The translations under genes were made by a program, and so were the position numbers. Of a DNA stretch of 64,000 bases, positions 1 to 64,000 are shown in pieces; position 1 is the stretch's first letter, and each line of letters starts with the position of its first letter. The DNA is from Flavobacteriales bacterium (GTDB lineage Bacteria; Bacteroidota; Bacteroidia; CAIKAF01), in the NCBI GenBank assembly GCA_025055575.1, contig JANWWP010000046.1, forward strand, positions 1-64,000, written 5' to 3'. The notes under the pieces were generated by a model. The model saw only the letters and a list, made by a program, of their open reading frames with translations. It did not search any database and was not told the DNA's origin.

Positions 1-459
1 CACCCGGGCATTATGACTCTTCTTTTTCTTGAACTCTGTAGCCACTTCCTCGAAATTGTTTTTGGACACTTGAGGTGCCTTTTCCTTTAAGGCTTGCCCT
101 ATACTTTCAAGGTGGCTGTTCAGGTTGGATGAATAGGTCTCAAGGGCAGGCTTCAGAGTTTCGTAATTGGTTTGCAATATAATTCCGTCCTCTTCGGCTT
201 CTTCTGGTGCATTGTTCTGGTCTGATTTGACGTTCTTTGCCTGAATTAAAAAATCATTTTCCAGAGCTTCTATTGCGTTTAGTTCATTCTGAACTCTATG
301 GAGTGTTTGACTTTTATGGATTTGTAAAGTTTTGAAGTAATTAAAGACAAAACTCAATATGGCCAAAAGGATGGCCATTCCCAGAAAAAGAAAAATACGC
401 CGTTTTAGAGTAGAATAATCCAGATCAAAATCTGGAAATTGCTTGTTTGTTAAGGACAT
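1..459 (-). CDS. Partial CDS (3' end outside window): membrane-anchored coiled-coil protein of unknown function
   Basis: Reverse strand is open from ATG at 459 to the window edge: MSLTNKQFPDFDLDYSTLKRRIFLFLGMAILLAILSFVFNYFKTLQIHKSQTLHRVQNELNAIEALEND...; one TM helix then a polar helical region. Not in the ORF track because it is truncated. Confidence 0.7.
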   Translation of the reverse strand, partial: MSLTNKQFPDFDLDYSTLKRRIFLFLGMAILLAILSFVFNYFKTLQIHKSQTLHRVQNELNAIEALENDFLIQAKNVKSDQNNAPEEAEEDGIILQTNYETLKPALETYSSNLNSHLESIGQALKEKAPQVSKNNFEEVATEFKKKKSHNARV

Positions 460-520
460 AATGGGCGATTTTATTTAGGTACAAAAATAGTAAAAAATTT
501 TTTCACACAAAATAGTTAAA

Positions 521-548
521 AAAAAAGGAGGCTTAGGGCCTCCTTTTT
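521..548 (-). terminator. Rho-independent terminator downstream of gldN
   Basis: AAAAAGGAGGC-TTAGG-GCCTCCTTTTT stem-loop immediately 3' of gldN; symmetric A/T tails, so possibly bidirectional. Confidence 0.8.
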
Positions 549-568
549 AAAAAGATTAAAGAGCTGTA

Positions 569-1435
569 TTACTGTTCCCAGAGATCGTGCTCGAAGTTGC
601 GGATGGTTTCCTTGATTCTTTCTGACTCCAAGAGCGCGTCTAAGCCGTTCTTGACATATTGATCAATCCGGCGGTCATACACGTTATCTTCTTTGTAAAT
701 GTAACTTTGAAAAAGGCGCTTCATGAATACATCATCGTAGGTGATTTGGTGGGCCGTGTTGTTGAAACGCATGTACACTTCTTCGTTGGCAATGATTTTT
801 CTGAGATCCGGAAAGTAAATCCAAAACATATCTGAATAGCCGCGAAACTCTCTGGTATTGGGGTCCAGTTTGTCAAACACGGGGCAAATCCCGAGAATTC
901 TAACTTCCAGGACGGACCTTTGCCGGTCAAAAAACCAATCTTCCTTGATTTTGAGCTTTTTAACGCGGGAATACTCAAAAGGGTTCACAATGACGGTGTC
1001 ATATTCATCATAGGGCGGGTCGGGTCGGGTGAGCGTTTTTCGAATGGTGTCCACCCCAATCCTGGCCACTTCAGCCGTCGTCATTTGGAGCCGGAAATCA
1101 TCGTATTGAGGATCATAGGCTTTCAGGGTCTTATCCTCAAGAATGGATTTCATGACGATGTCCATGAAATTTCGTCGGCCATTGGTGGGCTCCTTCGGAT
1201 AATACATAAATTGGTTTTGCTTATCGCGGAGATCCACGACCCTCCAAATACGTCGGCTCCACATCACATCCGCCTCCCGAAGCGACGCGTAGGGCACCAC
1301 CCGGCGTGACTCTGTGTTCACTTTTTCATAGGGCAGGTCCCTTGGAATATCCACCTGGCTGCGTAGGGACAGCACAGCGGAGCCAGAAAGGAGGCCTATC
1401 GCTAAGAGTAGGACAAGGCGGATGCAGGCTTTCAT
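569..1435 (-). CDS. gldN: Gliding motility / T9SS protein GldN (PorN)
   Basis: ORF 569..1471; start trimmed to MKACIRLVLLLAIGLLSGSA (signal peptide). Position after gldM and the DVMWSRRIWRVVDLRDKQN / MFWIYFPDLR sequence fit GldN. Confidence 0.9.
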   Translation of the reverse strand: MKACIRLVLLLAIGLLSGSAVLSLRSQVDIPRDLPYEKVNTESRRVVPYASLREADVMWSRRIWRVVDLRDKQNQFMYYPKEPTNGRRNFMDIVMKSILEDKTLKAYDPQYDDFRLQMTTAEVARIGVDTIRKTLTRPDPPYDEYDTVIVNPFEYSRVKKLKIKEDWFFDRQRSVLEVRILGICPVFDKLDPNTREFRGYSDMFWIYFPDLRKIIANEEVYMRFNNTAHQITYDDVFMKRLFQSYIYKEDNVYDRRIDQYVKNGLDALLESERIKETIRNFEHDLWEQ

Positions 1436-1448
1436 AGTAATGAATTTT

Positions 1449-3068
1449 TTATTTAATTGTGAATGAGGCAAAGGCTGTTCTTTTTGTATTATCGGGCATC
1501 AGCACCGTAATATTGTCAATGTAGAGTTTTTTACCCTTGGGAATTTTTCGAATTTGATTCAAAACATCTTGGGGTATTACATTACCGGAGACCTGATAGT
1601 CGCGGATGGAACCTGTTCCAGGGTCAAAGGACACGGTGAAAGATTGAATTTTTGCAAAAACTTCGAAATCGAAGTCTTTCAGCATGGGAATGACGGCCCC
1701 GGAAGCCGATGCTTCAGCAGCTGTGAGCACTTCTCCAGATTCCTTACCGGCAAATTTGATGGTGGGGTCGGGGATACGCTTTATCCGGAATTTGGCAGTA
1801 CCCATTTGCTGCACGCGCTTTTCGTCCAACTTGGCCGATACGGATATTTTGGCTTCATTCCCGGGTCCGGGTTTTACGATGTATTTACCGTTGCCCACAG
1901 ATCTGAATTCGGAGCAGCCTTCGCAAGTGGCAGAGATAGCCGAGGGGGCTACGCCTGGAACTGAAATAGTTACAGGATTTTCCAAACCTCTGTAAAAGAC
2001 ATTCATTTTGTCCGGTGTCACGGTCATCATGGGTTTGGATACCTGATATTTGGTTTCAAAAGGTTCTTCGCGCGATAAACCAGTAGCCGGGTCCACAATT
2101 TTAATAACGCCTTTTACCGTTTTTTCGCCTTCTCCTGATGCGGTTTGTTTGAATATGCCTCTGCCGTCTTTATATTCCGTAATGCTGCCTCCGCTTTGGA
2201 GAACGATGTCCGGATTTTTGGTGGTGTTGTAGGCTGCCAGGAAAATTTCTGCCTCAAAAGGATTGCCTTCAAACACCACATTCGATTTTGGAATGATGGC
2301 GGCCTTCACAGCATCAAACTTGAACGAATTGGAAGCCACCTTTTCATACAAGTATCTTAACATTTGCCCTTCAGCATCGCGGATGTTGTTTTGCCATTTG
2401 GAAAGTTCGACTATTTGTTCGGCCAATGGAAAATGATAAAAATAATACATCTCCCATTCCACTTCGTGTTTTTCCCGGAAGTCGAATTGTTTTCCAGTGT
2501 TTAGGTTGAAGCGGAACCTGGCGGTGTCTTTCATGTCTTTAAGGAATTTTTCGCTGAGAAGCGTTTGGCGGTATTCTTCTAGTTTCTTTTTAAGTTCATT
2601 TGCTTTACCGTTTGTTCCGGGAGGTGTGGCGGTTCCAAAGAATTGAGCTGGGATTTCCACATTATCCTTGGCCCCTAATTCAAACAAATTAAATTTTCCC
2701 TGAAGCACGTCTTCTTTTGGAATTCCTTCGGCTTGTGAAACCAATTCGGCCTTCATATCTTCGATGTAGTTCACTAATTCAGTAGCCATTTTATTTACCT
2801 CGAGCGCCTTGTCGTACCAGGGTTTTATGGTTTTTTCATAATATTCCTTTTGTTCGGGCTTATCATAGAGAATTTTTAATTCTTCAAAATCATTGAGAGA
2901 CAAATTGTTTTTTCTTTCAATGTTGCCTCTCTGCACCACCATGCCTTCATTTACAACAATGAATGCGTCGAGCACTTCCTTGGAAACATTGAGCGCCAGC
3001 AGAGCTGTCAACACGAGATACATCATGTTGATCATTTTCTGCCGTGGGGATAGCTTTCCGCCTGCCAT
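1449..3068 (-). CDS. gldM: Gliding motility / T9SS motor protein GldM (PorM)
   Basis: MAGGKLSPRQKMINMMYLVLTALLALNVSKEVLDAF N-terminus and ~540 aa length are characteristic of GldM; located between gldL and gldN. Confidence 0.95.
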   Translation of the reverse strand: MAGGKLSPRQKMINMMYLVLTALLALNVSKEVLDAFIVVNEGMVVQRGNIERKNNLSLNDFEELKILYDKPEQKEYYEKTIKPWYDKALEVNKMATELVNYIEDMKAELVSQAEGIPKEDVLQGKFNLFELGAKDNVEIPAQFFGTATPPGTNGKANELKKKLEEYRQTLLSEKFLKDMKDTARFRFNLNTGKQFDFREKHEVEWEMYYFYHFPLAEQIVELSKWQNNIRDAEGQMLRYLYEKVASNSFKFDAVKAAIIPKSNVVFEGNPFEAEIFLAAYNTTKNPDIVLQSGGSITEYKDGRGIFKQTASGEGEKTVKGVIKIVDPATGLSREEPFETKYQVSKPMMTVTPDKMNVFYRGLENPVTISVPGVAPSAISATCEGCSEFRSVGNGKYIVKPGPGNEAKISVSAKLDEKRVQQMGTAKFRIKRIPDPTIKFAGKESGEVLTAAEASASGAVIPMLKDFDFEVFAKIQSFTVSFDPGTGSIRDYQVSGNVIPQDVLNQIRKIPKGKKLYIDNITVLMPDNTKRTAFASFTIK

Positions 3069-3126
3069 TTTGCTTTTTTAATTTTAAGGACTTTTTATCT
3101 TATCAGATAAATTAAAAGATTCTGGT

Positions 3127-3933
3127 TTAAGCATTCACTGTTGTCGGACGAATGTTCATAGCGGCGAGCATGTTGCCGTAAACTGTATTGAGTGCGGACA
3201 GATTCTGACCCAGTTTGGCAATTTCTACTTTAAAGCGTTGGGTGTCTTCGACGGACTCGCTTAGGTTTGTAAGCAACTGGGCAATATTGGTATACACGCG
3301 GCTGGTGGCCTCCAGATATTCCTGCGACCCTTGAAGTTGCAATTCATATACGTTGTTCAAGGCAGAAAGATTTTTGGATACGCGCTGAAGCTCTTCTGCG
3401 AAGGACTGGCCGCTGGCTTGGCTTTCACTGAGTCCCATGAGAGACTGGGCGGCGCGCACGTAAGTTTCCGAGAGTTCTGAGACTTTTTCGCTGGCACGTG
3501 AGACGCTGTTCACGTAATTTTCAGTGGCCACCGATGCATCCGTGATGTCAGCGAGCTTGGCCGTATTTTCACTTAAGCGGTGGATACTGGAGCCCAAACT
3601 TTCAAAAAGTTCGGGACCAATTTTAGCTTCTTCCAGCAATTTATCAATTTCCTGGGTGAGGGAACCGCTGCTGCGCCCGCTTTTCTTACTATGATCTGCG
3701 GGCATTCCTGCCAATTCGGGGTAAACGAGGGTCCAGTCCAATTCTTCTGCCGGGGGATCGAAAGCGGAAATGGCAAATATGGCGGCCTCGGTGAGCAAGC
3801 CCACCGTAATCATGATGTTGGCAAAAGAAAGGTGTAGAATTTTAGCCCAGGCACCGATAATCACGACCGATGCACCCATACCGTAGATGAAGTTCATCAC
3901 GATTTTACCCTTCTTGGAATGCAGGAATTTCAT
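3127..3933 (-). CDS. gldL: Gliding motility / T9SS motor protein GldL (PorL)
   Basis: Two N-terminal TM helices (KGKIVMNFIYGMGASVVIIGAWAKILHLSFANIMITVGLLTEAAIFAISAFDPP) with a helical cytoplasmic tail; between gldK and gldM. Confidence 0.95.
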   Translation of the reverse strand: MKFLHSKKGKIVMNFIYGMGASVVIIGAWAKILHLSFANIMITVGLLTEAAIFAISAFDPPAEELDWTLVYPELAGMPADHSKKSGRSSGSLTQEIDKLLEEAKIGPELFESLGSSIHRLSENTAKLADITDASVATENYVNSVSRASEKVSELSETYVRAAQSLMGLSESQASGQSFAEELQRVSKNLSALNNVYELQLQGSQEYLEATSRVYTNIAQLLTNLSESVEDTQRFKVEIAKLGQNLSALNTVYGNMLAAMNIRPTTVNA

Positions 3934-4059
3934 GGTTTCTTTTGATTTTTAGTGGTTTATTGGTTTTGTTAGAAGTTAGCGGGAGCGAAAATAAAGGCTG
4001 TATTTAAAATAATGCTTGCAAAAGAATGCGGGGAAGCCAGATTTTTAAACAAGCGGATA

Positions 4060-5379
4060 TTACTTGTAATCTTCTTTGGCCCTTCCCATAAAGGTCTGCA
4101 CACAACGGAACCCGATGTAGCTTTTGGAGGAATCCTGGTATTCGTAAGCTCTGGAACCGGTTTGAAGGTAAAAACTTATGTCTTTCCAGGATCCCCCTTT
4201 AATGACCTTACGGCGTACAGCCGGTGGGCCATCATCTTTAGCTTCAAAATACAATTCTGGGTTCAAGTCGTGGGTAAAACTGTAGGCTGACTCTTCAAAA
4301 GCATCGCGGGTCCACTCCGATACATTACCTGCCATGCAATACAATCCATATTCGTTGGGGTTGTATGAGTTGGCCGGAACGGTATGAAATCCGCCATCAT
4401 CAATATAGTTGCCCCTCAGAGGTTTAAAATTGCCCAGGAAGCAACCTTTGGAATTTCGGATGTAGTAGCCTCCCCAGGGATAAGCGCTTAAGTCCAGTCC
4501 TCCGCGGGCTGCATATTCCCATTCCGCTTCCGTGGGGAGACGAAAGTCATGCACTGGATAATCCCCTCGAAAAGCCAGAAAGCTGTTCATGAGATTGGTT
4601 CTCCAGATGCAGAAGGCGGTGGCTTGCTTCCAGTTGATACCTACGACCGGATAGTCGTCATAAGCCGGATGCCAAAAGTACATTTTGGTCAGAGGCTCAT
4701 TATAAGAGTACGTAAAGTCTGCAATCCAAACCAAGGTATCTGGATACACATTCACTAAATCCTTGCGAATAAATACAGAACGGTCCCTCAAGCCTTGAGG
4801 CCGGTTGTTGGCAGCGGCCTTAAGGTCGATCCAGTAATAATGGTAAATCAATTTGCGGGGGTCAATGACGCGCTGGCCGTAGAACCTTTCATTTTCCGGG
4901 TAATACATTTCTTCTAAGGCTTCGCGCTCTTCTTCGCCATCCCACTTGATTTTGGCACGCCAGTTCAGGTGGGGTGGGTCCAGAGGGTTGCCGTAATCGT
5001 CTTCTTCAAAGAAATATTTTTCGGCATCCACATTTTCTCCGAGAAGACGGCGGGCAATAGAGTCCCGAACCCATTCTACAAATTGACGGTATTCATTGTT
5101 GGTGATTTCGGTTTGATCCATATAAAATGCCTGAACCGAAACCGTTTTGGTCTGCGAAATGAAATCCATGGGGACATCCTGGTCGCTGGGCCCCATATTA
5201 AAACTTCCCATGCCAATGTACACCATGCCATAGGGATCGGGCTGATACCACCGGGGCCTGTTGGGAGCCCCTACAAGCTGACCGTTATAACCCGAATTGC
5301 AACTGGCCAAAAAACCGGCAGCTGCTCCCAGGCAGGCAAGGCTTTTAAGCCAATGGCGACGTGTGGGATTGCGCTTCAT
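4060..5379 (-). CDS. gldK: Gliding motility / T9SS lipoprotein GldK (PorK), FGE-sulfatase fold
   Basis: Start trimmed to MKRNPTRRHWLKSLACLGAAAGFLASC (lipobox); GSFNMGPSDQDVP, FRLPTEAEWEYAARGG, MAGNVSEWTRDAF motifs; first of gldKLMN. Confidence 0.93.
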   Translation of the reverse strand: MKRNPTRRHWLKSLACLGAAAGFLASCNSGYNGQLVGAPNRPRWYQPDPYGMVYIGMGSFNMGPSDQDVPMDFISQTKTVSVQAFYMDQTEITNNEYRQFVEWVRDSIARRLLGENVDAEKYFFEEDDYGNPLDPPHLNWRAKIKWDGEEEREALEEMYYPENERFYGQRVIDPRKLIYHYYWIDLKAAANNRPQGLRDRSVFIRKDLVNVYPDTLVWIADFTYSYNEPLTKMYFWHPAYDDYPVVGINWKQATAFCIWRTNLMNSFLAFRGDYPVHDFRLPTEAEWEYAARGGLDLSAYPWGGYYIRNSKGCFLGNFKPLRGNYIDDGGFHTVPANSYNPNEYGLYCMAGNVSEWTRDAFEESAYSFTHDLNPELYFEAKDDGPPAVRRKVIKGGSWKDISFYLQTGSRAYEYQDSSKSYIGFRCVQTFMGRAKEDYK

Positions 5380-5458
5380 TGTTTTTGAAAGATAACGACC
5401 AGTGTAAATAGTTATTACAGATGCTTTCAATTTTTTGCGTTTGGCTCCTATTAATACG

Positions 5459-5466
5459 CAAAGTTA
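5459..5466 (-). promoter_or_regulatory. Possible -7 element (TAACTTTG) upstream of gldK
   Basis: Matches the Bacteroidetes TAnnTTTG consensus on the minus strand between porP and gldK; no clear -33 TTTG seen. Confidence 0.3.
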
Positions 5467-5494
5467 ATAAAATGGTTAATATCTTGTTGAAAAA

Positions 5495-6445
5495 TTAATC
5501 GCGCAGCATATCCAAATCTCGCACCCGGAAGCCTCCCCCGCTGCGGGGTTCCGCATTGATGATGAAGCAATAGCGCAACATCAATTCATGTGTGCCAGAG
5601 CTAAAACGAATGATACGGCTTGTGGTGAGATCATATGAATAACCAGCGCCCAGGCTCCATTTGGGTTTTTGCAAAAAAGTGGCACCCAGATTGAGGGCCA
5701 CTGCATCCTGGAAGCGATAATTCAACCCGCCCCAATAGCGCTGTTTAAAGATTACATTACAATTGACATCGAAGGAAAGCACTTTTAAGTCTGATTTGAT
5801 TGCCAAATTGGGTGAAACGTCCCAGTTGGGATTACCTCCAATGCCCCGGAAGGTGTACCCTCCAATGAGCCACAGGTGCCGGGCCATTTTTTGATTGAGA
5901 TCACGCAACTTCATGCCCGGGATATGGGTCATGGAAAGGCCGGCGTACCAGTTGGCGGCTTGAAACATGGCTCCCAAGCCGGCGTCAAAAGCAATGGATG
6001 AAGCTTTGTTGGGAATATTCGGGTCGTTCGGATCGGCATACACCCAATCCGGATTCAGCGATTGATTTAAGAAACCCAAATCCAAGCCCAGGCTGAGGCG
6101 TCCCAGTTCGCCTATAGGAATTCGATAAGCGCCAGCCAAACGAAGCCCTGTGTTGTTGAAAAATCCGATAGATTCATTAAACACAGTGAGACCAACGCCC
6201 ACATCCATGTTGATGAAGTTTTTCAGCGAGGCATCCCCAGTGAATTGGGTTGTGCGCGGGGCGCCCTTGAATCCGGTCCACTGCAGCCGGTTGAAAAGGG
6301 TGGCACAAATATTGTCATGAATGCCCACCGAAGCCGGATTGAGCATCGGTTTGTTGAAAAAAAACTGGGTGAACTGCGGGTCTTGTTGGGCTTGGGACGA
6401 ACTCACAGCGGCTAAGGCTGCAAAGAGGGTAAATAGCTTCCGCAT
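5495..6445 (-). CDS. porP: PorP/SprF-family T9SS outer membrane protein
   Basis: MRKLFTLFAALAAVSSSQAQQDPQFTQFFFNKPMLNPASVGIHDN; PorP/SprF family N-terminus, upstream of gldK as in porPKLMN operons. Confidence 0.9.
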   Translation of the reverse strand: MRKLFTLFAALAAVSSSQAQQDPQFTQFFFNKPMLNPASVGIHDNICATLFNRLQWTGFKGAPRTTQFTGDASLKNFINMDVGVGLTVFNESIGFFNNTGLRLAGAYRIPIGELGRLSLGLDLGFLNQSLNPDWVYADPNDPNIPNKASSIAFDAGLGAMFQAANWYAGLSMTHIPGMKLRDLNQKMARHLWLIGGYTFRGIGGNPNWDVSPNLAIKSDLKVLSFDVNCNVIFKQRYWGGLNYRFQDAVALNLGATFLQKPKWSLGAGYSYDLTTSRIIRFSSGTHELMLRYCFIINAEPRSGGGFRVRDLDMLRD

Positions 6446-6549
6446 AGGCATTATGAAAAGTGACGAAAGTATTCCAAATAAAAAATCGAAGTTCAAAGGT
6501 AATATGAAAATTCGTATTCGTCAAAAATTTTGAATGCAAGGCCCCGGTT

Positions 6550-7752
6550 CTAAGTGTTTTCTGTACTAAAGCTTCCTAAATCAAAACGCTGAAGCGCTTT
6601 CCACCAGCGCTCCGGCCATTCTCCCCGGCTGGCTGTTTGGTAGTCGGTGTAGCTGCATGGGATTAAACGAGGAAATCCGGGATAGGGAGAAGCTTCCCCA
6701 AAACCAGGAATTTCCATCCACCATCGTCCAGATAGGTTGTGCCTGTAAAAGCACACCTGCCTCTCCTGAAAGCCAGAAAGCGGCACAAAAAATTGCGTGA
6801 ACTCCGGGTTGTCTTCGGAGGGTTGCTCTGGTATCCGTGCGCTCAGACCCTCTATAAGGTGCCATAACATTTGGGCCATCATTTGAGCTGACACATCCGC
6901 TCCTGAAAACCCCGGCGCCAGACGCGTATTATGAAATCCGGCCCAACGCAATTCCGGCGCAAAGCCGGCATACCGCGTCAGCCTGCAGGCCTCCACGCCG
7001 TTAAATCCGTTGGGCCGGCGGCCGAGTATTTCGGGAATATAGGCAGCTTCCAGGGCAGTGAAATCGAAGCTGAGAAAATTAGAAAGCCGCAACAAGGGTT
7101 CGGCTTCTTCAGGCACTTTTCTGAACTCAGAAAGCCGCAACACATCAAATAAAAATTTGTCTAATTGACGTCCTATGGTGGGGGCATTCAGAAAATTCTG
7201 AATACCAATAAAGCTTAAAAACCCCAAATAAGGGTTCAAATGCTGTAGCAAATTATCTATGAAATCCGGAATACAAGATGGATCTTCGGAGAAGCCGCTT
7301 ACATCAAAACAAGCGTCCACCAAGCATACATGGAGCGCCGCATGGCGCCGAGCAAGCGCCTGGGCTGCTGAAATTCCAATGTGCTGATCGCCCCCCACAC
7401 ATACTACCAAGCGGCTCAGCCCCAACAATTCCGTCCATAAGTCCACCTGGTCTTCGTCCGGCCGCGCATTCCAATCGGGGCGCAGGTTGCCCAGATCGGC
7501 CATTTTGAGCCGGACATCCGCCAGCAGATAGTAATTGTACAAATGCTCTCGGACCAGAGAAGTGAAAGGAATTTCTGAATTTTCCTGAGAATCGGAGATG
7601 AATACCAAGGCTAAATCCAGGGGCTCGCCCAGAAGGGCTTCCATACCGATGCTCAGGGTATGCTGACGTATGAGCGTGCCCAGGCGCTCGGCATGAAAGG
7701 AGCCCGCGGCAAGACGTTCGTGAACAGGATCAAAAGCCGACAGTATTTTCAT
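6550..7752 (-). CDS. Arginase/formimidoylglutamase-like (ureohydrolase fold) protein with degenerate metal-site motifs
   Basis: GGDQHIG, LVDACFDVSG and LSFDFTALEA align with arginase motifs GGDHS / DAHxD / SxDxDxxDP; the C-terminal NLSGRWWMEIP...LIPCSYTDYQTA...WPERWW resembles the arginase-like family often found near gldK in Bacteroidetes. Confidence 0.75.
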   Translation of the reverse strand: MKILSAFDPVHERLAAGSFHAERLGTLIRQHTLSIGMEALLGEPLDLALVFISDSQENSEIPFTSLVREHLYNYYLLADVRLKMADLGNLRPDWNARPDEDQVDLWTELLGLSRLVVCVGGDQHIGISAAQALARRHAALHVCLVDACFDVSGFSEDPSCIPDFIDNLLQHLNPYLGFLSFIGIQNFLNAPTIGRQLDKFLFDVLRLSEFRKVPEEAEPLLRLSNFLSFDFTALEAAYIPEILGRRPNGFNGVEACRLTRYAGFAPELRWAGFHNTRLAPGFSGADVSAQMMAQMLWHLIEGLSARIPEQPSEDNPEFTQFFVPLSGFQERQVCFYRHNLSGRWWMEIPGFGEASPYPGFPRLIPCSYTDYQTASRGEWPERWWKALQRFDLGSFSTENT

Positions 7753-7785
7753 AAGACCATTTGGTCACAAAAGAATACAAGCTCC

Positions 7786-8874
7786 CTATATCTTAGACCC
7801 AAACCAGAAGTTCAGCCCCAGCGTCCCCAGGCCAAAGAGGAGATTGGGCAACCACACGGCCCACTCGGGCGGGATGTACCCGCTGTAAGCGTAGGTTACA
7901 AAAATCCGGTCAAAAAAAATGTAGGCAAAGGCCACGGCCAACCCGATACCCACGTGGAGGCCTGTGCCCCCCCGCACCCTTCGGGCTGAAATGGGCACAG
8001 CCAGAAGTGTGAATATCAGTGTGCTGAGAGCTGTGGCAGTACGTTTGTGCATTTCCACCTCATAGTACAGGACAGCCGGGGTACCGCTCAAACGTTCCTG
8101 CCTGATAAATTCGGCCAGGGTTGGAGATGCCATGGTTTCCACGTCCTTGTTGCGCAGCTCAAATAATTCCGGGGTGAAAGGAAACACCGTGTCCAAGCGG
8201 GCGCCGCTCCTTAATTTTTCACCCTGGTCCGTGAAAACCCGCTGCATGTAATCATGCAATGACCAATGGCGCTGCAAGGTATCGTAGGTGATGTTCACCG
8301 CCAGCCATTTTTCTTTTAAAATGGTATCCGAAAACTTTTCCAATGAAAATTTATGACCAAAAAAATTGGGTGGGCTATACCAGTCCATAAAAACGAAAAC
8401 CCCAGGGGCCACCTGCCGATGGATGCTGCGGGCATCCAGATTACTCCCCCCAAAATATTTTTTTTCAAAAAGCACCCGCCGGGCATTGGCCTGGGGAATC
8501 AGATAATGCGATAAATAGAGAAGCAGCAAAGCAATACCCCCTGCCGTAAGCAAAAAAGGTCTCAGAAAACGGCTGTAAGGAATTCCGGAAGAGAATACCG
8601 CTATCAGTTCGCTCCGCATGGCCAGGCGCGAATTGAAAAAGACGACACTGATGAAGACAAACAAAGGGGCATAAAGCCCGGCGAAATAAGGTATGAAGTT
8701 TAAGTAATAATTAAGAACAACCTCTCTGGTAGAAGGCGATATTTCCTGTCCTCCATAAAATTCATCCACTTTTTCCGCAAAATCAAAAATCACCACCAAG
8801 GCCAGCAAAAGAGCCAGGGCCAATAGAAAAGTCTTAAGAAAAGTGGCTGTTATGTATCGGTCCAGGACTTTCAA
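7786..8874 (-). CDS. LptF/LptG family (YjgP/YjgQ) permease
   Basis: MKVLDRYITATFLKTFLLALALLLALVVIFDFAEKVDEF and KRTATALSTLIFTLLAVPISARRVRGGTGLHVGIGLAVAFAYIFFDRI are typical of LptF/G. Confidence 0.88.
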   Translation of the reverse strand: MKVLDRYITATFLKTFLLALALLLALVVIFDFAEKVDEFYGGQEISPSTREVVLNYYLNFIPYFAGLYAPLFVFISVVFFNSRLAMRSELIAVFSSGIPYSRFLRPFLLTAGGIALLLLYLSHYLIPQANARRVLFEKKYFGGSNLDARSIHRQVAPGVFVFMDWYSPPNFFGHKFSLEKFSDTILKEKWLAVNITYDTLQRHWSLHDYMQRVFTDQGEKLRSGARLDTVFPFTPELFELRNKDVETMASPTLAEFIRQERLSGTPAVLYYEVEMHKRTATALSTLIFTLLAVPISARRVRGGTGLHVGIGLAVAFAYIFFDRIFVTYAYSGYIPPEWAVWLPNLLFGLGTLGLNFWFGSKI

Positions 8875-8922
8875 GAACCAAGAAAATTGGCCTCAAATTT
8901 CTGACTTTTGGCCCTCAGATGT

Positions 8923-10065
8923 ATGGAGGCTTTGGATATTGAGAAGGTGTTCGAAAAATTTCCAGTGGTGGCGCTGTTTCACACCGGGGGGCCGCCATCG
9001 GCCTATTGTCGTCAGAATACCCGGCTGATGGCCGGGTCCAGGAGTTGGGATAGTCCTGAAAAAATGCCTAAAAACAAAACCTTAATTCTAGGCGTCGCGT
9101 ACGAATGGAAGGATACGGTAGAAAACCTTGTGAGCCTAAAACCCGATAGGATGGGCTGGCCCTTATTTCAGGCTACCGAAGCGGAACTGGATTTGGAATT
9201 GGATGACTGGCAGCCCCGTCTTCATCGGCTGCCTTCCACAGGTCTCAGGGAAACCCTTTCCAGAAAAGACTACCTTGAAACCTTGTGGCGCATTCAAAAA
9301 CACATTCACCGGGGGGATATATATGAAATCAATTTTTGCATGGAGCTGCAGGCGCAGGAGGTTAAGCTTTTGCCCATGCAGCTTTTTGAAAATTTGTGTT
9401 ATCGAAGTCCGGCGCCCATGAGTGTCCTTTACAAATGGCACCATTTGTGGGTGGTGAGCAGCTCTCCGGAGCGCTTTTTGGCGCGGCGGGGCCAGCGTCT
9501 CATCAGCCAACCCATGAAAGGCACGGCCCCGCGTCGTGCTGAGCCGCTCTGGGATGCAGAAGAGATGCGAAGGTTAAAGTCGAGCCCTAAAGAACGTATG
9601 GAGAATACCATGATTGTGGATTTGGTGCGTAATGACCTGTCCCGGGTATGTCAACCTGGATCCGTGAGGGTTCGGGAGTGGTGTGGACTATATTCTTTCA
9701 GCCATGTGCATCAAATGATCAGCACTGTCGAGGGGGAGCTTCAGCCGGGCAAGACTTTTGGTGACATTTTAAGGGCCTTGTTCCCACCGGGCTCCATGAC
9801 AGGCGCGCCCAAGATCCGCGCAATGCAGTTGGCGGAAGAATATGAAACCTCCCGCCGGGGTATGTATTCAGGGACGATTGGCTTCATGGAAAAAAGCGGA
9901 GACTTTGACTTGAATGTAGTGATCCGAAGTGTGGCCTACAACGCCCAAACGGGCTTGCTCAGCTGCCACGTGGGCAGCGCCATTACCCACCTGAGCCAGC
10001 CGGAGCAGGAATGGGAAGAATGCCTTTGGAAAGCCGCTGCCATACAATCGGTCCTCAACGGCTAA
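8923..10065 (+). CDS. pabB: Chorismate-binding enzyme, aminodeoxychorismate synthase component I
   Basis: HRGDIYEINFCMELQA, PERFLARRGQRLISQPMKGTAPR, MIVDLVRNDLSRVCQPGSV, LFPPGSMTGAPKIRAM motifs; internal ATG at 8923 preferred over TTG at 8908. Confidence 0.9.
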   Translation: MEALDIEKVFEKFPVVALFHTGGPPSAYCRQNTRLMAGSRSWDSPEKMPKNKTLILGVAYEWKDTVENLVSLKPDRMGWPLFQATEAELDLELDDWQPRLHRLPSTGLRETLSRKDYLETLWRIQKHIHRGDIYEINFCMELQAQEVKLLPMQLFENLCYRSPAPMSVLYKWHHLWVVSSSPERFLARRGQRLISQPMKGTAPRRAEPLWDAEEMRRLKSSPKERMENTMIVDLVRNDLSRVCQPGSVRVREWCGLYSFSHVHQMISTVEGELQPGKTFGDILRALFPPGSMTGAPKIRAMQLAEEYETSRRGMYSGTIGFMEKSGDFDLNVVIRSVAYNAQTGLLSCHVGSAITHLSQPEQEWEECLWKAAAIQSVLNG

Positions 10066-10072
10066 CCCGTGT

Positions 10073-10080
10073 TACCTTTG
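10073..10080 (+). promoter_or_regulatory. Probable -7 promoter element (TACCTTTG) of tRNA-Ser
   Basis: TAnnTTTG match ending 7 nt before the tRNA 5' end. Confidence 0.45.
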
Positions 10081-10087
10081 CGCGGCC

Positions 10088-10174
10088 GGAGAGATGCCGG
10101 AGTGGTCGAACGGGCCTGACTCGAAATCAGGTGTTCGCGCAAGCGAACCGGGGGTTCGAATCCCTCTCTCTCCG
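10088..10174 (+). tRNA. tRNA-Ser (anticodon CGA)
   Basis: Acceptor GGAGAGA/TCTCTCC, anticodon arm CCTGA-CTCGAAA-TCAGG, long variable arm TGTTCGCGCAAGCGAACC, T-arm GGGGG-TTCGAAT-CCCTC. Confidence 0.95.
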
Positions 10175-10345
10175 CACTTTTTTAGGGGTTTAATTAACTG
10201 CGGCAAAGTTGAGAAACTTTGGGAGGTGGTAATTTCAGCTACAAGCATTTCTTAGGGGTGCTCTGCAGTGTTTTTCCCTTTCAAACATAATGTTTAGAAC
10301 CTAGATTGGATACAGTTTCGATTTCAATTCGATTCTGTGAACAAA

Positions 10346-10373
10346 TAAAAAAGCCCCGCCATGGGGGCTTTTT
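10346..10373 (-). terminator. Rho-independent terminator downstream of tRNA-Met (possibly bidirectional)
   Basis: AAAAAAGCCCC-GCCAT-GGGGGCTTTTT directly 3' of the minus-strand tRNA. Confidence 0.75.
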
Positions 10374-10374
10374 G

Positions 10375-10447
10375 TTGCGGGGGCTGGACTCGAACCAGCG
10401 ATCTTCGGGTTATGAGCCCGACGAGATACCAACTTCTCCACCCCGCG
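10375..10447 (-). tRNA. Initiator-type tRNA-Met (anticodon CAT)
   Basis: Reverse complement CGCGGGGTGGAGAAGTTGGTATCTCGTCGGGCTCATAACCCGAAGATCGCTGGTTCGAGTCCAGCCCCGCAA-type cloverleaf; C1:A72 mismatch and three G:C pairs flanking the anticodon loop (GGG-CTCATAA-CCC) indicate the initiator form. Confidence 0.93.
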
Positions 10448-10563
10448 GCAGAAAAGAGACCACAAAATTATAATATTTCAAACAAAATACCAAATCCCTC
10501 CGGCGGGATTTTTTTCTTAAGAATGTACCCACCCCTATCGGAAGCCGGGCTTCCGAAAAAAAA

Positions 10564-11298
10564 TCAAGCATTTTGGGGTTGCAAGCACCTTTTATACAAA
10601 GCCACCGTGTTTTGCAAGCCATACCATAAGGCATCGGCTATCAGGGCATGGCCTATGGAGACTTCGGTGAGGCCCGGAATCCGATGTGCTAACCAGGACA
10701 AATTTTGAAGATTCAGGTCGTGGCCAGCGTGCACCTGCAGCCCCGCCTCGGCTGCCAGCCGGGCGGTGGTTTCATAAATCTCCAGCGCCTTTTTACCCGA
10801 ATTTTCCCCAAGATTCCATGCCGAGGCATAGGGTTCTGTGTAGAGTTCCACGGCGTCGGCACCTGTTTTTTGTGCCCACTCCACCTGGTCCGGTTCCGGA
10901 TTTAAAAAAAGGCTCACCCGCAGAGGAATAGACTTGAGGCGGGCCACAACATCTTTCAGGAAATCCTGATGTGTTCTGCAGTTCCAGCCCGTATTGGATG
11001 TGAGCACATGCGGTGGGTCTGGAACGAGGGTCACCTGGGTGGGCTTTACTTCTTCCATCATTTTCAGAAAATTTTCAGAGGGGTACCCTTCCACATTGAA
11101 TTCTTTGCGCAGCACCTGACGCAGATCATAGACGTCCTGGCGTTTGATGTGCCTTTCATCGGGGCGCGGGTGAACGGTGATGCCGTCCGCCCCAAAATCT
11201 TCAATGGCCAGTGCATGGGCTACCACGTCTGGAATTCTTCCGCCACGTGCGTTGCGCAGCGTGGCAATTTTATTGATGTTGACGCTCAGCCGAACCAC
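10564..11298 (-). CDS. pdxJ: Pyridoxine 5'-phosphate synthase
   Basis: MVRLSVNINKIATLRNARGG, DGITVHPRPDERHI, YTEPYA, VHAGHDLNLQNL, EVSIGHALIADAL are PdxJ signatures. Confidence 0.95.
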   Translation of the reverse strand: MVRLSVNINKIATLRNARGGRIPDVVAHALAIEDFGADGITVHPRPDERHIKRQDVYDLRQVLRKEFNVEGYPSENFLKMMEEVKPTQVTLVPDPPHVLTSNTGWNCRTHQDFLKDVVARLKSIPLRVSLFLNPEPDQVEWAQKTGADAVELYTEPYASAWNLGENSGKKALEIYETTARLAAEAGLQVHAGHDLNLQNLSWLAHRIPGLTEVSIGHALIADALWYGLQNTVALYKRCLQPQNA

Positions 11299-11367
11299 AG
11301 GCCAAAGTTAGCAGCGTCGGACGCTGCCTCCTATTTTCGAAAAATCCCGCACCTTTGTGCTCTACTT

Positions 11368-12732
11368 ATGACGGCAGAATGGGTGATCCGTGTGGGTCAG
11401 TTTTTATTAAGTCTTTCTCTTTTAGTGATTCTGCACGAATTGGGGCACTTCATCCCAGCCCGTTTGTTTGGTGCGCGGGTGGAAAAATTTTTCCTTTTTT
11501 TTGATTACAAATTCGCTCTATTCAAAAAGAAAATTGGCGACACAATCTGGGGCATCGGCTGGATACCCTTAGGCGGCTATGTGAAAATTGCCGGCATGGT
11601 GGATGAAAGCCTCGATAAGGCTCAGCTCCATCAGCCGCCCCAACCTTGGGAATACCGCTCTAAAAAAGCCTGGCAACGCCTGATTATCATCCTGGGCGGC
11701 ATCACGGTGAATGTGATTCTGGCTGTGGTAATTTTTATCGGACTGGCCTGGGTGTATGGGGAGAACTATCTGCCCAATTCGGGCCTTCGGGATGGCGTGT
11801 TTGTCGTGAACGAGACCGCCGGAAAAGCCATCGGGCTGCAGCATGGCGATAAGATACTCACCATCGACGGAAAAACCATAGAAAATTTCGGGGAAGTGAA
11901 CAAGGAGCTTATATACAGCGCCGGAAAAAAAATTGAAATAGAACGTGCGGGCCAAAAGCTGACTCTGCTAGCGCCCCAGGATATTGATCAAATTATTATG
12001 CGTAGTGGCAATCCTGAAGTCGTGGCTGTGCGCATCCCATTTTTTGTCGGCGGCTTTAGTGATTCGGTTCCCTTTGCCCGTGAGGCCGGTCTCCGGGAAA
12101 AGGATTTGATTATTGGATTGGAGGACATGCCGATTCGATATTTTGATGAGTTTAAATCCAGGATTCGTAATTACGCCGGGGATACTGTTACAATCCGCTT
12201 TGTCCGAGGCAGCGACACGCTCATGACGTCCTGTAAGGTGGGTCATAACGGCTTGATAGGCGCGGTGTTAGGGACACTTTCTTATCAGGATCTGGAACGA
12301 TTAGGTTACTATACATTTCAAACCCGAAAATTTACTTTCCTTCAGGCCATACCGCATGGCATGCGTTTGGCTGCGCGCATGTTGGGGGAATATGTCCGGC
12401 AGTTCCGCCTGATTTTTACTTCGGAAGGCGTGAAACAGGTGGGCAGTCTGGGCACAATGATGAAAATGTTTCCAACCACTTGGGACTGGCAGGCTTTTTG
12501 GAGACTCACCGCTTTTCTTAGTCTAATTCTGGCCTTCGTGAATCTGCTGCCTATTCCAGCCCTGGACGGGGGCCACGCTGTGTTTATTGTGTTTGAGATG
12601 ATCACCGGCCGGAAGCCTTCTGAAAAGTTTCTGGAGCGGGCTCAGACCGTTGGCATGATTCTTTTGCTTGTACTCATGGCGTATGCTTTGGGTAATGATA
12701 TTTTGAAAGCCCTCAGTGGCCGGCTTTTTTAA
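11368..12732 (+). CDS. rseP: RIP metalloprotease RseP (site-2 protease family)
   Basis: Start trimmed to MTAEWVIRVGQFLLSLSLLVILHELGHFIPARLFG (HExxH); C-terminal NLLPIPALDGGHAVFIVFEMITGRKPSEKF. Confidence 0.93.
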   Translation: MTAEWVIRVGQFLLSLSLLVILHELGHFIPARLFGARVEKFFLFFDYKFALFKKKIGDTIWGIGWIPLGGYVKIAGMVDESLDKAQLHQPPQPWEYRSKKAWQRLIIILGGITVNVILAVVIFIGLAWVYGENYLPNSGLRDGVFVVNETAGKAIGLQHGDKILTIDGKTIENFGEVNKELIYSAGKKIEIERAGQKLTLLAPQDIDQIIMRSGNPEVVAVRIPFFVGGFSDSVPFAREAGLREKDLIIGLEDMPIRYFDEFKSRIRNYAGDTVTIRFVRGSDTLMTSCKVGHNGLIGAVLGTLSYQDLERLGYYTFQTRKFTFLQAIPHGMRLAARMLGEYVRQFRLIFTSEGVKQVGSLGTMMKMFPTTWDWQAFWRLTAFLSLILAFVNLLPIPALDGGHAVFIVFEMITGRKPSEKFLERAQTVGMILLLVLMAYALGNDILKALSGRLF

Positions 12733-12787
12733 AACATTTCATAAACTTGAAGGCCTCTAAATTTGTGGTTTTGAATAGTGGCAAAAT

Positions 12788-13345
12788 ATGAAAACACAAT
12801 GGCGTGATGTTTTAATGGTCCTTTTAATCTGTGCCTTTGCTGGAGGCGCCCTCCATGTGATCCGCCTTTCCGGAAAAATCAAGGATTTGGAGGGACAGGT
12901 AAAAAAAATGTCTGAGCGTCCTGCGGCATCGGTTGCCCTGCCCGCGCCCTCAGACCATCCGGTGGGCCCCATGCATGCTCCGGAATCCGGACCCTTGGAA
13001 CCCCGGCCTCCCGCTCCCAGCTCCGGTCCACTCACCACCATTGCCTTCAAAAAACTCAGCCATGATTTTGGTACGGTGAAGCAAAATACCGAAAATGTGC
13101 ATTGGTTTGAGTTCACCAACAGCGGCCGGGAACCCCTGATTATTTCCAACGCACAGGCCAGTTGCGGCTGCACGGTCCCGGAATATCCCAAAGAACCCAT
13201 TCCCCCCGGCGGGAAAGGGAAGATTAAGGTAGTGTACAGTCCGGGCACTCAGGAAGGCCAACAATCCAAAACGGTTACAGTGACGGCCAACACTCAGCCT
13301 CCCCAAACCCTTCTTACCATTACGGCCAAGGTGGTGAAGGAATAA
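12788..13345 (+). CDS. DUF1573-domain protein (membrane-anchored)
   Basis: N-terminal hydrophobic segment; FKKLSHDFGTVKQNTENVHWFEFTNSGREPLIISNAQASCGCTVPEYPKEPIPPGGKGKIKVVY. Confidence 0.85.
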   Translation: MKTQWRDVLMVLLICAFAGGALHVIRLSGKIKDLEGQVKKMSERPAASVALPAPSDHPVGPMHAPESGPLEPRPPAPSSGPLTTIAFKKLSHDFGTVKQNTENVHWFEFTNSGREPLIISNAQASCGCTVPEYPKEPIPPGGKGKIKVVYSPGTQEGQQSKTVTVTANTQPPQTLLTITAKVVKE

Positions 13346-13488
13346 GGAGGCAGAGCTTTTTTCCCGAGATTCTTAGATTCTTAGTGGGCCTGAGGTCGAT
13401 CTCTTCATGGCCCCTGGGTTTATTGTGCATTTTTTGAATACCTGAATTTTAGGTGCCCAATATTCAAATTGCTGTAATTTTGATGTAC

Positions 13489-16071
13489 ATGAAATTCAAA
13501 ATTATTGCGCGTTTCAAGCAGTCTGTTTCTTTTATTTTTTTAATATCTTGTTTCCGTTTTTCACTGGGCACGGGGTTTTCCCAACGGGAAGTTTTTTTTG
13601 TAGAATTTCAGCGGCAGGCACCATTGGACAGCCTTTATGCCGTTTTCCGGAAAAAAGGATGGACCTCCGATGCGCGGGCTCGGCTCACACTCAGGCATTT
13701 GCTGGCCGCCCATGAGGCCAGCCGGGATTTGGCTTTGGAACTGGCGGCAGTTTCAGAAAGTGCGCTGGTGGAACATTTTTGGATCGTGAACGGAGTGGCT
13801 TTGAAGGGCGATCGTTCCCGTATTTTGAAATTGCAAGGCCGGGAAGGTGTTGCGCGCATTTATGAACCTGAAGAACTGGCTTTTTTTGCCATCCTTCCCA
13901 AGGAGCCCCCCGTGCCGGCCCCTGACAAATCCGTCGGCGGGACTGAGCCCGGCCTGGAAGCCATTGGAGTGCGGGCGCTTTGGAATATGGGCTACACAGG
14001 GCGGGGCCGCCTGGTACTGAGTTTTGATACCGGGGTGTGGCCCCAGCATCCGGCCATCCAACGGGGTTTTTTGGGACGTTACCGTCCCTACCATCAAGCT
14101 TGGAAAAGCTATCACGGCGTGGAGGAACCGGCGGATAAATCCAGCAGCCACGGCACGCACACGGTTGGTACGATGACAGGCCTAGATCCGACCCAGGCCG
14201 ATACCATTGGCGTGGCTTTTAACGCGTACTATATGGCCGTGGACCCCATTGTGGTAAATCTGGCTGATACCTTGCCCTTTGTTCAGTTGATGGCAGCCCA
14301 GCAGTGGGCTTTAAACCCGGATGGCGACACCAGCACCACCCACGACATCCCGGACGTGATCTGTAATTCCTGGGGACGCCCTCCCGGCGGACTGGAAGCC
14401 AGTTTTTGTGGGGGGGGTCCGGCGCTGGCCCTGCAAGCATTGGAGCTGGCCGGCATAGCTTCAGAATACTCCGCCGGCAACGATGGTCCGGATTCAGCCA
14501 CAGCCAGCGCTCCGGCTTACATTCCTCTCTCTCCCGTGAATGCTTTTTCTGTGGGGGCCGTGAATGCCAATACTCCGGGCTTTCCCATAGCTTCTTTTAG
14601 CAGCCGTGGTCCCACGCCTTGTCCAGCGCCAGGCAGCCTCAACATTAAACCGGAAGTGGTGGCACCCGGGGTCAATGTGCGAAGTTGCGTAGGCCAAAAT
14701 GGCTACGCTTTTTACAGTGGCACTTCCATGGCCGGACCTCACGTGGCCGGGGCTTTACTTCTGCTGAAAGAAGCTTTTCCTTATTTGCCCGGGGAAATCC
14801 TGAAGGAAGCCCTCTATTACACTGCTGTGGACTTGGGGCCGATAGGTGAGGAAAATGTGTATGGTAACGGTCTCATTAACGTAGAAGCAGCCTTCCAGTG
14901 GCTGGTGGGGCAAGGTCATGTACCCGTGCCACCCGACAGTCAGCCTGACCTGATGATCTCAGCGGTAGACTATCCCGCCCAGTCTTTATTGTGTGCTCCC
15001 TTGGATCAGCTTCAGATTCAGATCACCAATCGCGGGCCTGTGGCTTTCTCTGGACTTCTTTCGGTGCAAGTGGGTCTGGTTCAGAATGCGGCCTCTTTTC
15101 AAAATCTTGATTTGGGTTCGGTAAATCTTTCTCCTGGCCAAAGCCAATCCTTGACGCTTCCTGTCACACTGATGCCTTCACCGGGAAAAAATGAGTTGTG
15201 GATACGGCTGCTTCCGCAGGACAGTACCCTGCACGAGCCAGATATCATCAACAATGAACGGAATGTTCGATTTTGGTTCGCACCCTCCGCTCCATTTCCA
15301 TTCACTGAACAATTTGAAGACAGCACTTTGACGGCCCTGAATTGGTATGTGGTGAATCCGGATTTAAATAAGACCTGGACTTTGGCATCCACAGGAGGGC
15401 AAGTCTTTGGAAATACATCTGCCCGTATGAATTTTTATGGATATGCACCTCAAAATCAAAAGGATATGCTGATTTCTCCTTGGATTTCCATGCCGGCTTC
15501 CGGCCCTGTACACCTGTTTTTTGATTATGCCTACAAATTTGTCAATTCTTCTAAGCGCGATTCCCTCCTCATTAAAGTGAGTACCGACTGTGGAATAAAT
15601 TTTCAGACGGTGGCTGCTTTTCCGGGGGATTCCCTGAATACGGTACCTTCTGGATTCAGCGGCAATTTTACTCCCTCCGAACCAGGGCACTGGCGCACAC
15701 GGGCCGTTAATCTTTCGGCCTTTGCCATGGGACAGCCCATTTTGATCGCTTTTTATACTTCCAACCGGGGGGGGTCAAACCTCTACATTGATAATGTACA
15801 TGTAACCGCTTCCGGGGTATCCATTCCCCAGAACACTTCAATATCAGATTTTAGTCTATGGCCGAACCCTGCTGCGCGGGATATCTTTGCGAACACCGGA
15901 GAGCCGGGAAATTTGAGGATATTTTCCATGGATGGCCTGCTTAGGGCCTCTTTTTTCCTGCTTGAAGGACTGCATTCTGTCCAGTTGCCTGATTTAGCTT
16001 CCGGAATGTATTTGGCCGTGTGGGAAGGAAAAACAGCCAGGAAATCCTTTAAACTGATTGTGCGTCCATGA
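13489..16071 (+). CDS. Subtilisin-family (S8) serine protease with T9SS type A sorting domain
   Basis: Signal peptide; triad regions LVLSFDTGVWPQHP, SSHGTHTVGTMTG, YSGTSMAGPHVAGALLLLK; C-terminal FSLWPNPAARDIF...LASGMYLAVWEGKTARKSFKLIVRP. Confidence 0.92.
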   Translation: MKFKIIARFKQSVSFIFLISCFRFSLGTGFSQREVFFVEFQRQAPLDSLYAVFRKKGWTSDARARLTLRHLLAAHEASRDLALELAAVSESALVEHFWIVNGVALKGDRSRILKLQGREGVARIYEPEELAFFAILPKEPPVPAPDKSVGGTEPGLEAIGVRALWNMGYTGRGRLVLSFDTGVWPQHPAIQRGFLGRYRPYHQAWKSYHGVEEPADKSSSHGTHTVGTMTGLDPTQADTIGVAFNAYYMAVDPIVVNLADTLPFVQLMAAQQWALNPDGDTSTTHDIPDVICNSWGRPPGGLEASFCGGGPALALQALELAGIASEYSAGNDGPDSATASAPAYIPLSPVNAFSVGAVNANTPGFPIASFSSRGPTPCPAPGSLNIKPEVVAPGVNVRSCVGQNGYAFYSGTSMAGPHVAGALLLLKEAFPYLPGEILKEALYYTAVDLGPIGEENVYGNGLINVEAAFQWLVGQGHVPVPPDSQPDLMISAVDYPAQSLLCAPLDQLQIQITNRGPVAFSGLLSVQVGLVQNAASFQNLDLGSVNLSPGQSQSLTLPVTLMPSPGKNELWIRLLPQDSTLHEPDIINNERNVRFWFAPSAPFPFTEQFEDSTLTALNWYVVNPDLNKTWTLASTGGQVFGNTSARMNFYGYAPQNQKDMLISPWISMPASGPVHLFFDYAYKFVNSSKRDSLLIKVSTDCGINFQTVAAFPGDSLNTVPSGFSGNFTPSEPGHWRTRAVNLSAFAMGQPILIAFYTSNRGGSNLYIDNVHVTASGVSIPQNTSISDFSLWPNPAARDIFANTGEPGNLRIFSMDGLLRASFFLLEGLHSVQLPDLASGMYLAVWEGKTARKSFKLIVRP

Positions 16072-16928
16072 AAAAAGAACTTGCCCTTCATGCCTGCATA
16101 ATCTTGTTATCGTCTTTCTTTTTTCAGGAAGGGCAATCCCAAAACCCTATCCAGTCAGTGGACCGGGATAGTGGTTGGGCGGAAGTGGAGCCGGCTTTTA
16201 AGCACAGTTATCCTATTCTTAAGTTATACGGTGGGGGCATTATGTATGTGGGCGATCTCACCAGTCGGGAAGCGCTGCGCCGCTTCTGGGGTTTTTGTCC
16301 AGGCTTTGGAGGCGGCTTGGAACAGCGCTTTGGCAAGTGGTTGGGTGTGTCGGCCAATGTCACATACGGCTGGGTGGCTTCAGAGAAGCGTTCCCAGGAT
16401 GAGTTCGTTAATTTTAAGTCCAGAATTCTCACAGCCGACGCCCGCCTGATGCTGCATCTGGATTACCTTCTGGCCCGCCGCCGGTCTGTGGCGCCCTATT
16501 TTGCAGCCGGTGCGGGATACCTGAATTTCAGAACATTTTCGGATATGAAGGATGCGGATGGGAGAACCTATTATCTTTGGAATGACGGTCAGTTGCGCGA
16601 TCAGCCGCAAGATCAAGTACAAGTCGGATTTCCGCAGGTACTGAGACGGGATTATAAATTTGAAACTGATATCACTCCGGCCCGTAATCAATTTGTTGTT
16701 TTTCCCGTATCTGCAGGTTTTCAGTTTAAAATCCACCGCTATTGGCATTACCACTTGGAAGCCACCTACTGTTTCACGTTATCCAAATTCACAACCAGCA
16801 ACCTACAAGTGCATAAAGACGGTTTTTTATTTGTTCATGCCGGCCTTAGGTTTTTCCTCAGTCAGATGGATAATGGAGCGTATGAACTAAGAAAGATACG
16901 TGAGCAGTATAAAAATGCAATCCGCTGA
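16068..16928 (+). CDS. Predicted outer-membrane beta-barrel protein
   Basis: Signal peptide, alternating beta pattern (YPILKLYGGGIMYVGDLTS, FGGGLEQRFGKWLGVSANVTYGW, HLEATYCFTLSKF); 4-bp overlap with upstream S8 protease gene. Confidence 0.7.
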   Translation: MKKELALHACIILLSSFFFQEGQSQNPIQSVDRDSGWAEVEPAFKHSYPILKLYGGGIMYVGDLTSREALRRFWGFCPGFGGGLEQRFGKWLGVSANVTYGWVASEKRSQDEFVNFKSRILTADARLMLHLDYLLARRRSVAPYFAAGAGYLNFRTFSDMKDADGRTYYLWNDGQLRDQPQDQVQVGFPQVLRRDYKFETDITPARNQFVVFPVSAGFQFKIHRYWHYHLEATYCFTLSKFTTSNLQVHKDGFLFVHAGLRFFLSQMDNGAYELRKIREQYKNAIR

Positions 16929-17038
16929 ACAAGTTCTCATTGTATTTTTTGAAGTTCACGCAGGCACACCCGGTATTGAAGCCCAGATTAAGCCATCATT
17001 AGTAGTAAAAGAGAAGCAGATTTGAAAGAGATGAAATG

Positions 17039-20000
17039 CTATCTGTACAACACAATGTGCCCCATGTATCTGCCGACATCGCCGTTCAGATATTTGATTT
17101 GGCAGCGATAAACGTAAGTGCCTTGGGGTGCTTCCCGGCCTTGATAATAACCATCCCATCCTTTATACACATCATCGGAGAAAAAAATCTCTTCTCCCCA
17201 ACGGTTAAAAATGCGCAGTTCAAATTCTTTGACTCCGTAGGCAATGATGCGCCATTCCTCATTTATGCCGTTGCCATTGGGCGTAAAAGTGTTCGGAATA
17301 TGCGGCCCGTCGCGCACCACCACCACTTCCACAAAGCGCTCGGCACGGCAGCCGGTGGTGTCGGTGTAAGTGACGGTATATGTTGTGGTGCGGGGCGGAT
17401 ACACTAAAGTTGAGGGGCAATTGAGACATTCGATATAATAATTGGGCGACCAGGTGCTCGTAAGCGTTCCAAAGCCACCGGAAGCTGAAGAGTTAATGAC
17501 CACGCTCTCGCCCATCCAAATAGTGTGGGATGTATCACTGGTTATTGTTATAGCCGGGGGATCCTGAAGCACCAATACAAGGGTGGTATCGCATCCAGCG
17601 GTGTCGGAGATATGGATGTAGAAGGTGTCTGCAGGGAGGTAATATTGCACAGCGGGACCTGGTTCCCCGTTCCAAACAATGGTATAAGGAGGCTGGCCCC
17701 CGGTGATGCTGAGCTTAATGGACCCTGAGTTTTGTCCATGGCAGCGAGGCTGTGTGAGAGTGGCCACAGGCAGGATGGGATTGGAGGCCAAAAGAGTGAA
17801 ACTGGTGTCCAAAACACAGCCGCCCGAAGAAATCTGAACATGGTAAGTTCCGCTTGTCAGTCCGTTGACGGCGGAAGAGGTGGGCCCATGGCTCCAGAGA
17901 TAGGCGTAAGAACCTGTCCCACCGGATGGAATCAGGCTGATGGCACCGCCCTGTCCGTTGCAATTGGGCTGCGTGATGAGGGCCTGCAGTTGAATAACCC
18001 CATCGCCCGGAAGCACATTCAGGGTGTCATGAACGGTGCATCCGGCCGTATCGCTCACCGTCAGGATCACCTGACCGGGCTGGGGCACTATCAGGGTATC
18101 CGGATTTTGGGTGGGTTGACCACCGCTCCATTGAATCGTAAATGGCCCACCAGTGCCCTGAATATCTGCTGTCAGAATCGCAGAATTACCACAGGAAAGT
18201 GGAACAATCTGCTGAATCTCGGCATCCAGTAAAGGCAATTGAACGAGGGTTACGGTATCGCTCACCGAGCATACCCAGCCTCCCGTGACCTGGCTTGTGG
18301 CACCGGCCAAAATAAAGACGTCGTTGATGGCTACGGATGGGTCCGCACCCAAACCGTCGTCGTTGTTGCGCCAAGTGAAGCCTATTTGCAAGTTGGGGAT
18401 GTTCTCACAAGATGGGGGTAAAGAAAAAGTCACTTGGGTCCAAAGGCCTTGGGAAGCGGCACAAACGTTGCTTTGAAGGGGCGAAATCATGGTCCAGCCT
18501 GAACCATCGTTGTACCATACAGCGGCCTCATCCATCTGGGACTGGCCATAAGCAATAAAGTCAAACTGAAGTGTCAAGTTGCTGTATCCTACTGTGCTAA
18601 TGGGCACAGATTCCGCCCGCACGTGGGTGGTGACACACATCAGCAACGGACAAAGTCCGCCCGCGTTGTAAAGGGCCCCTCCATTGGTAAGGGTGTTGGT
18701 GATATGCAGTGTCGCGTTGCCATTATACTGAACAGCACAATTGCCCGGCGACATCCCGCCTTCGGCGTCTGAAATGATCCAATAATTTGCCTCCGGATCG
18801 TTGATTCCAAAAGGCACGTTGAGGGTCCATTGCACTGCGCCGTCAAAATCGTCGCTCCATACCGTGACACCGCCACTGCTGACCCCTCCCGTGATGGTAT
18901 CATACACTGTGACGGCGTAAGTGCCGGCCGGTAGGTTGCTCAGGGTGGGTCCATTACCGTTCACGGGCCACCATTGATAACTGAGGCCTCCCTGAGCGTT
19001 CTGAACCTGCACGGAAATGCTGCCGTTGTCTGTGGCTGAGCATCCTGGATTTTGGATCGTGAAGGATAATTGAGGTCCGGGCAGCTGCTGGATTACCACG
19101 GAATCGGTGATGCTACATTGGGCCAGAAAAGTGGTGAGATTGTAAACGCGAATGTCATCCACGGCAAAAGAAGGATCGGTGCCTATGCCATCGTCGTTGT
19201 TTTGCCAGTTGAAGGCTATTCGCACGTTGGGATTGTTTTGGCAATTGGGCGGTAGGGGCGCCACATACACACTCCATAAACCCTGCCCTGAAGGGCAAGT
19301 GCTGGTGACGGGAATGTTGACCGGGGCTGGTTGCCAGGATATTCCATCATGAAAGAAAAGCTGGGCCTGATCCACCCCTGCCTGGCCTTTCATAATATAA
19401 TGAAAGGAAATAAACACATTGGAATAACCGGCCGTGGAAAATAGTGGCGATTCAGCCCGACGGTTTGTGGTGACGCACATCAGATTGGGGCAAAGTCCGC
19501 CGGCATTGTAGGCGGCCCCCCCTGAAGGATTAAAAGTGGAGGTCACGTGGAGGGTGGGGTTGCCATTAAATGCCACACCACAAGCTGGCGGGATTTGCCC
19601 TCCTTCGGCATCCGAAATAGTCCAGAAATTGGCATCGGCATCGTTGGGCCCTGTGGCCACATTAAGCGTCCATGTTCCGGGCATTGAAAAGTTTTCAGAA
19701 AATAATTCCTGGGTCACAGTGACCGGCATAATGTCCGATGCTGTGACAGTGTAAGTCCCAGGCGCCAGGCTGTCTATGATGGCTGTGGTTTCTCCTCCGG
19801 GCGACCAAACATAGGTGTAGTTGCCTGTGCCGCCCGAGAGGGAAGCAGCCGCCATACCGTTGGTGATGCCCGGGCAGCTGACGTCCTGAGTTTGAAAACT
19901 GAGCACCGGCAGTTGCGCCACTGTGATGTAATTTGTCATACGCAAAGAATCCACCTGGACTCCGTCGCTCACAATAAGCAATACATCAAAAACCCCGGGT

Positions 20001-20230
20001 GCGGAATAACAGATCTGAGGAGGATTAGGCCCCAAAAAGACTCCAGGGGTACCGCCGGGAAATTCCCACTGCCATGCCACGATAGGCCCTGTACTGGTGT
20101 TGTTGAAAGTGATACATTGTCCTTGACACAGGGCCTGTTGCGGGGTGGAAAATGAAGCTGTAATCTGAGCCTTTGCCGGGCTGCTGAAGCCTAAGATGGT
20201 TAGAATTGTTATGAAACCTCTTAGCTTCAT
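17039..20230 (-). CDS. Large secreted PKD / SprB-repeat-like protein with gliding motility-associated C-terminal domain (T9SS type B)
   Basis: N-terminal signal and PKD; repeats such as SCPGITNGMAAASLSGGTGNYTYVWSPGGETT; C-terminus PHIPNTFTPNGNGINEEWRIIAYGVKEFELRIFNRWGEEIFFSDDVYKGWDGYYQGREAPQGTYVYRCQIKYLNG. Confidence 0.9.
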   Translation of the reverse strand: MKLRGFITILTILGFSSPAKAQITASFSTPQQALCQGQCITFNNTSTGPIVAWQWEFPGGTPGVFLGPNPPQICYSAPGVFDVLLIVSDGVQVDSLRMTNYITVAQLPVLSFQTQDVSCPGITNGMAAASLSGGTGNYTYVWSPGGETTAIIDSLAPGTYTVTASDIMPVTVTQELFSENFSMPGTWTLNVATGPNDADANFWTISDAEGGQIPPACGVAFNGNPTLHVTSTFNPSGGAAYNAGGLCPNLMCVTTNRRAESPLFSTAGYSNVFISFHYIMKGQAGVDQAQLFFHDGISWQPAPVNIPVTSTCPSGQGLWSVYVAPLPPNCQNNPNVRIAFNWQNNDDGIGTDPSFAVDDIRVYNLTTFLAQCSITDSVVIQQLPGPQLSFTIQNPGCSATDNGSISVQVQNAQGGLSYQWWPVNGNGPTLSNLPAGTYAVTVYDTITGGVSSGGVTVWSDDFDGAVQWTLNVPFGINDPEANYWIISDAEGGMSPGNCAVQYNGNATLHITNTLTNGGALYNAGGLCPLLMCVTTHVRAESVPISTVGYSNLTLQFDFIAYGQSQMDEAAVWYNDGSGWTMISPLQSNVCAASQGLWTQVTFSLPPSCENIPNLQIGFTWRNNDDGLGADPSVAINDVFILAGATSQVTGGWVCSVSDTVTLVQLPLLDAEIQQIVPLSCGNSAILTADIQGTGGPFTIQWSGGQPTQNPDTLIVPQPGQVILTVSDTAGCTVHDTLNVLPGDGVIQLQALITQPNCNGQGGAISLIPSGGTGSYAYLWSHGPTSSAVNGLTSGTYHVQISSGGCVLDTSFTLLASNPILPVATLTQPRCHGQNSGSIKLSITGGQPPYTIVWNGEPGPAVQYYLPADTFYIHISDTAGCDTTLVLVLQDPPAITITSDTSHTIWMGESVVINSSASGGFGTLTSTWSPNYYIECLNCPSTLVYPPRTTTYTVTYTDTTGCRAERFVEVVVVRDGPHIPNTFTPNGNGINEEWRIIAYGVKEFELRIFNRWGEEIFFSDDVYKGWDGYYQGREAPQGTYVYRCQIKYLNGDVGRYMGHIVLYR
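18296..19699 (-). repeat. Two internal paralogous ~190-aa domains within the 17039..20230 CDS (approx. 19136..19699 and 18296..18856)
   Basis: Both share WTLNV..G.ND..AN(F/Y)W.ISDAEGG...YNAGGLCP.LMCVTT..RAES...STGYSN... and NP.(V/L)(R/Q)I(A/G)F.W(Q/R)NNDDG(I/L)G(T/A)DPS.A(V/I). Confidence 0.85.
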
Positions 20231-20481
20231 TGGCCTAAAAAATAAAGAAAGATCTGGACCAATTCACCCCACTTTTCTATTTTTTAAGACTTTATTTTTT
20301 GGATTACCGTTGCATATTATTCAATGATAATGCGCTATTTGCCTATCTATTTGGAATTTTCTAGAGGTAAAAAAAATTATCAAACTAATTTATTAAACCT
20401 CCACTTTTTTCCATTTGTTGACAATTAACTTTTGACCTAAAATGGGTCTAATGCCTGAGAATCAAAAATCTTAGGAAAATG

Positions 20482-21114
20482 TTAATTGGATTTTTTGAAA
20501 TCTTTGGGCAGGGTCACCCAGCTATCGGGTATTTTTCCGGGTTCCACGGACAAAATTTTCTGACTGTATAACACTTTGCCTTCAGGGTCGAAGGCTTTTA
20601 AATCTACTGGAATTCCAGAAATATTTTGGGCTTGCAGGGCATGAATGGCGCCACGGCCCTGAAGCATTTGCGGAAAATCCTGTACAGTGAGACCTGGCAC
20701 CTCGGCCACCCAACATTGAACATATCCCTTGGTGCCCTGTATCATCACTTCCCTGGCATCAAAAGAGCCCAAAGGAGCGCGTTTCCCGGTTTCACGAGCG
20801 AAAAATAATTGGGTCGCAGGGTTAGAAGGGTCCATTAAGTTGGGGGAAATGGTATGAAGGCGTTTTTCTCCTTTTTCCTCAACAGCCAGGTAAGCATTTG
20901 GGTCTCCTTTTGGAAAATAAATTTTATAGGCGCCCTGGCCTTCTGCTGTTTTAATATCATAGTCTAATCGTTGGCCTTCTGCACTTAGGTGCCACACAAT
21001 ACGGGCTTCTTCGCCGGCGGTGTGGTTGACGGCCTCCAGTCGAATTATTCCTTCAAAAGACTGGGCTTGTAACAGACAGGGCAGAAAAAACAAAAATTTA
21101 AGGAATTTTTTCAT
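20482..21114 (-). CDS. Secreted hypothetical protein, DUF4412-like
   Basis: MKKFLKFLFFLPCLLQAQSFEGIIRLEAVN signal peptide; compact beta-rich sequence. Confidence 0.6.
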   Translation of the reverse strand: MKKFLKFLFFLPCLLQAQSFEGIIRLEAVNHTAGEEARIVWHLSAEGQRLDYDIKTAEGQGAYKIYFPKGDPNAYLAVEEKGEKRLHTISPNLMDPSNPATQLFFARETGKRAPLGSFDAREVMIQGTKGYVQCWVAEVPGLTVQDFPQMLQGRGAIHALQAQNISGIPVDLKAFDPEGKVLYSQKILSVEPGKIPDSWVTLPKDFKKSN

Positions 21115-21126
21115 GGTTCAGAATTA

Positions 21127-22614
21127 TTAATTGCCGACTTGTCCACGAAGGTTGGCGTTGGTGTAAAAGTTATCCGGTATATTGACGGTGTTGCCGTTGC
21201 GTTTAATGGCATAACCCCCCGCACCGGGCGGTGGCGGTGGCACTGGCAGGGGAATCGGCACATTGTTCACCACAGGAATGGTCACTGTTCCAATAAAAGG
21301 TAAATTGATGGTAATGGACGCGCTGACCAAAAGATTGAAATATCCTTGTGTCCCCGGATACCCATAGCCGCCCCCGTTGCCTCCAACCGCGTTCGGCGAC
21401 AGGCTAATGGTAACGGGCCCCAGATTGACCGGAATGGGGAAATTAAGAATCCCCCCCTGACCGCCAACGCCAAACTGGCCTCCCGTGCCATTAAGACCAT
21501 TGACGTAATAAGAAAGCCCTATGATGCTTCCGGGGGCCTGACCGCCTTGTCCATTGCCCGCGCCGCCGCCGCCGCCGCCACCTACAAAAATGCCCAAAGT
21601 CACGATATTGGCCGGCGCAGGGGGCGTCCAGCTGATTTCAAAAGCCATGGCATTCCCGCCGCCCCCTCCGCCAAAAATGTTGAAATTATTCTGAATATTG
21701 GTGTTGACCGTCAGATTCACGGCCGTCCCTCCGGCAAAACCCTCGCCCGTGGCACCGGAAGAAGGACTATAGGCTGTGCCGCCGTTGCCCCCCCGTCCAA
21801 TGATGTTGCCATTGTTTGTGAGGCCCACCACCGAGCCGGCCGGTAAATTTCCCGTGGTGAAAGCTGGCTGGGCAGTGGTATTGCTGGTGATTTCCACACC
21901 GGGATGCACCGTCACGTGGACACAAACTGGCGCGTTGACGGGAGCGGTTGGATAGGTGGCATACAAGGAAGAAGCCACATCATAATTGAGCGTGCTGTTA
22001 AAGACATCCAGCAAGTAGCACGGCTCTACATAGACGGCGTACACAATGGTCTGGAGATATTGGCCGCAGAAAGCTTGAATTATAATGGTATGCAAGCCGT
22101 CCGGTGTGAACGGTGTGACGTGCACTGAAATCGTTACCTGGCCGCTGGAGTTGAGAGGGTTGGGCGTGACGTTGACGGTCATCCCCGGCGGCAACATGGA
22201 TGCGACATTAAAAATAATGTTCTGGGGAAGTCCATTGGTTTGAGTGATGGTGAGCGCAGCCGAGCAGCTGTCCGTTAGAGTGCGGTCAATGGTATCTGTG
22301 GGCGCAGCTGGGTTGACGGTGAAATAACAACTATTACAGTCCTCCTGAAAAGACTTAAGCCAGCAGGCTCCGTTCCAGAATTGCAAAGTGCTGTCTTCGG
22401 TGATGAAGACCACAAGGCCCTGGGCGGGGTTGGCAATGGCATCCCGCTGATTGTAGGTCATCCTGGGGGGCAAAAACCCCATGGTCGTACTCTCTAAATG
22501 CAGCAAAGCGGAATTATCCGGGGTGTTGGTCCCAATGCCCACATTTTGCTCCCAGCTTTGAGTGGCAGAAACAGAGAAGAGGGCCCCAAAAAACATTTGG
22601 CGGAGAACTTTCAT
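21127..22614 (-). CDS. Secreted glycine-rich protein with polyglycine (phage-adhesin-like) C-terminal region
   Basis: Start trimmed to MKVLRQMFFGALFSVSATQSWEQNVGIGTNTPDNSALLHLESTTMGFLPPRMT; C-terminal half has TNNGNIIGRGGNGGTAY...FAGGTAVNL...NNFNIFGGGGGG...FVGGGGGGGAGNGQGG. Confidence 0.7.
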   Translation of the reverse strand: MKVLRQMFFGALFSVSATQSWEQNVGIGTNTPDNSALLHLESTTMGFLPPRMTYNQRDAIANPAQGLVVFITEDSTLQFWNGACWLKSFQEDCNSCYFTVNPAAPTDTIDRTLTDSCSAALTITQTNGLPQNIIFNVASMLPPGMTVNVTPNPLNSSGQVTISVHVTPFTPDGLHTIIIQAFCGQYLQTIVYAVYVEPCYLLDVFNSTLNYDVASSLYATYPTAPVNAPVCVHVTVHPGVEITSNTTAQPAFTTGNLPAGSVVGLTNNGNIIGRGGNGGTAYSPSSGATGEGFAGGTAVNLTVNTNIQNNFNIFGGGGGGNAMAFEISWTPPAPANIVTLGIFVGGGGGGGAGNGQGGQAPGSIIGLSYYVNGLNGTGGQFGVGGQGGILNFPIPVNLGPVTISLSPNAVGGNGGGYGYPGTQGYFNLLVSASITINLPFIGTVTIPVVNNVPIPLPVPPPPPGAGGYAIKRNGNTVNIPDNFYTNANLRGQVGN

Positions 22615-22951
22615 GGCTAAATGGCCGGGTTTATGCTGTAAAAGTAAAAAAGTTTCCCTTGTTATGCATGCATCCATTTGTAATGGTTCATTGATTTTCA
22701 TATTAATAAAAGAAAAAGTGCCTTCAAGCACATTTCAAAAGTTTTCCTTAGCTTTTAAATAAAATTTTGAAGTTAATTGCTTTGGGTCAAGAGTTTATTT
22801 ATTGTAAAACTATGTGTTTGTTCTGTGTCGTCCAGCACTTAAATACAAAAATTTCATTGTGTATTCAGAGGATACGAACAAATCTGGCGGAATGTTAATT
22901 TTTTGTGAAAATCAACTTTTTTCTTTATTGTAATGCAATAGCAGATTTCTT

Positions 22952-25483
22952 TTGCAGTTGTATAGGATTCATAGCCATCTGACTGCCTACCATTTCCTCT
23001 TCATTTCTTACCTTACCTTATCGCCTTTTTTAACTTTTAAAGAACTCGGTGCGCAGACCGATGCCCCGGACCGGCGGGTGGAGGTGGATGGCAAAGTGGT
23101 GGTGGAGGATGGCCCTTCAGCGGGTGTGCTGGTGGTCATTGAAAAAGCCGGCCGACGGGTTCAGACCGTGAATGCCAGCGCCTCCGGTGATTTTGAGTTC
23201 GACTTGCCATTTGACGGCGAATATATTCTCACCTTTAGTAAAGAAGGGTTCGTCTCTAGAAAATTCCGTTTTAATACGCGGGCTCCTGAAGAGGCCAAAG
23301 CTTCAGGAATCATGCCTTTTACGATGAAAATATTGTTGTTCAAACCCTTGGCCGGTGCTGACAATGGGTCAAGCCCATACGCCACGGTACAATTTGTAAA
23401 AGAAATTAACGATTTTGACTGGGATAAAGAGGAAATGAAATCTATCCAAAGCCAAAAAGCCGTTCTGGAACCCTTGAAAGCAGAGGCAAAAAAGCGGGAG
23501 GCTGAAGAATTAAAAGCCAAACAAGAAGCCATCGCCAAAAGATATGCCGAGGAGGAAGAAGCCCGGCGAAAAGCTCTGGCTGAAGAGGAAAAGAACGAGA
23601 AATATCGACAAATCCTTGGCCAGGCAGACCGTGCCTTTGATGCCAAGGATTGGACCTTTGCCCGGGAAAAATATCGGGAAGCTGCCGGCCTCAAGCCTGA
23701 GGAGCCGTATCCCAAAGAAAGAATAAAAAAGATGGATGAACTGGAAGCCGCCGCAGCACGTGAAAAAGAAATTAACGACAAATATGCCCTCGCCATGGAA
23801 GCCGGCGACAAGGCTTTTGATGTCCGCAATTTGAACCTGGCCCGTCAGAAATACCAGGAAGCTCTCCAATGGAAACCTTCCGAACAGGCTCCAAAAGAAA
23901 AATTAAAAAAAGTGGAGGATTGGCTGGCTGAAGAGCAAAAAAAGAAAGACCTGGATCAGCGCTACACGGCTGCTGTTACAGCCGCTGACAAGGCGCTGGC
24001 AGCCCGGGACCTCAAAACAGCCGAAGCGCGATACAAAGAGGCTATAGGCCTTAAGCCGGAGGAAAATTACCCCCGGCAGCAATTGGAAAAAGTGGCCGCC
24101 CTGTTGCAAGAGGAGGCCCGAAAGCTGGCAGAGGAAAAAGCGGTCCAGGAAAAATATGTTGCGGCTCTTCAATCCGGCGATAAGGCTTTTCATCAAGGAA
24201 AATATCAAGATGCCATAGCGTTTTACAAAGAAGCTTCAAATTTGAAAGCCTCGGAAAATTATCCTAAGAATAAAATTCAGGAATGTGAACAGGCCCTGGC
24301 CGCCCAATTAAAAAAAGAGGCTGAGGCCAAGGAGAGGGAAGAGAAATACCGCATGGCCATGCAAAAAGGAGAAGAAGCTCTTCGCTCTGAACGCTTTGCG
24401 GAAGCCAAATCGGCCTTTACGGAAGCCTTGGCTCACAAACCTGAAGACCCCACAGCCCGCACCCGCTTAAGAGAAACAGAAGAAAAATGGGCCGAAGCCC
24501 AAAAACAAAAAGAAAAAGAAGAAAAATATACAGCGGCTCTGAGCCGCGGCGATCAATATGTGGCGCAGGGCAAAAAAAGCGAAGCCATCACCGCTTATAG
24601 AGAAGCCCTGCTCGTGAAGCCCGGCGCGGAATATCCAGCGAAGAAGATTCAGGAATTGGAAGAAGCTTTGGCCGCGGAAGGCGAAGCGGCCCGCCGAAAG
24701 ATGGAAGAGGAGCGCCGCCGTGCGGAAGAAGAGGCCCGTCGGCGCGCGGAAGAAGAAGAAAAAGCCCGCCAGGAAGCCGCACGCAGAAAAGCGGAGGAAG
24801 AAGCCCGCCGTCGGGCAGAAGAAGATCAAAAGCTGGCCGAGAAGCTGGCCCGCGAAAAAGCCGAGGCTGAAAAGCGCGCGGTCGAGGAAGCCCGTCGCAA
24901 GGCCGAAGAAGAAGCCCGCTTCAGGGCTGAGATGGAACAAAGACAGGCTGCGGAAAAAAGGGCCCGCGAAGAAGAAGAAATGCGGAAAAAGGTTGAGGAG
25001 GAAAGGTTGCAGGCTGAAAAAAAGCGGCGGGAGGAAGAGGAAGCCCGGCGCAAGGCAGAGGCTGAAAAAGCGCGGATGATGGCAGATGAAGCGGCCCGGA
25101 AATCGAGGGAAGAGCTCCTGCGAAGGCAGGCCGAAGAAGAGGCCCGGCGCCGTCTGCAACAAGAGGCCGAACTACAGAGGGCCCAGGCGGTGCGACGCCA
25201 ATCCAGTGAAGAACGCAGACGCCTTTTGGAGCAAGAAGAGGCGGAGCGGCAAAGAATATTGGCGGAGCGCCAGCGCCGGGATGAAGAGCGTCGTCTGGCC
25301 CGCCTAAAAGCTGAATTGGAGCGACGGAACATGCCCTACATCGTCATCCGCAAATTCTCCTGGAGCACCGAACACATGTTTGGCTATGCCAACCTGGGGG
25401 ATAAATCCGGCAGCAAGGACCTCTCCCGCGAGGAGTTTAAAATGTTGTTGGAAAAATACAAGGATGTGATTCGTGAAAAGTAA
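22952..25483 (+). CDS. Secreted TPR-like repeat protein with long charged helical segment
   Basis: N-terminal hydrophobic segment and carboxypeptidase-regulatory-like domain (VEVDGKVVVEDGPSAGVLVVIEKAGRRVQTVNASASGDFEFDLPFDGEYILTFSKEGF); six ~60-aa TPR-like repeats (KY..A...GD.AF......A...Y.EA...KP...YP); ~200 aa E/R/K-rich helix. Apparent start is TTG. Confidence 0.85.
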   Translation: MQLYRIHSHLTAYHFLFISYLTLSPFLTFKELGAQTDAPDRRVEVDGKVVVEDGPSAGVLVVIEKAGRRVQTVNASASGDFEFDLPFDGEYILTFSKEGFVSRKFRFNTRAPEEAKASGIMPFTMKILLFKPLAGADNGSSPYATVQFVKEINDFDWDKEEMKSIQSQKAVLEPLKAEAKKREAEELKAKQEAIAKRYAEEEEARRKALAEEEKNEKYRQILGQADRAFDAKDWTFAREKYREAAGLKPEEPYPKERIKKMDELEAAAAREKEINDKYALAMEAGDKAFDVRNLNLARQKYQEALQWKPSEQAPKEKLKKVEDWLAEEQKKKDLDQRYTAAVTAADKALAARDLKTAEARYKEAIGLKPEENYPRQQLEKVAALLQEEARKLAEEKAVQEKYVAALQSGDKAFHQGKYQDAIAFYKEASNLKASENYPKNKIQECEQALAAQLKKEAEAKEREEKYRMAMQKGEEALRSERFAEAKSAFTEALAHKPEDPTARTRLRETEEKWAEAQKQKEKEEKYTAALSRGDQYVAQGKKSEAITAYREALLVKPGAEYPAKKIQELEEALAAEGEAARRKMEEERRRAEEEARRRAEEEEKARQEAARRKAEEEARRRAEEDQKLAEKLAREKAEAEKRAVEEARRKAEEEARFRAEMEQRQAAEKRAREEEEMRKKVEEERLQAEKKRREEEEARRKAEAEKARMMADEAARKSREELLRRQAEEEARRRLQQEAELQRAQAVRRQSSEERRRLLEQEEAERQRILAERQRRDEERRLARLKAELERRNMPYIVIRKFSWSTEHMFGYANLGDKSGSKDLSREEFKMLLEKYKDVIREK

Positions 25484-25547
25484 CTTCCAAGCACCCATTC
25501 AAAGGAGCAGGTGCTCTTCCATTCTGTTCAACAGTTCAAGTTGACTC

Positions 25548-25865
25548 TTAAGGGGCCGGCGTTTCGGGTGCAGCAGGAGCCGGCATCTCGGCGGGAAGTT
25601 CTACAGGCTGCACTTTGGGTGTGGGCACCGAATCGGCACGTCTGCTAAAGAAAAACCCCGATGCGAGGGCCAGAAGCGCCAATCCGATGGCCAGACCCCA
25701 AGTCACTTTTTCAATGTCTTCTGTAGCCTTTCGGACACCGCCCAGCATTTGGGTGGATAACCCCACATTGGCCGCCAACCCCCCGCCTTTGGCATTTTGA
25801 ATTAATACAATGCCAATAAGAGCCAAGGCTATAATAATGAGCAGGATTGAGAAAAGGATTTCCAT
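25548..25865 (-). CDS. secG: Preprotein translocase subunit SecG
   Basis: MEILFSILLIIIALALIGIVLIQNAKGGGLAANVGLSTQMLGGVRKATEDIEKVTWGLAIGLALLALASGFFF. Confidence 0.93.
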   Translation of the reverse strand: MEILFSILLIIIALALIGIVLIQNAKGGGLAANVGLSTQMLGGVRKATEDIEKVTWGLAIGLALLALASGFFFSRRADSVPTPKVQPVELPAEMPAPAAPETPAP

Positions 25866-26372
25866 TTACTTAGTACTTTGCTTCCCCACTTCGGCAGAGA
25901 GCTTGCGCACTTCCGAAATGCGGGAGGCAAAGTAATCACTTTTTTCTGGATTTACCAACATGAGCCTTTCCAGAACACGTATGGAATGGGCGAAAAGGCT
26001 TTGGGAAAGATATACGTTGGCAAGCGTTTCGGATACGATCTCCTTAACACGCACAGGCCTTTTTATTGGAAGTTCTTCGCTGTCTGGGCTTTCAATGGCA
26101 GATTCATCAATGCTTTTATCGGAAGGCTTGAGGCTGATTTTTTTGGAGGAAATATCTTCTGTGACTTTTTGAATAATCTGAAATTGCTTTTCTACCTTAA
26201 AAAGTTTCGGCAGCTTGTTTTCTTCCGCTATACTGAGCCATTCGGAAAAGGTAAAAGAACGTTGGACCTGATCGATCTGGCCGGCGTATTCTTTTTCTAA
26301 GTCAAAATACCTTTGCCTTGATTTATGAGAAACCGTTGCCGTATATTTTTCATTCACTACAACCAAAGTCAT
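25866..26372 (-). CDS. Conserved hypothetical TPR-like protein directly upstream of secG
   Basis: C-terminal SETLANVYLSQSLFAHSIRVLERLMLVNPEKSDYFASRISEVRKL; stop codon directly abuts the secG ATG. Confidence 0.65.
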   Translation of the reverse strand: MTLVVVNEKYTATVSHKSRQRYFDLEKEYAGQIDQVQRSFTFSEWLSIAEENKLPKLFKVEKQFQIIQKVTEDISSKKISLKPSDKSIDESAIESPDSEELPIKRPVRVKEIVSETLANVYLSQSLFAHSIRVLERLMLVNPEKSDYFASRISEVRKLSAEVGKQSTK

Positions 26373-26500
26373 GCCCCAAAGGTACTTGACCCCTTAAGTC
26401 CTTTTTGCAGGCGTCCTCTTTGATTTATCAAGTTTTTATCAACATCGCCTTATTGAAAATAAAAAATAATGAAAAAGGAATCCATTAAAATTTTGAATCC

Positions 26501-27496
26501 ATGCGAGTTATTGTAGCGGGTGCAACAGGTCTGGTGGGTTCGGAAATGTTGAAAGTATTGGAAGAGAGATGGCCAGCAGGCACTATGGATCTTATTCCGG
26601 TAGCTTCGGAAAGGTCGGCTGGCCGGGAGGTGTTTTTTTCAGGAAAGCACGTCCGTGTTGTGACCATGGAGGAGGCCCTTGGCCTGGGGGCGGAAGCGGC
26701 ACTGTTTTCGGCAGGTTCGGCTTTTTCATGGGAGTGGGGCCCCCGGCTGGCTGAAAAAGGGGTTCGGGTGATTGACAATTCTTCGGCCTGGCGCATGGAT
26801 CCAGGTGTGCCTTTGGTGGTGCCCGAGATTAACCCTATGGATTTAAAAAAAGACCATTTTCTGATAGCTAATCCCAATTGCTCTACGATTCAAATGCTCA
26901 TGGCTCTCAAGCCTTTGCATGATGCATGGGGGCTGGAGGAAGTGGTGGTGAGCACCTATCAAGCCGTCACTGGCACCGGCCGGAAGGCGCTTCAGCAGTT
27001 GGAAGATGAACGGATGGCCAGGTCCTGTGCATCGCCAGCGTATCCCTATCCTATCGACTTGAATCTAATACCGCAAGTGGACGTTTTTTTGGATAACGGA
27101 TATACGAAAGAAGAGCTTAAAATGCGGCAGGAATCCCAAAAAATCCTGCATCTTCCGGTTTTAAGAGTTTCGGCTACCTGTGTGCGGGTTCCGATTACGG
27201 GAGGTCACAGCGAGAGCATTGCCGCCACATTTCGACAGGATGTCAGCGTGGAGGAGGCCCGGCTTTTGCTGGGGCGGATGCCGGGCGTAAGTCTGTTGGA
27301 TGAGCCTGAAAAACGGGTGTACCCCATGCCGCTTTACTGCCGGGGCAAGAATGAAGTTTTCGTGGGCCGTTTGCGCCGGGATCCCGATCATTCCCGACGC
27401 CTGCACTTTTGGGTGGTGGCTGATAATCTGAGGAAAGGCGCGGCCACCAACGCTGTCCAGATTTTAGAATTTATCCGCGCCCAAGGTTGGATATAA
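26501..27496 (+). CDS. asd: Aspartate-semialdehyde dehydrogenase
   Basis: MRVIVAGATGLVGSEMLKVLEER, NPNCSTIQMLMALKPLHD, STYQAVTGTGRKALQQL, RVPITGGHSESI. Confidence 0.95.
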   Translation: MRVIVAGATGLVGSEMLKVLEERWPAGTMDLIPVASERSAGREVFFSGKHVRVVTMEEALGLGAEAALFSAGSAFSWEWGPRLAEKGVRVIDNSSAWRMDPGVPLVVPEINPMDLKKDHFLIANPNCSTIQMLMALKPLHDAWGLEEVVVSTYQAVTGTGRKALQQLEDERMARSCASPAYPYPIDLNLIPQVDVFLDNGYTKEELKMRQESQKILHLPVLRVSATCVRVPITGGHSESIAATFRQDVSVEEARLLLGRMPGVSLLDEPEKRVYPMPLYCRGKNEVFVGRLRRDPDHSRRLHFWVVADNLRKGAATNAVQILEFIRAQGWI

Positions 27497-27657
27497 AAAC
27501 AACCTAAAGCCCCAGCGTCCTTGATGCGAATCTGAGTTGTGACTCAAGGCTTAGAATGTTTCACGCCCTTTTTTTATCTAAACAAAGGCGCTATTTCCGG
27601 AAAGGGTATAGCTCATCTGCCTTAATAAAATAAAGACATCGGTAATAATTTGGATCA

Positions 27658-27682
27658 AAAAAGCCGCCCGAAGGCGGCTTTT
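27658..27682. terminator. Bidirectional rho-independent terminator between asd and ftsZ
   Basis: AAAAAAGCCGCC-CGAA-GGCGGCTTTT between convergent genes. Confidence 0.85.
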
Positions 27683-27708
27683 GACCATCAGGGTTTGTGC
27701 GGCTTTTT

Positions 27709-29379
27709 TTAATCTACATTGCCATGCAGATAGGTGTTTTTTTGAATGAAAAGATGGCCTCCTGGATTATTGGGGTCTGCCACCGTCCAGCTGGAAACTG
27801 GAGTTTCGGAATGTGGGGGGGAGGATGCAGGATCCTCTTCCAAGCGGAGGCTTCTTCTTTTGTAAGCCGGTTCGTTTTCTATGTCTCTCAAAGCAGATGG
27901 TGTTTTTAATCCCCTGGTTATTTCTTGAAGCCGTTGCATACGGTCTTCCTGACGGCGAAAATCCTCTGCGGTAGGCTCTGGAGGAATGTGAGTGCCTTTA
28001 TTAAAATCTGGTCTTGGGCCGCCTGGCTTTTCCTCGGCAAATATGGGTACTTTCTGTTCCTGAATGGGGGGCGTTTCCTCCTTGTTTTTTTCCTGCCAGA
28101 GTGCTGAAGGGCTTTCGGCTTCCGCGGAAGCAAATGGAGAGGTGGGCACATCCAGGTTCACCATGCTGTCCAAGGGCGCCTCAAGATCGAGGGAGAGCAC
28201 TTCCGGAGCGCTTTCAGTCGGGGTTGTACCGCTTGAAGCATGAACTTCAGGGGAGGCTTCCGGTTTTTCAGACACTACAAAAACAGGCTCCTCAAAAACG
28301 GGTTCCTGGGGATTTTCTGCCTTCTGTGGATTGGTCACCTCCAGCGTCACCCGGCTGGGTTCAGCTAGGCGCTCCTCGCGACGGCCGGATTCAAACCCTG
28401 TGGCAATGATGGTGACGCTGAGGTTTTCGCCCAGGCTGTTGTCCTGTCCGGTGCCCCAGATGATATCGGCATTCATTCCGGCTTCCTGTTGCACAAAATC
28501 GGTGATTTCTGTGATTTCATCCATCAGAAGCTCTTGTGTGCCGGTGGATATGTACAGGAGGACATGCTTGGCGCCGGTAATGCAGTTGTCGTTCAGCAGA
28601 GGCGATGCCATGGCTGCATGTACAGCTTTGTAGGCGCGGTTTTCCCCTGCTGCCTGGGCCGACCCCATCAAAGCGTTGCCGCCGTTGCGCATCACTGTGC
28701 ACACGTCCGCAAAATCCACATTGATGTAGCCTTTTACGGTAATGATTTCGGCTATCGAACGCGCCGCCGTGGTGAGCACATCATCGGCTTTGGCAAAAGC
28801 CGCCGAGTAGGTGAGATTGCCGTAAATTTCCCGAAGCTTTTCATTGGAAATTACCAGGATGGTATCCACACAGCTGCGCAGTTGCTCCAAACCTTCTTCG
28901 GCCTGAATTCTGCGCCGGCGACCTTCGAAGGCAAAGGGCATGGTGACGATACCTACGGTGAGGATGCCCATTTGGCGGGCGAGGTCCGCTATGACGGGGG
29001 CAGCGCCCGTGCCTGTGCCCCCACCTAAACCGGCTGTAATGAAAGCCATCTTGGTGTGGTGGCCGAGGGCTTGGCGCAGTTCGTCCACGCTTTCCAGGGC
29101 TGCGCTTCTGCCGACATCCGGAATGGAGCCCGCTCCGCGGCCTTCCGTCAGATTTTTTCCCAGTTGAATTTTCACGGGCACAGGACTGGCTTCCAAATCC
29201 TGGGCATCGGTGTTGCACACCATAAAATTGACGCCCCGAATGCCCTGACTGAACATGTGGTTCACGGCATTGCTGCCGCCACCGCCGACGCCGATCACCT
29301 TAATAATGGAAGTCGGCGTGTCGTTATTGTCCACCACCAGGAGGGGGTTGAGGTAGATATCCTGATTCATAGGGTCCAT
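27709..29379 (-). CDS. ftsZ: Cell division protein FtsZ
   Basis: IKVIGVGGGGSNAVNHMF, FITAGLGGGTGTGAAPVIADLAR, NVDFADVCTVMRNGGNALMGSAQA. Confidence 0.98.
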   Translation of the reverse strand: MDPMNQDIYLNPLLVVDNNDTPTSIIKVIGVGGGGSNAVNHMFSQGIRGVNFMVCNTDAQDLEASPVPVKIQLGKNLTEGRGAGSIPDVGRSAALESVDELRQALGHHTKMAFITAGLGGGTGTGAAPVIADLARQMGILTVGIVTMPFAFEGRRRRIQAEEGLEQLRSCVDTILVISNEKLREIYGNLTYSAAFAKADDVLTTAARSIAEIITVKGYINVDFADVCTVMRNGGNALMGSAQAAGENRAYKAVHAAMASPLLNDNCITGAKHVLLYISTGTQELLMDEITEITDFVQQEAGMNADIIWGTGQDNSLGENLSVTIIATGFESGRREERLAEPSRVTLEVTNPQKAENPQEPVFEEPVFVVSEKPEASPEVHASSGTTPTESAPEVLSLDLEAPLDSMVNLDVPTSPFASAEAESPSALWQEKNKEETPPIQEQKVPIFAEEKPGGPRPDFNKGTHIPPEPTAEDFRRQEDRMQRLQEITRGLKTPSALRDIENEPAYKRRSLRLEEDPASSPPHSETPVSSWTVADPNNPGGHLFIQKNTYLHGNVD

Positions 29380-29414
29380 AGTTTGGGTTGTTTTGGTTAT
29401 TGATTTTTAATGGT

Positions 29415-30731
29415 TTATATATCAGAATTTTCGTCCGGATTAAAGAATTCCTTGCCCAGATTGCGCAGGACATCAAAAAAGCGGCCGCCTTTCCGTTCAG
29501 AATGTCCCACCGGGGGTTCAGAAATTCGGGCAGCCGACCGTTCGGGGCTTTCGGCGGGGAGGCGTCCGGCTATTTCTTCCAAGCCAATCCGCACCAAACC
29601 TATCGATGTAGCGAAGATGGGATTGGCTATTTTTTCGTTGAAGGGTCCGTTGCCCAGGTGTTCGCTGGGGGAACCGATCCGCACTTCCATACCTGTCACG
29701 TATTCCGTGAGCTGACGGATATTTTTCAGCAAAGCCCCACCGCCTGTAAGCACAATACCCATGGAAAGTTTGTTGGAGAAGCCCGACTGGCGGATTTCAT
29801 ACATCACATATTCCAGTATCTCTTCCATGCGGGCCTGGATGATGCCAGCCAGACTGCGCATAGAAATTTCCTTGGGCGGGCGCCCATGCAACCCCGGGAT
29901 GGTCACAATTTTGTTGGCCAAATTGCCCACATCCAGGGCTGATCCATGTTGCACCTTGAGCCTTTCTGCATAATCGCGGATGATGTTGCAGCCGGTTTTG
30001 ATGTCTTCCGTGATGATGTTGCCGCCTAAAGGAATGACAGCGGTATGACGGATCCTGGATTCATGGAAAATGGCCAAATCGGTGGTGCCGCCACCAATGT
30101 CCACAAGGGCCACGCCCGCCTCTTTCTCTTCCGGATGCAATACAGCTTCTGCCGAGGCGATGGGTTCTAGAATGAGTTTTGGGTTTTCGAGCCCGGCATT
30201 ATGTACACAGCGTGAAATATTGCGTGCGGCCGATATGTGTCCCGTGACAATGTGAAAATTGGCCCCGATCTGGCTCCCCAGCATGCCTATTGGATTGGAA
30301 ACCCCCTGCGTGGTATCCACGGTGTATTCTTGAGGTAAAACATGTATAATTTCCTCTCCAGGCGGCATGGCCAGTCTGTACATGTTGTCTATAAGGGTAT
30401 CAATGTCCTTTTGGGTGATCTCCGCTTCCGGGTCGGTGCGGGTGAGAATCCCCCGGTGCTGATAGCTCCGGATGTGCTGTCCGGCAATTCCGGTGATCAC
30501 GGATCGGATTTCTACTCCAGATACCCTTTCGGCTTCCTGGACGGCCCGAATGATGGCATCGGTGGTCTGAGGAATGTGGGTCACAACACCCCGCTGCACG
30601 CCAATGCTGTCGGCTTTTCCATACCCCAGAATTTCCACTTTTCCGTGTTCATTCTGGCGGCCTACGATGGCCACTATTTTGGTGGTGCCAATGTCTAATC
30701 CGACGATAATTTCGTTGCTATTGGGTTCCAT
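29415..30731 (-). CDS. ftsA: Cell division protein FtsA
   Basis: IIVGLDIGTTKIVAIVGR, VALVDIGGGTTDLAIFHES, GIVLTGGGALLKNIRQL. Confidence 0.97.
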   Translation of the reverse strand: MEPNSNEIIVGLDIGTTKIVAIVGRQNEHGKVEILGYGKADSIGVQRGVVTHIPQTTDAIIRAVQEAERVSGVEIRSVITGIAGQHIRSYQHRGILTRTDPEAEITQKDIDTLIDNMYRLAMPPGEEIIHVLPQEYTVDTTQGVSNPIGMLGSQIGANFHIVTGHISAARNISRCVHNAGLENPKLILEPIASAEAVLHPEEKEAGVALVDIGGGTTDLAIFHESRIRHTAVIPLGGNIITEDIKTGCNIIRDYAERLKVQHGSALDVGNLANKIVTIPGLHGRPPKEISMRSLAGIIQARMEEILEYVMYEIRQSGFSNKLSMGIVLTGGGALLKNIRQLTEYVTGMEVRIGSPSEHLGNGPFNEKIANPIFATSIGLVRIGLEEIAGRLPAESPERSAARISEPPVGHSERKGGRFFDVLRNLGKEFFNPDENSDI

Positions 30732-31515
30732 GATGTGCGGTATTTTTACAAATCACCTGATTTTTAAATTTTAAATTGATGTATTGAAAATCGTTCCACC
30801 CGCCCCGGCTGAGGCCTTCCTGATAGAACATGCGAAGTTTGGCCAGCTTTCCGGCGGTGTGGCTGGTGTCGCCCAGGAGCACCACGTGGTTGCCCACCCT
30901 GGGCACCAGTTCCAGTTCTCCTTCCGAGGTGATGTAGACCTGCTCCACCTGGGCTTGCCAGAATGCATCATGCCGAATGTAGGCCAGGAAGCCGGTGGCT
31001 TCATCCAGATATGTGATATTTTTCAACGAGTCGGCGTTGAGAAAACGCTGGGCTTCGCGGGCGTCACGCGGGAGATGACCAGTTACCACCGGAACATCAA
31101 TAGGGAAGCCTTCTCTCACAGGAATGAGGGCCAGATTCTCATCGATATAGAAAGAGGGGCCTTCTGAAAAGAAAACCCTGGCTACCGGTGTTCGTTCTGT
31201 AATTGTGGTCACCAGAGTGCCATTCAGCGTTCTGAAAACTTCGGCTTTTCGGATGAAAGGAAGCGTGTCCAACGCGCTTTCCAAGGCCGGCAGGCTGATG
31301 CGCAGAAAACCTTCGAGCGTGTCGCAGCGCTGGCGCACCAAACGGTAAATTTCTGCGGAGGTAGTCAACTGAGGGGCGCCGGAAAACCGGATGTCAATGT
31401 TCCGACAATCGGCTTGATCGCGCTGCTTTTGGCCATAATACATCAGAAGCCCTACTCCGGCCAAAAACAGGACAAAAGCAGGAATTCTTAAAAAAGTGAC
31501 CCACTTCTTTTTCAT
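30718..31515 (-). CDS. ftsQ: Cell division protein FtsQ/DivIB-like
   Basis: Single N-terminal TM, POTRA-like region, location between murC and ftsA. Confidence 0.85.
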   Translation of the reverse strand: MKKKWVTFLRIPAFVLFLAGVGLLMYYGQKQRDQADCRNIDIRFSGAPQLTTSAEIYRLVRQRCDTLEGFLRISLPALESALDTLPFIRKAEVFRTLNGTLVTTITERTPVARVFFSEGPSFYIDENLALIPVREGFPIDVPVVTGHLPRDAREAQRFLNADSLKNITYLDEATGFLAYIRHDAFWQAQVEQVYITSEGELELVPRVGNHVVLLGDTSHTAGKLAKLRMFYQEGLSRGGWNDFQYINLKFKNQVICKNTAHHGTQ

Positions 31516-32921
31516 GCGCTGTTTTGTTTTAAGTGGGTTTGCATCCAGTTTTTGATGACTGGAACCAGCCTGTCAATATCCCCGGCACCCATTGTGGCCA
31601 GAACACCCTGTGGGCGCAGCTTTTCCAGTAAGGGAATTACCGCATCATGGGATGCCAGATATTTTTCCTGGTGCTGAATGAGGTTAAAAAGAAATGCACT
31701 GTCCACCCCAGGGATGGGTTTTTCCCGGGCCGGATAGATGGGCATCAGAATCACGGTATCCAGTTTCTCCAGAGCGCGGGCAAAACCTTCTGCAAAATCG
31801 CGGGTGCGCGTAAAAAGGTGGGGTTGAAAAATACCCGTCACGTGCTTTTCTCCGGCTTGTGCGCGCAGGGCCTCTATGCAGGCCTCAAGTTCCGTGGGGT
31901 GATGCGCATAGTCATCGAAATAAAGGAGGGTGGGAGTCTCAAAAATTTTTTCCAGACGGCGATGGAGACCTGGAAAAGAGGCCAAAGCTTTGGCAATCAG
32001 CTCATCCGAAATATTCAGAGAACGTGCAGCCAGGGCGGCGGCTGCGGCATTGAGGGCGTTGTGGCGGCCCGGCATGGGCAGAGGCAGGGTTGTGGAGGCT
32101 TTTTCATCTATGATTTGGAAAAATTTCTGTCCATCGGAAGTGATTCTGAATGGGACATGTTCGCTGGTACCATACCTGGAGATAGTAATATCCGACGGCA
32201 GCCGGTGTTCATCTAATCTGAGTTGAGTAAAAGCGGACTCGGATATAATCAAATTCCCAGGTCTGCGCAGGCCTTCCAGGAATTGGGTGTAGCCTTCTTT
32301 GACGCCTTCTTCATTTTTGTAGATATCCAAATGATCCGGCTCTGCAGAGGTGAGGATGGCCAAGGAGGGTTTCAGATGCAGAAAGGATCGGTCGTATTCA
32401 TCGGCTTCCGTTACGGTGAGATTTTCGTCCCCGGCCAGGAAATTGCTTTCCCAGCCGGCTACCACTGCGCCCACAAAAGCCGTGGGATTCAGGCCGGCCA
32501 CCTTGAGCACGTGGGCTATGAGGGCCGTGGTGGTGGATTTTCCATGGGTTCCAGCTATCGAAATATTAAAAGATTTCTGCGCGATCCAACCTAAAACTTC
32601 CGAACGCTTGGCCATAGCAAACCCATGGTTTTTAAAATATGTCAGCAGGGGGCTGTCTGTCGGGATGGCCGGAGTGTAAATCACCAGGCGGTGGTCAGAG
32701 GCAGCATCAAGGAAATCTTTAGGAATACAAGACGGGTCTTCTTCAAAGTGGATGTGTGCTCCTTGTTTTATCAAGTGATCCGTGATGGCGCCCGGTGTTT
32801 TATCATAGCCGTACAGGTGCTTACCTAAACCTCTGAAATAAAGACCCAATGCACTCATCCCGATACCTCCGGCGCCCAGCAGATAAATGTGTGTGATATG
32901 TCGGAGAAGGTCGGCGCTCAT
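31512..32921 (-). CDS. murC: UDP-N-acetylmuramate--L-alanine ligase
   Basis: IYLLGAGGIGMSALGLYFRGLG, SIAGTHGKSTTTALIAHVL, YFDDYAHHPTELEA. Confidence 0.97.
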   Translation of the reverse strand: MSADLLRHITHIYLLGAGGIGMSALGLYFRGLGKHLYGYDKTPGAITDHLIKQGAHIHFEEDPSCIPKDFLDAASDHRLVIYTPAIPTDSPLLTYFKNHGFAMAKRSEVLGWIAQKSFNISIAGTHGKSTTTALIAHVLKVAGLNPTAFVGAVVAGWESNFLAGDENLTVTEADEYDRSFLHLKPSLAILTSAEPDHLDIYKNEEGVKEGYTQFLEGLRRPGNLIISESAFTQLRLDEHRLPSDITISRYGTSEHVPFRITSDGQKFFQIIDEKASTTLPLPMPGRHNALNAAAAALAARSLNISDELIAKALASFPGLHRRLEKIFETPTLLYFDDYAHHPTELEACIEALRAQAGEKHVTGIFQPHLFTRTRDFAEGFARALEKLDTVILMPIYPAREKPIPGVDSAFLFNLIQHQEKYLASHDAVIPLLEKLRPQGVLATMGAGDIDRLVPVIKNWMQTHLKQNSA

Positions 32922-34015
32922 ACGACGTTGAGAATTGCGTGTACAATGGCTTCTGCGGCATGGGGCCTGGCAAACCCGCGTATTTTTTCGGAAAGCTGAA
33001 GGCGGCTGCGCTCGTCTCGGATTAGGTCCTGGAGTGTGGGCATCAGACGATCCTTCAATTCTTTTTCAGGAATACAAATGGCAGCGCTGGTGTCCTGCAA
33101 GGTGCGCGCGTTGAGATATTGGTGGTTGTGGGCGGCTGTGGGCAGCGGAACCAGTATGGCAGCCTTGGCGCAAAGGGCCAACTCCGAAATGGTCATTGCC
33201 CCGGCTCTGGACACCACCAGGTCCGCTGCAGCGTAAGCTTGATGCATTTCTTCTATGAATCCCACGGGGTGAATACGCGTCAGGCTTTGGGATTGCACCA
33301 GCTCTTCTGCCCTTTTTAGGAAATGTGCTCCGGTTTGCCAGAGGACTTGTATTTTTCCTTTATTCAGTTCAGAGGCATGTTCTTCAACAAAACGGTTGAG
33401 CCCTAAAGCGCCTTGACTTCCGCCATATACCAACACCACAGGTTCTGCTGGATCCAGCCCCAGGCGCTGGCAGGCTTCAGTGCGGGAAGGATGGAGGTTT
33501 TCAATTTGTTCGCGGACGGGATTTCCAGTTAGCACCACGCGGGAACGGGGAAAATATTTTTCGAGGCCGGGATAAGCGGTGCACACCAGGCGGGCTTTCC
33601 GCCCCAGGATTTTATTTGTGAGACCAGGAACTGAATTTTGTTCCTGGATAACCACAGGCAAGCCCATGCCTGCTGCGGCCCAGAGCGCAGGACCCGAAAC
33701 GAACCCTCCCGTGCCTACCACCAACTGGGCCCGGAATGTGCGCAGGATACGTTGGCAGTCCCGCAGGGCTTTTAGGAGCTTAGCGGCCACTACAAAATTC
33801 TGAAGGGGATTTCTGCGGTTCAGTCCTTCGATGCGGATAGGCTCAATTGGGTAACCGGCAGCCGGAACCTTTTCCATTTCCATCCGGCCTTCTGCCCCAA
33901 TGAATAAAATCTGACAACCGGGCGCAAGCCTGCGGAAGGCATCGGCTATGGCCAAGGCCGGGAAGATGTGCCCTCCCGTGCCCCCGCCGCTGATGACAAT
34001 ACGTTCCGGTTTCAT
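32918..34015 (-). CDS. murG: UDP-GlcNAc:lipid I N-acetylglucosaminyltransferase MurG
   Basis: RIVISGGGTGGHIFPALAIADAF, VIQEQNSVPGLTNKILG, VVSRAGAMTISELALCAKAAILVPLPTAAHNHQ. Confidence 0.97.
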   Translation of the reverse strand: MKPERIVISGGGTGGHIFPALAIADAFRRLAPGCQILFIGAEGRMEMEKVPAAGYPIEPIRIEGLNRRNPLQNFVVAAKLLKALRDCQRILRTFRAQLVVGTGGFVSGPALWAAAGMGLPVVIQEQNSVPGLTNKILGRKARLVCTAYPGLEKYFPRSRVVLTGNPVREQIENLHPSRTEACQRLGLDPAEPVVLVYGGSQGALGLNRFVEEHASELNKGKIQVLWQTGAHFLKRAEELVQSQSLTRIHPVGFIEEMHQAYAAADLVVSRAGAMTISELALCAKAAILVPLPTAAHNHQYLNARTLQDTSAAICIPEKELKDRLMPTLQDLIRDERSRLQLSEKIRGFARPHAAEAIVHAILNVV

Positions 34016-35187
34016 GCTTCAGTCAAGGGGTCGGATGTTTTTTTCTGAATTTTATTGTGGCGACTGATGCTCAGAAGCATGCCTAAGGCCACGCAAGTGA
34101 AAATGGTGCCCGTACCGCCCATGCTCACAAGAGGTAGTGGCTGCCCTGTTACAGGCAAGAGTGTGGCGCCCACCAGCATGTTAATGAAAGCCTGAACGGT
34201 GATCATCAGGCCAATGCCGATGGCCAGAAATAGTGGGAAGGCAGATGTGCACCCCAGAGCTATGCGCACACTGCGAAACATCAGCACCAGATAAATAAGG
34301 ACTACAAAAGCGCTGCCGATAAATCCCCATTCCCCGGCAATCATGGAGAAGATGAAATCCGAACTGCCTTGAGGCAGTAAGTATCGGTATGGATTGTTGC
34401 CAGGCCCCGATCCCGTGATGCGCCCTGTGGCAATCGCCATTCTGGCGTATTCGCTTTGTAGGCTTTGTTTTTTGTCCGATGAAGTGAAGGACTCAATACG
34501 GGCTTTCCAGGTGCTCACTCGGCTTCCCGGAATGCGGGATAAAAGAAGTATGGTGAGCATCAGTGCCGCCAGGGCTATTCCGGTGAGCGCCAGAATATGC
34601 TTTATCGGAACACGGGCCACAAACATCATCAGCAACACAATGAAAAAAAGCATGGCCGCTGTGGAAAAATTGGCCGGGAGGATCAAAAGGCAGACTACTC
34701 CAGTGGTGAGAGCCAGCGGTAAAATCACTTGCCGCCATGTGTCGATATGCATTTGATGCCGGGCCAGAAAGCGCGCGGAAAAGAGGATAAGGGCCATTTT
34801 TGACATGTCGCTGGGCTGAAAAGAAATGGGCAGGCCTGGAAGTCGGAGCCAGCGGCTGGCATCGTTCACACGGGTGCCCACAATCAAGGTCAAAACGAGC
34901 AGAACGATGGAGACCACCAGCGCCAGATTTGCCATCTGGTTGAAAAATCGGGGAGGGATGCGGTGCACCACATACATGGCCCCAAGACCTAATGCCAGAA
35001 AAAACATGCGTTCCAGCAGATAATGTTCGGTGTTGTAGGCTTTGTTGCGGTAAGCCAAGAGGCCGGTGGTGCTGTACACTTCCAACAGGGAAAGCAGGGC
35101 CAGCACAAAAGCTGCGCCCCATACCACGGCATCCCCTTCCAAGTGCCGCTGAACCCAAACCGATATTTTCCCTGAAAAAGATTTCAC
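34012..35187 (-). CDS. ftsW: Lipid II polymerase FtsW (SEDS family)
   Basis: Multi-TM; LPISFQPSDMSKMALILFSARFLA, TGQPLPLVSMGGTGTIFTCVALGMLLSISR. Confidence 0.95.
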   Translation of the reverse strand: MKSFSGKISVWVQRHLEGDAVVWGAAFVLALLSLLEVYSTTGLLAYRNKAYNTEHYLLERMFFLALGLGAMYVVHRIPPRFFNQMANLALVVSIVLLVLTLIVGTRVNDASRWLRLPGLPISFQPSDMSKMALILFSARFLARHQMHIDTWRQVILPLALTTGVVCLLILPANFSTAAMLFFIVLLMMFVARVPIKHILALTGIALAALMLTILLLSRIPGSRVSTWKARIESFTSSDKKQSLQSEYARMAIATGRITGSGPGNNPYRYLLPQGSSDFIFSMIAGEWGFIGSAFVVLIYLVLMFRSVRIALGCTSAFPLFLAIGIGLMITVQAFINMLVGATLLPVTGQPLPLVSMGGTGTIFTCVALGMLLSISRHNKIQKKTSDPLTEA

Positions 35188-36536
35188 AATTCCCGCACAA
35201 AAAATTTAAACTGGTTCCCCCGATCTTCGTAATTTCTGAATAAGTCAAAGCTGGCGCTGGCCGGTGAAAGCAGCACCACGTCGCCTTTTGTGCCCAAACG
35301 ATAGGCTTTTTTAACGGCTTCAGCCATGTTTTCTGCAGCCGAGATTTGAGGCACCAACTCTCCGAAAGCGCTGCGAATTTTGTTATAGCCTTCCCCCAGC
35401 ACCACGATGGCTTTAACTTTTTGTTTTACTACGGGCTTGAGTTCTGTGTAGTCATTGCCTTTGTCGCGGCCACCGGCAATCCAGATCACCGGTTTGTTCA
35501 TGGATTCCAGGGCATAAAAGGCCGAATTGACATTGGTGGCTTTGGAATCGTTGATGAAGTCAATGCCTCTGACGGTAGCCACGTATTCCATGCGGTGTTC
35601 CACGCCTTTGAAATCCATGAAACTTTCGCGGATAATCTCCTTGCGTACGCCCAGAATTTTAGCTGTCAGGGCGGCAGCCAGAGAGTTGTAATAGTTATGA
35701 CGGCCTTGCAGGGCTAATTCTTGGAGATACATAGTCCAGATTTCTTGAGGTGGATATTTGAGGGTTAATTGAGTTTCATTGAAATAAGCTTCGGGCGCAG
35801 GTTGCGCGGCATTCCCATACCAATGCACGGTGGCGGAAGGATTTTGACTTTGAACGGCCCGGACCAAATCTGAAGAGTCGTTGCACACCACCAAATGATC
35901 CGATGCAGTTTGGTTTTGGAAAATGCGCATTTTAGCACGGATGTACAAATTGTAATCCTGGTGGTAGCGGTCCAGATGGTCGGGTGTAATATTGGTGATC
36001 ACAGCCACGTGGGGCCGGAAAGTGAAACAGCGATCCAGTTGAAAACTGCTGACCTCTAATACAAAAACTTCCCTGTCCCTTTCGGCCAGCGCTCTGGCAA
36101 AGCTATAACCTATGTTTCCGGCCAACCCGGCATCCAGGCCGGCATTCTTCAAAACGTGATGGGTGAGGGCCGTGGTGGTGGTTTTTCCATTGGTGCCCGT
36201 GATGGCCACAATTGTGGCCCGGGTATGCAGGCCAGCCCATTCAATTTCTGAAATGACGGGAATGCCTTGAGCAAGACATTTTTCCAGCAAGGGATGTGTG
36301 TCTGGAATGCCGGGACTGGCGATGATGGCATCGGCTTCCAGAAAACGGGATTCTGTGTGCTGGCCCCATTCATGGGGTATATTTTCTTGCACCACCCATT
36401 GTTGCACTTCCTCGGGGGGTCGGCTGGCATCGCTCAACCATACCTTGTAACCCTTCCGGATAGCCAACAGGGCTGCGCCTTGCCCGCTTTCTCCGGCGCC
36501 CATCACAACGATATTTTTCCAATGCGTCGCCTGCAT
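35184..36536 (-). CDS. murD: UDP-N-acetylmuramoylalanine--D-glutamate ligase
   Basis: [84 protein letters not shown]. Confidence 0.97.
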   Translation of the reverse strand: MQATHWKNIVVMGAGESGQGAALLAIRKGYKVWLSDASRPPEEVQQWVVQENIPHEWGQHTESRFLEADAIIASPGIPDTHPLLEKCLAQGIPVISEIEWAGLHTRATIVAITGTNGKTTTTALTHHVLKNAGLDAGLAGNIGYSFARALAERDREVFVLEVSSFQLDRCFTFRPHVAVITNITPDHLDRYHQDYNLYIRAKMRIFQNQTASDHLVVCNDSSDLVRAVQSQNPSATVHWYGNAAQPAPEAYFNETQLTLKYPPQEIWTMYLQELALQGRHNYYNSLAAALTAKILGVRKEIIRESFMDFKGVEHRMEYVATVRGIDFINDSKATNVNSAFYALESMNKPVIWIAGGRDKGNDYTELKPVVKQKVKAIVVLGEGYNKIRSAFGELVPQISAAENMAEAVKKAYRLGTKGDVVLLSPASASFDLFRNYEDRGNQFKFFVREL

Positions 36537-36538
36537 CC

Positions 36539-37807
36539 TTACCGCATTTTTAAAGTGATCACTGTGAGAATGGCCAGGCCTATCCCCACCACCCAGAACC
36601 GACTTACGATTTTGGCCTCATGCATCCCGAGTTTCTGGTAATGGTGATGCAAGGGCGCCATACGGAAAATTCTTCGGCCTTCCCCGGTTTTTCTTTTGGT
36701 ATATTTGAAATAGCTCACCTGAAGAATAACCGACAGATTTTCCACCAGAAAAATGCCGCACATCAGAGGAATGAGCAGTTCCTTGCGTACGCAGATGGCC
36801 AGGGTGGCTATGATGCCTCCCAAGGCCAAGCTTCCTGTATCTCCCATAAAAACCTGGGCCGGATAGGCGTTGTACCAGAGAAAGCCGATGCAAGCCCCCA
36901 CAAAAGCCGCCGAGAAAATCACCAACTCCCCGGTGTAGGGGATGTACATGATGTTCAGATAGCGGGAAAAAACCACATTCCCGGAGACATAAGCGAATAG
37001 CGCCAAGGTGACGCCAATGATGGCGGAAGTGCCCGTGGCCAGGCCGTCGATTCCATCCGTGATGTTGGCGCCGTTGGAAACAGCCGTGATGATGAAAATG
37101 ACGATGGGAATGAAAACAAGCCAGGCCCAGCGCCGGTAATCTTTCCCTAAAAAGGACAACGCCTCAGCGTAGTCTAATTCATGATTTTTGACAAATGGCA
37201 GTGTGGTGCGCAGCGACTTTACATCTCTGTGGGCGATGGCTTTTTGTTTTCCGGGCTCTTCCGCTATGGAAAACATTTTGTTGACGCCAGCCGTGGTAAG
37301 ATTCACCGGCACCGGCTGAGGATCAAACACCCGCACCTTCACGTCATCATGCAGATAGAGGGTGGCTCCCACGAGGATGCCAAGACCCACTTGTCCAATC
37401 ACCTTAAAGTTGCCAGCCAGGCCCCGCTTGTCTTTTTTGAAAACTTTGATATAGTCATCCAAAAATCCGATGAAGCCCAGCCAAAGGGTAGATGCCAGCA
37501 GCAAAAGGATGTACACATTGTCCAGCTGGGTGAGCAAAAGCGTGGGCACCAGAATGGATAATAGGATAATGAGACCACCCATGGTGGGAGTCCCTTGCTT
37601 TTGAAGCTGCCCTTCCAGTCCCAGGTCACGTATGGTTTCTCCCACCTGGCGCCGGCGCAGGATGGCTATAAGATTTTTCCCAAAAACGGCCGAAATCAGT
37701 AAGGAAATAATAATGGCCAGTCCAGCACGAAAACTGATATACTGGAAAAGACCGGCACCCGGGAAGTCCCACTGTTTATCTAAATAATTGAACAGATAAT
37801 ACAGCAT
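36539..37807 (-). CDS. mraY: Phospho-N-acetylmuramoyl-pentapeptide transferase
   Basis: [87 protein letters not shown]. Confidence 0.97.
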
Positions 37808-37811
37808 GTTC

Positions 37812-39287
37812 TCAAGCGGGATTTTGGGTGTTATACTGCATCAGGGCTTCGGCCACCTCTTTTTTGTCATGGAAGGGATATTTTTCCCCCCGTATTTCCT
37901 GGTAATCTTCATGGCCTTTTCCGGCCACCAAAAGCACATCACCGGATTTGAGAAGGCTGGCCGCCAGTCGGATGGCTTCGCGCCGGTCGGGCACCGTATG
38001 CACTTTGCGCAATTCCTCCGGCGTCAAACCTTTTTTCATATCCTCAATGATGGCCAGGGGATCTTCGAAGCGGGGGTTGTCGGAGGTGAAGAAGGCGACA
38101 TCGGCTCCGGTTACTGCGATTTTTCCCATCAACGGGCGTTTTTCTTTATCCCGGTTGCCCCCGCAACCCACCAATACCACCAGCCGCTGCCCCTTCTTCA
38201 TAATGTGGCGTACGGCTTCCATAATGTTGTGGAGGGCGTCGGGTGTGTGGGCATAGTCAATAATGGCGGTGGTGCGTCCGGGACCGGGTACCACATTAAA
38301 GCGCCCTTCCACAGGTTCAAGGCTGCTGAGCACCGTCAGACATTGCTGGGAATCCGTTCCTAATAATTGGGCGGCCCCATAGACCGCCAGTACGTTGTAT
38401 GCATTAAACTGTCCGGTCAATTTCAGCCATACTTCTTTCCCATTGATTTCAAGCAGCATGCCGGATAAATCCATTTCTCGGATGCGCCCTGTGAACTCCC
38501 CTTTGCCATGCAGGGAGTACCCCGCTTTGCGCGCCTTTGTATTCTGAAGCATGACAGGGCCGTTAGGATCATCCAGGTTGGCCAATGCAAATGCCTCCGG
38601 GCTCAAAGCATCAATAAAGGCTTTTTTGCTTTGGAGATAATGTTCGAAGGTGCCATGGTAGTCCAGATGGTCATGTGTGATATTGGTGAAGATGCCCCCT
38701 GTGAATTTGAGACCATCAATACGGCCTTGATGTACGCCAATGGAGCTCACTTCCATGAAGGCGTAAGCACAGCCTTGCTGCACCATGTGAGCCAACAATT
38801 CGTTCGTGCGCAGAATGTCTGGCGTGGTGTGGGTGGTGGGCTGGCTTTCACCATTGATGACGATGCGCACTGTAGAAATCAGGCCACATTTAAAACCTAA
38901 AGCACTGAATAAGTTATAGAGAAGGGTGGTGGTGGTGGTTTTCCCGTTGGTTCCGGTGACACCAATGAGTTTAATTTTTGCTGAGGGATCATCATAAAAA
39001 TTCCTGGCTACATCCGCCATGGCGCGTCGCGTGTCCCTCACCACCACCCAGGTGACGGAAGGATTAATTTTTTCCGGAAGATTTTGGCAGATAATTGCGT
39101 TGGCGCCTTTTTGTATGGCTTCCTCGATATAAAGATGGCCGTCCGTAGTGAGGCCGCGATGGGCAAAGAAGAGCGAAAATGGACGCACTTTGCGCGAATC
39201 GGCTGTGAGCCGCTCTATTGCAATGTGGGCGTTCCCCACCAAATCTTCCAAAGGCGTTCCGTAAAGAATATCGCTCAATGTCTTCAT
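37812..39287 (-). CDS. murE: UDP-N-acetylmuramyl-tripeptide synthetase MurE
   Basis: [67 protein letters not shown]. Confidence 0.97.
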
Positions 39288-41401
39288 CCCAGCTTTAGCT
39301 TTACGATTTGATTTTTTCCAAGACTTACGCCCGGAGGAGGATCCTGTTCCACCACAGCTCCACGCCCTTCCAAGACAGGCCTTCCGCCTTTTTCTTCCAC
39401 GATGGCCACTGCCGCTCGAGGGGAATAGCCCCGCAAATCCGGCAAAACCCTGGCCGGAGTGGGGGGCACCTCCCGTGCCCGAAAGCGATAGGTATCGAAA
39501 ACGGCTCCCACCACACGGGTACCGTATTTTGAAAAACCGTTGGTGATATTGAGGGCGTTTAAGACCAGGGCCGCTTGGGCAGCCTTACCAATTTTTACTT
39601 TGGGATGATTGGTATCGCCCATGGCCACAGGCGTTTCATTGACAGGTTTATGGAGATCAAACGAGGTGGCATAGATGCGGTCCGCCGCGGCTTTAAATAC
39701 TGGCGCCGAAAGGGACCCGCCGTAATAAACGGGGCCTTGCGGGTCCGTGATCATCACAAGGCAGGAATATTTCGGGGCTTCCGCCGGGAAATAGCCTACA
39801 AAGGAAGCCCTGTATTTGCGCTGGCCATCCACCGTGTAGCCTTTGCCCTCCTGATACACCCATGCGGTTCCAGTTTTTCCTGCTATGGAATATGGGCTAT
39901 GACGTAAGGCAGAAGCCGTTCCGTTTTTCACCACGCCCTCCATCATTTCTTTTGCGGCCGCAATCACTTCAGGCCGGGCAATGGACGAATCCAGTACCTG
40001 AATGGGGTAATCTTTTACCAGCCGGCCCTTCTGTCGAATTTCCCGCACAAACCGCGGTTTCACCAACACACCTCCGTTGGCCACGGCATTGTAAAATGTG
40101 AGGATTTGCAAAGGCGTGAGCCGCAGCTCATAACCAATGGCCTTATTAATGATGGAAAGGGGGTCAAGCGCTTTTTTATGGGTGATAATCACGGGGGTGG
40201 CCTCTGTGGGGATTTCTATACCTAAGGGTTCGCCCAGATGAAATGCTTTCAATCTTTTCAGGAAGTTTTCAGGTTGCTTGCGGTAGGCTTCATAAACCGC
40301 CTTGGCCACCCCCACGTTGGAAGAAATTTCAAAAGCTCTTTTCACACTAATGCGGCCATGCCCGCCATGGACGTCGCTGAGTTTTCTCTGGGCGTTAATG
40401 ATCCACACGCCCTGGCCCGTCTGCACTGAATCCGTAATTTGAATGAGGCCATCTTCAAGGGCGGCCATCAGGCTCATCAGCTTGAAGGTGGAACCCGGTT
40501 CCACAGCTTCTGCAATGGCATAATTCATGGCTTCGGCATAGGTGCCGTCTTCCATTCTTTTTAGGTTGGCCATAACTTTCACATCTCCCGTGGCCACTTC
40601 CATCACGATTACACAGCCATGGTCGGCTTGGCTTTCCGTGAGTTTTTTCATCAACTCGGTTTCGGCCACATCTTGAAGATCAATATTGAGGGTTGTCAGC
40701 ACATCGCTGCCCGGGACCGGTTCTTTTTCGTAGGTGTCACTGGCAGGCTTCATAAGGCCGCCCGCGAGTTTTTGCATGAGCCGCAGGCCACTTTGTCCTT
40801 GCAAATAGTGGTTGTAGGCAGCTTCCAGTCCCACAGCGGGTTTATGGTCGCTGATGCGACCTATAAGTCTCTGAGCCAAGTGAGCATAGGGTCTCACACG
40901 ACGGAAGTGTTCGGTCACCACCAATCCGCCTTTATTGGAACCATTTCTGAGAATTGGAAATTTTTTAATGCGTTCCAAATCCTTATGATAGATGCCTTTA
41001 AAGAGCGGCAGAAAGCGGTTTCCTTTTTTGTAATTTTTCAGGAGCAATTCCTTGTAAGCCTTGGCGGATTTATTCTTGGAAAATTCTGACAGGGCCAACG
41101 AAAGAGAGTCCACGTGCTTACGGAATTGTTTTTCAGAGAGCCCCGGCGCCCTCATATCCATGTGAACATCGTACACGGGAACCGTGGTGGCCAGCAGCCG
41201 GCCGTCGTCGCTCAAGATGTTGCCGCGCAGGGGCTTGATGGCCACCTTTTCCAAAATCAGCTCATGAGCTTTGGCCCGATATGCTCTGCCGCCAAATGTT
41301 TGCAAATAAAAAACCCGGCCCAGGATGGAAAGTGCCAGCACAAAGACCCCTCCATACAGAAGAAGTACCCGGTTGGCAATTTCTTTTTTAAAATCCTGCA
41401 T
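39284..41401 (-). CDS. ftsI: FtsI-type penicillin-binding protein with C-terminal PASTA domain
   Basis: VEPGSTFKLMSL (SxxK), SSN, SIAGKTGTAWVY (KTG); C-terminal [53 protein letters not shown]. Confidence 0.95.
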   Translation of the reverse strand: MQDFKKEIANRVLLLYGGVFVLALSILGRVFYLQTFGGRAYRAKAHELILEKVAIKPLRGNILSDDGRLLATTVPVYDVHMDMRAPGLSEKQFRKHVDSLSLALSEFSKNKSAKAYKELLLKNYKKGNRFLPLFKGIYHKDLERIKKFPILRNGSNKGGLVVTEHFRRVRPYAHLAQRLIGRISDHKPAVGLEAAYNHYLQGQSGLRLMQKLAGGLMKPASDTYEKEPVPGSDVLTTLNIDLQDVAETELMKKLTESQADHGCVIVMEVATGDVKVMANLKRMEDGTYAEAMNYAIAEAVEPGSTFKLMSLMAALEDGLIQITDSVQTGQGVWIINAQRKLSDVHGGHGRISVKRAFEISSNVGVAKAVYEAYRKQPENFLKRLKAFHLGEPLGIEIPTEATPVIITHKKALDPLSIINKAIGYELRLTPLQILTFYNAVANGGVLVKPRFVREIRQKGRLVKDYPIQVLDSSIARPEVIAAAKEMMEGVVKNGTASALRHSPYSIAGKTGTAWVYQEGKGYTVDGQRKYRASFVGYFPAEAPKYSCLVMITDPQGPVYYGGSLSAPVFKAAADRIYATSFDLHKPVNETPVAMGDTNHPKVKIGKAAQAALVLNALNITNGFSKYGTRVVGAVFDTYRFRAREVPPTPARVLPDLRGYSPRAAVAIVEEKGGRPVLEGRGAVVEQDPPPGVSLGKNQIVKLKLG

Positions 41402-41404
41402 GGC

Positions 41405-41818
41405 TCAGTATAGGGGCGTTGGAGTGGCGTGGGGTTTGTATCGGATAACGCGGGGCGGATGGGTGATTTGGCGTATCCCTTCATCCGCCAGAGCATTTTC
41501 CAGCTCGGACCGGGTGAGGGTGAACATCAACTCGGATTTCAAGGAAATGTACCGGGTGTACATCTCTTTGGCTTTTTCCTGGAGACGGCGGATCTCAGCC
41601 ATTTTTTTTTCCGCCCTGTAAGCATTTCCAATGTACAGTGTGCCCAGAATGGCAATCAGGAGAATGTAAGGCAGCTCCCGCCATAAAACGGAGCGCGCCA
41701 GAAAATCGCCCCGCAGCAGACGTCCGGCTTTTTTGACCATGCTCCTGGAGCCGGGCGTTTTGACCGGCTTCGATGCACGACTCGTCGAGATGGTATTGGG
41801 CAGTTCAGGTGCGGGCAT
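41405..41818 (-). CDS. FtsL-like small membrane division protein
   Basis: One TM (LPYILLIAILGTLYIGNAYRAEKKMAEIRRLQEKAKEMYTRYISLKSELM) then coiled coil; position between rsmH and ftsI. Confidence 0.8.
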   Translation of the reverse strand: MPAPELPNTISTSRASKPVKTPGSRSMVKKAGRLLRGDFLARSVLWRELPYILLIAILGTLYIGNAYRAEKKMAEIRRLQEKAKEMYTRYISLKSELMFTLTRSELENALADEGIRQITHPPRVIRYKPHATPTPLY

Positions 41819-42752
41819 GAGGCTGGGTTTGGATTTGTGGTTTCATGGCCACCCTTAGTCGGGCACTGCGGGCTCTGGGATTGGCTTTTACTTCTTCAGC
41901 TGTGGGCTGGAGAGCTTTGGTGAGAAGGGGTTCCAGAGGGCGCAGCGGGGTGCCAAAAGCATCTTTTTCCTGCCGACCCTCGAAGTTGCCAAAGCGAAAA
42001 AAGTTTTTAACCAGGCGATCTTCCAAAGAATGGTAAGAAATGACCACCATCCGGCCTCCGGGCGCCAAAATTTCTTGGGAAGCCAAGAGCAGGCTCCGCA
42101 GGGCATCCAGTTCGCCATTCACATGGAGCCGGATGGCCTGAAAAACGCAACTCAGCAATTTTTCGCGGCTTCCCCGCAGGCGCATCCCCTCCAACGCACG
42201 GACTAAATCCTCAGAGGTATTCAAACCATGTGTCTTACGGAATTGCAGAATCCGCCGTGCAATAAAACGGCTTGAAGGCACTTCGCCATACTGCTTCAAG
42301 ACAGTGGCCAGCTCTTCCTCATCGGTCTGGTTAAGAAAAGAACGGGCCGACAATTCCTGGTCGGCGTTCATGCGCATGTCCAGTGGCCCTTCCCGGCGGA
42401 ACGAAAAGCCTCTTTGCGGCGTATCCACCTGGTGGGAAGAAATGCCCAAGTCTGCCAAAATGCCCGCAGGCTGGCCGATTTCCAGGTAGTCCAAATAGTT
42501 AGCCAGATACCGGAAATCCCCGTGCACAAAAAGCAGTCGGTCGTCTTCCAGCGCTTTGGCCGGACTGTCAAAATCCTTATCCATAGCCACCAGCCTTCCT
42601 TTTTCGGACAGACGCCCCAGAATCACACGACTATGGCCTCCTCCGCCAAAAGTGCAATCCACATATACGCCATCCGGGTCGGTGACCAACCAGGTCCCAA
42701 CTTCGCGCGCCATCACGGGCACATGGTACACGGGTGGGGCAAAAGCCATCAT
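41805..42752 (-). CDS. rsmH: 16S rRNA (cytosine1402-N4)-methyltransferase
   Basis: YHVPVMAREVGTWL, YVDCTFGGGGHSRVIL, ILADLGISSHQVDTPQRGFSFRREGPLDMRMN, VVISYHSLEDRLVKNFF, NPRARSARLRV. Confidence 0.97.
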   Translation of the reverse strand: MMAFAPPVYHVPVMAREVGTWLVTDPDGVYVDCTFGGGGHSRVILGRLSEKGRLVAMDKDFDSPAKALEDDRLLFVHGDFRYLANYLDYLEIGQPAGILADLGISSHQVDTPQRGFSFRREGPLDMRMNADQELSARSFLNQTDEEELATVLKQYGEVPSSRFIARRILQFRKTHGLNTSEDLVRALEGMRLRGSREKLLSCVFQAIRLHVNGELDALRSLLLASQEILAPGGRMVVISYHSLEDRLVKNFFRFGNFEGRQEKDAFGTPLRPLEPLLTKALQPTAEEVKANPRARSARLRVAMKPQIQTQPHART

Positions 42753-43219
42753 GAGACATCAGGTGCGTTGTCCAACTTTCCTAAAACTTCTAAGGCCAGC
42801 TTTTCGAAATCGAAGTCGGCACTCATAAAGTCTTCATAGGTCTTTTTATCCCACACCTCCATAATATCATTTGAGCCCACCACTTTGATATCTCCGTTTA
42901 AGCCTGCGTAATCGGCCAGGCTTTTGGGTATCAGGATTCGTCCTGTGGCATCCGGTTCCACGGGCGTAGCTCCGCCTGTGACCCGCCGCACCAGGATGTC
43001 ATCCTGCTTGATGAGGCGGTTTAGGCGCGCCAGTTTTTTGTTCAATGCCGCCCAGCCCTCCATGGTATGCAGTACTAAGCAGCGCTGATGCAGGTTTCGG
43101 TTCACGACGAAACCCTTTTCAAACTCAGGGCCCAACTGCTTCCTAAGGGGTGCGGGAAACATAAACCGCCCCTTGGAGTCTAGTCGGCAGTCGTATTCTC
43201 CAATCAGGGAAAGGGCCAT
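42749..43219 (-). CDS. mraZ: Transcriptional regulator MraZ
   Basis: GEYDCRLDSKGRFMFPAPLRKQL and second SpoVT/AbrB repeat DATGRILIPKSLADYAGL; first gene of dcw cluster. Confidence 0.96.
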   Translation of the reverse strand: MALSLIGEYDCRLDSKGRFMFPAPLRKQLGPEFEKGFVVNRNLHQRCLVLHTMEGWAALNKKLARLNRLIKQDDILVRRVTGGATPVEPDATGRILIPKSLADYAGLNGDIKVVGSNDIMEVWDKKTYEDFMSADFDFEKLALEVLGKLDNAPDVS

Positions 43220-43247
43220 GGTTTTTCAGGCAGCTAATTTACGCCAA

Positions 43248-43286
43248 TTTTACCACCTTTTGCCACAAATTTATATTTTTTACCAC
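43248..43286 (-). promoter_or_regulatory. Putative MraZ operator: three direct repeats GTGG(T/C)AAAA upstream of mraZ
   Basis: On the minus strand GTGGTAAAA (43286-43278), GTGGCAAAA (43266-43258), GTGGTAAAA (43256-43248); register differences 20 and 10 bp; overlaps a TAAATTTG (43266..43273) possible -7 element. Confidence 0.7.
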
Positions 43287-43582
43287 TTTCTGTTGATAAA
43301 TTCCATGCGATTGTTGATGAAGTTTTGAAAGAGGAACATTTAATACATTGATAAACAGATAGAAGAATCCCCTCCCATGAGGGTGGGGCCAGGTATTTTG
43401 AAGAAAAGAAGAAGGTAAAAGAGAAGTTAGGCGGCCAAATATGCTACATTCCGCCTACCGAGAAGCGTTTTTTTGAGTTACAATAAGGAGTTGTGGATAT
43501 TTTAAAACCGTTATCGTTCCTTCTTTAATGAAATAATAAAGAATTAAGATGGATAGAGGGTTTTTAGGTCCCAAGCCGCAGT

Positions 43583-44239
43583 TCAGGGGGCCAAGCGCTC
43601 AAGATGCCAGGGGGCATCCAGATGTGGTCTGGAAAAAAGTATCCTGTCGTGCAATCGGCTGGGACGGCCCTGCCAAAATTCAAACAGCAGGGGTTGAAGT
43701 CTGTAGCCGCCCCAGTGCGGTGGTTTGGGCACAGGACTGTTGTGAAATTGCTGCCGGAATTTTTCCACCTCATCTTCAAGCCATTGTCGGTTTGGAATCG
43801 GTCGGCTCTGAGGCGAAGCCCAGGCCCCAATTTGATTTTCGCGCGGCCGGCTTTTAAAATATTCCAGTGATTCCATGGCCGGGATGCGCACAATAGGGCC
43901 TTCCACTCGTACCTGGCGTTCCATATCAGCCCAGAAAAAAGTGGCGGCGCCCAGAGAATTTTCAGCAATCTGCCGGGCTTTCAGGCTTTCGTAATTGGTG
44001 TAGAAAGTGAGGCCGGCCTGATTCAAATTGCGCAGCAGAAGTATGCGTCCGGACACGCGCCCACTTTTATCGGCTGTTGACAACACAAAGGCATTGGGCT
44101 CTGTGACACCACTGTTGGCGGCTTCTGTAAGCCATTTTTCCATCTGCCGGATTGGATCCGAATCCACATCCGAAATATCTAGGGTGGTTTTCCCGTAGTC
44201 TTTTCTGAGCTTAGAAAGATAATCCTTCACAGCTATCAA
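43583..44239 (-). CDS. pdxH: Pyridoxamine 5'-phosphate oxidase
   Basis: PNAFVLSTADKSGRVSGRILLLRNLNQAGLTFYTNYESLKARQI, QVRVEGPI, WGGYRLQPLLFEFWQGRPSRLHDRILF. Confidence 0.96.
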   Translation of the reverse strand: MIAVKDYLSKLRKDYGKTTLDISDVDSDPIRQMEKWLTEAANSGVTEPNAFVLSTADKSGRVSGRILLLRNLNQAGLTFYTNYESLKARQIAENSLGAATFFWADMERQVRVEGPIVRIPAMESLEYFKSRPRENQIGAWASPQSRPIPNRQWLEDEVEKFRQQFHNSPVPKPPHWGGYRLQPLLFEFWQGRPSRLHDRILFSRPHLDAPWHLERLAP

Positions 44240-44319
44240 ATATCAAAAAAAAACCCGAATTGTCTCAAGGTGTTCAAATATTAAAATCGCATTAAATTTG
44301 GCCCGCTAATTTTAATGTT

Positions 44320-45255
44320 ATGAATAAACTTTTCCTCTCATCTCTTGGCCTTTTTATTGCGGCCTCTCTGTTTTCCCAAAACAGATCTACTCAGGTTTTG
44401 TGGAGTGGTTCCACGGATTTAGTTTCATGGTACACTTCAGAGAAAGCCCCAAACGATACCTTGTTTCCACCCATCAGGCCTAATTGTAGCGATTCGTTCT
44501 TCATTTATGTTTTTCCCGGAGGATCTAATGGCACTGGATATGTGAGCGGCACCAACTCGTGGGGTGATTTGGAAAAAGGCCAGGCCTTCACGGCCACAAT
44601 GGATGCCAAAGTCTCAGATGTGATTGTGGCATTGCCCGTGGTAGCAGGCAATGGAAATTACACTGCTAAAGTATACGCTGTTTCCAATGATACGGTCATC
44701 GGCTCTGTTTTAGGTCAATCTGCGCCCACAAACATTCAGACCCCCAATCTGTACATTATTCCGATTACCACTCCTCCTTCTGTGGCTAATGGTTCGAAGT
44801 TTATGGTGTCTTTCACTGTGAAATCAGGACCTGCCGATACCGTTGCCATCTTTACTTCAAAATTTGGTTGCGGCAACCGCGAGTCCTTTGAAAAGTGGGA
44901 TGACAATAATTGGTATGTCATGAAAACAGTGTATGGACAGGATCTTGATTTTTTAATGGGCGCTGTGCTGGTAGATAACGCCTCCCTGATGTCCGGAGAA
45001 ACTTTCACTTCCTTGGCCTATCCCATGCCGGCAACAGACATGGTGACGCTTTCGGCCGGCATGCGCACCGGGGGGGTCTATAACTTCCTTCTTTTCAACG
45101 CTACGGGTGCTCTTGTTCAAAGTCGCAACTTAGGCTACGTGAATGCGGGCGGTTTTGCGATGAATCTGGATTTAACCCAACTGCCATCAGGTGTTTACAG
45201 TTATCGCCTGTTTTCAGGAGATGCTCAGAGTTTCGGAAAAATCATCAAAAAATAA
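44320..45255 (+). CDS. Secreted protein with T9SS type A sorting domain
   Basis: Signal peptide MNKLFLSSLGLFIAASLFSQ; C-terminal AYPMPATDMVTLSAG...LPSGVYSYRLFSGDAQSFGKIIKK. Confidence 0.85.
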   Translation: MNKLFLSSLGLFIAASLFSQNRSTQVLWSGSTDLVSWYTSEKAPNDTLFPPIRPNCSDSFFIYVFPGGSNGTGYVSGTNSWGDLEKGQAFTATMDAKVSDVIVALPVVAGNGNYTAKVYAVSNDTVIGSVLGQSAPTNIQTPNLYIIPITTPPSVANGSKFMVSFTVKSGPADTVAIFTSKFGCGNRESFEKWDDNNWYVMKTVYGQDLDFLMGAVLVDNASLMSGETFTSLAYPMPATDMVTLSAGMRTGGVYNFLLFNATGALVQSRNLGYVNAGGFAMNLDLTQLPSGVYSYRLFSGDAQSFGKIIKK

Positions 45256-45282
45256 TTTTTCATAACAGAAATCTTTTTTCGG

Positions 45283-45307
45283 GCCCGGCTTCGCCGGGCT
45301 TTTTTTT
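45283..45307 (+). terminator. Rho-independent terminator after 44320..45255 CDS
   Basis: GCCCGGC-TTC-GCCGGGC followed by eight T. Confidence 0.9.
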
Positions 45308-45354
45308 AGCCTCCGGCATGAATAGATTCGCAGTATATTTGTTTAAATCTTTCA

Positions 45355-46926
45355 ATGATGTTTCGTGGCGCCTTCATTATATTCTTTTTAATAATTTCAC
45401 TCAAAGCCCGGACGCAGCAAGTGACCTGGTCTGAGCATGTGGCTCCGATACTTTATCAGAAATGTACTGGATGCCATCACAATGGTGGCATTGCTCATTT
45501 TTCCCTGATGCAATTTTCTGAAGCCGCGGTGGTGGCCAACGCCATAAAGCAGGCTGTAGTATCCAAAAAAATGCCCCCATGGCCACCGGATCCGGACTAT
45601 TCCGTTTTCGCCCACGAGCGGCGCCTTTCCGATGCCCAAATAAGCACCATCGTGCAGTGGGTGGACGGCGGGGCTCCTGAAGGCAATCCAGCCCTGGCAC
45701 CGCCTCCGCCTGTGTACACTCAACAGTATGATATTCCTCAGCCGGATGTGGTGGCCACCATGCCACAATACATCGTGAACACATCCAGCGATTTATACCG
45801 GTGCTTTGTGATTCCCGTGAATGCGGGTCCTGGTAATAAGTTTATTTCTGAAATGGAAATTGTGCCGGGCAATCCGTCCATTGTGCACCACGTGTTGGTG
45901 TATGCTGACGACAGCAACCAGCCTCTTCAAATGGATGCCAACGACCCGGAGCCGGGGTACACCTCCTTTGGCGGCACAGGTAGCAGCAGCTCCAAACTGA
46001 TCGGGGGGTGGGTGCCCGGATCTTCCACTTTTAAATACCCCAGCGGCTTTGGGGTCAAAATTTCCGGCAATACCAATATTATTCTCCAAGTTCATTATCC
46101 GGCCGGGGTGAGCGGTCAGCTGGATACCACCTCCGTACGGATAAAATTTGCCACCGGGGCTGGTATTCGGGAAGTCTATATCAACCCTCTTATTAATCAC
46201 GTTACTTCGCTGACTAACGGTCCTCTGGTCATTCCACCGAACGAAATCAAAACTTTTAATGCACAATTCACGGTGCCCGGCTATGATTTTTCTAATTTGT
46301 TCGTGGCGCCCCACATGCATTTGATTGGACGCTCTGTCGTGTGCTGGCTTGTGACCCCGGCCGGCGACAGTCTGCCTGTGATACGCATCAACAATTGGGA
46401 TTTTCATTGGCAGGGTTTTTATTTTCATAAGAAATTACAGAGGGTGCCAGCCAATTCGGTGGTATATGCCCGCGCGGTGTACGATAACACCCCCAACAAT
46501 CCCTTCAATCCCAACCAGCCGCCGGCCCTCGTGACGGCCGGGGAAGCCACGACGGACGAAATGTTCCTAATTTACTTCGGTTCAGCTATTTATTTTCCTG
46601 GAGATGAAAATATTGTCATAGATGATCAAACAGTGGGTGTGGAGAACCCCTCTTTTGAAGATATTATCAAGACCCCACAACTTTATGAACCTTTTCCCAA
46701 CCCGGCATCTCATTCGGTTCAAGTGCAGGGCTATGTGCCGCGCGGCGGGGAAGCCCGGTTGATTCTCAGGGATTTGGGAGGACGGCCCGTCTTTCAAAAA
46801 ACATTCCCGGTATCATCCGGTATTTTTTCAGAAAATATTGATTTGGAATCAATACCTGCGGGAAATTATCTCATATCATTGGATTTTGAAGGCATTTCTC
46901 GCACAAAAAATTTCGTGAAACTTTAG
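45355..46926 (+). CDS. Secreted c-type cytochrome domain plus Cu(II) ascorbate-dependent monooxygenase-like domain, T9SS type A sorting domain
   Basis: CTGCHH (CxxCH) near N-terminus; SIVHHVLVYADD, NIILQVHYPAG, VAPHMHLIGRSV His motifs; C-terminal EPFPNPASHSVQVQGY...IPAGNYLISLDFEGISRTKNFVKL. Confidence 0.78.
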   Translation: MMFRGAFIIFFLIISLKARTQQVTWSEHVAPILYQKCTGCHHNGGIAHFSLMQFSEAAVVANAIKQAVVSKKMPPWPPDPDYSVFAHERRLSDAQISTIVQWVDGGAPEGNPALAPPPPVYTQQYDIPQPDVVATMPQYIVNTSSDLYRCFVIPVNAGPGNKFISEMEIVPGNPSIVHHVLVYADDSNQPLQMDANDPEPGYTSFGGTGSSSSKLIGGWVPGSSTFKYPSGFGVKISGNTNIILQVHYPAGVSGQLDTTSVRIKFATGAGIREVYINPLINHVTSLTNGPLVIPPNEIKTFNAQFTVPGYDFSNLFVAPHMHLIGRSVVCWLVTPAGDSLPVIRINNWDFHWQGFYFHKKLQRVPANSVVYARAVYDNTPNNPFNPNQPPALVTAGEATTDEMFLIYFGSAIYFPGDENIVIDDQTVGVENPSFEDIIKTPQLYEPFPNPASHSVQVQGYVPRGGEARLILRDLGGRPVFQKTFPVSSGIFSENIDLESIPAGNYLISLDFEGISRTKNFVKL

Positions 46927-46970
46927 GGAAATTTTTCTATTCCCTGTTGTTCTTAGGATTTAACTCTTTT

Positions 46971-47600
46971 TCAAATCCAAATCAGGCCTTCCTCAGCCAT
47001 TCCAAAAGGCACGGCCTTTCCCAATTGATACCTCCAGCCGCTTAGAAAGCATGATAAGGCATCGGCTTCGTGCCAGGATTGCAATACGGGCCATTGCAGA
47101 TCCTCTGGAAACGAAAGTTCTGTGCAGGCTGCACATTCTTGGAGCGCGAGAATAAAAGCAGAAAGACATTCTTTCTTATCCTTATTTTCTTTTTTTACAT
47201 ACACGTGTTGCAAGCCCCACATGCGCACTAAGCCGGCCGGATAGGTTTCCATCACTTCCAGCCCTGCCGTTTTCCAACGCGCCGCCAATTGCATGGCCGA
47301 AGCCGTGAATCCGCCCAGAAACATAGGTGACATGGCTGATAAGGCTATATCCGCCTGGCGAAAATGGTAATCTTGGAATTTTTCAGGATTCCGGTAAATG
47401 CCGGGAAGGCTCAGCGGGGCGTCGATAAATATCCTGCTTAGCTTCAGTTCCAAAGCTTTTTCATAAATCCAGGCGTGGCCATCGGTGGAGGGCGGGGGTG
47501 TGAAAAATGTAAATCGGCCGTTTTCCTGCAACACACAAAGTACAGAGGTGCTCCTGAAACGGCTTCCCAAATCAAGACCTCCCAAACCAAGCTTGGCCAT
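46971..47600 (-). CDS. DUF429-like predicted RNase H-fold nuclease
   Basis: GGLDLGSRFRSTSVLCVL, IFIDAPLSLPG, METYPAGLVRMWGL, ADALSCFLSGW motifs fit DUF429-like proteins. Confidence 0.6.
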   Translation of the reverse strand: MAKLGLGGLDLGSRFRSTSVLCVLQENGRFTFFTPPPSTDGHAWIYEKALELKLSRIFIDAPLSLPGIYRNPEKFQDYHFRQADIALSAMSPMFLGGFTASAMQLAARWKTAGLEVMETYPAGLVRMWGLQHVYVKKENKDKKECLSAFILALQECAACTELSFPEDLQWPVLQSWHEADALSCFLSGWRYQLGKAVPFGMAEEGLIWI

Positions 47601-47648
47601 TTTTTATCAAAATGAACTTGGTCTGGGTGGAAAAGGTTTATTGTCCTG

Positions 47649-49157
47649 ATGGTGGCTAAAAAACGCATCCATGTGGTCTGGTTTAAACGAGACCTTCGCC
47701 TCCAGGATCATGCGCCCCTGCAGGCCGCCTGCTCCCAGGACCTACCCATTCTTCTTCTGTTTGTGGATGAACCGGCTTGGCACAGGGACCCGCATTATGC
47801 AGTGCGCCATCACCGGTTCATTCTTCAAAGTCTGGCGGAAATGGATGCGGCGCTCCGGATCCTGGGCCCGGGCCGGATCTGTTACTTCAGAGGAGAGGCC
47901 CTTGAGGTTTTTCGTTTTTTATCGGAAAAATTTCAGATTGCAACAGTTTTCAGTTATCAGGAAACCGGTTTAAATTATTCTTACCAGAGAGATTTAAAAT
48001 TAAAAAAATTCTTTCGGGATAAGGGTATTTTCTGGAATGAATTTCCGCGCGACGGCATTTTGAGAGGATGTGTGAACAGGGACAGGTGGCATTCCCAACT
48101 CAGGGCATTTTTAAATGCCCCTGTGGCTTCATGTGATGTTCGTCGGGCGCGCTGGCTTTCCATGGCAGATGTGGAATGGCCATGTCTTCCCGAAAAGATC
48201 TCAGATGATCCAGAGTTTCAAAAAGGGGGCAGGAGGGCAGGTCACCAGCGTTTGCAAGAATTTTTGAAGTCTGGAGCTTTTTTGGGCTATCGGCAAAATA
48301 TTAGCAAGCCCGGAGAAAGCCGCAGCGCCTGCAGCCGGCTTTCGCCTTACCTGGCCTATGGCAACCTTTCGTCGCGCCAAGTATTTCAGGCTTTAAACCA
48401 GGCACGAAAAGAAACATCGCCTGCGGGTCGCGCACAACTTCAGGCGGTCGTAACCCGGCTGGTCTGGCGCAGCCATTTTATTCAGAAGTTTGAGTCGGAG
48501 TGCCGAATAGAGTTTGAACCATTTAATAAGGGTTTTAATAATTGGGCTCCGGAATTGCGGCCGGATTGGTTTGAAGCCTGGAAAGAAGGGCGCACCGGCT
48601 TTCCCCTGGTGGACGCCGTGATGCGTTGCCTTCAACACACCGGCTACATCAATTTTCGCATGCGGGCCATGGTGGTTTCTTTTTGGACCCATCTGCTGCT
48701 GCAGCCCTGGAAGCCGGCGGCAGTTCATCTGGCAAGGATGTTTCTGGACTTTGAACCGGGCATTCATTACCCACAGATCCAAATGCAAGCTGGTCTGACT
48801 GGAATTAACACGCTCCGGATATACAATCCAGAAAAACAGGCCCGTGACCATGATCCTCAGGGCCATTTCGTTCGGAAATGGGTTCCGGAATTGCGGCATC
48901 TTCCTCCGCCTTACATCTTAGCGCCCTGGCGCATGACGCCTTTGTAGAAAGCTTGGTATCTTCCGGCAGGTCGGTATCCGGAGCCTCTTGTTCCTCTGGA
49001 GCCGGCGCTTGAAAAAGCCAGGAAAATTCTGTGGGAAAGAGCCAGATGGCCGGGGGTTCAACAGGACGCTCAACGCATCCTCGGCCGGCATGTTAAAAGT
49101 GAAATGAGAAAACAACGGGAAAAAGATGCCGGGCCAGATGAACCCATTCTGGTGTAA
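47649..49157 (+). pseudogene. Photolyase/cryptochrome-family gene interrupted by in-frame TAG at 48945-48947
   Basis: ORF 47649..48947: [88 protein letters not shown]. Same frame after TAG: KAWYLPAGRYPEPLVPLEPALEKARKILWERARWPGVQQDAQRILGRHVKSEMRKQREKDAGPDEPILV-TAA (49155-49157), matching the expected photolyase C-terminus. Confidence 0.8.
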
Positions 49158-49185
49158 AATTGTTTCTATATTAGTATTGAATACT

Positions 49186-49905
49186 ATGAAAAAGACCGTT
49201 GCTCTGGTTTCCATTTCACTACTCTTCCTTTCATTGTTTTCATGTTCTATTCATAAACCTTTGTACACCAAAGGAATGTGGATTGAATGGTGGGCAGGTA
49301 GCACAGCCCCTCGTACCAAAACTTTAAATGAGTCAGACAAAATCAGTCTTATGAATTCTTCGGAGATCGTTCATCTAAATTTTTCCGAAGAGCCTCGGCT
49401 TGAAGCCTCTTTGGAAGCTTCAGGAACAACGCGTCCAACAGTACATCCCTTTGATAATGCATTGGATGAACACTCTCAATCTAAAACTTCGATTTTGGAA
49501 AGTGGGACTTCAAAACATCAGGAAGTTTTTCAGAGAAGAAAGAATAAAACCTTTAACATACAAGAGAAGACAGATCTGGTAGTTTCTGAAAAAACCACAC
49601 TTTCCCCTCCTGTCAATTTATTTAAGGCAAATTCCGGACCAGGTGGTAAAAAACTGGAAATCATGAGCTTGCTGTCCATGATTTTTTCTATTTCAGGATT
49701 GATAATTCCCTACCTTGGCTTTGCGTTGATTGTTGCGGGCCTTGTGCTGGGCATTTTAGGTCTGCTTAAGATTAAGAAAAATCCAGAAGAGTACTGGGGT
49801 CGAGGCTTTGCAATTGCGGGAATTTCAGTCGCCGGATTCGCCATTTTGCTTTTTTTGCTATTGTTGGGTCTTGTGGGTTCCCTCTTTCTCCTTGGAGCGC
49901 TTTAA
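49186..49905 (+). CDS. Lipoprotein with C-terminal DUF4190-like membrane domain
   Basis: MKKTVALVSISLLFLSLFSC lipobox; C-terminal two TM helices (MSLLSMIFSISGLIIPYLGFALIVAGLVLGILGLLKIKKNPEEYWGRGFAIAGISVAGFAILLFLLLLGLVGSL). Confidence 0.75.
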   Translation: MKKTVALVSISLLFLSLFSCSIHKPLYTKGMWIEWWAGSTAPRTKTLNESDKISLMNSSEIVHLNFSEEPRLEASLEASGTTRPTVHPFDNALDEHSQSKTSILESGTSKHQEVFQRRKNKTFNIQEKTDLVVSEKTTLSPPVNLFKANSGPGGKKLEIMSLLSMIFSISGLIIPYLGFALIVAGLVLGILGLLKIKKNPEEYWGRGFAIAGISVAGFAILLFLLLLGLVGSLFLLGAL

Positions 49906-50768
49906 ACAGTATCCATGAAGGTTCGTTCTACCTGATTAAAGATTATTATTCCGGCCAAAAGTTGAACCACAGCGAAAACTGTGCTGTATACTAGTCCGTA
50001 CCAGGAGTGCACTCCGCTGCCTAAAAGGGCAAAACGAAACGACTCTACAATGGGTGAAATGGGATTAAATTCAATGATGGGCCTGTACAAATCGGGTATG
50101 GAAGATATGGGATAAATGACCGGCGTGGCATACATCAGCAGGGTGACGCCGAAGCCAATAAAAAATGTGAGGTCCCGGTATTTGGTGGTGAGGGAAGTGA
50201 TGATGAGTCCAGCTCCGGCTGCCAAAGTTCCCATTAACACAAGTAGAATAGGCAGCAATGCGAGATGTGCATGAAACACAGGAGAAAATTCACCACGAAC
50301 AGAAAAAATAATATACAGGAGGGCAAAAGCCAGCATCTGCATAAAAAACTTAAACAAATTGCTGGAAATGGCTGCAATAGGCACAGTGAGGCGCGGAAAA
50401 TACACTTTCCCGAATAAGCCGGCGTTGGCTACAAAAGTGGTGGAACAAGCCTGAAAAGAGCCTTGAAAAAAATTCCAAATGCTGATACCAGCCATATAAA
50501 ACAGCGGGGCGGGAACGCCCTCCGTGCTGATGCCGGCAATTTTGTTAAAGACCAATGTGAACATGGCCACCGTGAACAGGGGGCCCAGAAATAACCACAA
50601 CGGCCCCAAAACCGTCTGTTTGTACACCGAAACCACATCCCGCCGGATAAAAATTAAGATCAGAAAGCGGTAGCGCCACAATTCTTTTAGCTTCAAGTCC
50701 CAAAGGGAGCGGCGTGCCGATATTATTTCCGTCCAATGCTCTGAACGGGATTCCGGTCTTTTGTCCAT
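49902..50768 (-). CDS. ABC-2 type polysaccharide/O-antigen export permease
   Basis: RYRFLILIFIRRDVVSVYKQTVLGPLWLFLGPLFTVAMFTLVF, KYRDLTFFIGFGVTLLMYATPVIYPIS, NPISPIVESFRFALLG are typical of Wzm/TagG-like permeases. Confidence 0.9.
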   Translation of the reverse strand: MDKRPESRSEHWTEIISARRSLWDLKLKELWRYRFLILIFIRRDVVSVYKQTVLGPLWLFLGPLFTVAMFTLVFNKIAGISTEGVPAPLFYMAGISIWNFFQGSFQACSTTFVANAGLFGKVYFPRLTVPIAAISSNLFKFFMQMLAFALLYIIFSVRGEFSPVFHAHLALLPILLVLMGTLAAGAGLIITSLTTKYRDLTFFIGFGVTLLMYATPVIYPISSIPDLYRPIIEFNPISPIVESFRFALLGSGVHSWYGLVYSTVFAVVQLLAGIIIFNQVERTFMDTV

Positions 50769-50869
50769 ACCATGAAAACCGTCTCAAAATTAGGCCTGCT
50801 CAGGCTCTTTTATGAATTTATAGTAACTTTGAAAAAATCAGGATGCGCAGTAAAAGACTCAATAAAAGA

Positions 50870-53800
50870 ATGAAAGTCAGGGTTCTGAATCCAAAATTTT
50901 GCCTTGCGATCTGTGGGGTATTTTTTTTTCAGTATTTGAAGTCCCAGCGGCCTACGCTCATCACACCGCAGCACGGGCTCTGTGCAGATCCGGCTTCCAC
51001 GGTATTTTCCTGGGATGCTTATCCTGGCGCTACCAGTTATACCCTTGAGATTGCAACCCAGCCGGATTTTGCAGGAGCGGCTCAATACTCGGCGGCCACC
51101 ACCTCTTACGCTCCTTCGCTTAGTTCGGGTCAGGCTTATTTCTGGCGCGTACGCGCCAACACATCGGGCGGTCCTTCGCAGTGGAGCTTTCCCCGGCTAT
51201 TTCTGGCCTACACCCCCAACGATTTCAATGGATGCCTTTTTTGGGGATCGGCGCTGGGCTTAAACTTACCCAACAACTCAGGTGTGCAGACCTGGCCGAC
51301 GCTATCTTCCTCGGGTCAAAGTTTATTTCAAAACACACCGGCAAAGCAACCAATTTATAAGACTTCTGGGGGATTCCGCAATTGGCCCAGGATTTTTTTT
51401 CCTGGTAATTCGGAGTATTTCACATCTAACATTACCACGGCCCAAATACCCAATAACAGCCCCATGCAGATATTTCAGTTCGGCAAATGCTACAACCAAA
51501 GCCTGGGCTTCCTGTATTATATCGGAAATGCTGGAGTTTTATCGCCCACCTACACATGCCGATGCGCAGCCACCGAGCAAAACGACGGCCGTTATCGGGC
51601 CCTGGCTTACGATGGCGCTCTGAGCGCTTTCACGTTTGACTTCTTTACTCCCAATTCATCCCATGCGCTTGTGACAGTATCCGACGTTCCGGGTGGGAAT
51701 GCGCGCATTTTCAAAAACAGTGTGCTTCAAAACAGTTCTCTGTCCGCCCCTGTGCCTGTGAATGCCGCGGCCACCCTGAAGCTGGGCGCCGATCAAGCGG
51801 GCAGTTTGCCAGGCTATTTTGAGGTTCAGGAATTTTTGGTGTACAATTCCAATCTCACCGATACTCAAAGAACAATAATTGAAAAATATATCTTAGATAA
51901 ATATGCACCACCGGTAAATCTGGGTCCGGATCTCGTAGCCAATGGGATTTGTACCAACACACTGCTGGATGCAGGAAATTATTTTGCCTCGTATCTATGG
52001 AGCACAGGCGCCACCACGCCCACCATCACCGTCACCTCGCTGGGCACCTACTGGGTGCAGGTGACAGACCCCTTCGGCCGGGTGAGTGCGGATACCATCC
52101 GCGTGCTGCCACCCTTTAATTTTTATCAACTGAACGACGGTTATTTATGCAGCGGATCCACCCTGGTGTGGGACCCGAATGTGCCGCCGGGCTACACCCT
52201 CACCTGGTCAGATGGTTCATCGGGGTCCACCCTGTCCATCACACAGCCTGGGAATTACTACCTGACAGTGACCGATGCCAATAGCTGCTCTTTTCATTCC
52301 GATACTGCCACTCTGATTCTCGATCCATTTCCAACAGCCGATCTCGGCAGCAATCTCACACTCTGCGCAGGAAACTTTTTAGCCTTCGACCTCCCGGTGG
52401 GCCCTGGCGCTCAGTTTCAATGGAGCAATGGCGCCAGCGATACGTTATTGGTGGTCAATACTTCGGGGACCTACTGGGCCATTGCCACCAATGCCAACAA
52501 CTGTACGGCATCCGATACAGTGCAGGTGACAATATCGGGCACGGCGCCCCTGGTGGACTTCTCCACCAGCACCCGCTGCGCGGGAGATACAATATTGTTT
52601 AATTCCATTGTCAACGGCAACATTCTTAGCTATCAATGGCAGTTTGGAAGTGGTATCACAAACTCTCAACCCAACGCGGCTTTTCTTTTTACCTCTCCGG
52701 GTCCCAGGTGGGTCACATTGAAGGTGGTGGCCCAAAGTGGCTGTACCGGACAGAAAACAAAAGTTCTTAACATTCTGCCTCAGCCCAATGCTTCGTTTTC
52801 TTTTACCACGGATCCCTGCATGTATGACACCACTTTTTTTCAGGATCTAAGCACCATGCCAGGCGGCAATATCATCCAATGGCAATGGAACTTCGGCGAT
52901 CCCGGGTCGGGATCACTGAATTTTTCTTCCCTCCAACATCCTCATCATCTGTACACGGCGGCCGGAGTCTATTCTGTGACTTTGAAATCTTTTAATGACT
53001 CACTGTGCAGCCGTTCGGTGACTTTGCCTGTGTTCGTATTACCATCCGCTATTCCGGACTTTGTGTATGACCGCACCTGTATCCAGGAACCAGTGAAGTT
53101 TAACGCCCAAGTGACTTTGCCACCGGGTGTTTCACTTTTGGGATACCTGTGGAATTTTGGGAATGGAAATGCATCCACCCTACCCAATCCCCAACAAACG
53201 TATCCGGCTGGTACCTACACAGTGAGCCTTAGAGTGAATACCATAGCCAATAATAAAGTGTGCAAGGCTTTCGCAGTTAAAACCTTGAATATTAATAAAG
53301 ACGTCACGGCGGGTTTTGAGCTTCCCGACAGCGTGTGTGCCGGCACTCCTGTGATTCTATTAGATACCGGCAGCGCTCAAAACGATGTGGTGGCCTTACG
53401 CCGTTGGCGTATTAGCGATCTCGGGGTGCTCACCGGCCAGAATATATCCTACAGCTTTCCTCAGGAAATTTCGGGTTGGCGTACCATACGGCTTGTGGTT
53501 CAGACGCTGGGGGGATGCCTGGATTCTGTGCAGAAAATGGTTTTTGTTAAACCTTCTCCCAAAGCGCTTTTTGAAATCATTCCCGCTGGCGGTCCGGCCC
53601 CTTTGCCGGTGAGTTTCACCAACGCTTCGCAGGGGGCCTCCGGCTATTCCTGGTTTTTGAATGGCAGTCCGTTGTATTCCGGGTTTCTGCCTCCCGATAT
53701 TACCCTCACCCAGGAGGGCCTTCAAACGATCACCCTAGTAGCCACAGGGCCTAATGGTTGCCGCGATACGCTTCACAGAGTGATCACTCTGGATCCTCCG

Positions 53801-54376
53801 GGTATTGGACTCAGGATTCTTGGTTTAAAGTGCGAAAAAGAAGAGGATTTCCTCACTTTTCAGGTGACCCTGCTCAACGGAGGTTCCACGGAAGTGAGTT
53901 CGGCAGAACTTTTGGCCACCGGTGGCCTGGAATCCTATCTTTTACATGGATGGAACGGAGTCTTGCCGCCCGGCGATTCCCTCACTTTTGTCTTGAATTC
54001 AGCATTACGTGTTTCGCCTGAAGTGGCGTTTTGTTGCGTGACGGTGGATAATTACAATCAGGGGATTCAACTCCCCGATTCCGTGCGCACGGTGTGCAGC
54101 CCTCTCATTTCCGACTTCTGGGTTGGCATGCCTTATCCCAACCCCGCTACAGGTGAGAATATCGGGGTATTCGTGTTTTTACCCTGGACCGATGACGTTT
54201 TAATTTCCATTCAGGATGCTGCGGGACGTCGGGTTTACAGTCAATTTTTTGAAAAACATCCGGCCGGGTTGCACAACTTTCAATTTTCACTTCCCGATTT
54301 TCGTTCTGCAAGTCTTGTGCTCCGGTTGGAATACCGGGATCAAAAAGTGGCCAGAAAAATTCTTTTTAAGAAATAA
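50870..54376 (+). CDS. Large secreted multidomain protein (FN3-like, lectin/LamG-like, PKD) with T9SS type A sorting domain
   Basis: PKD motifs (YQWQFGSGITNSQPNAAFLFTSPGPRWVTLKVVAQSGC; WQWNFGDPGSGSL...HHLYTAAGVYSVTL); C-terminal PYPNPATGENIGVFVF...LRLEYRDQKVARKILFKK. Confidence 0.88.
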   Translation: MKVRVLNPKFCLAICGVFFFQYLKSQRPTLITPQHGLCADPASTVFSWDAYPGATSYTLEIATQPDFAGAAQYSAATTSYAPSLSSGQAYFWRVRANTSGGPSQWSFPRLFLAYTPNDFNGCLFWGSALGLNLPNNSGVQTWPTLSSSGQSLFQNTPAKQPIYKTSGGFRNWPRIFFPGNSEYFTSNITTAQIPNNSPMQIFQFGKCYNQSLGFLYYIGNAGVLSPTYTCRCAATEQNDGRYRALAYDGALSAFTFDFFTPNSSHALVTVSDVPGGNARIFKNSVLQNSSLSAPVPVNAAATLKLGADQAGSLPGYFEVQEFLVYNSNLTDTQRTIIEKYILDKYAPPVNLGPDLVANGICTNTLLDAGNYFASYLWSTGATTPTITVTSLGTYWVQVTDPFGRVSADTIRVLPPFNFYQLNDGYLCSGSTLVWDPNVPPGYTLTWSDGSSGSTLSITQPGNYYLTVTDANSCSFHSDTATLILDPFPTADLGSNLTLCAGNFLAFDLPVGPGAQFQWSNGASDTLLVVNTSGTYWAIATNANNCTASDTVQVTISGTAPLVDFSTSTRCAGDTILFNSIVNGNILSYQWQFGSGITNSQPNAAFLFTSPGPRWVTLKVVAQSGCTGQKTKVLNILPQPNASFSFTTDPCMYDTTFFQDLSTMPGGNIIQWQWNFGDPGSGSLNFSSLQHPHHLYTAAGVYSVTLKSFNDSLCSRSVTLPVFVLPSAIPDFVYDRTCIQEPVKFNAQVTLPPGVSLLGYLWNFGNGNASTLPNPQQTYPAGTYTVSLRVNTIANNKVCKAFAVKTLNINKDVTAGFELPDSVCAGTPVILLDTGSAQNDVVALRRWRISDLGVLTGQNISYSFPQEISGWRTIRLVVQTLGGCLDSVQKMVFVKPSPKALFEIIPAGGPAPLPVSFTNASQGASGYSWFLNGSPLYSGFLPPDITLTQEGLQTITLVATGPNGCRDTLHRVITLDPPGIGLRILGLKCEKEEDFLTFQVTLLNGGSTEVSSAELLATGGLESYLLHGWNGVLPPGDSLTFVLNSALRVSPEVAFCCVTVDNYNQGIQLPDSVRTVCSPLISDFWVGMPYPNPATGENIGVFVFLPWTDDVLISIQDAAGRRVYSQFFEKHPAGLHNFQFSLPDFRSASLVLRLEYRDQKVARKILFKK

Positions 54377-54398
54377 TCTAAGTAAAGAAAAAGCCCTG

Positions 54399-55679
54399 TC
54401 ACTCGTTTTTACGACGGCGTCCAGGGAGTGGCTTTTGACCTTTCTGATTCTTGGGATTAAGACTGTCGAAGGCAAACAACAGGGAAAATCGTAGGGTGTT
54501 TTCCAGAGGATGCCGTTGTATGATGGGAACCAGATAAGATACATCCAGGCCAAAAGCGCTATAGCGCACCCCAAAGCCAAGGGTCACAAATTTCCGGTTG
54601 CCTTTTTGCCGGGCTTCGTTGAAATAACCCACTCGTGCCGAGAAAATATCATTGTACCAATACTCCAGCCCTGTGGAAATCATGATTTCTTGGAGTTCTT
54701 CTCTAAAGCCGCCCGGGGCATCAAAAAAGGAAGTGAACATCCCGTCCAGCACGCCCCGGTTAGGATCCCGTCCAGCCACATACACGCGGGAGCCATCCGG
54801 GTTGTTGACTGGATTGCCCGTTGAATCTACCTTATACACAGCCGGCGAGGGCACCAGAAGTTTATTCATATCCACGGCCAGCAGCAATGAATTGTAATCA
54901 TCGATTTTCATTTGCAGAGATGGCCCTATGCGAAAATTCATCGGGATGTAATCCGCCCGGGAGCCTTCTGAATATCGGATTTTGGACCCCAGGTTAGTGA
55001 AAGCGGTTCCAAACCGAAAGATAATGGGCCTTTTGGCAATGGTCCAGTTTTCATTTTGGTAAAAAAGACCGATGTCGCCGGCGCCGGCTTTGCCCGGAAA
55101 GGTATTGGCGCCGGCCACGGGCACGCCCAGGGTCAGATTAGAGTAAATAAAACGGAAAGCCACGCCCATGCTCAGGTTGTCAATCAGTTTCATGCTGTAG
55201 CCGGCGTCGATGGCAAATTCGTTGGGCGTGTAGTTGCCGATGGGGGTTCCAAAATAATCCGTAAACTGAATACTGCCCAGATTGAAATAACGCAACGACC
55301 CCACGAGAGCGCCGCGGTCGCTTTTGCCAAGTTTTTGATAAAAAGACAGGTAGGCCATGTTGATATCCGGCACCAGATTGCGCAACCAGGGAGAATAGGT
55401 CAGAGAAATGGCGGTACGTCGCGTGCCGAAGGCGGCTTTGGCCAGGTTCCAGTGCATGGAGTTGGCATCGGCCTCTGTGGCCACACCGCAGTCGCCCATG
55501 CCTCCGGCACGGGCATCCGGCGCGATGGAAAGAAAGGGTACGGCCGTGGTAATGGTGTTGATGGTGCGTCCTTCCTTAAATGTGTTTAAATATTCTTCCC
55601 GCGTTTGGTATTGGGCTTGTAAGGAAAGAACAGAAGTTAAAAAGCAGAGGGCGACGCAACAACCGTGGAAAATCTTCAT
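54399..55679 (-). CDS. porV: T9SS outer membrane protein PorV (LptO)
   Basis: AVPFLSIAPDARAGGMGDCGVATEADANSMHWNLAKAAF and C-terminal FGVRYSAFGLDVSYLVP are PorV hallmarks; adjacent to porU. Confidence 0.95.
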   Translation of the reverse strand: MKIFHGCCVALCFLTSVLSLQAQYQTREEYLNTFKEGRTINTITTAVPFLSIAPDARAGGMGDCGVATEADANSMHWNLAKAAFGTRRTAISLTYSPWLRNLVPDINMAYLSFYQKLGKSDRGALVGSLRYFNLGSIQFTDYFGTPIGNYTPNEFAIDAGYSMKLIDNLSMGVAFRFIYSNLTLGVPVAGANTFPGKAGAGDIGLFYQNENWTIAKRPIIFRFGTAFTNLGSKIRYSEGSRADYIPMNFRIGPSLQMKIDDYNSLLLAVDMNKLLVPSPAVYKVDSTGNPVNNPDGSRVYVAGRDPNRGVLDGMFTSFFDAPGGFREELQEIMISTGLEYWYNDIFSARVGYFNEARQKGNRKFVTLGFGVRYSAFGLDVSYLVPIIQRHPLENTLRFSLLFAFDSLNPKNQKGQKPLPGRRRKNE

Positions 55680-55751
55680 ATTAGGAAAGTGCAAAATTAA
55701 TTGAGGATGCCTTCTTAACTGAGTTTTAAGAAAATTATTGTTTTCAGCCTT

Positions 55752-58700
55752 TTAAAAAATAACAAGTTTTGAACCCGCCCGGGCCGTGCGTCCTTTTTCA
55801 TCCGTGATTTCCACAGTGTAAGGATATACCCCCGCTGCCACTTTCACCCCTCCGGTTGTACAGTTCCAGCTGAGATCAATACTGCGGTATCCGGTGTTGA
55901 GAAGGTCTTTGGATTGCTGATGAATAAGCCGCCCCTGGAGGTCGAAAATCCGCAATTCTGCCTTCAGATAATGGCCGGCCAGGTTGTGGTTAAAGCTAAA
56001 GGTCACTTGGTCCGTGGCTGGATTGGGATAAGCGAAAAGGTGGTTGAGCACCAGGCGGCTGTTGTCAAGGGTAAAGTGGATAAATGCATCCGAAGGATTG
56101 TTACAGTTGTCCCAGGCCACCACACGCAGGAGGTAGTTCCCGTCCGGCACATCGCCCAGGGGCAGTTGAGCGCTTCCGCGGGTATAACTGCCGGGCTCAT
56201 AATTAAAAAATTCGTTCAAGACATAGGTTTTATTTACAGGGCCTTCCAGGATCGCCACCAGGTCATGTCCGATGCCGGCTCCGGTGGTGTTGATACCATC
56301 TGTATCCTCGGCGCGGACGTACACAGCGAGGTGGGTGCCCGCCACGGCGCCTGGCATGTACAACGTGTCGTTCAGAAATACCTCAAGGTCAGGTCCTTGA
56401 GTGTTAGGGCAATTATCCGAAGAGCCTCCAATCCAGAATTCCTCATAACCGTGGGCGTCGGTGAAGCCATTTTCGGCATACATGCTCATGCGGCCTTTGC
56501 CTAAGGTAAAGTTGATGTCGATCGGCACTTTGAATGTGACAGACCACTGGCCATTTTGTACCAAACCTTGGCCTCTGAATACGATACTGCGGTCCACCTG
56601 GAAATTGATTTTTTTCGCAGGCGGATCGTTTTGCAAAGTGGAGGATTTGCCCGGCTTGTCGAACTGGGTGAAGTACACGCGGCCGTTAAAGTCGCTGAGC
56701 AGCTGGCCATCGCGGTTTTCCACCACCCCTGAAATGGTCACCAGAGATGTGGCTTTCATGATGGTATCGGCGGGATCCCCATCCACGGCAATTTGGGTCG
56801 CTTTCACAATATGTTCAGGATAGGCCAGACGCTGCGAGGGATCTCCAAAAAGCAGCATGAGAGGGTAAGTGCCTCCGAATTGGTTTTTGCTTTTTGCCAG
56901 GATGTCGCCCAGACGTGGCATATCAGAGATGCCGGAATAGGTAGCCAGATTGCGTATGATGTTTTGATTAAAAGAACCGATGACGCTGGTGGGCCGGGTG
57001 GTAGAAATGAGCCCGATGGCCCCGCCTGTGGGAAGCTCCAACAGCCGCTCGCCTCCAGAGCGCAGCCCCGGATCGTCAAAACGTGTGAACGTGCATGTGG
57101 CCGTGTAATAGAGGGGTAGCGCATATTGGTTCGTGAGGGCATCAATTTGATTCATGCCGAGGATCCTTTCGCTGGCCCAGCCGGTCTCTCCGCCATGGCC
57201 TACATAAGAAATGAAAAGAGACCCGAGATTCATACGGAGGTCCAACTCTCTTTGGGCATCCGGATACCGTTGGCCTGATGAAATCACCTGGCGGTAGGCA
57301 TCCAGATAAATTTTGGAACGATTCCAAACCGGAAACTGGCTTTTTAAAATTCCGCTCATGTCTTCTGAAGTATTCACAAAAATGTCTTCCCAGTTGTCAT
57401 CCATATCGTCTGCCACAAAAAGGAATTCGTTGCGCCAGGGTCTTAGGGCCAGGGGCGAGGAGGCGTAGGCAATCAGTTTATCCACCACGTGGCGCGCTTC
57501 TTCCGGACTATCGATGGTGAGGCGCCCGACGGCAATATCTTGTCGCGCAGCGCCGTATACACCTGTTTCCATGAGGCCTGTGCCGGGTTTCAGGAAGGCA
57601 AAAAACTCATCGCTCCCATAACTGCTTCCATTGCGGCTCAAGGAATTGATGGTTTGATAGGTCGGCACAAAATTGGTGTTGATATTGATTCGTTGGGAGC
57701 CTTGCTCGCGGTAGGTGCGGTTTAAGTGGGTTTTGTAGTCGTAGCTGGCATCGCCAAACAACAGGAGATAGCGCGGCATTTTATGGCCTTGCAGGCTCCG
57801 CTGATAAAACATTTGAAGAAAATTCCGGATGGCGCTAATGTCCTGTTGTCCGTGGGAGAATTCATGATACACTTGCAGCGTGGTGACGACGGCGGTCTGA
57901 AGGCCATCGTGTTTTTGACGGAAATCTGCGAGGCGCCGGGCCTCGGACTCAAAATCCGGGGGGGTGAGTATGATCAGGTCCGGCGCGTCCAGGGCATGAA
58001 GATTCTGTGGTTCAATGCGCCCCAAGAAGGAAGGCCTATAGGCGTCCTCATTGCGAAACACAACGAACCTGGGCGGTTGGGGGCCTCCGACCGTTTTTAA
58101 AATATTCCCGCTCATAGGGATTTCTTTCGGCCCTTGAAATTGGGTCACTTCCCACACCCTCACACCGTTCAACTGACCGGACAATTGAAAATCCACCCGC
58201 CCTTTTCCAACGGTTCCGCTGTGCCACACGAAGAGTTGCTCCCCATCGGATTTCACCGCCCATCGTTCGGCACAGATTTCAAGGTAATCCAGCCAGGCCG
58301 CTTCGCAAGTGTTGTCCGCTTTGATAATTTGAATTTGTAAGGAGTTCCCGGATACGGGGATCGATCCGCAGCGCACATCCTGGGCCGCCAGCGCGCCTTC
58401 GTAATGGCTGGAAACCGTAGGCGGATTGTGCAGCAGGGCCTGCATTCCATTCACCCGAACATACATGCTGCCGGGCGTGCTGAGACATCTTTCCGCCACG
58501 GCCGACCGCAGTCGAATAGGCTTCCCGGTCATTTGGGGAATATTAATACTAAAATTGTGCTGGTTGATCACGTCAAACCGACGCCAAAACCACTGCCTTC
58601 CGGAACGGATGAGGTTCACCGAGTCTTTTTCCAGAAGGATCAAATCTTCATAAGCAGAAAGCACGGTGTCCGGCGGACCCATGGAGGGCGGGAGCGTAGG

Positions 58701-59198
58701 TATTCTCAGGCCGGATTCAGCGCCGCCAAAATTTAAAAAATATATTGCGGTATCGGTGTAGATGTTGTTGGTGTGCGCAAATTTCAGACAACTGTTGTCA
58801 AAGTCCCATCGAACCGGGCCCTTACCGAAAAAAAAGATGCGGTCATCTCCGTCGAACAGTTGGTTGCCATTGTTGTCCACAATGTAGATGGGAATTTCCA
58901 GGACATCATCCACAGGGGTGGAGTCTGAACGCTCATACAGCATTCCGCCGCCGTGACCGAACATCCGGATTCCTTGAATGGCTTGGCCTATTATGGGCAC
59001 ACCCCATTGCTGCAAATCCATTGCTGAAACGGCGTAAACCCCGTCTTTATCAACTCCCAGTTTGTACCAATGACCTGAAGCCAGCTGCGAGGTGGATTTA
59101 TAGATGTATTGGCACCAAGCAAACAAAGGCCAGACAAAAACAGCCGTGCCGAACAAGGCAGACCGAAAGAATAGTAAATGAAAAGGCACAGGCCGCAT
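55752..59198 (-). CDS. porU: T9SS C-terminal signal peptidase PorU (C25 gingipain-like)
   Basis: ~1150 aa; FISYVGHGGETGWASERIL (His) and LPLYYTATCTFTRFDDP (Cys) C25 motifs; own CTD at C-terminus; adjacent to porV. Confidence 0.95.
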   Translation of the reverse strand: MRPVPFHLLFFRSALFGTAVFVWPLFAWCQYIYKSTSQLASGHWYKLGVDKDGVYAVSAMDLQQWGVPIIGQAIQGIRMFGHGGGMLYERSDSTPVDDVLEIPIYIVDNNGNQLFDGDDRIFFFGKGPVRWDFDNSCLKFAHTNNIYTDTAIYFLNFGGAESGLRIPTLPPSMGPPDTVLSAYEDLILLEKDSVNLIRSGRQWFWRRFDVINQHNFSINIPQMTGKPIRLRSAVAERCLSTPGSMYVRVNGMQALLHNPPTVSSHYEGALAAQDVRCGSIPVSGNSLQIQIIKADNTCEAAWLDYLEICAERWAVKSDGEQLFVWHSGTVGKGRVDFQLSGQLNGVRVWEVTQFQGPKEIPMSGNILKTVGGPQPPRFVVFRNEDAYRPSFLGRIEPQNLHALDAPDLIILTPPDFESEARRLADFRQKHDGLQTAVVTTLQVYHEFSHGQQDISAIRNFLQMFYQRSLQGHKMPRYLLLFGDASYDYKTHLNRTYREQGSQRININTNFVPTYQTINSLSRNGSSYGSDEFFAFLKPGTGLMETGVYGAARQDIAVGRLTIDSPEEARHVVDKLIAYASSPLALRPWRNEFLFVADDMDDNWEDIFVNTSEDMSGILKSQFPVWNRSKIYLDAYRQVISSGQRYPDAQRELDLRMNLGSLFISYVGHGGETGWASERILGMNQIDALTNQYALPLYYTATCTFTRFDDPGLRSGGERLLELPTGGAIGLISTTRPTSVIGSFNQNIIRNLATYSGISDMPRLGDILAKSKNQFGGTYPLMLLFGDPSQRLAYPEHIVKATQIAVDGDPADTIMKATSLVTISGVVENRDGQLLSDFNGRVYFTQFDKPGKSSTLQNDPPAKKINFQVDRSIVFRGQGLVQNGQWSVTFKVPIDINFTLGKGRMSMYAENGFTDAHGYEEFWIGGSSDNCPNTQGPDLEVFLNDTLYMPGAVAGTHLAVYVRAEDTDGINTTGAGIGHDLVAILEGPVNKTYVLNEFFNYEPGSYTRGSAQLPLGDVPDGNYLLRVVAWDNCNNPSDAFIHFTLDNSRLVLNHLFAYPNPATDQVTFSFNHNLAGHYLKAELRIFDLQGRLIHQQSKDLLNTGYRSIDLSWNCTTGGVKVAAGVYPYTVEITDEKGRTARAGSKLVIF

Positions 59199-59450
59199 AG
59201 GCTTGGTAGTTTAGAATTGATATTTAACGCAAAAGAAACACTTTTCGTACCAATTGCGCAATGATTTGTATTGAGCGGGAACGGGCTAATGAAGGACTTT
59301 GTTTTAAGAACTTTTGAGAAAAGAGGCCAGACCGCCCATAAGCTCAACATACTTTTAATGGGAATTCAGGAGAAACTCCATTGCAAAAAAATAAATAAAT
59401 GGTTTTCAGAATTTTGGATTGAATAATCAGAGAGAGAAACACCGGCATTT

Positions 59451-59482
59451 TTTGGCTTTATGTCTAAAATTTTATACCTTTG
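59451..59482 (+). promoter_or_regulatory. Bacteroidetes-type promoter upstream of second porP-like gene
   Basis: TTTG (59451-59454) - 20 nt - TACCTTTG (59475-59482), matching TTTG-N19-21-TAnnTTTG. Confidence 0.65.
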
Positions 59483-59546
59483 AGATGGTTTTTGAAGTGT
59501 AACAATTTAAAACAATTGTCGTTAATAACGTAACTTTACCGTCCTG

Positions 59547-60521
59547 ATGCACCTTTATCCGAAAGCCACACTCTTTGTTCTGGTGGCAGCGACAACCTGG
59601 CTCTTTCAGTCTACGGCATCTGCACAGGATCCGCAGTTTTCCCAATTTTATGCCAATCCTCTGTATCTGAATCCGGCTTTTGCCGGCTCGGCCCGCTGCC
59701 CTCGCTTCAGCTTGAATTACCGCAACCAATGGCCGGCTATTTCGGGCAATTTTGTCACCTACAGCGCTTCATATGATCAACATATCGACGCCATACAGGG
59801 CGGCATTGGCGTCAATGCCTTCGTAGATATGTCGGCCAACAATACTCTGCGGACCACCTATGTGGGCGCCATGTATTCTTATTTGCTGAATATCAATCGC
59901 AAACTTTCCATGCGCTTTGGCCTTCAGGGATCCTATGGGCAGCGCAACATAGATTGGAGTAAACTGACTTTCGGCGATCAGATTGACGCCCGCTACGGGT
60001 TCATTTACAATACTCAGGAGCAAAGGCCTTTGGAAGTGACCCGCTTTTTTGATGTAAATGCCGGAACCATTATTTATTCCGATAAGTTTTATGGAGGTGT
60101 GGCCGTGAGTCATTGCACCCAACCCAACGAAGGTTTTCTGGGACTGAGCCGCCTTCCATTAAAAGTAACGGTGCACGCCGGCGCTGTATTCCCGCTGAAC
60201 CAACGCAGCAAATACGTTTCCCCGGCTTCCATCTCTCCCAACATTCTGTTCCAAATGCAGCAAAATTTTCGCCAGCTCAACATTGGGTTTTATGCCACGA
60301 AAGGTGTTTTTGTGGGGGGGCTTTGGTATCGTAATTTGGATGCTTTCATTTTGCTGGCAGGTATTCAAAAAAATAATTTTAAAGTGGGGTATAGTTATGA
60401 TTTCACAATTTCCAGACTTACCAATCGGACGGGGGGAGCGCATGAAGTGTCGCTCGGCTTTATCATTCCATGCCGGCCGCCTATACGTCGTTTCCGCACG
60501 GTACGTTGCCCTTCCTTCTGA
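59547..60521 (+). CDS. PorP/SprF-family type IX secretion outer membrane protein (second copy)
   Basis: ASAQDPQFSQFYANPLYLNPAFAGSARCPRFSLNYRNQWPAISGNFVTYSASYDQH. Confidence 0.92.
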   Translation: MHLYPKATLFVLVAATTWLFQSTASAQDPQFSQFYANPLYLNPAFAGSARCPRFSLNYRNQWPAISGNFVTYSASYDQHIDAIQGGIGVNAFVDMSANNTLRTTYVGAMYSYLLNINRKLSMRFGLQGSYGQRNIDWSKLTFGDQIDARYGFIYNTQEQRPLEVTRFFDVNAGTIIYSDKFYGGVAVSHCTQPNEGFLGLSRLPLKVTVHAGAVFPLNQRSKYVSPASISPNILFQMQQNFRQLNIGFYATKGVFVGGLWYRNLDAFILLAGIQKNNFKVGYSYDFTISRLTNRTGGAHEVSLGFIIPCRPPIRRFRTVRCPSF

Positions 60522-60589
60522 AAAATCATAACCTTTTTGCAATAAAATCGTAAAATATTCAGTTAGTAAATTAGTCTTACACACATCCC

Positions 60590-62179
60590 ATGAACATCAG
60601 AAGTTTTGTGGCCCTTGCGTTCTTGTCTTTCTCTCTTGCAGCCATCCTGGCATCCTGCAGGGGCGAAGTGTCTGCCACGACAGGTTGGGCTTACAACGAC
60701 AAACGCAACGGTGGTTTTGAAAAAGTTCCATATCTGGAACAGGAAACCGGCCCCGGCCTCATCCTGATTGAAGGCGGCACATTCGTCATGGGCCGCACGG
60801 AACAGGATGTCATGTACGACTGGAACAACATGCCACGCCGTGTTTCCGTCCACACGTTTTACATGGATGAAACGGAAATCACCAATCTGGATTACCGTGA
60901 ATACCTGTACTGGATTTACAGGGTTTGGAAAGAGGATTATCCTGAAGTGTACAGAAAAGCGCTTCCGGATACCTTGGTGTGGCGTTCCAAACTGGGATAT
61001 AACGAGCCCTATGTGGAATGGTATTTGCGGCATCCCGCCTATTCCGAGTATCCGGTGGTGGGGGTGAATTGGATACAGTGCAATGATTATTGCACCTGGC
61101 GTACCGACCGTGTAAACGAAGTGATTCTGATTCGGGAAAATATTCTTAAAACCAACCCCAACCAAAAAGCCGAGGACAACTTCAACACCGAAGCATATTT
61201 GCATTATCAATATCAGGGCCTCACCACCAAACAGGGAGGGCTTATTGATTTGAACCCGAACGGACAGGGAATTCGAAATGTCCGTATGGAAGACGGTATT
61301 CTCCTGCCCCGTTATCGCCTCCCAACTGAGGCTGAGTGGGAATACGCTGCCTTGGCTCTTATTGGAAACACTGATCCTGAAACAGACAGAGAAATCATTA
61401 AGGATAGAAAAATGTATCCTTGGACAGGCCATATTGCCCGCAATCCCAACGATGCCTTTAAAGGAGACTTTCTGGCCAACTTTCGTCGCGGGCGCGGGGA
61501 TTATATGGGTTCGGCCGGTCGCCTGAACGACGCTGGTTTCATTACCACTCCTGTGTATAAGTACTGGCCCAATGATTATGGCCTGTACAATATGGCCGGC
61601 AATGTGGCGGAATGGGTGATGGACACTTACAGGCCTCTTTCACTTATGGATATGGATGATTACAATCCGTTCAGGGGCAATATTTTCAAAAAGAAACTAT
61701 TAGATGCTGATGGTAATGTGGATGAAAAAGATTCTTTAGGACGCATCCGGTATGTGCCTGTCACCGAGGATGAGAACATCGAACGTCGCAACTACAAAAA
61801 GTCTGATTACAGGGATTATCAAGATGGAGATTTCAATTCCTCTCTTTATTATGATGATGAAGAATTTGCTGATCCCTCCAAAAGAGATAAGCTCATGTAT
61901 CAGCAATTTGATGACGGACAATGGAGTGTTTACCGTCTTATTGATGACAAAGCAAAAGTGGTGAAGGGCGCCTCTTGGAAAGACCCCGCTTATTGGATGG
62001 TGGCCGGAACCCGCAGGTGGCTTGATGAAAAAGCCTCCACGGACTGGATTGGCTTCCGTTGTGCCATGGATCGTATGGGAAGTCCAGTAGGTCTTGGAAA
62101 AGGTAAAACCAAGAAAAAGAATCTGAAGGATGTCGGGCCAAAGAAGATGAAAAAAGGCAAAAAACTTCTGAGTAAGTAA
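60590..62179 (+). CDS. gldJ: Gliding motility lipoprotein GldJ
   Basis: Lipobox (LAAILASC); FGE-sulfatase motifs GGTFVMGRTEQDV, YRLPTEAEWEYAAL, YNMAGNVAEWVMDTYR, VVKGASWKDPAYW; near porUV. Confidence 0.9.
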   Translation: MNIRSFVALAFLSFSLAAILASCRGEVSATTGWAYNDKRNGGFEKVPYLEQETGPGLILIEGGTFVMGRTEQDVMYDWNNMPRRVSVHTFYMDETEITNLDYREYLYWIYRVWKEDYPEVYRKALPDTLVWRSKLGYNEPYVEWYLRHPAYSEYPVVGVNWIQCNDYCTWRTDRVNEVILIRENILKTNPNQKAEDNFNTEAYLHYQYQGLTTKQGGLIDLNPNGQGIRNVRMEDGILLPRYRLPTEAEWEYAALALIGNTDPETDREIIKDRKMYPWTGHIARNPNDAFKGDFLANFRRGRGDYMGSAGRLNDAGFITTPVYKYWPNDYGLYNMAGNVAEWVMDTYRPLSLMDMDDYNPFRGNIFKKKLLDADGNVDEKDSLGRIRYVPVTEDENIERRNYKKSDYRDYQDGDFNSSLYYDDEEFADPSKRDKLMYQQFDDGQWSVYRLIDDKAKVVKGASWKDPAYWMVAGTRRWLDEKASTDWIGFRCAMDRMGSPVGLGKGKTKKKNLKDVGPKKMKKGKKLLSK

Positions 62180-62201
62180 GGGCCACCTATTTGTTTTGAT
62201 T

Positions 62202-62231
62202 AAAAGCCTTCTGAATTTGGAAGGCTTTTTT
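62202..62231 (+). terminator. Rho-independent terminator after gldJ
   Basis: AAAAGCCTTC-TGAATTTG-GAAGGCTTTTTT. Confidence 0.85.
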
Positions 62232-62242
62232 ATTTTAGTGCT

Positions 62243-63469
62243 GTGAAAGAGGGTTTTCAACTATTGTTGATTGCTGTTCCTTTTTTTGTGGTTTCGATTG
62301 GTCTGGAAGTTTATTTGGATAGGATGAATGGATGGCGCTACTATAATAGCCTCAAAGATTCTGTTTCTAACCTGTACATAGGTCTGGGCGAAGTATTGCT
62401 AAGCCTGGTGATTAAAGGCGCCATGATATTTCTTTATGATATTGTGTTTAAAAATGCTTCCTTGTACACCTTTCCAGATAATTTTATTACTGGATTTGTT
62501 TTCTTCATAATTTTCGACTTTATATATTATTGGGCGCATCGCCTTGGACATGAAGTGAATATTATGTGGGCGGGCCACGTTCCCCACCATAGTTCAGAAT
62601 ATTTTAATTTAACCGTGGCTTTACGCCAACCTTGGTTTCAAGTTTTAACTACATGGTTTTTGTTTCTGCCTCTTGCTATATTGGGCTTTAGTACCCGAGT
62701 TTTAGTGATTGTTTCAGCCCTAGACATTCTGTATCAATTCTGGATCCACACCCCCTACATCGGTAAAATGCCGCGCTGGTTTGAATTTATTTTCAACACA
62801 CCTTCCCATCATCGGGTGCATCATGGCCGGCAGAAAAAATACCTGGACAAAAACCACGGCGGGGTGCTTATTATCTGGGATCGTCTGTTCGGTACTTTTC
62901 AGGAAGAGGAGGAAACCCCGGATTATGGCATCACACAGCCTCTCCATTCCTTCAGCCCTTTCCGGGCTAATTTTCATCATTTTGGTGCCATTGTCCGGGC
63001 TCTTCCAAGGGCTTTTGCGTCGGGGAAGGTGAGTGCTGCTTTTTTAGCTTCTCCTGCGGCTTTTAATCAACACTTTCCCGACACCAACTCGGCGCCATCC
63101 CCATCAGAGGATGCTTGGGCCTCTAAGTCCATGGGCGCTTTTATTATTTGGCATTTAGTCCATGCTCTCACGCAAGGTATTTGGCTTATGGGGAATGCCT
63201 CTGCGCTCCCCCAAAACTATGTTTTAATGACGTTGGGTTTCCTCATGGCTCATATTGCCGGTGCAGGCTTTATCCTGGATAAAAAACCGATTGCCCGAAT
63301 TTGGGAGAATTTTCGCTTGACGGGAGTAATGGTTTTAGGTAGTGCCCTTCTGATTTTCAGGCCCGAATTGCCTCTTCCAGGTTCCTTTTGGGCTGGAGTA
63401 TATCTGATCGTCTTTGCCGTGATATCATGGGCTTGGTTTCAGGCTTCATCAAAGCCTCGGCTGGCATAA
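62243..63469 (+). CDS. Sterol desaturase / fatty acid hydroxylase family membrane protein
   Basis: His-box cluster YYWAHRLGHEVNIMWAGHVPHHSSEYFN, FNTPSHHRVHHGRQKKYLDKNHGG; GTG start. Confidence 0.9.
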   Translation: MKEGFQLLLIAVPFFVVSIGLEVYLDRMNGWRYYNSLKDSVSNLYIGLGEVLLSLVIKGAMIFLYDIVFKNASLYTFPDNFITGFVFFIIFDFIYYWAHRLGHEVNIMWAGHVPHHSSEYFNLTVALRQPWFQVLTTWFLFLPLAILGFSTRVLVIVSALDILYQFWIHTPYIGKMPRWFEFIFNTPSHHRVHHGRQKKYLDKNHGGVLIIWDRLFGTFQEEEETPDYGITQPLHSFSPFRANFHHFGAIVRALPRAFASGKVSAAFLASPAAFNQHFPDTNSAPSPSEDAWASKSMGAFIIWHLVHALTQGIWLMGNASALPQNYVLMTLGFLMAHIAGAGFILDKKPIARIWENFRLTGVMVLGSALLIFRPELPLPGSFWAGVYLIVFAVISWAWFQASSKPRLA

Positions 63470-63865
63470 TTCGGTGAGAACTCCCTGTGCATCTTTGGGA
63501 TGCACGAAGCACACCCACATATTCTCCGCGCCGGGCTTGGGAGTTTCGCTTAAAAGTTTAAAACCAGCCTCCTGAAGGCGCTGCATTTCGGCCACAATGT
63601 TTTCGGTCCTATAGGCCACATGGTGTAAGCCTTCTCCTTTTTTTTCAAGAAATCGCGCCACAGGGCTTTCGGGATGAAGCGCTCCCAGCAGTTCAATTTT
63701 ATTGGGGCCTACTTTGAAAAAAACGGTTTTCACGCCTTCGCTTGCCACTTCTTCCTCGGCATAGGGTTCTACCCCTAAAAGACGGCGGTATTTTTCACGG
63801 GCGCTTTCCAAATCATGTACAGCAATACCGATATGTTCAATATGAGATAGATGCATACGTGGCAC
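63449..63865 (-). CDS. mce: Methylmalonyl-CoA epimerase
   Basis: SHIEHIGIAVHDLESAREKYRRLLG, NKIELLGALHPESPVARFLEKKGEGLHHVAYRTENI, FVHPKDAQGVLTELCQ. Confidence 0.93.
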   Translation of the reverse strand: MPRMHLSHIEHIGIAVHDLESAREKYRRLLGVEPYAEEEVASEGVKTVFFKVGPNKIELLGALHPESPVARFLEKKGEGLHHVAYRTENIVAEMQRLQEAGFKLLSETPKPGAENMWVCFVHPKDAQGVLTELCQPRL

Positions 63866-63891
63866 GAAATTAGTAGCTTTGAGCTGTGGCA

Positions 63892-64000
63892 GTGAAGCTC
63901 GTTCTACTTTCAGTTGGTCTTTTGGCAGTGGCTTTTGCTGGTCTTGCCGTGAAATTAATTTTTCGAAAAAACGGAGAGTTCGCAGGCACGTGCGCCAGCC
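63892..64000 (+). CDS. Partial CDS (truncated by window end): short membrane protein
   Basis: GTG start; MKLVLLSVGLLAVAFAGLAVKLIFRKNGEFAGTCAS... one TM followed by a Cys, like a small conserved Bacteroidetes membrane protein. Confidence 0.5.
   Translation, partial: MKLVLLSVGLLAVAFAGLAVKLIFRKNGEFAGTCAS

Follow-up and report, generated by a model that had tools for sequence, protein, structure and literature searches.

Two arginase-fold enzymes come closest to the protein described here. Formimidoylglutamase (HutG; TIGR01227; Bacillus subtilis structure 3m1r) has the same fold and gives the closest sequence profile to its family, and metformin hydrolase provides a case in which a subunit with the arginase fold but no metal supports a catalytic paralogue (PMC11271267). 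Here, we analyze an arginase-fold protein encoded beside porP-gldKLMN in a 64,000-nucleotide (64-kb) stretch of DNA from a Flavobacteriales bacterium, referred to as a whole as the window. We favor, with a probability of about 0.5, the reading that it is a cytoplasmic core pseudo-ureohydrolase whose pocket has been reused and whose C-terminal domain is new, and that its link to the T9SS is mainly one of ancestral gene order.

Fold and metal site

The gene and the protein segments discussed below are as follows.

6550..7752, minus strand: arginase-fold protein gene (ORF of 400 aa, ATG start, PF00491 match)
7381..7395, minus strand: GGDQH (residues 120-124), corresponding to GGDHS, with Gln in place of the ligand His
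7303..7317, minus strand: DACFD (residues 146-150), corresponding to DAHxD, with Cys in place of the central His and both Asp retained
7057..7071, minus strand: SFDFT (residues 228-232), corresponding to SxDxD, with Thr in place of the second Asp
6553..6837, minus strand: C-terminal extension spanning residues 306-400 (about 95 aa), in which F, WW, PC, DY and P motifs are conserved and a small sheet plus two helices is predicted

The window protein (P0001) has the three-layer alpha-beta-alpha fold of the arginase/ureohydrolase superfamily. Pfam reports PF00491 (Arginase) at 28.4 bits (E 1.4e-6), above the cut-off of 22, and an AlphaFold model built from a 58-sequence alignment (mean pLDDT 84, pTM 0.88) shows an alpha/beta domain up to about residue 305, followed by a small C-terminal unit of a sheet plus helices. 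A Foldseek search with this model gave 221 matches at E ≤ 0.001, with ureohydrolases leading and metformin hydrolase chains at the top (E 1.5e-12), and the family-alignment profile matched formimidoylglutamase 3m1r at E 1.4e-19. A signal peptide was not recognizable, and we place the protein provisionally in the cytoplasm.

The metal site is another matter. The initial annotation, made from the sequence alone, had read the ORF and its three motifs (GGDQH, DACFD and SFDFT) correctly, and both the fold and the degraded metal site that it described are borne out, the latter as a trait common to the whole family of 135 members. It was also correct that DAHxD has lost its His and SxDxD its second Asp, but three ligands are lost rather than two, the His of the first motif being the third. 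Where arginases have the six ligands H-D-H-D-D-D, the family alignment shows Q-D-C-D-D-T in the window protein, so that three of six are kept and the ligand set for the binuclear metal center of ureohydrolase enzymes (GGDHS, DAHxD, SxDxD) is incomplete. Members keep between 0 and 4 of the six ligands, most often three (86 of 135), and none keeps five or six. The first-motif position is Gln in 74% of members and His in 11 members; the middle position of DAHxD is nearly unconstrained (Arg, the commonest residue, reaches 21%) between Asp residues conserved at 86% and 82%; and the second Asp position of SxDxD is mostly Ser, Gly or Thr, with Asp in 3 of the 135. Chance or local decay of the motifs is ruled out by homologues in 38 of 40 relatives (protein search) and by ligand loss in all 135 members. 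The same genome carries two other PF00491 genes with ligand motifs, which read GDHS/DAHAD/SFDVD and GGDH/DAHCD/SFDID.

Conservation across the 135 members lies elsewhere in the protein. R68, Q185, G249, W297, G302 and W344 are 100% conserved, E218, R222, C256 and C366 are conserved at 96-99%, and the residues conserved at 95% or more include, among others, D86, G88, F202, R206, E218, P219, R222, C256, G263, F335, W345 and C366. The ligand columns, at 21-90%, are weaker than these invariant residues, which indicates that the loss of the metal site is family-wide and that selection acts at other positions. Judged by its sequence, the protein is a pseudo-ureohydrolase. Strand order and the alignment to 3m1r would place Q185, D86 and R206 at the carboxyl ends of strands, in the old pocket.

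We favor, at about even odds, a non-hydrolytic binding role. Under this reading, the gene product would be a cytoplasmic pseudo-ureohydrolase of the Bacteroidia core that kept the arginase fold and lost the two-metal center, with selection now falling on other residues of the arginase domain and on the new C-terminal domain. Most likely, it would act as a sensor or scaffold that binds a protein partner or a small molecule and does not hydrolyze a guanidino or formimino group.

An active enzyme with altered chemistry, working from a remnant mononuclear site (Gln plus three Asp) or from a new metal-free site that uses the invariant Arg, Glu, Gln and Cys residues, seems to us unlikely. The three ligand-site Asp are retained in 82-90% of members and the Gln in 74%, so at the old site A most members keep residues with which a single metal ion and some residual chemistry are possible, and the invariant polar residues R206, E218, R222, Q185, C256 and C366 could serve a metal-free reaction. 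The ligand Asp, however, are also lost in several lineages, including many family-level relatives of the window (reading, for example, ATRPNG or KSTNDG across the six positions), while the other invariants stay, so that a function shared by the whole family cannot depend on a metal here; moreover, paired pathway genes were not recognized in the neighborhoods examined.

Within the C-terminal extension, F335, W344, W345, C366, D370, Y371 and P380 are conserved at 95-100%. The unit modeled alone reached a pLDDT of 74, and a PDB fold search with that model, at a confidence of only 74, gave no match with E below 1. The extension had no convincing match in a search of PDB sequences or in Pfam, where the best weak hit, SH3b_P2, came from 5 of 56 members and had a lowest E of 0.001. 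Together, the invariant residues and this unmatched domain offer a concrete target for structure and genetics. The name formimidoylglutamase is not supported by the sequence: the window protein scores 29.6 bits against the TIGR01227 model, for which the curated cut-off is 229. As the protein falls below this cut-off and does not have the residues needed for the reaction, such an enzyme name would mislead pathway reconstruction for a protein conserved in most Bacteroidia.

Distribution and gene order

The family is class-wide and belongs to the Bacteroidia core gene set, being present in 371 of 396 Bacteroidia genomes searched with a mixed alignment as query at E ≤ 1e-20. An alignment query was needed, as the related-locus search with the window protein alone returned no matches. 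Outside Bacteroidia, the matches listed in the phylum sample rarely extend past residue 310 and resemble ordinary ureohydrolases.

In the window, the gene is surrounded by the following features.

7786..8874, minus strand: LptF/LptG-family permease gene (PF03739), directly upstream at 33 bp, in the place that topA holds in most relatives
6494..6525, minus strand: candidate Bacteroidetes-type promoter TTTG-N20-TACCTTTG (pattern TTTG-N20-TAnnTTTG; pattern search), in the gap between the arginase-like gene and porP
5495..6496, minus strand: porP/sprF-like gene (PF11751, TIGR03519), true start probably ATG 6451 or 6445
4060..5430, minus strand: gldK (TIGR03525, 596 bits)
3127..3933, minus strand: gldL (TIGR03513, 235 bits)
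1449..3068, minus strand: gldM (TIGR03517, 369 bits)
569..1471, minus strand: gldN (TIGR03523, 223 bits)

The Pfam and TIGRFAM-type matches (PF11751, TIGR03519, TIGR03525, TIGR03513, TIGR03517 and TIGR03523) bear out the placement of the gene on the same strand as porP-gldKLMN. The 54-bp distance to porP given in the initial annotation needs correcting, since it depends on a TTG start at 6496 that is likely wrong; this codon lies beside the probable promoter, and ATG codons first occur at 6451 and 6445, so the true gap is probably about 100 bp. With a promoter in this gap, porP-gldKLMN may be transcribed on their own. Over the 64-kb window, the pattern search returned 4 sites where chance alone would give 2.3, and the position of this one is suggestive. 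Promoter sites of the -33/-7 type were found in 6 of 51 gaps between the arginase-like gene and the T9SS genes of relatives, against 1.3 in shuffles, and with sites in so few relatives the promoter in the window is not a general feature.

Arginase-like genes near gldK had been described as familiar in Bacteroidetes, and we find them to be recurrent: across 30 sampled family-level lineages, the gene is encoded in or beside the T9SS core operon, adjacent to porP/gldK, in 20, and adjacent to topA in 19. Among the relatives with both neighbors visible (35 loci), 25 are flanked by topA upstream and by porP/gldK downstream, 1 by topA alone, 4 by T9SS genes alone and 5 by neither; in organism-named genomes (73 loci), the corresponding numbers are 18, 19, 0 and 36. 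The median gap is 34 bp to topA, with some 4-bp overlaps, vs 132 bp to porP/gldK. A congener (G001) has the same order as the window, with an LptG-like gene replacing topA, and in both the T9SS link persists without topA.

Several side observations concern T9SS genes at these loci. Nine loci of relatives (L036, L037, L041, L044, L052, L063, L072, L080 and L101) have two to three tandem gldN-like genes after gldM, where the window has one. Elsewhere in the window, a large repeat-rich protein of 1063 aa (17039-20230, minus strand), presumably secreted, has a C-terminus that by eye resembles a gliding-associated type B sorting domain, and a gene at 13453-16071 (plus strand) encodes what we take to be a subtilisin-like protease with a C-terminal region that, again by eye, is like a T9SS sorting domain.

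Association with the T9SS

The initial annotation had proposed that a metal-poor pseudoenzyme co-inherited with the T9SS could be an unrecognized cytoplasmic T9SS or gliding factor. Across the class, co-inheritance holds: of 396 Bacteroidia genomes, 369 have both the family and GldL, 2 the family only, 18 GldL only and 7 neither, with five of the negatives assigned by subtraction (Fisher p 6e-8, relatedness ignored). This association and the porP/gldK adjacency in 20 of 30 lineages are beyond what would be expected for an unrelated gene. One of the two family-only genomes (G358) probably reflects an assembly gap, since GldL is present in its congeners and its own family copy begins 471 bases away from the end of a contig. 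The second genome (G481) belongs to genus g31 of family f26 and is also without GldB and GldD.

Within genus g31, the association breaks down. The family is found in 61 of 61 genomes sampled (E 3e-144 or better), with 57-62% protein identity to the Pedobacter and Mucilaginibacter copies, and GldM was not found in 9 of the 61, none of which has a SprA match. As two GldM-positive genomes are also without a SprA match, SprA alone is an imperfect marker of the T9SS in this genus. Of the nine GldM-negative genomes, seven have a completeness of 95% or more and three consist of a single contig. On a protein tree, genomes without the T9SS fall at six or more separate positions, so the system was probably lost several times. 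All nine gene copies in these genomes are open reading frames with the C-terminal motif, and dN/dS is 0.033 and 0.030 in the two T9SS-negative/T9SS-positive pairs with measurable dS, vs 0.022-0.030 in four T9SS-positive pairs; the remaining pairs in the genus are saturated. With retention in 61 of 61 genomes and a dN/dS of about 0.03 whether or not a T9SS is present, the gene is maintained without the T9SS, and neither its loss nor its relaxation follows loss of the system. Co-inheritance with the T9SS, borne out for the class as a whole, does not hold inside this genus, and the absence of co-occurrence that had been named as telling against the proposal is seen here but not class-wide.

As to the T9SS-loss genomes themselves, loss of the core (GldM and SprA) recurs in G654, G675, G682, G687, G691, G695 and G481, and gldM is broken or fragmentary in G676 and G643. 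In G041 and G676, GldM is present (split in two frames in G676) and a SprA match is absent, possibly reflecting a half-lost T9SS or a divergent SprA.

A dedicated T9SS function is rejected on these data from genus g31 (retention in 61 of 61 genomes, among them the 9 that lack GldM and SprA, at unchanged dN/dS). The softer version, an accessory T9SS or gliding factor that would act as a cytoplasmic helper in assembling or regulating the GldLM motor or in regulating expression of the gldKLMN operon, strikes us as distinctly unlikely. Its case is built on the order topA, arginase-like gene, (porP), gldKLMN in many lineages and on the presence of the family in 369 of 387 GldL-positive Bacteroidia genomes. 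Against it stand purifying selection that is just as strong where genus g31 has repeatedly lost the T9SS, the wider gap and probable promoter between the gene and porP, and 18 T9SS-positive genomes, in seven families, from which the family is absent. A loss of gliding, judged by the gliding lipoproteins GldB and GldD, does not explain the latter, as GldD is present in 12 of these 18 genomes, and for the GldL-positive genomes without the family in families f32, f33, f95 and f104, no common trait was found that explains the loss. In the open-licence literature on arginase or formimidoylglutamase with the T9SS, gld genes or gliding, we found nothing on this protein, no mention of it together with the T9SS and no mutant of the gene with a secretion or gliding defect.

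The protein is probably a general cell protein rather than a part of the secretion system, and its adjacency to topA and porP-gldKLMN would then reflect ancestral gene order in the class and not T9SS membership. The T9SS-loss test is a reason against assuming a secretion role from gene order alone, and the T9SS-negative members of genus g31 are the kind of species in which to seek the real function. More specifically, the protein might be a class-wide Bacteroidia regulator whose metal-free old pocket senses a nitrogen metabolite and whose new C-terminal domain relays this signal to a conserved target; in lineages with joined genes, one output would be the T9SS or topA operon. We give this idea about as little credence as the accessory factor.

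A metal-free partner subunit of an active ureohydrolase, in the manner of MetCb with MetCa in metformin hydrolase, is very unlikely. Metformin hydrolase chains head the Foldseek list, at least one further PF00491 gene is present in most genomes, and MetCb is itself a metal-free pseudoenzyme partner whose clade is short of three to five ligands (PMC11271267). In the neighborhoods examined, however, no active arginase-family gene adjoins ours, unlike metCa-metCb, and an obligate role as a pseudo-subunit is ruled out by four genomes (G481, G478, G504 and G638) that carry the family and no other PF00491 gene. Least probable of all is a topA-linked function, in which the protein would work with DNA topoisomerase I or regulate topA expression: in 19 of 30 sampled family-level lineages, topA immediately precedes the gene on its strand, at that short median gap of 34 bp with some 4-bp overlaps, and this neighborhood is retained where T9SS genes are not adjacent, but topA is not adjacent in the genus of the window, in f26 or in several other families, and the 25 of 396 genomes without the family must, to our knowledge, still encode a topoisomerase I, so that TopA is not dependent on the protein.

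Comparison with known systems

Compared with formimidoylglutamase, the family has lost the His from DAHxD and, in SxDxD, the second Asp, and it has an extra C-terminal domain. The first-motif His is likewise replaced in the formimidoylglutamase 3m1r (GGDNS), so its loss alone is not diagnostic and the other two losses are more telling. We know of no C-terminal extension like that of the Bacteroidia family in the arginase-like protein of Trypanosoma brucei. That protein (Hai et al. 2015, cited in PMC11271267) is a eukaryotic arginase relative. MetCb (MfmB) of metformin hydrolase is likewise an arginase-fold pseudoenzyme without most metal ligands, but its catalytic paralogue is encoded alongside, whereas the Bacteroidia family is unpaired and some of its genomes have no other arginase-family gene. 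Finally, the GldK/PorK lipoprotein of the same operon also has an enzyme fold (FGE-sulfatase, PF03781) repurposed in the T9SS cluster, as described in PMC12421860; GldK/PorK is a proven component of the T9SS ring, whereas the arginase-fold protein is kept without the T9SS.
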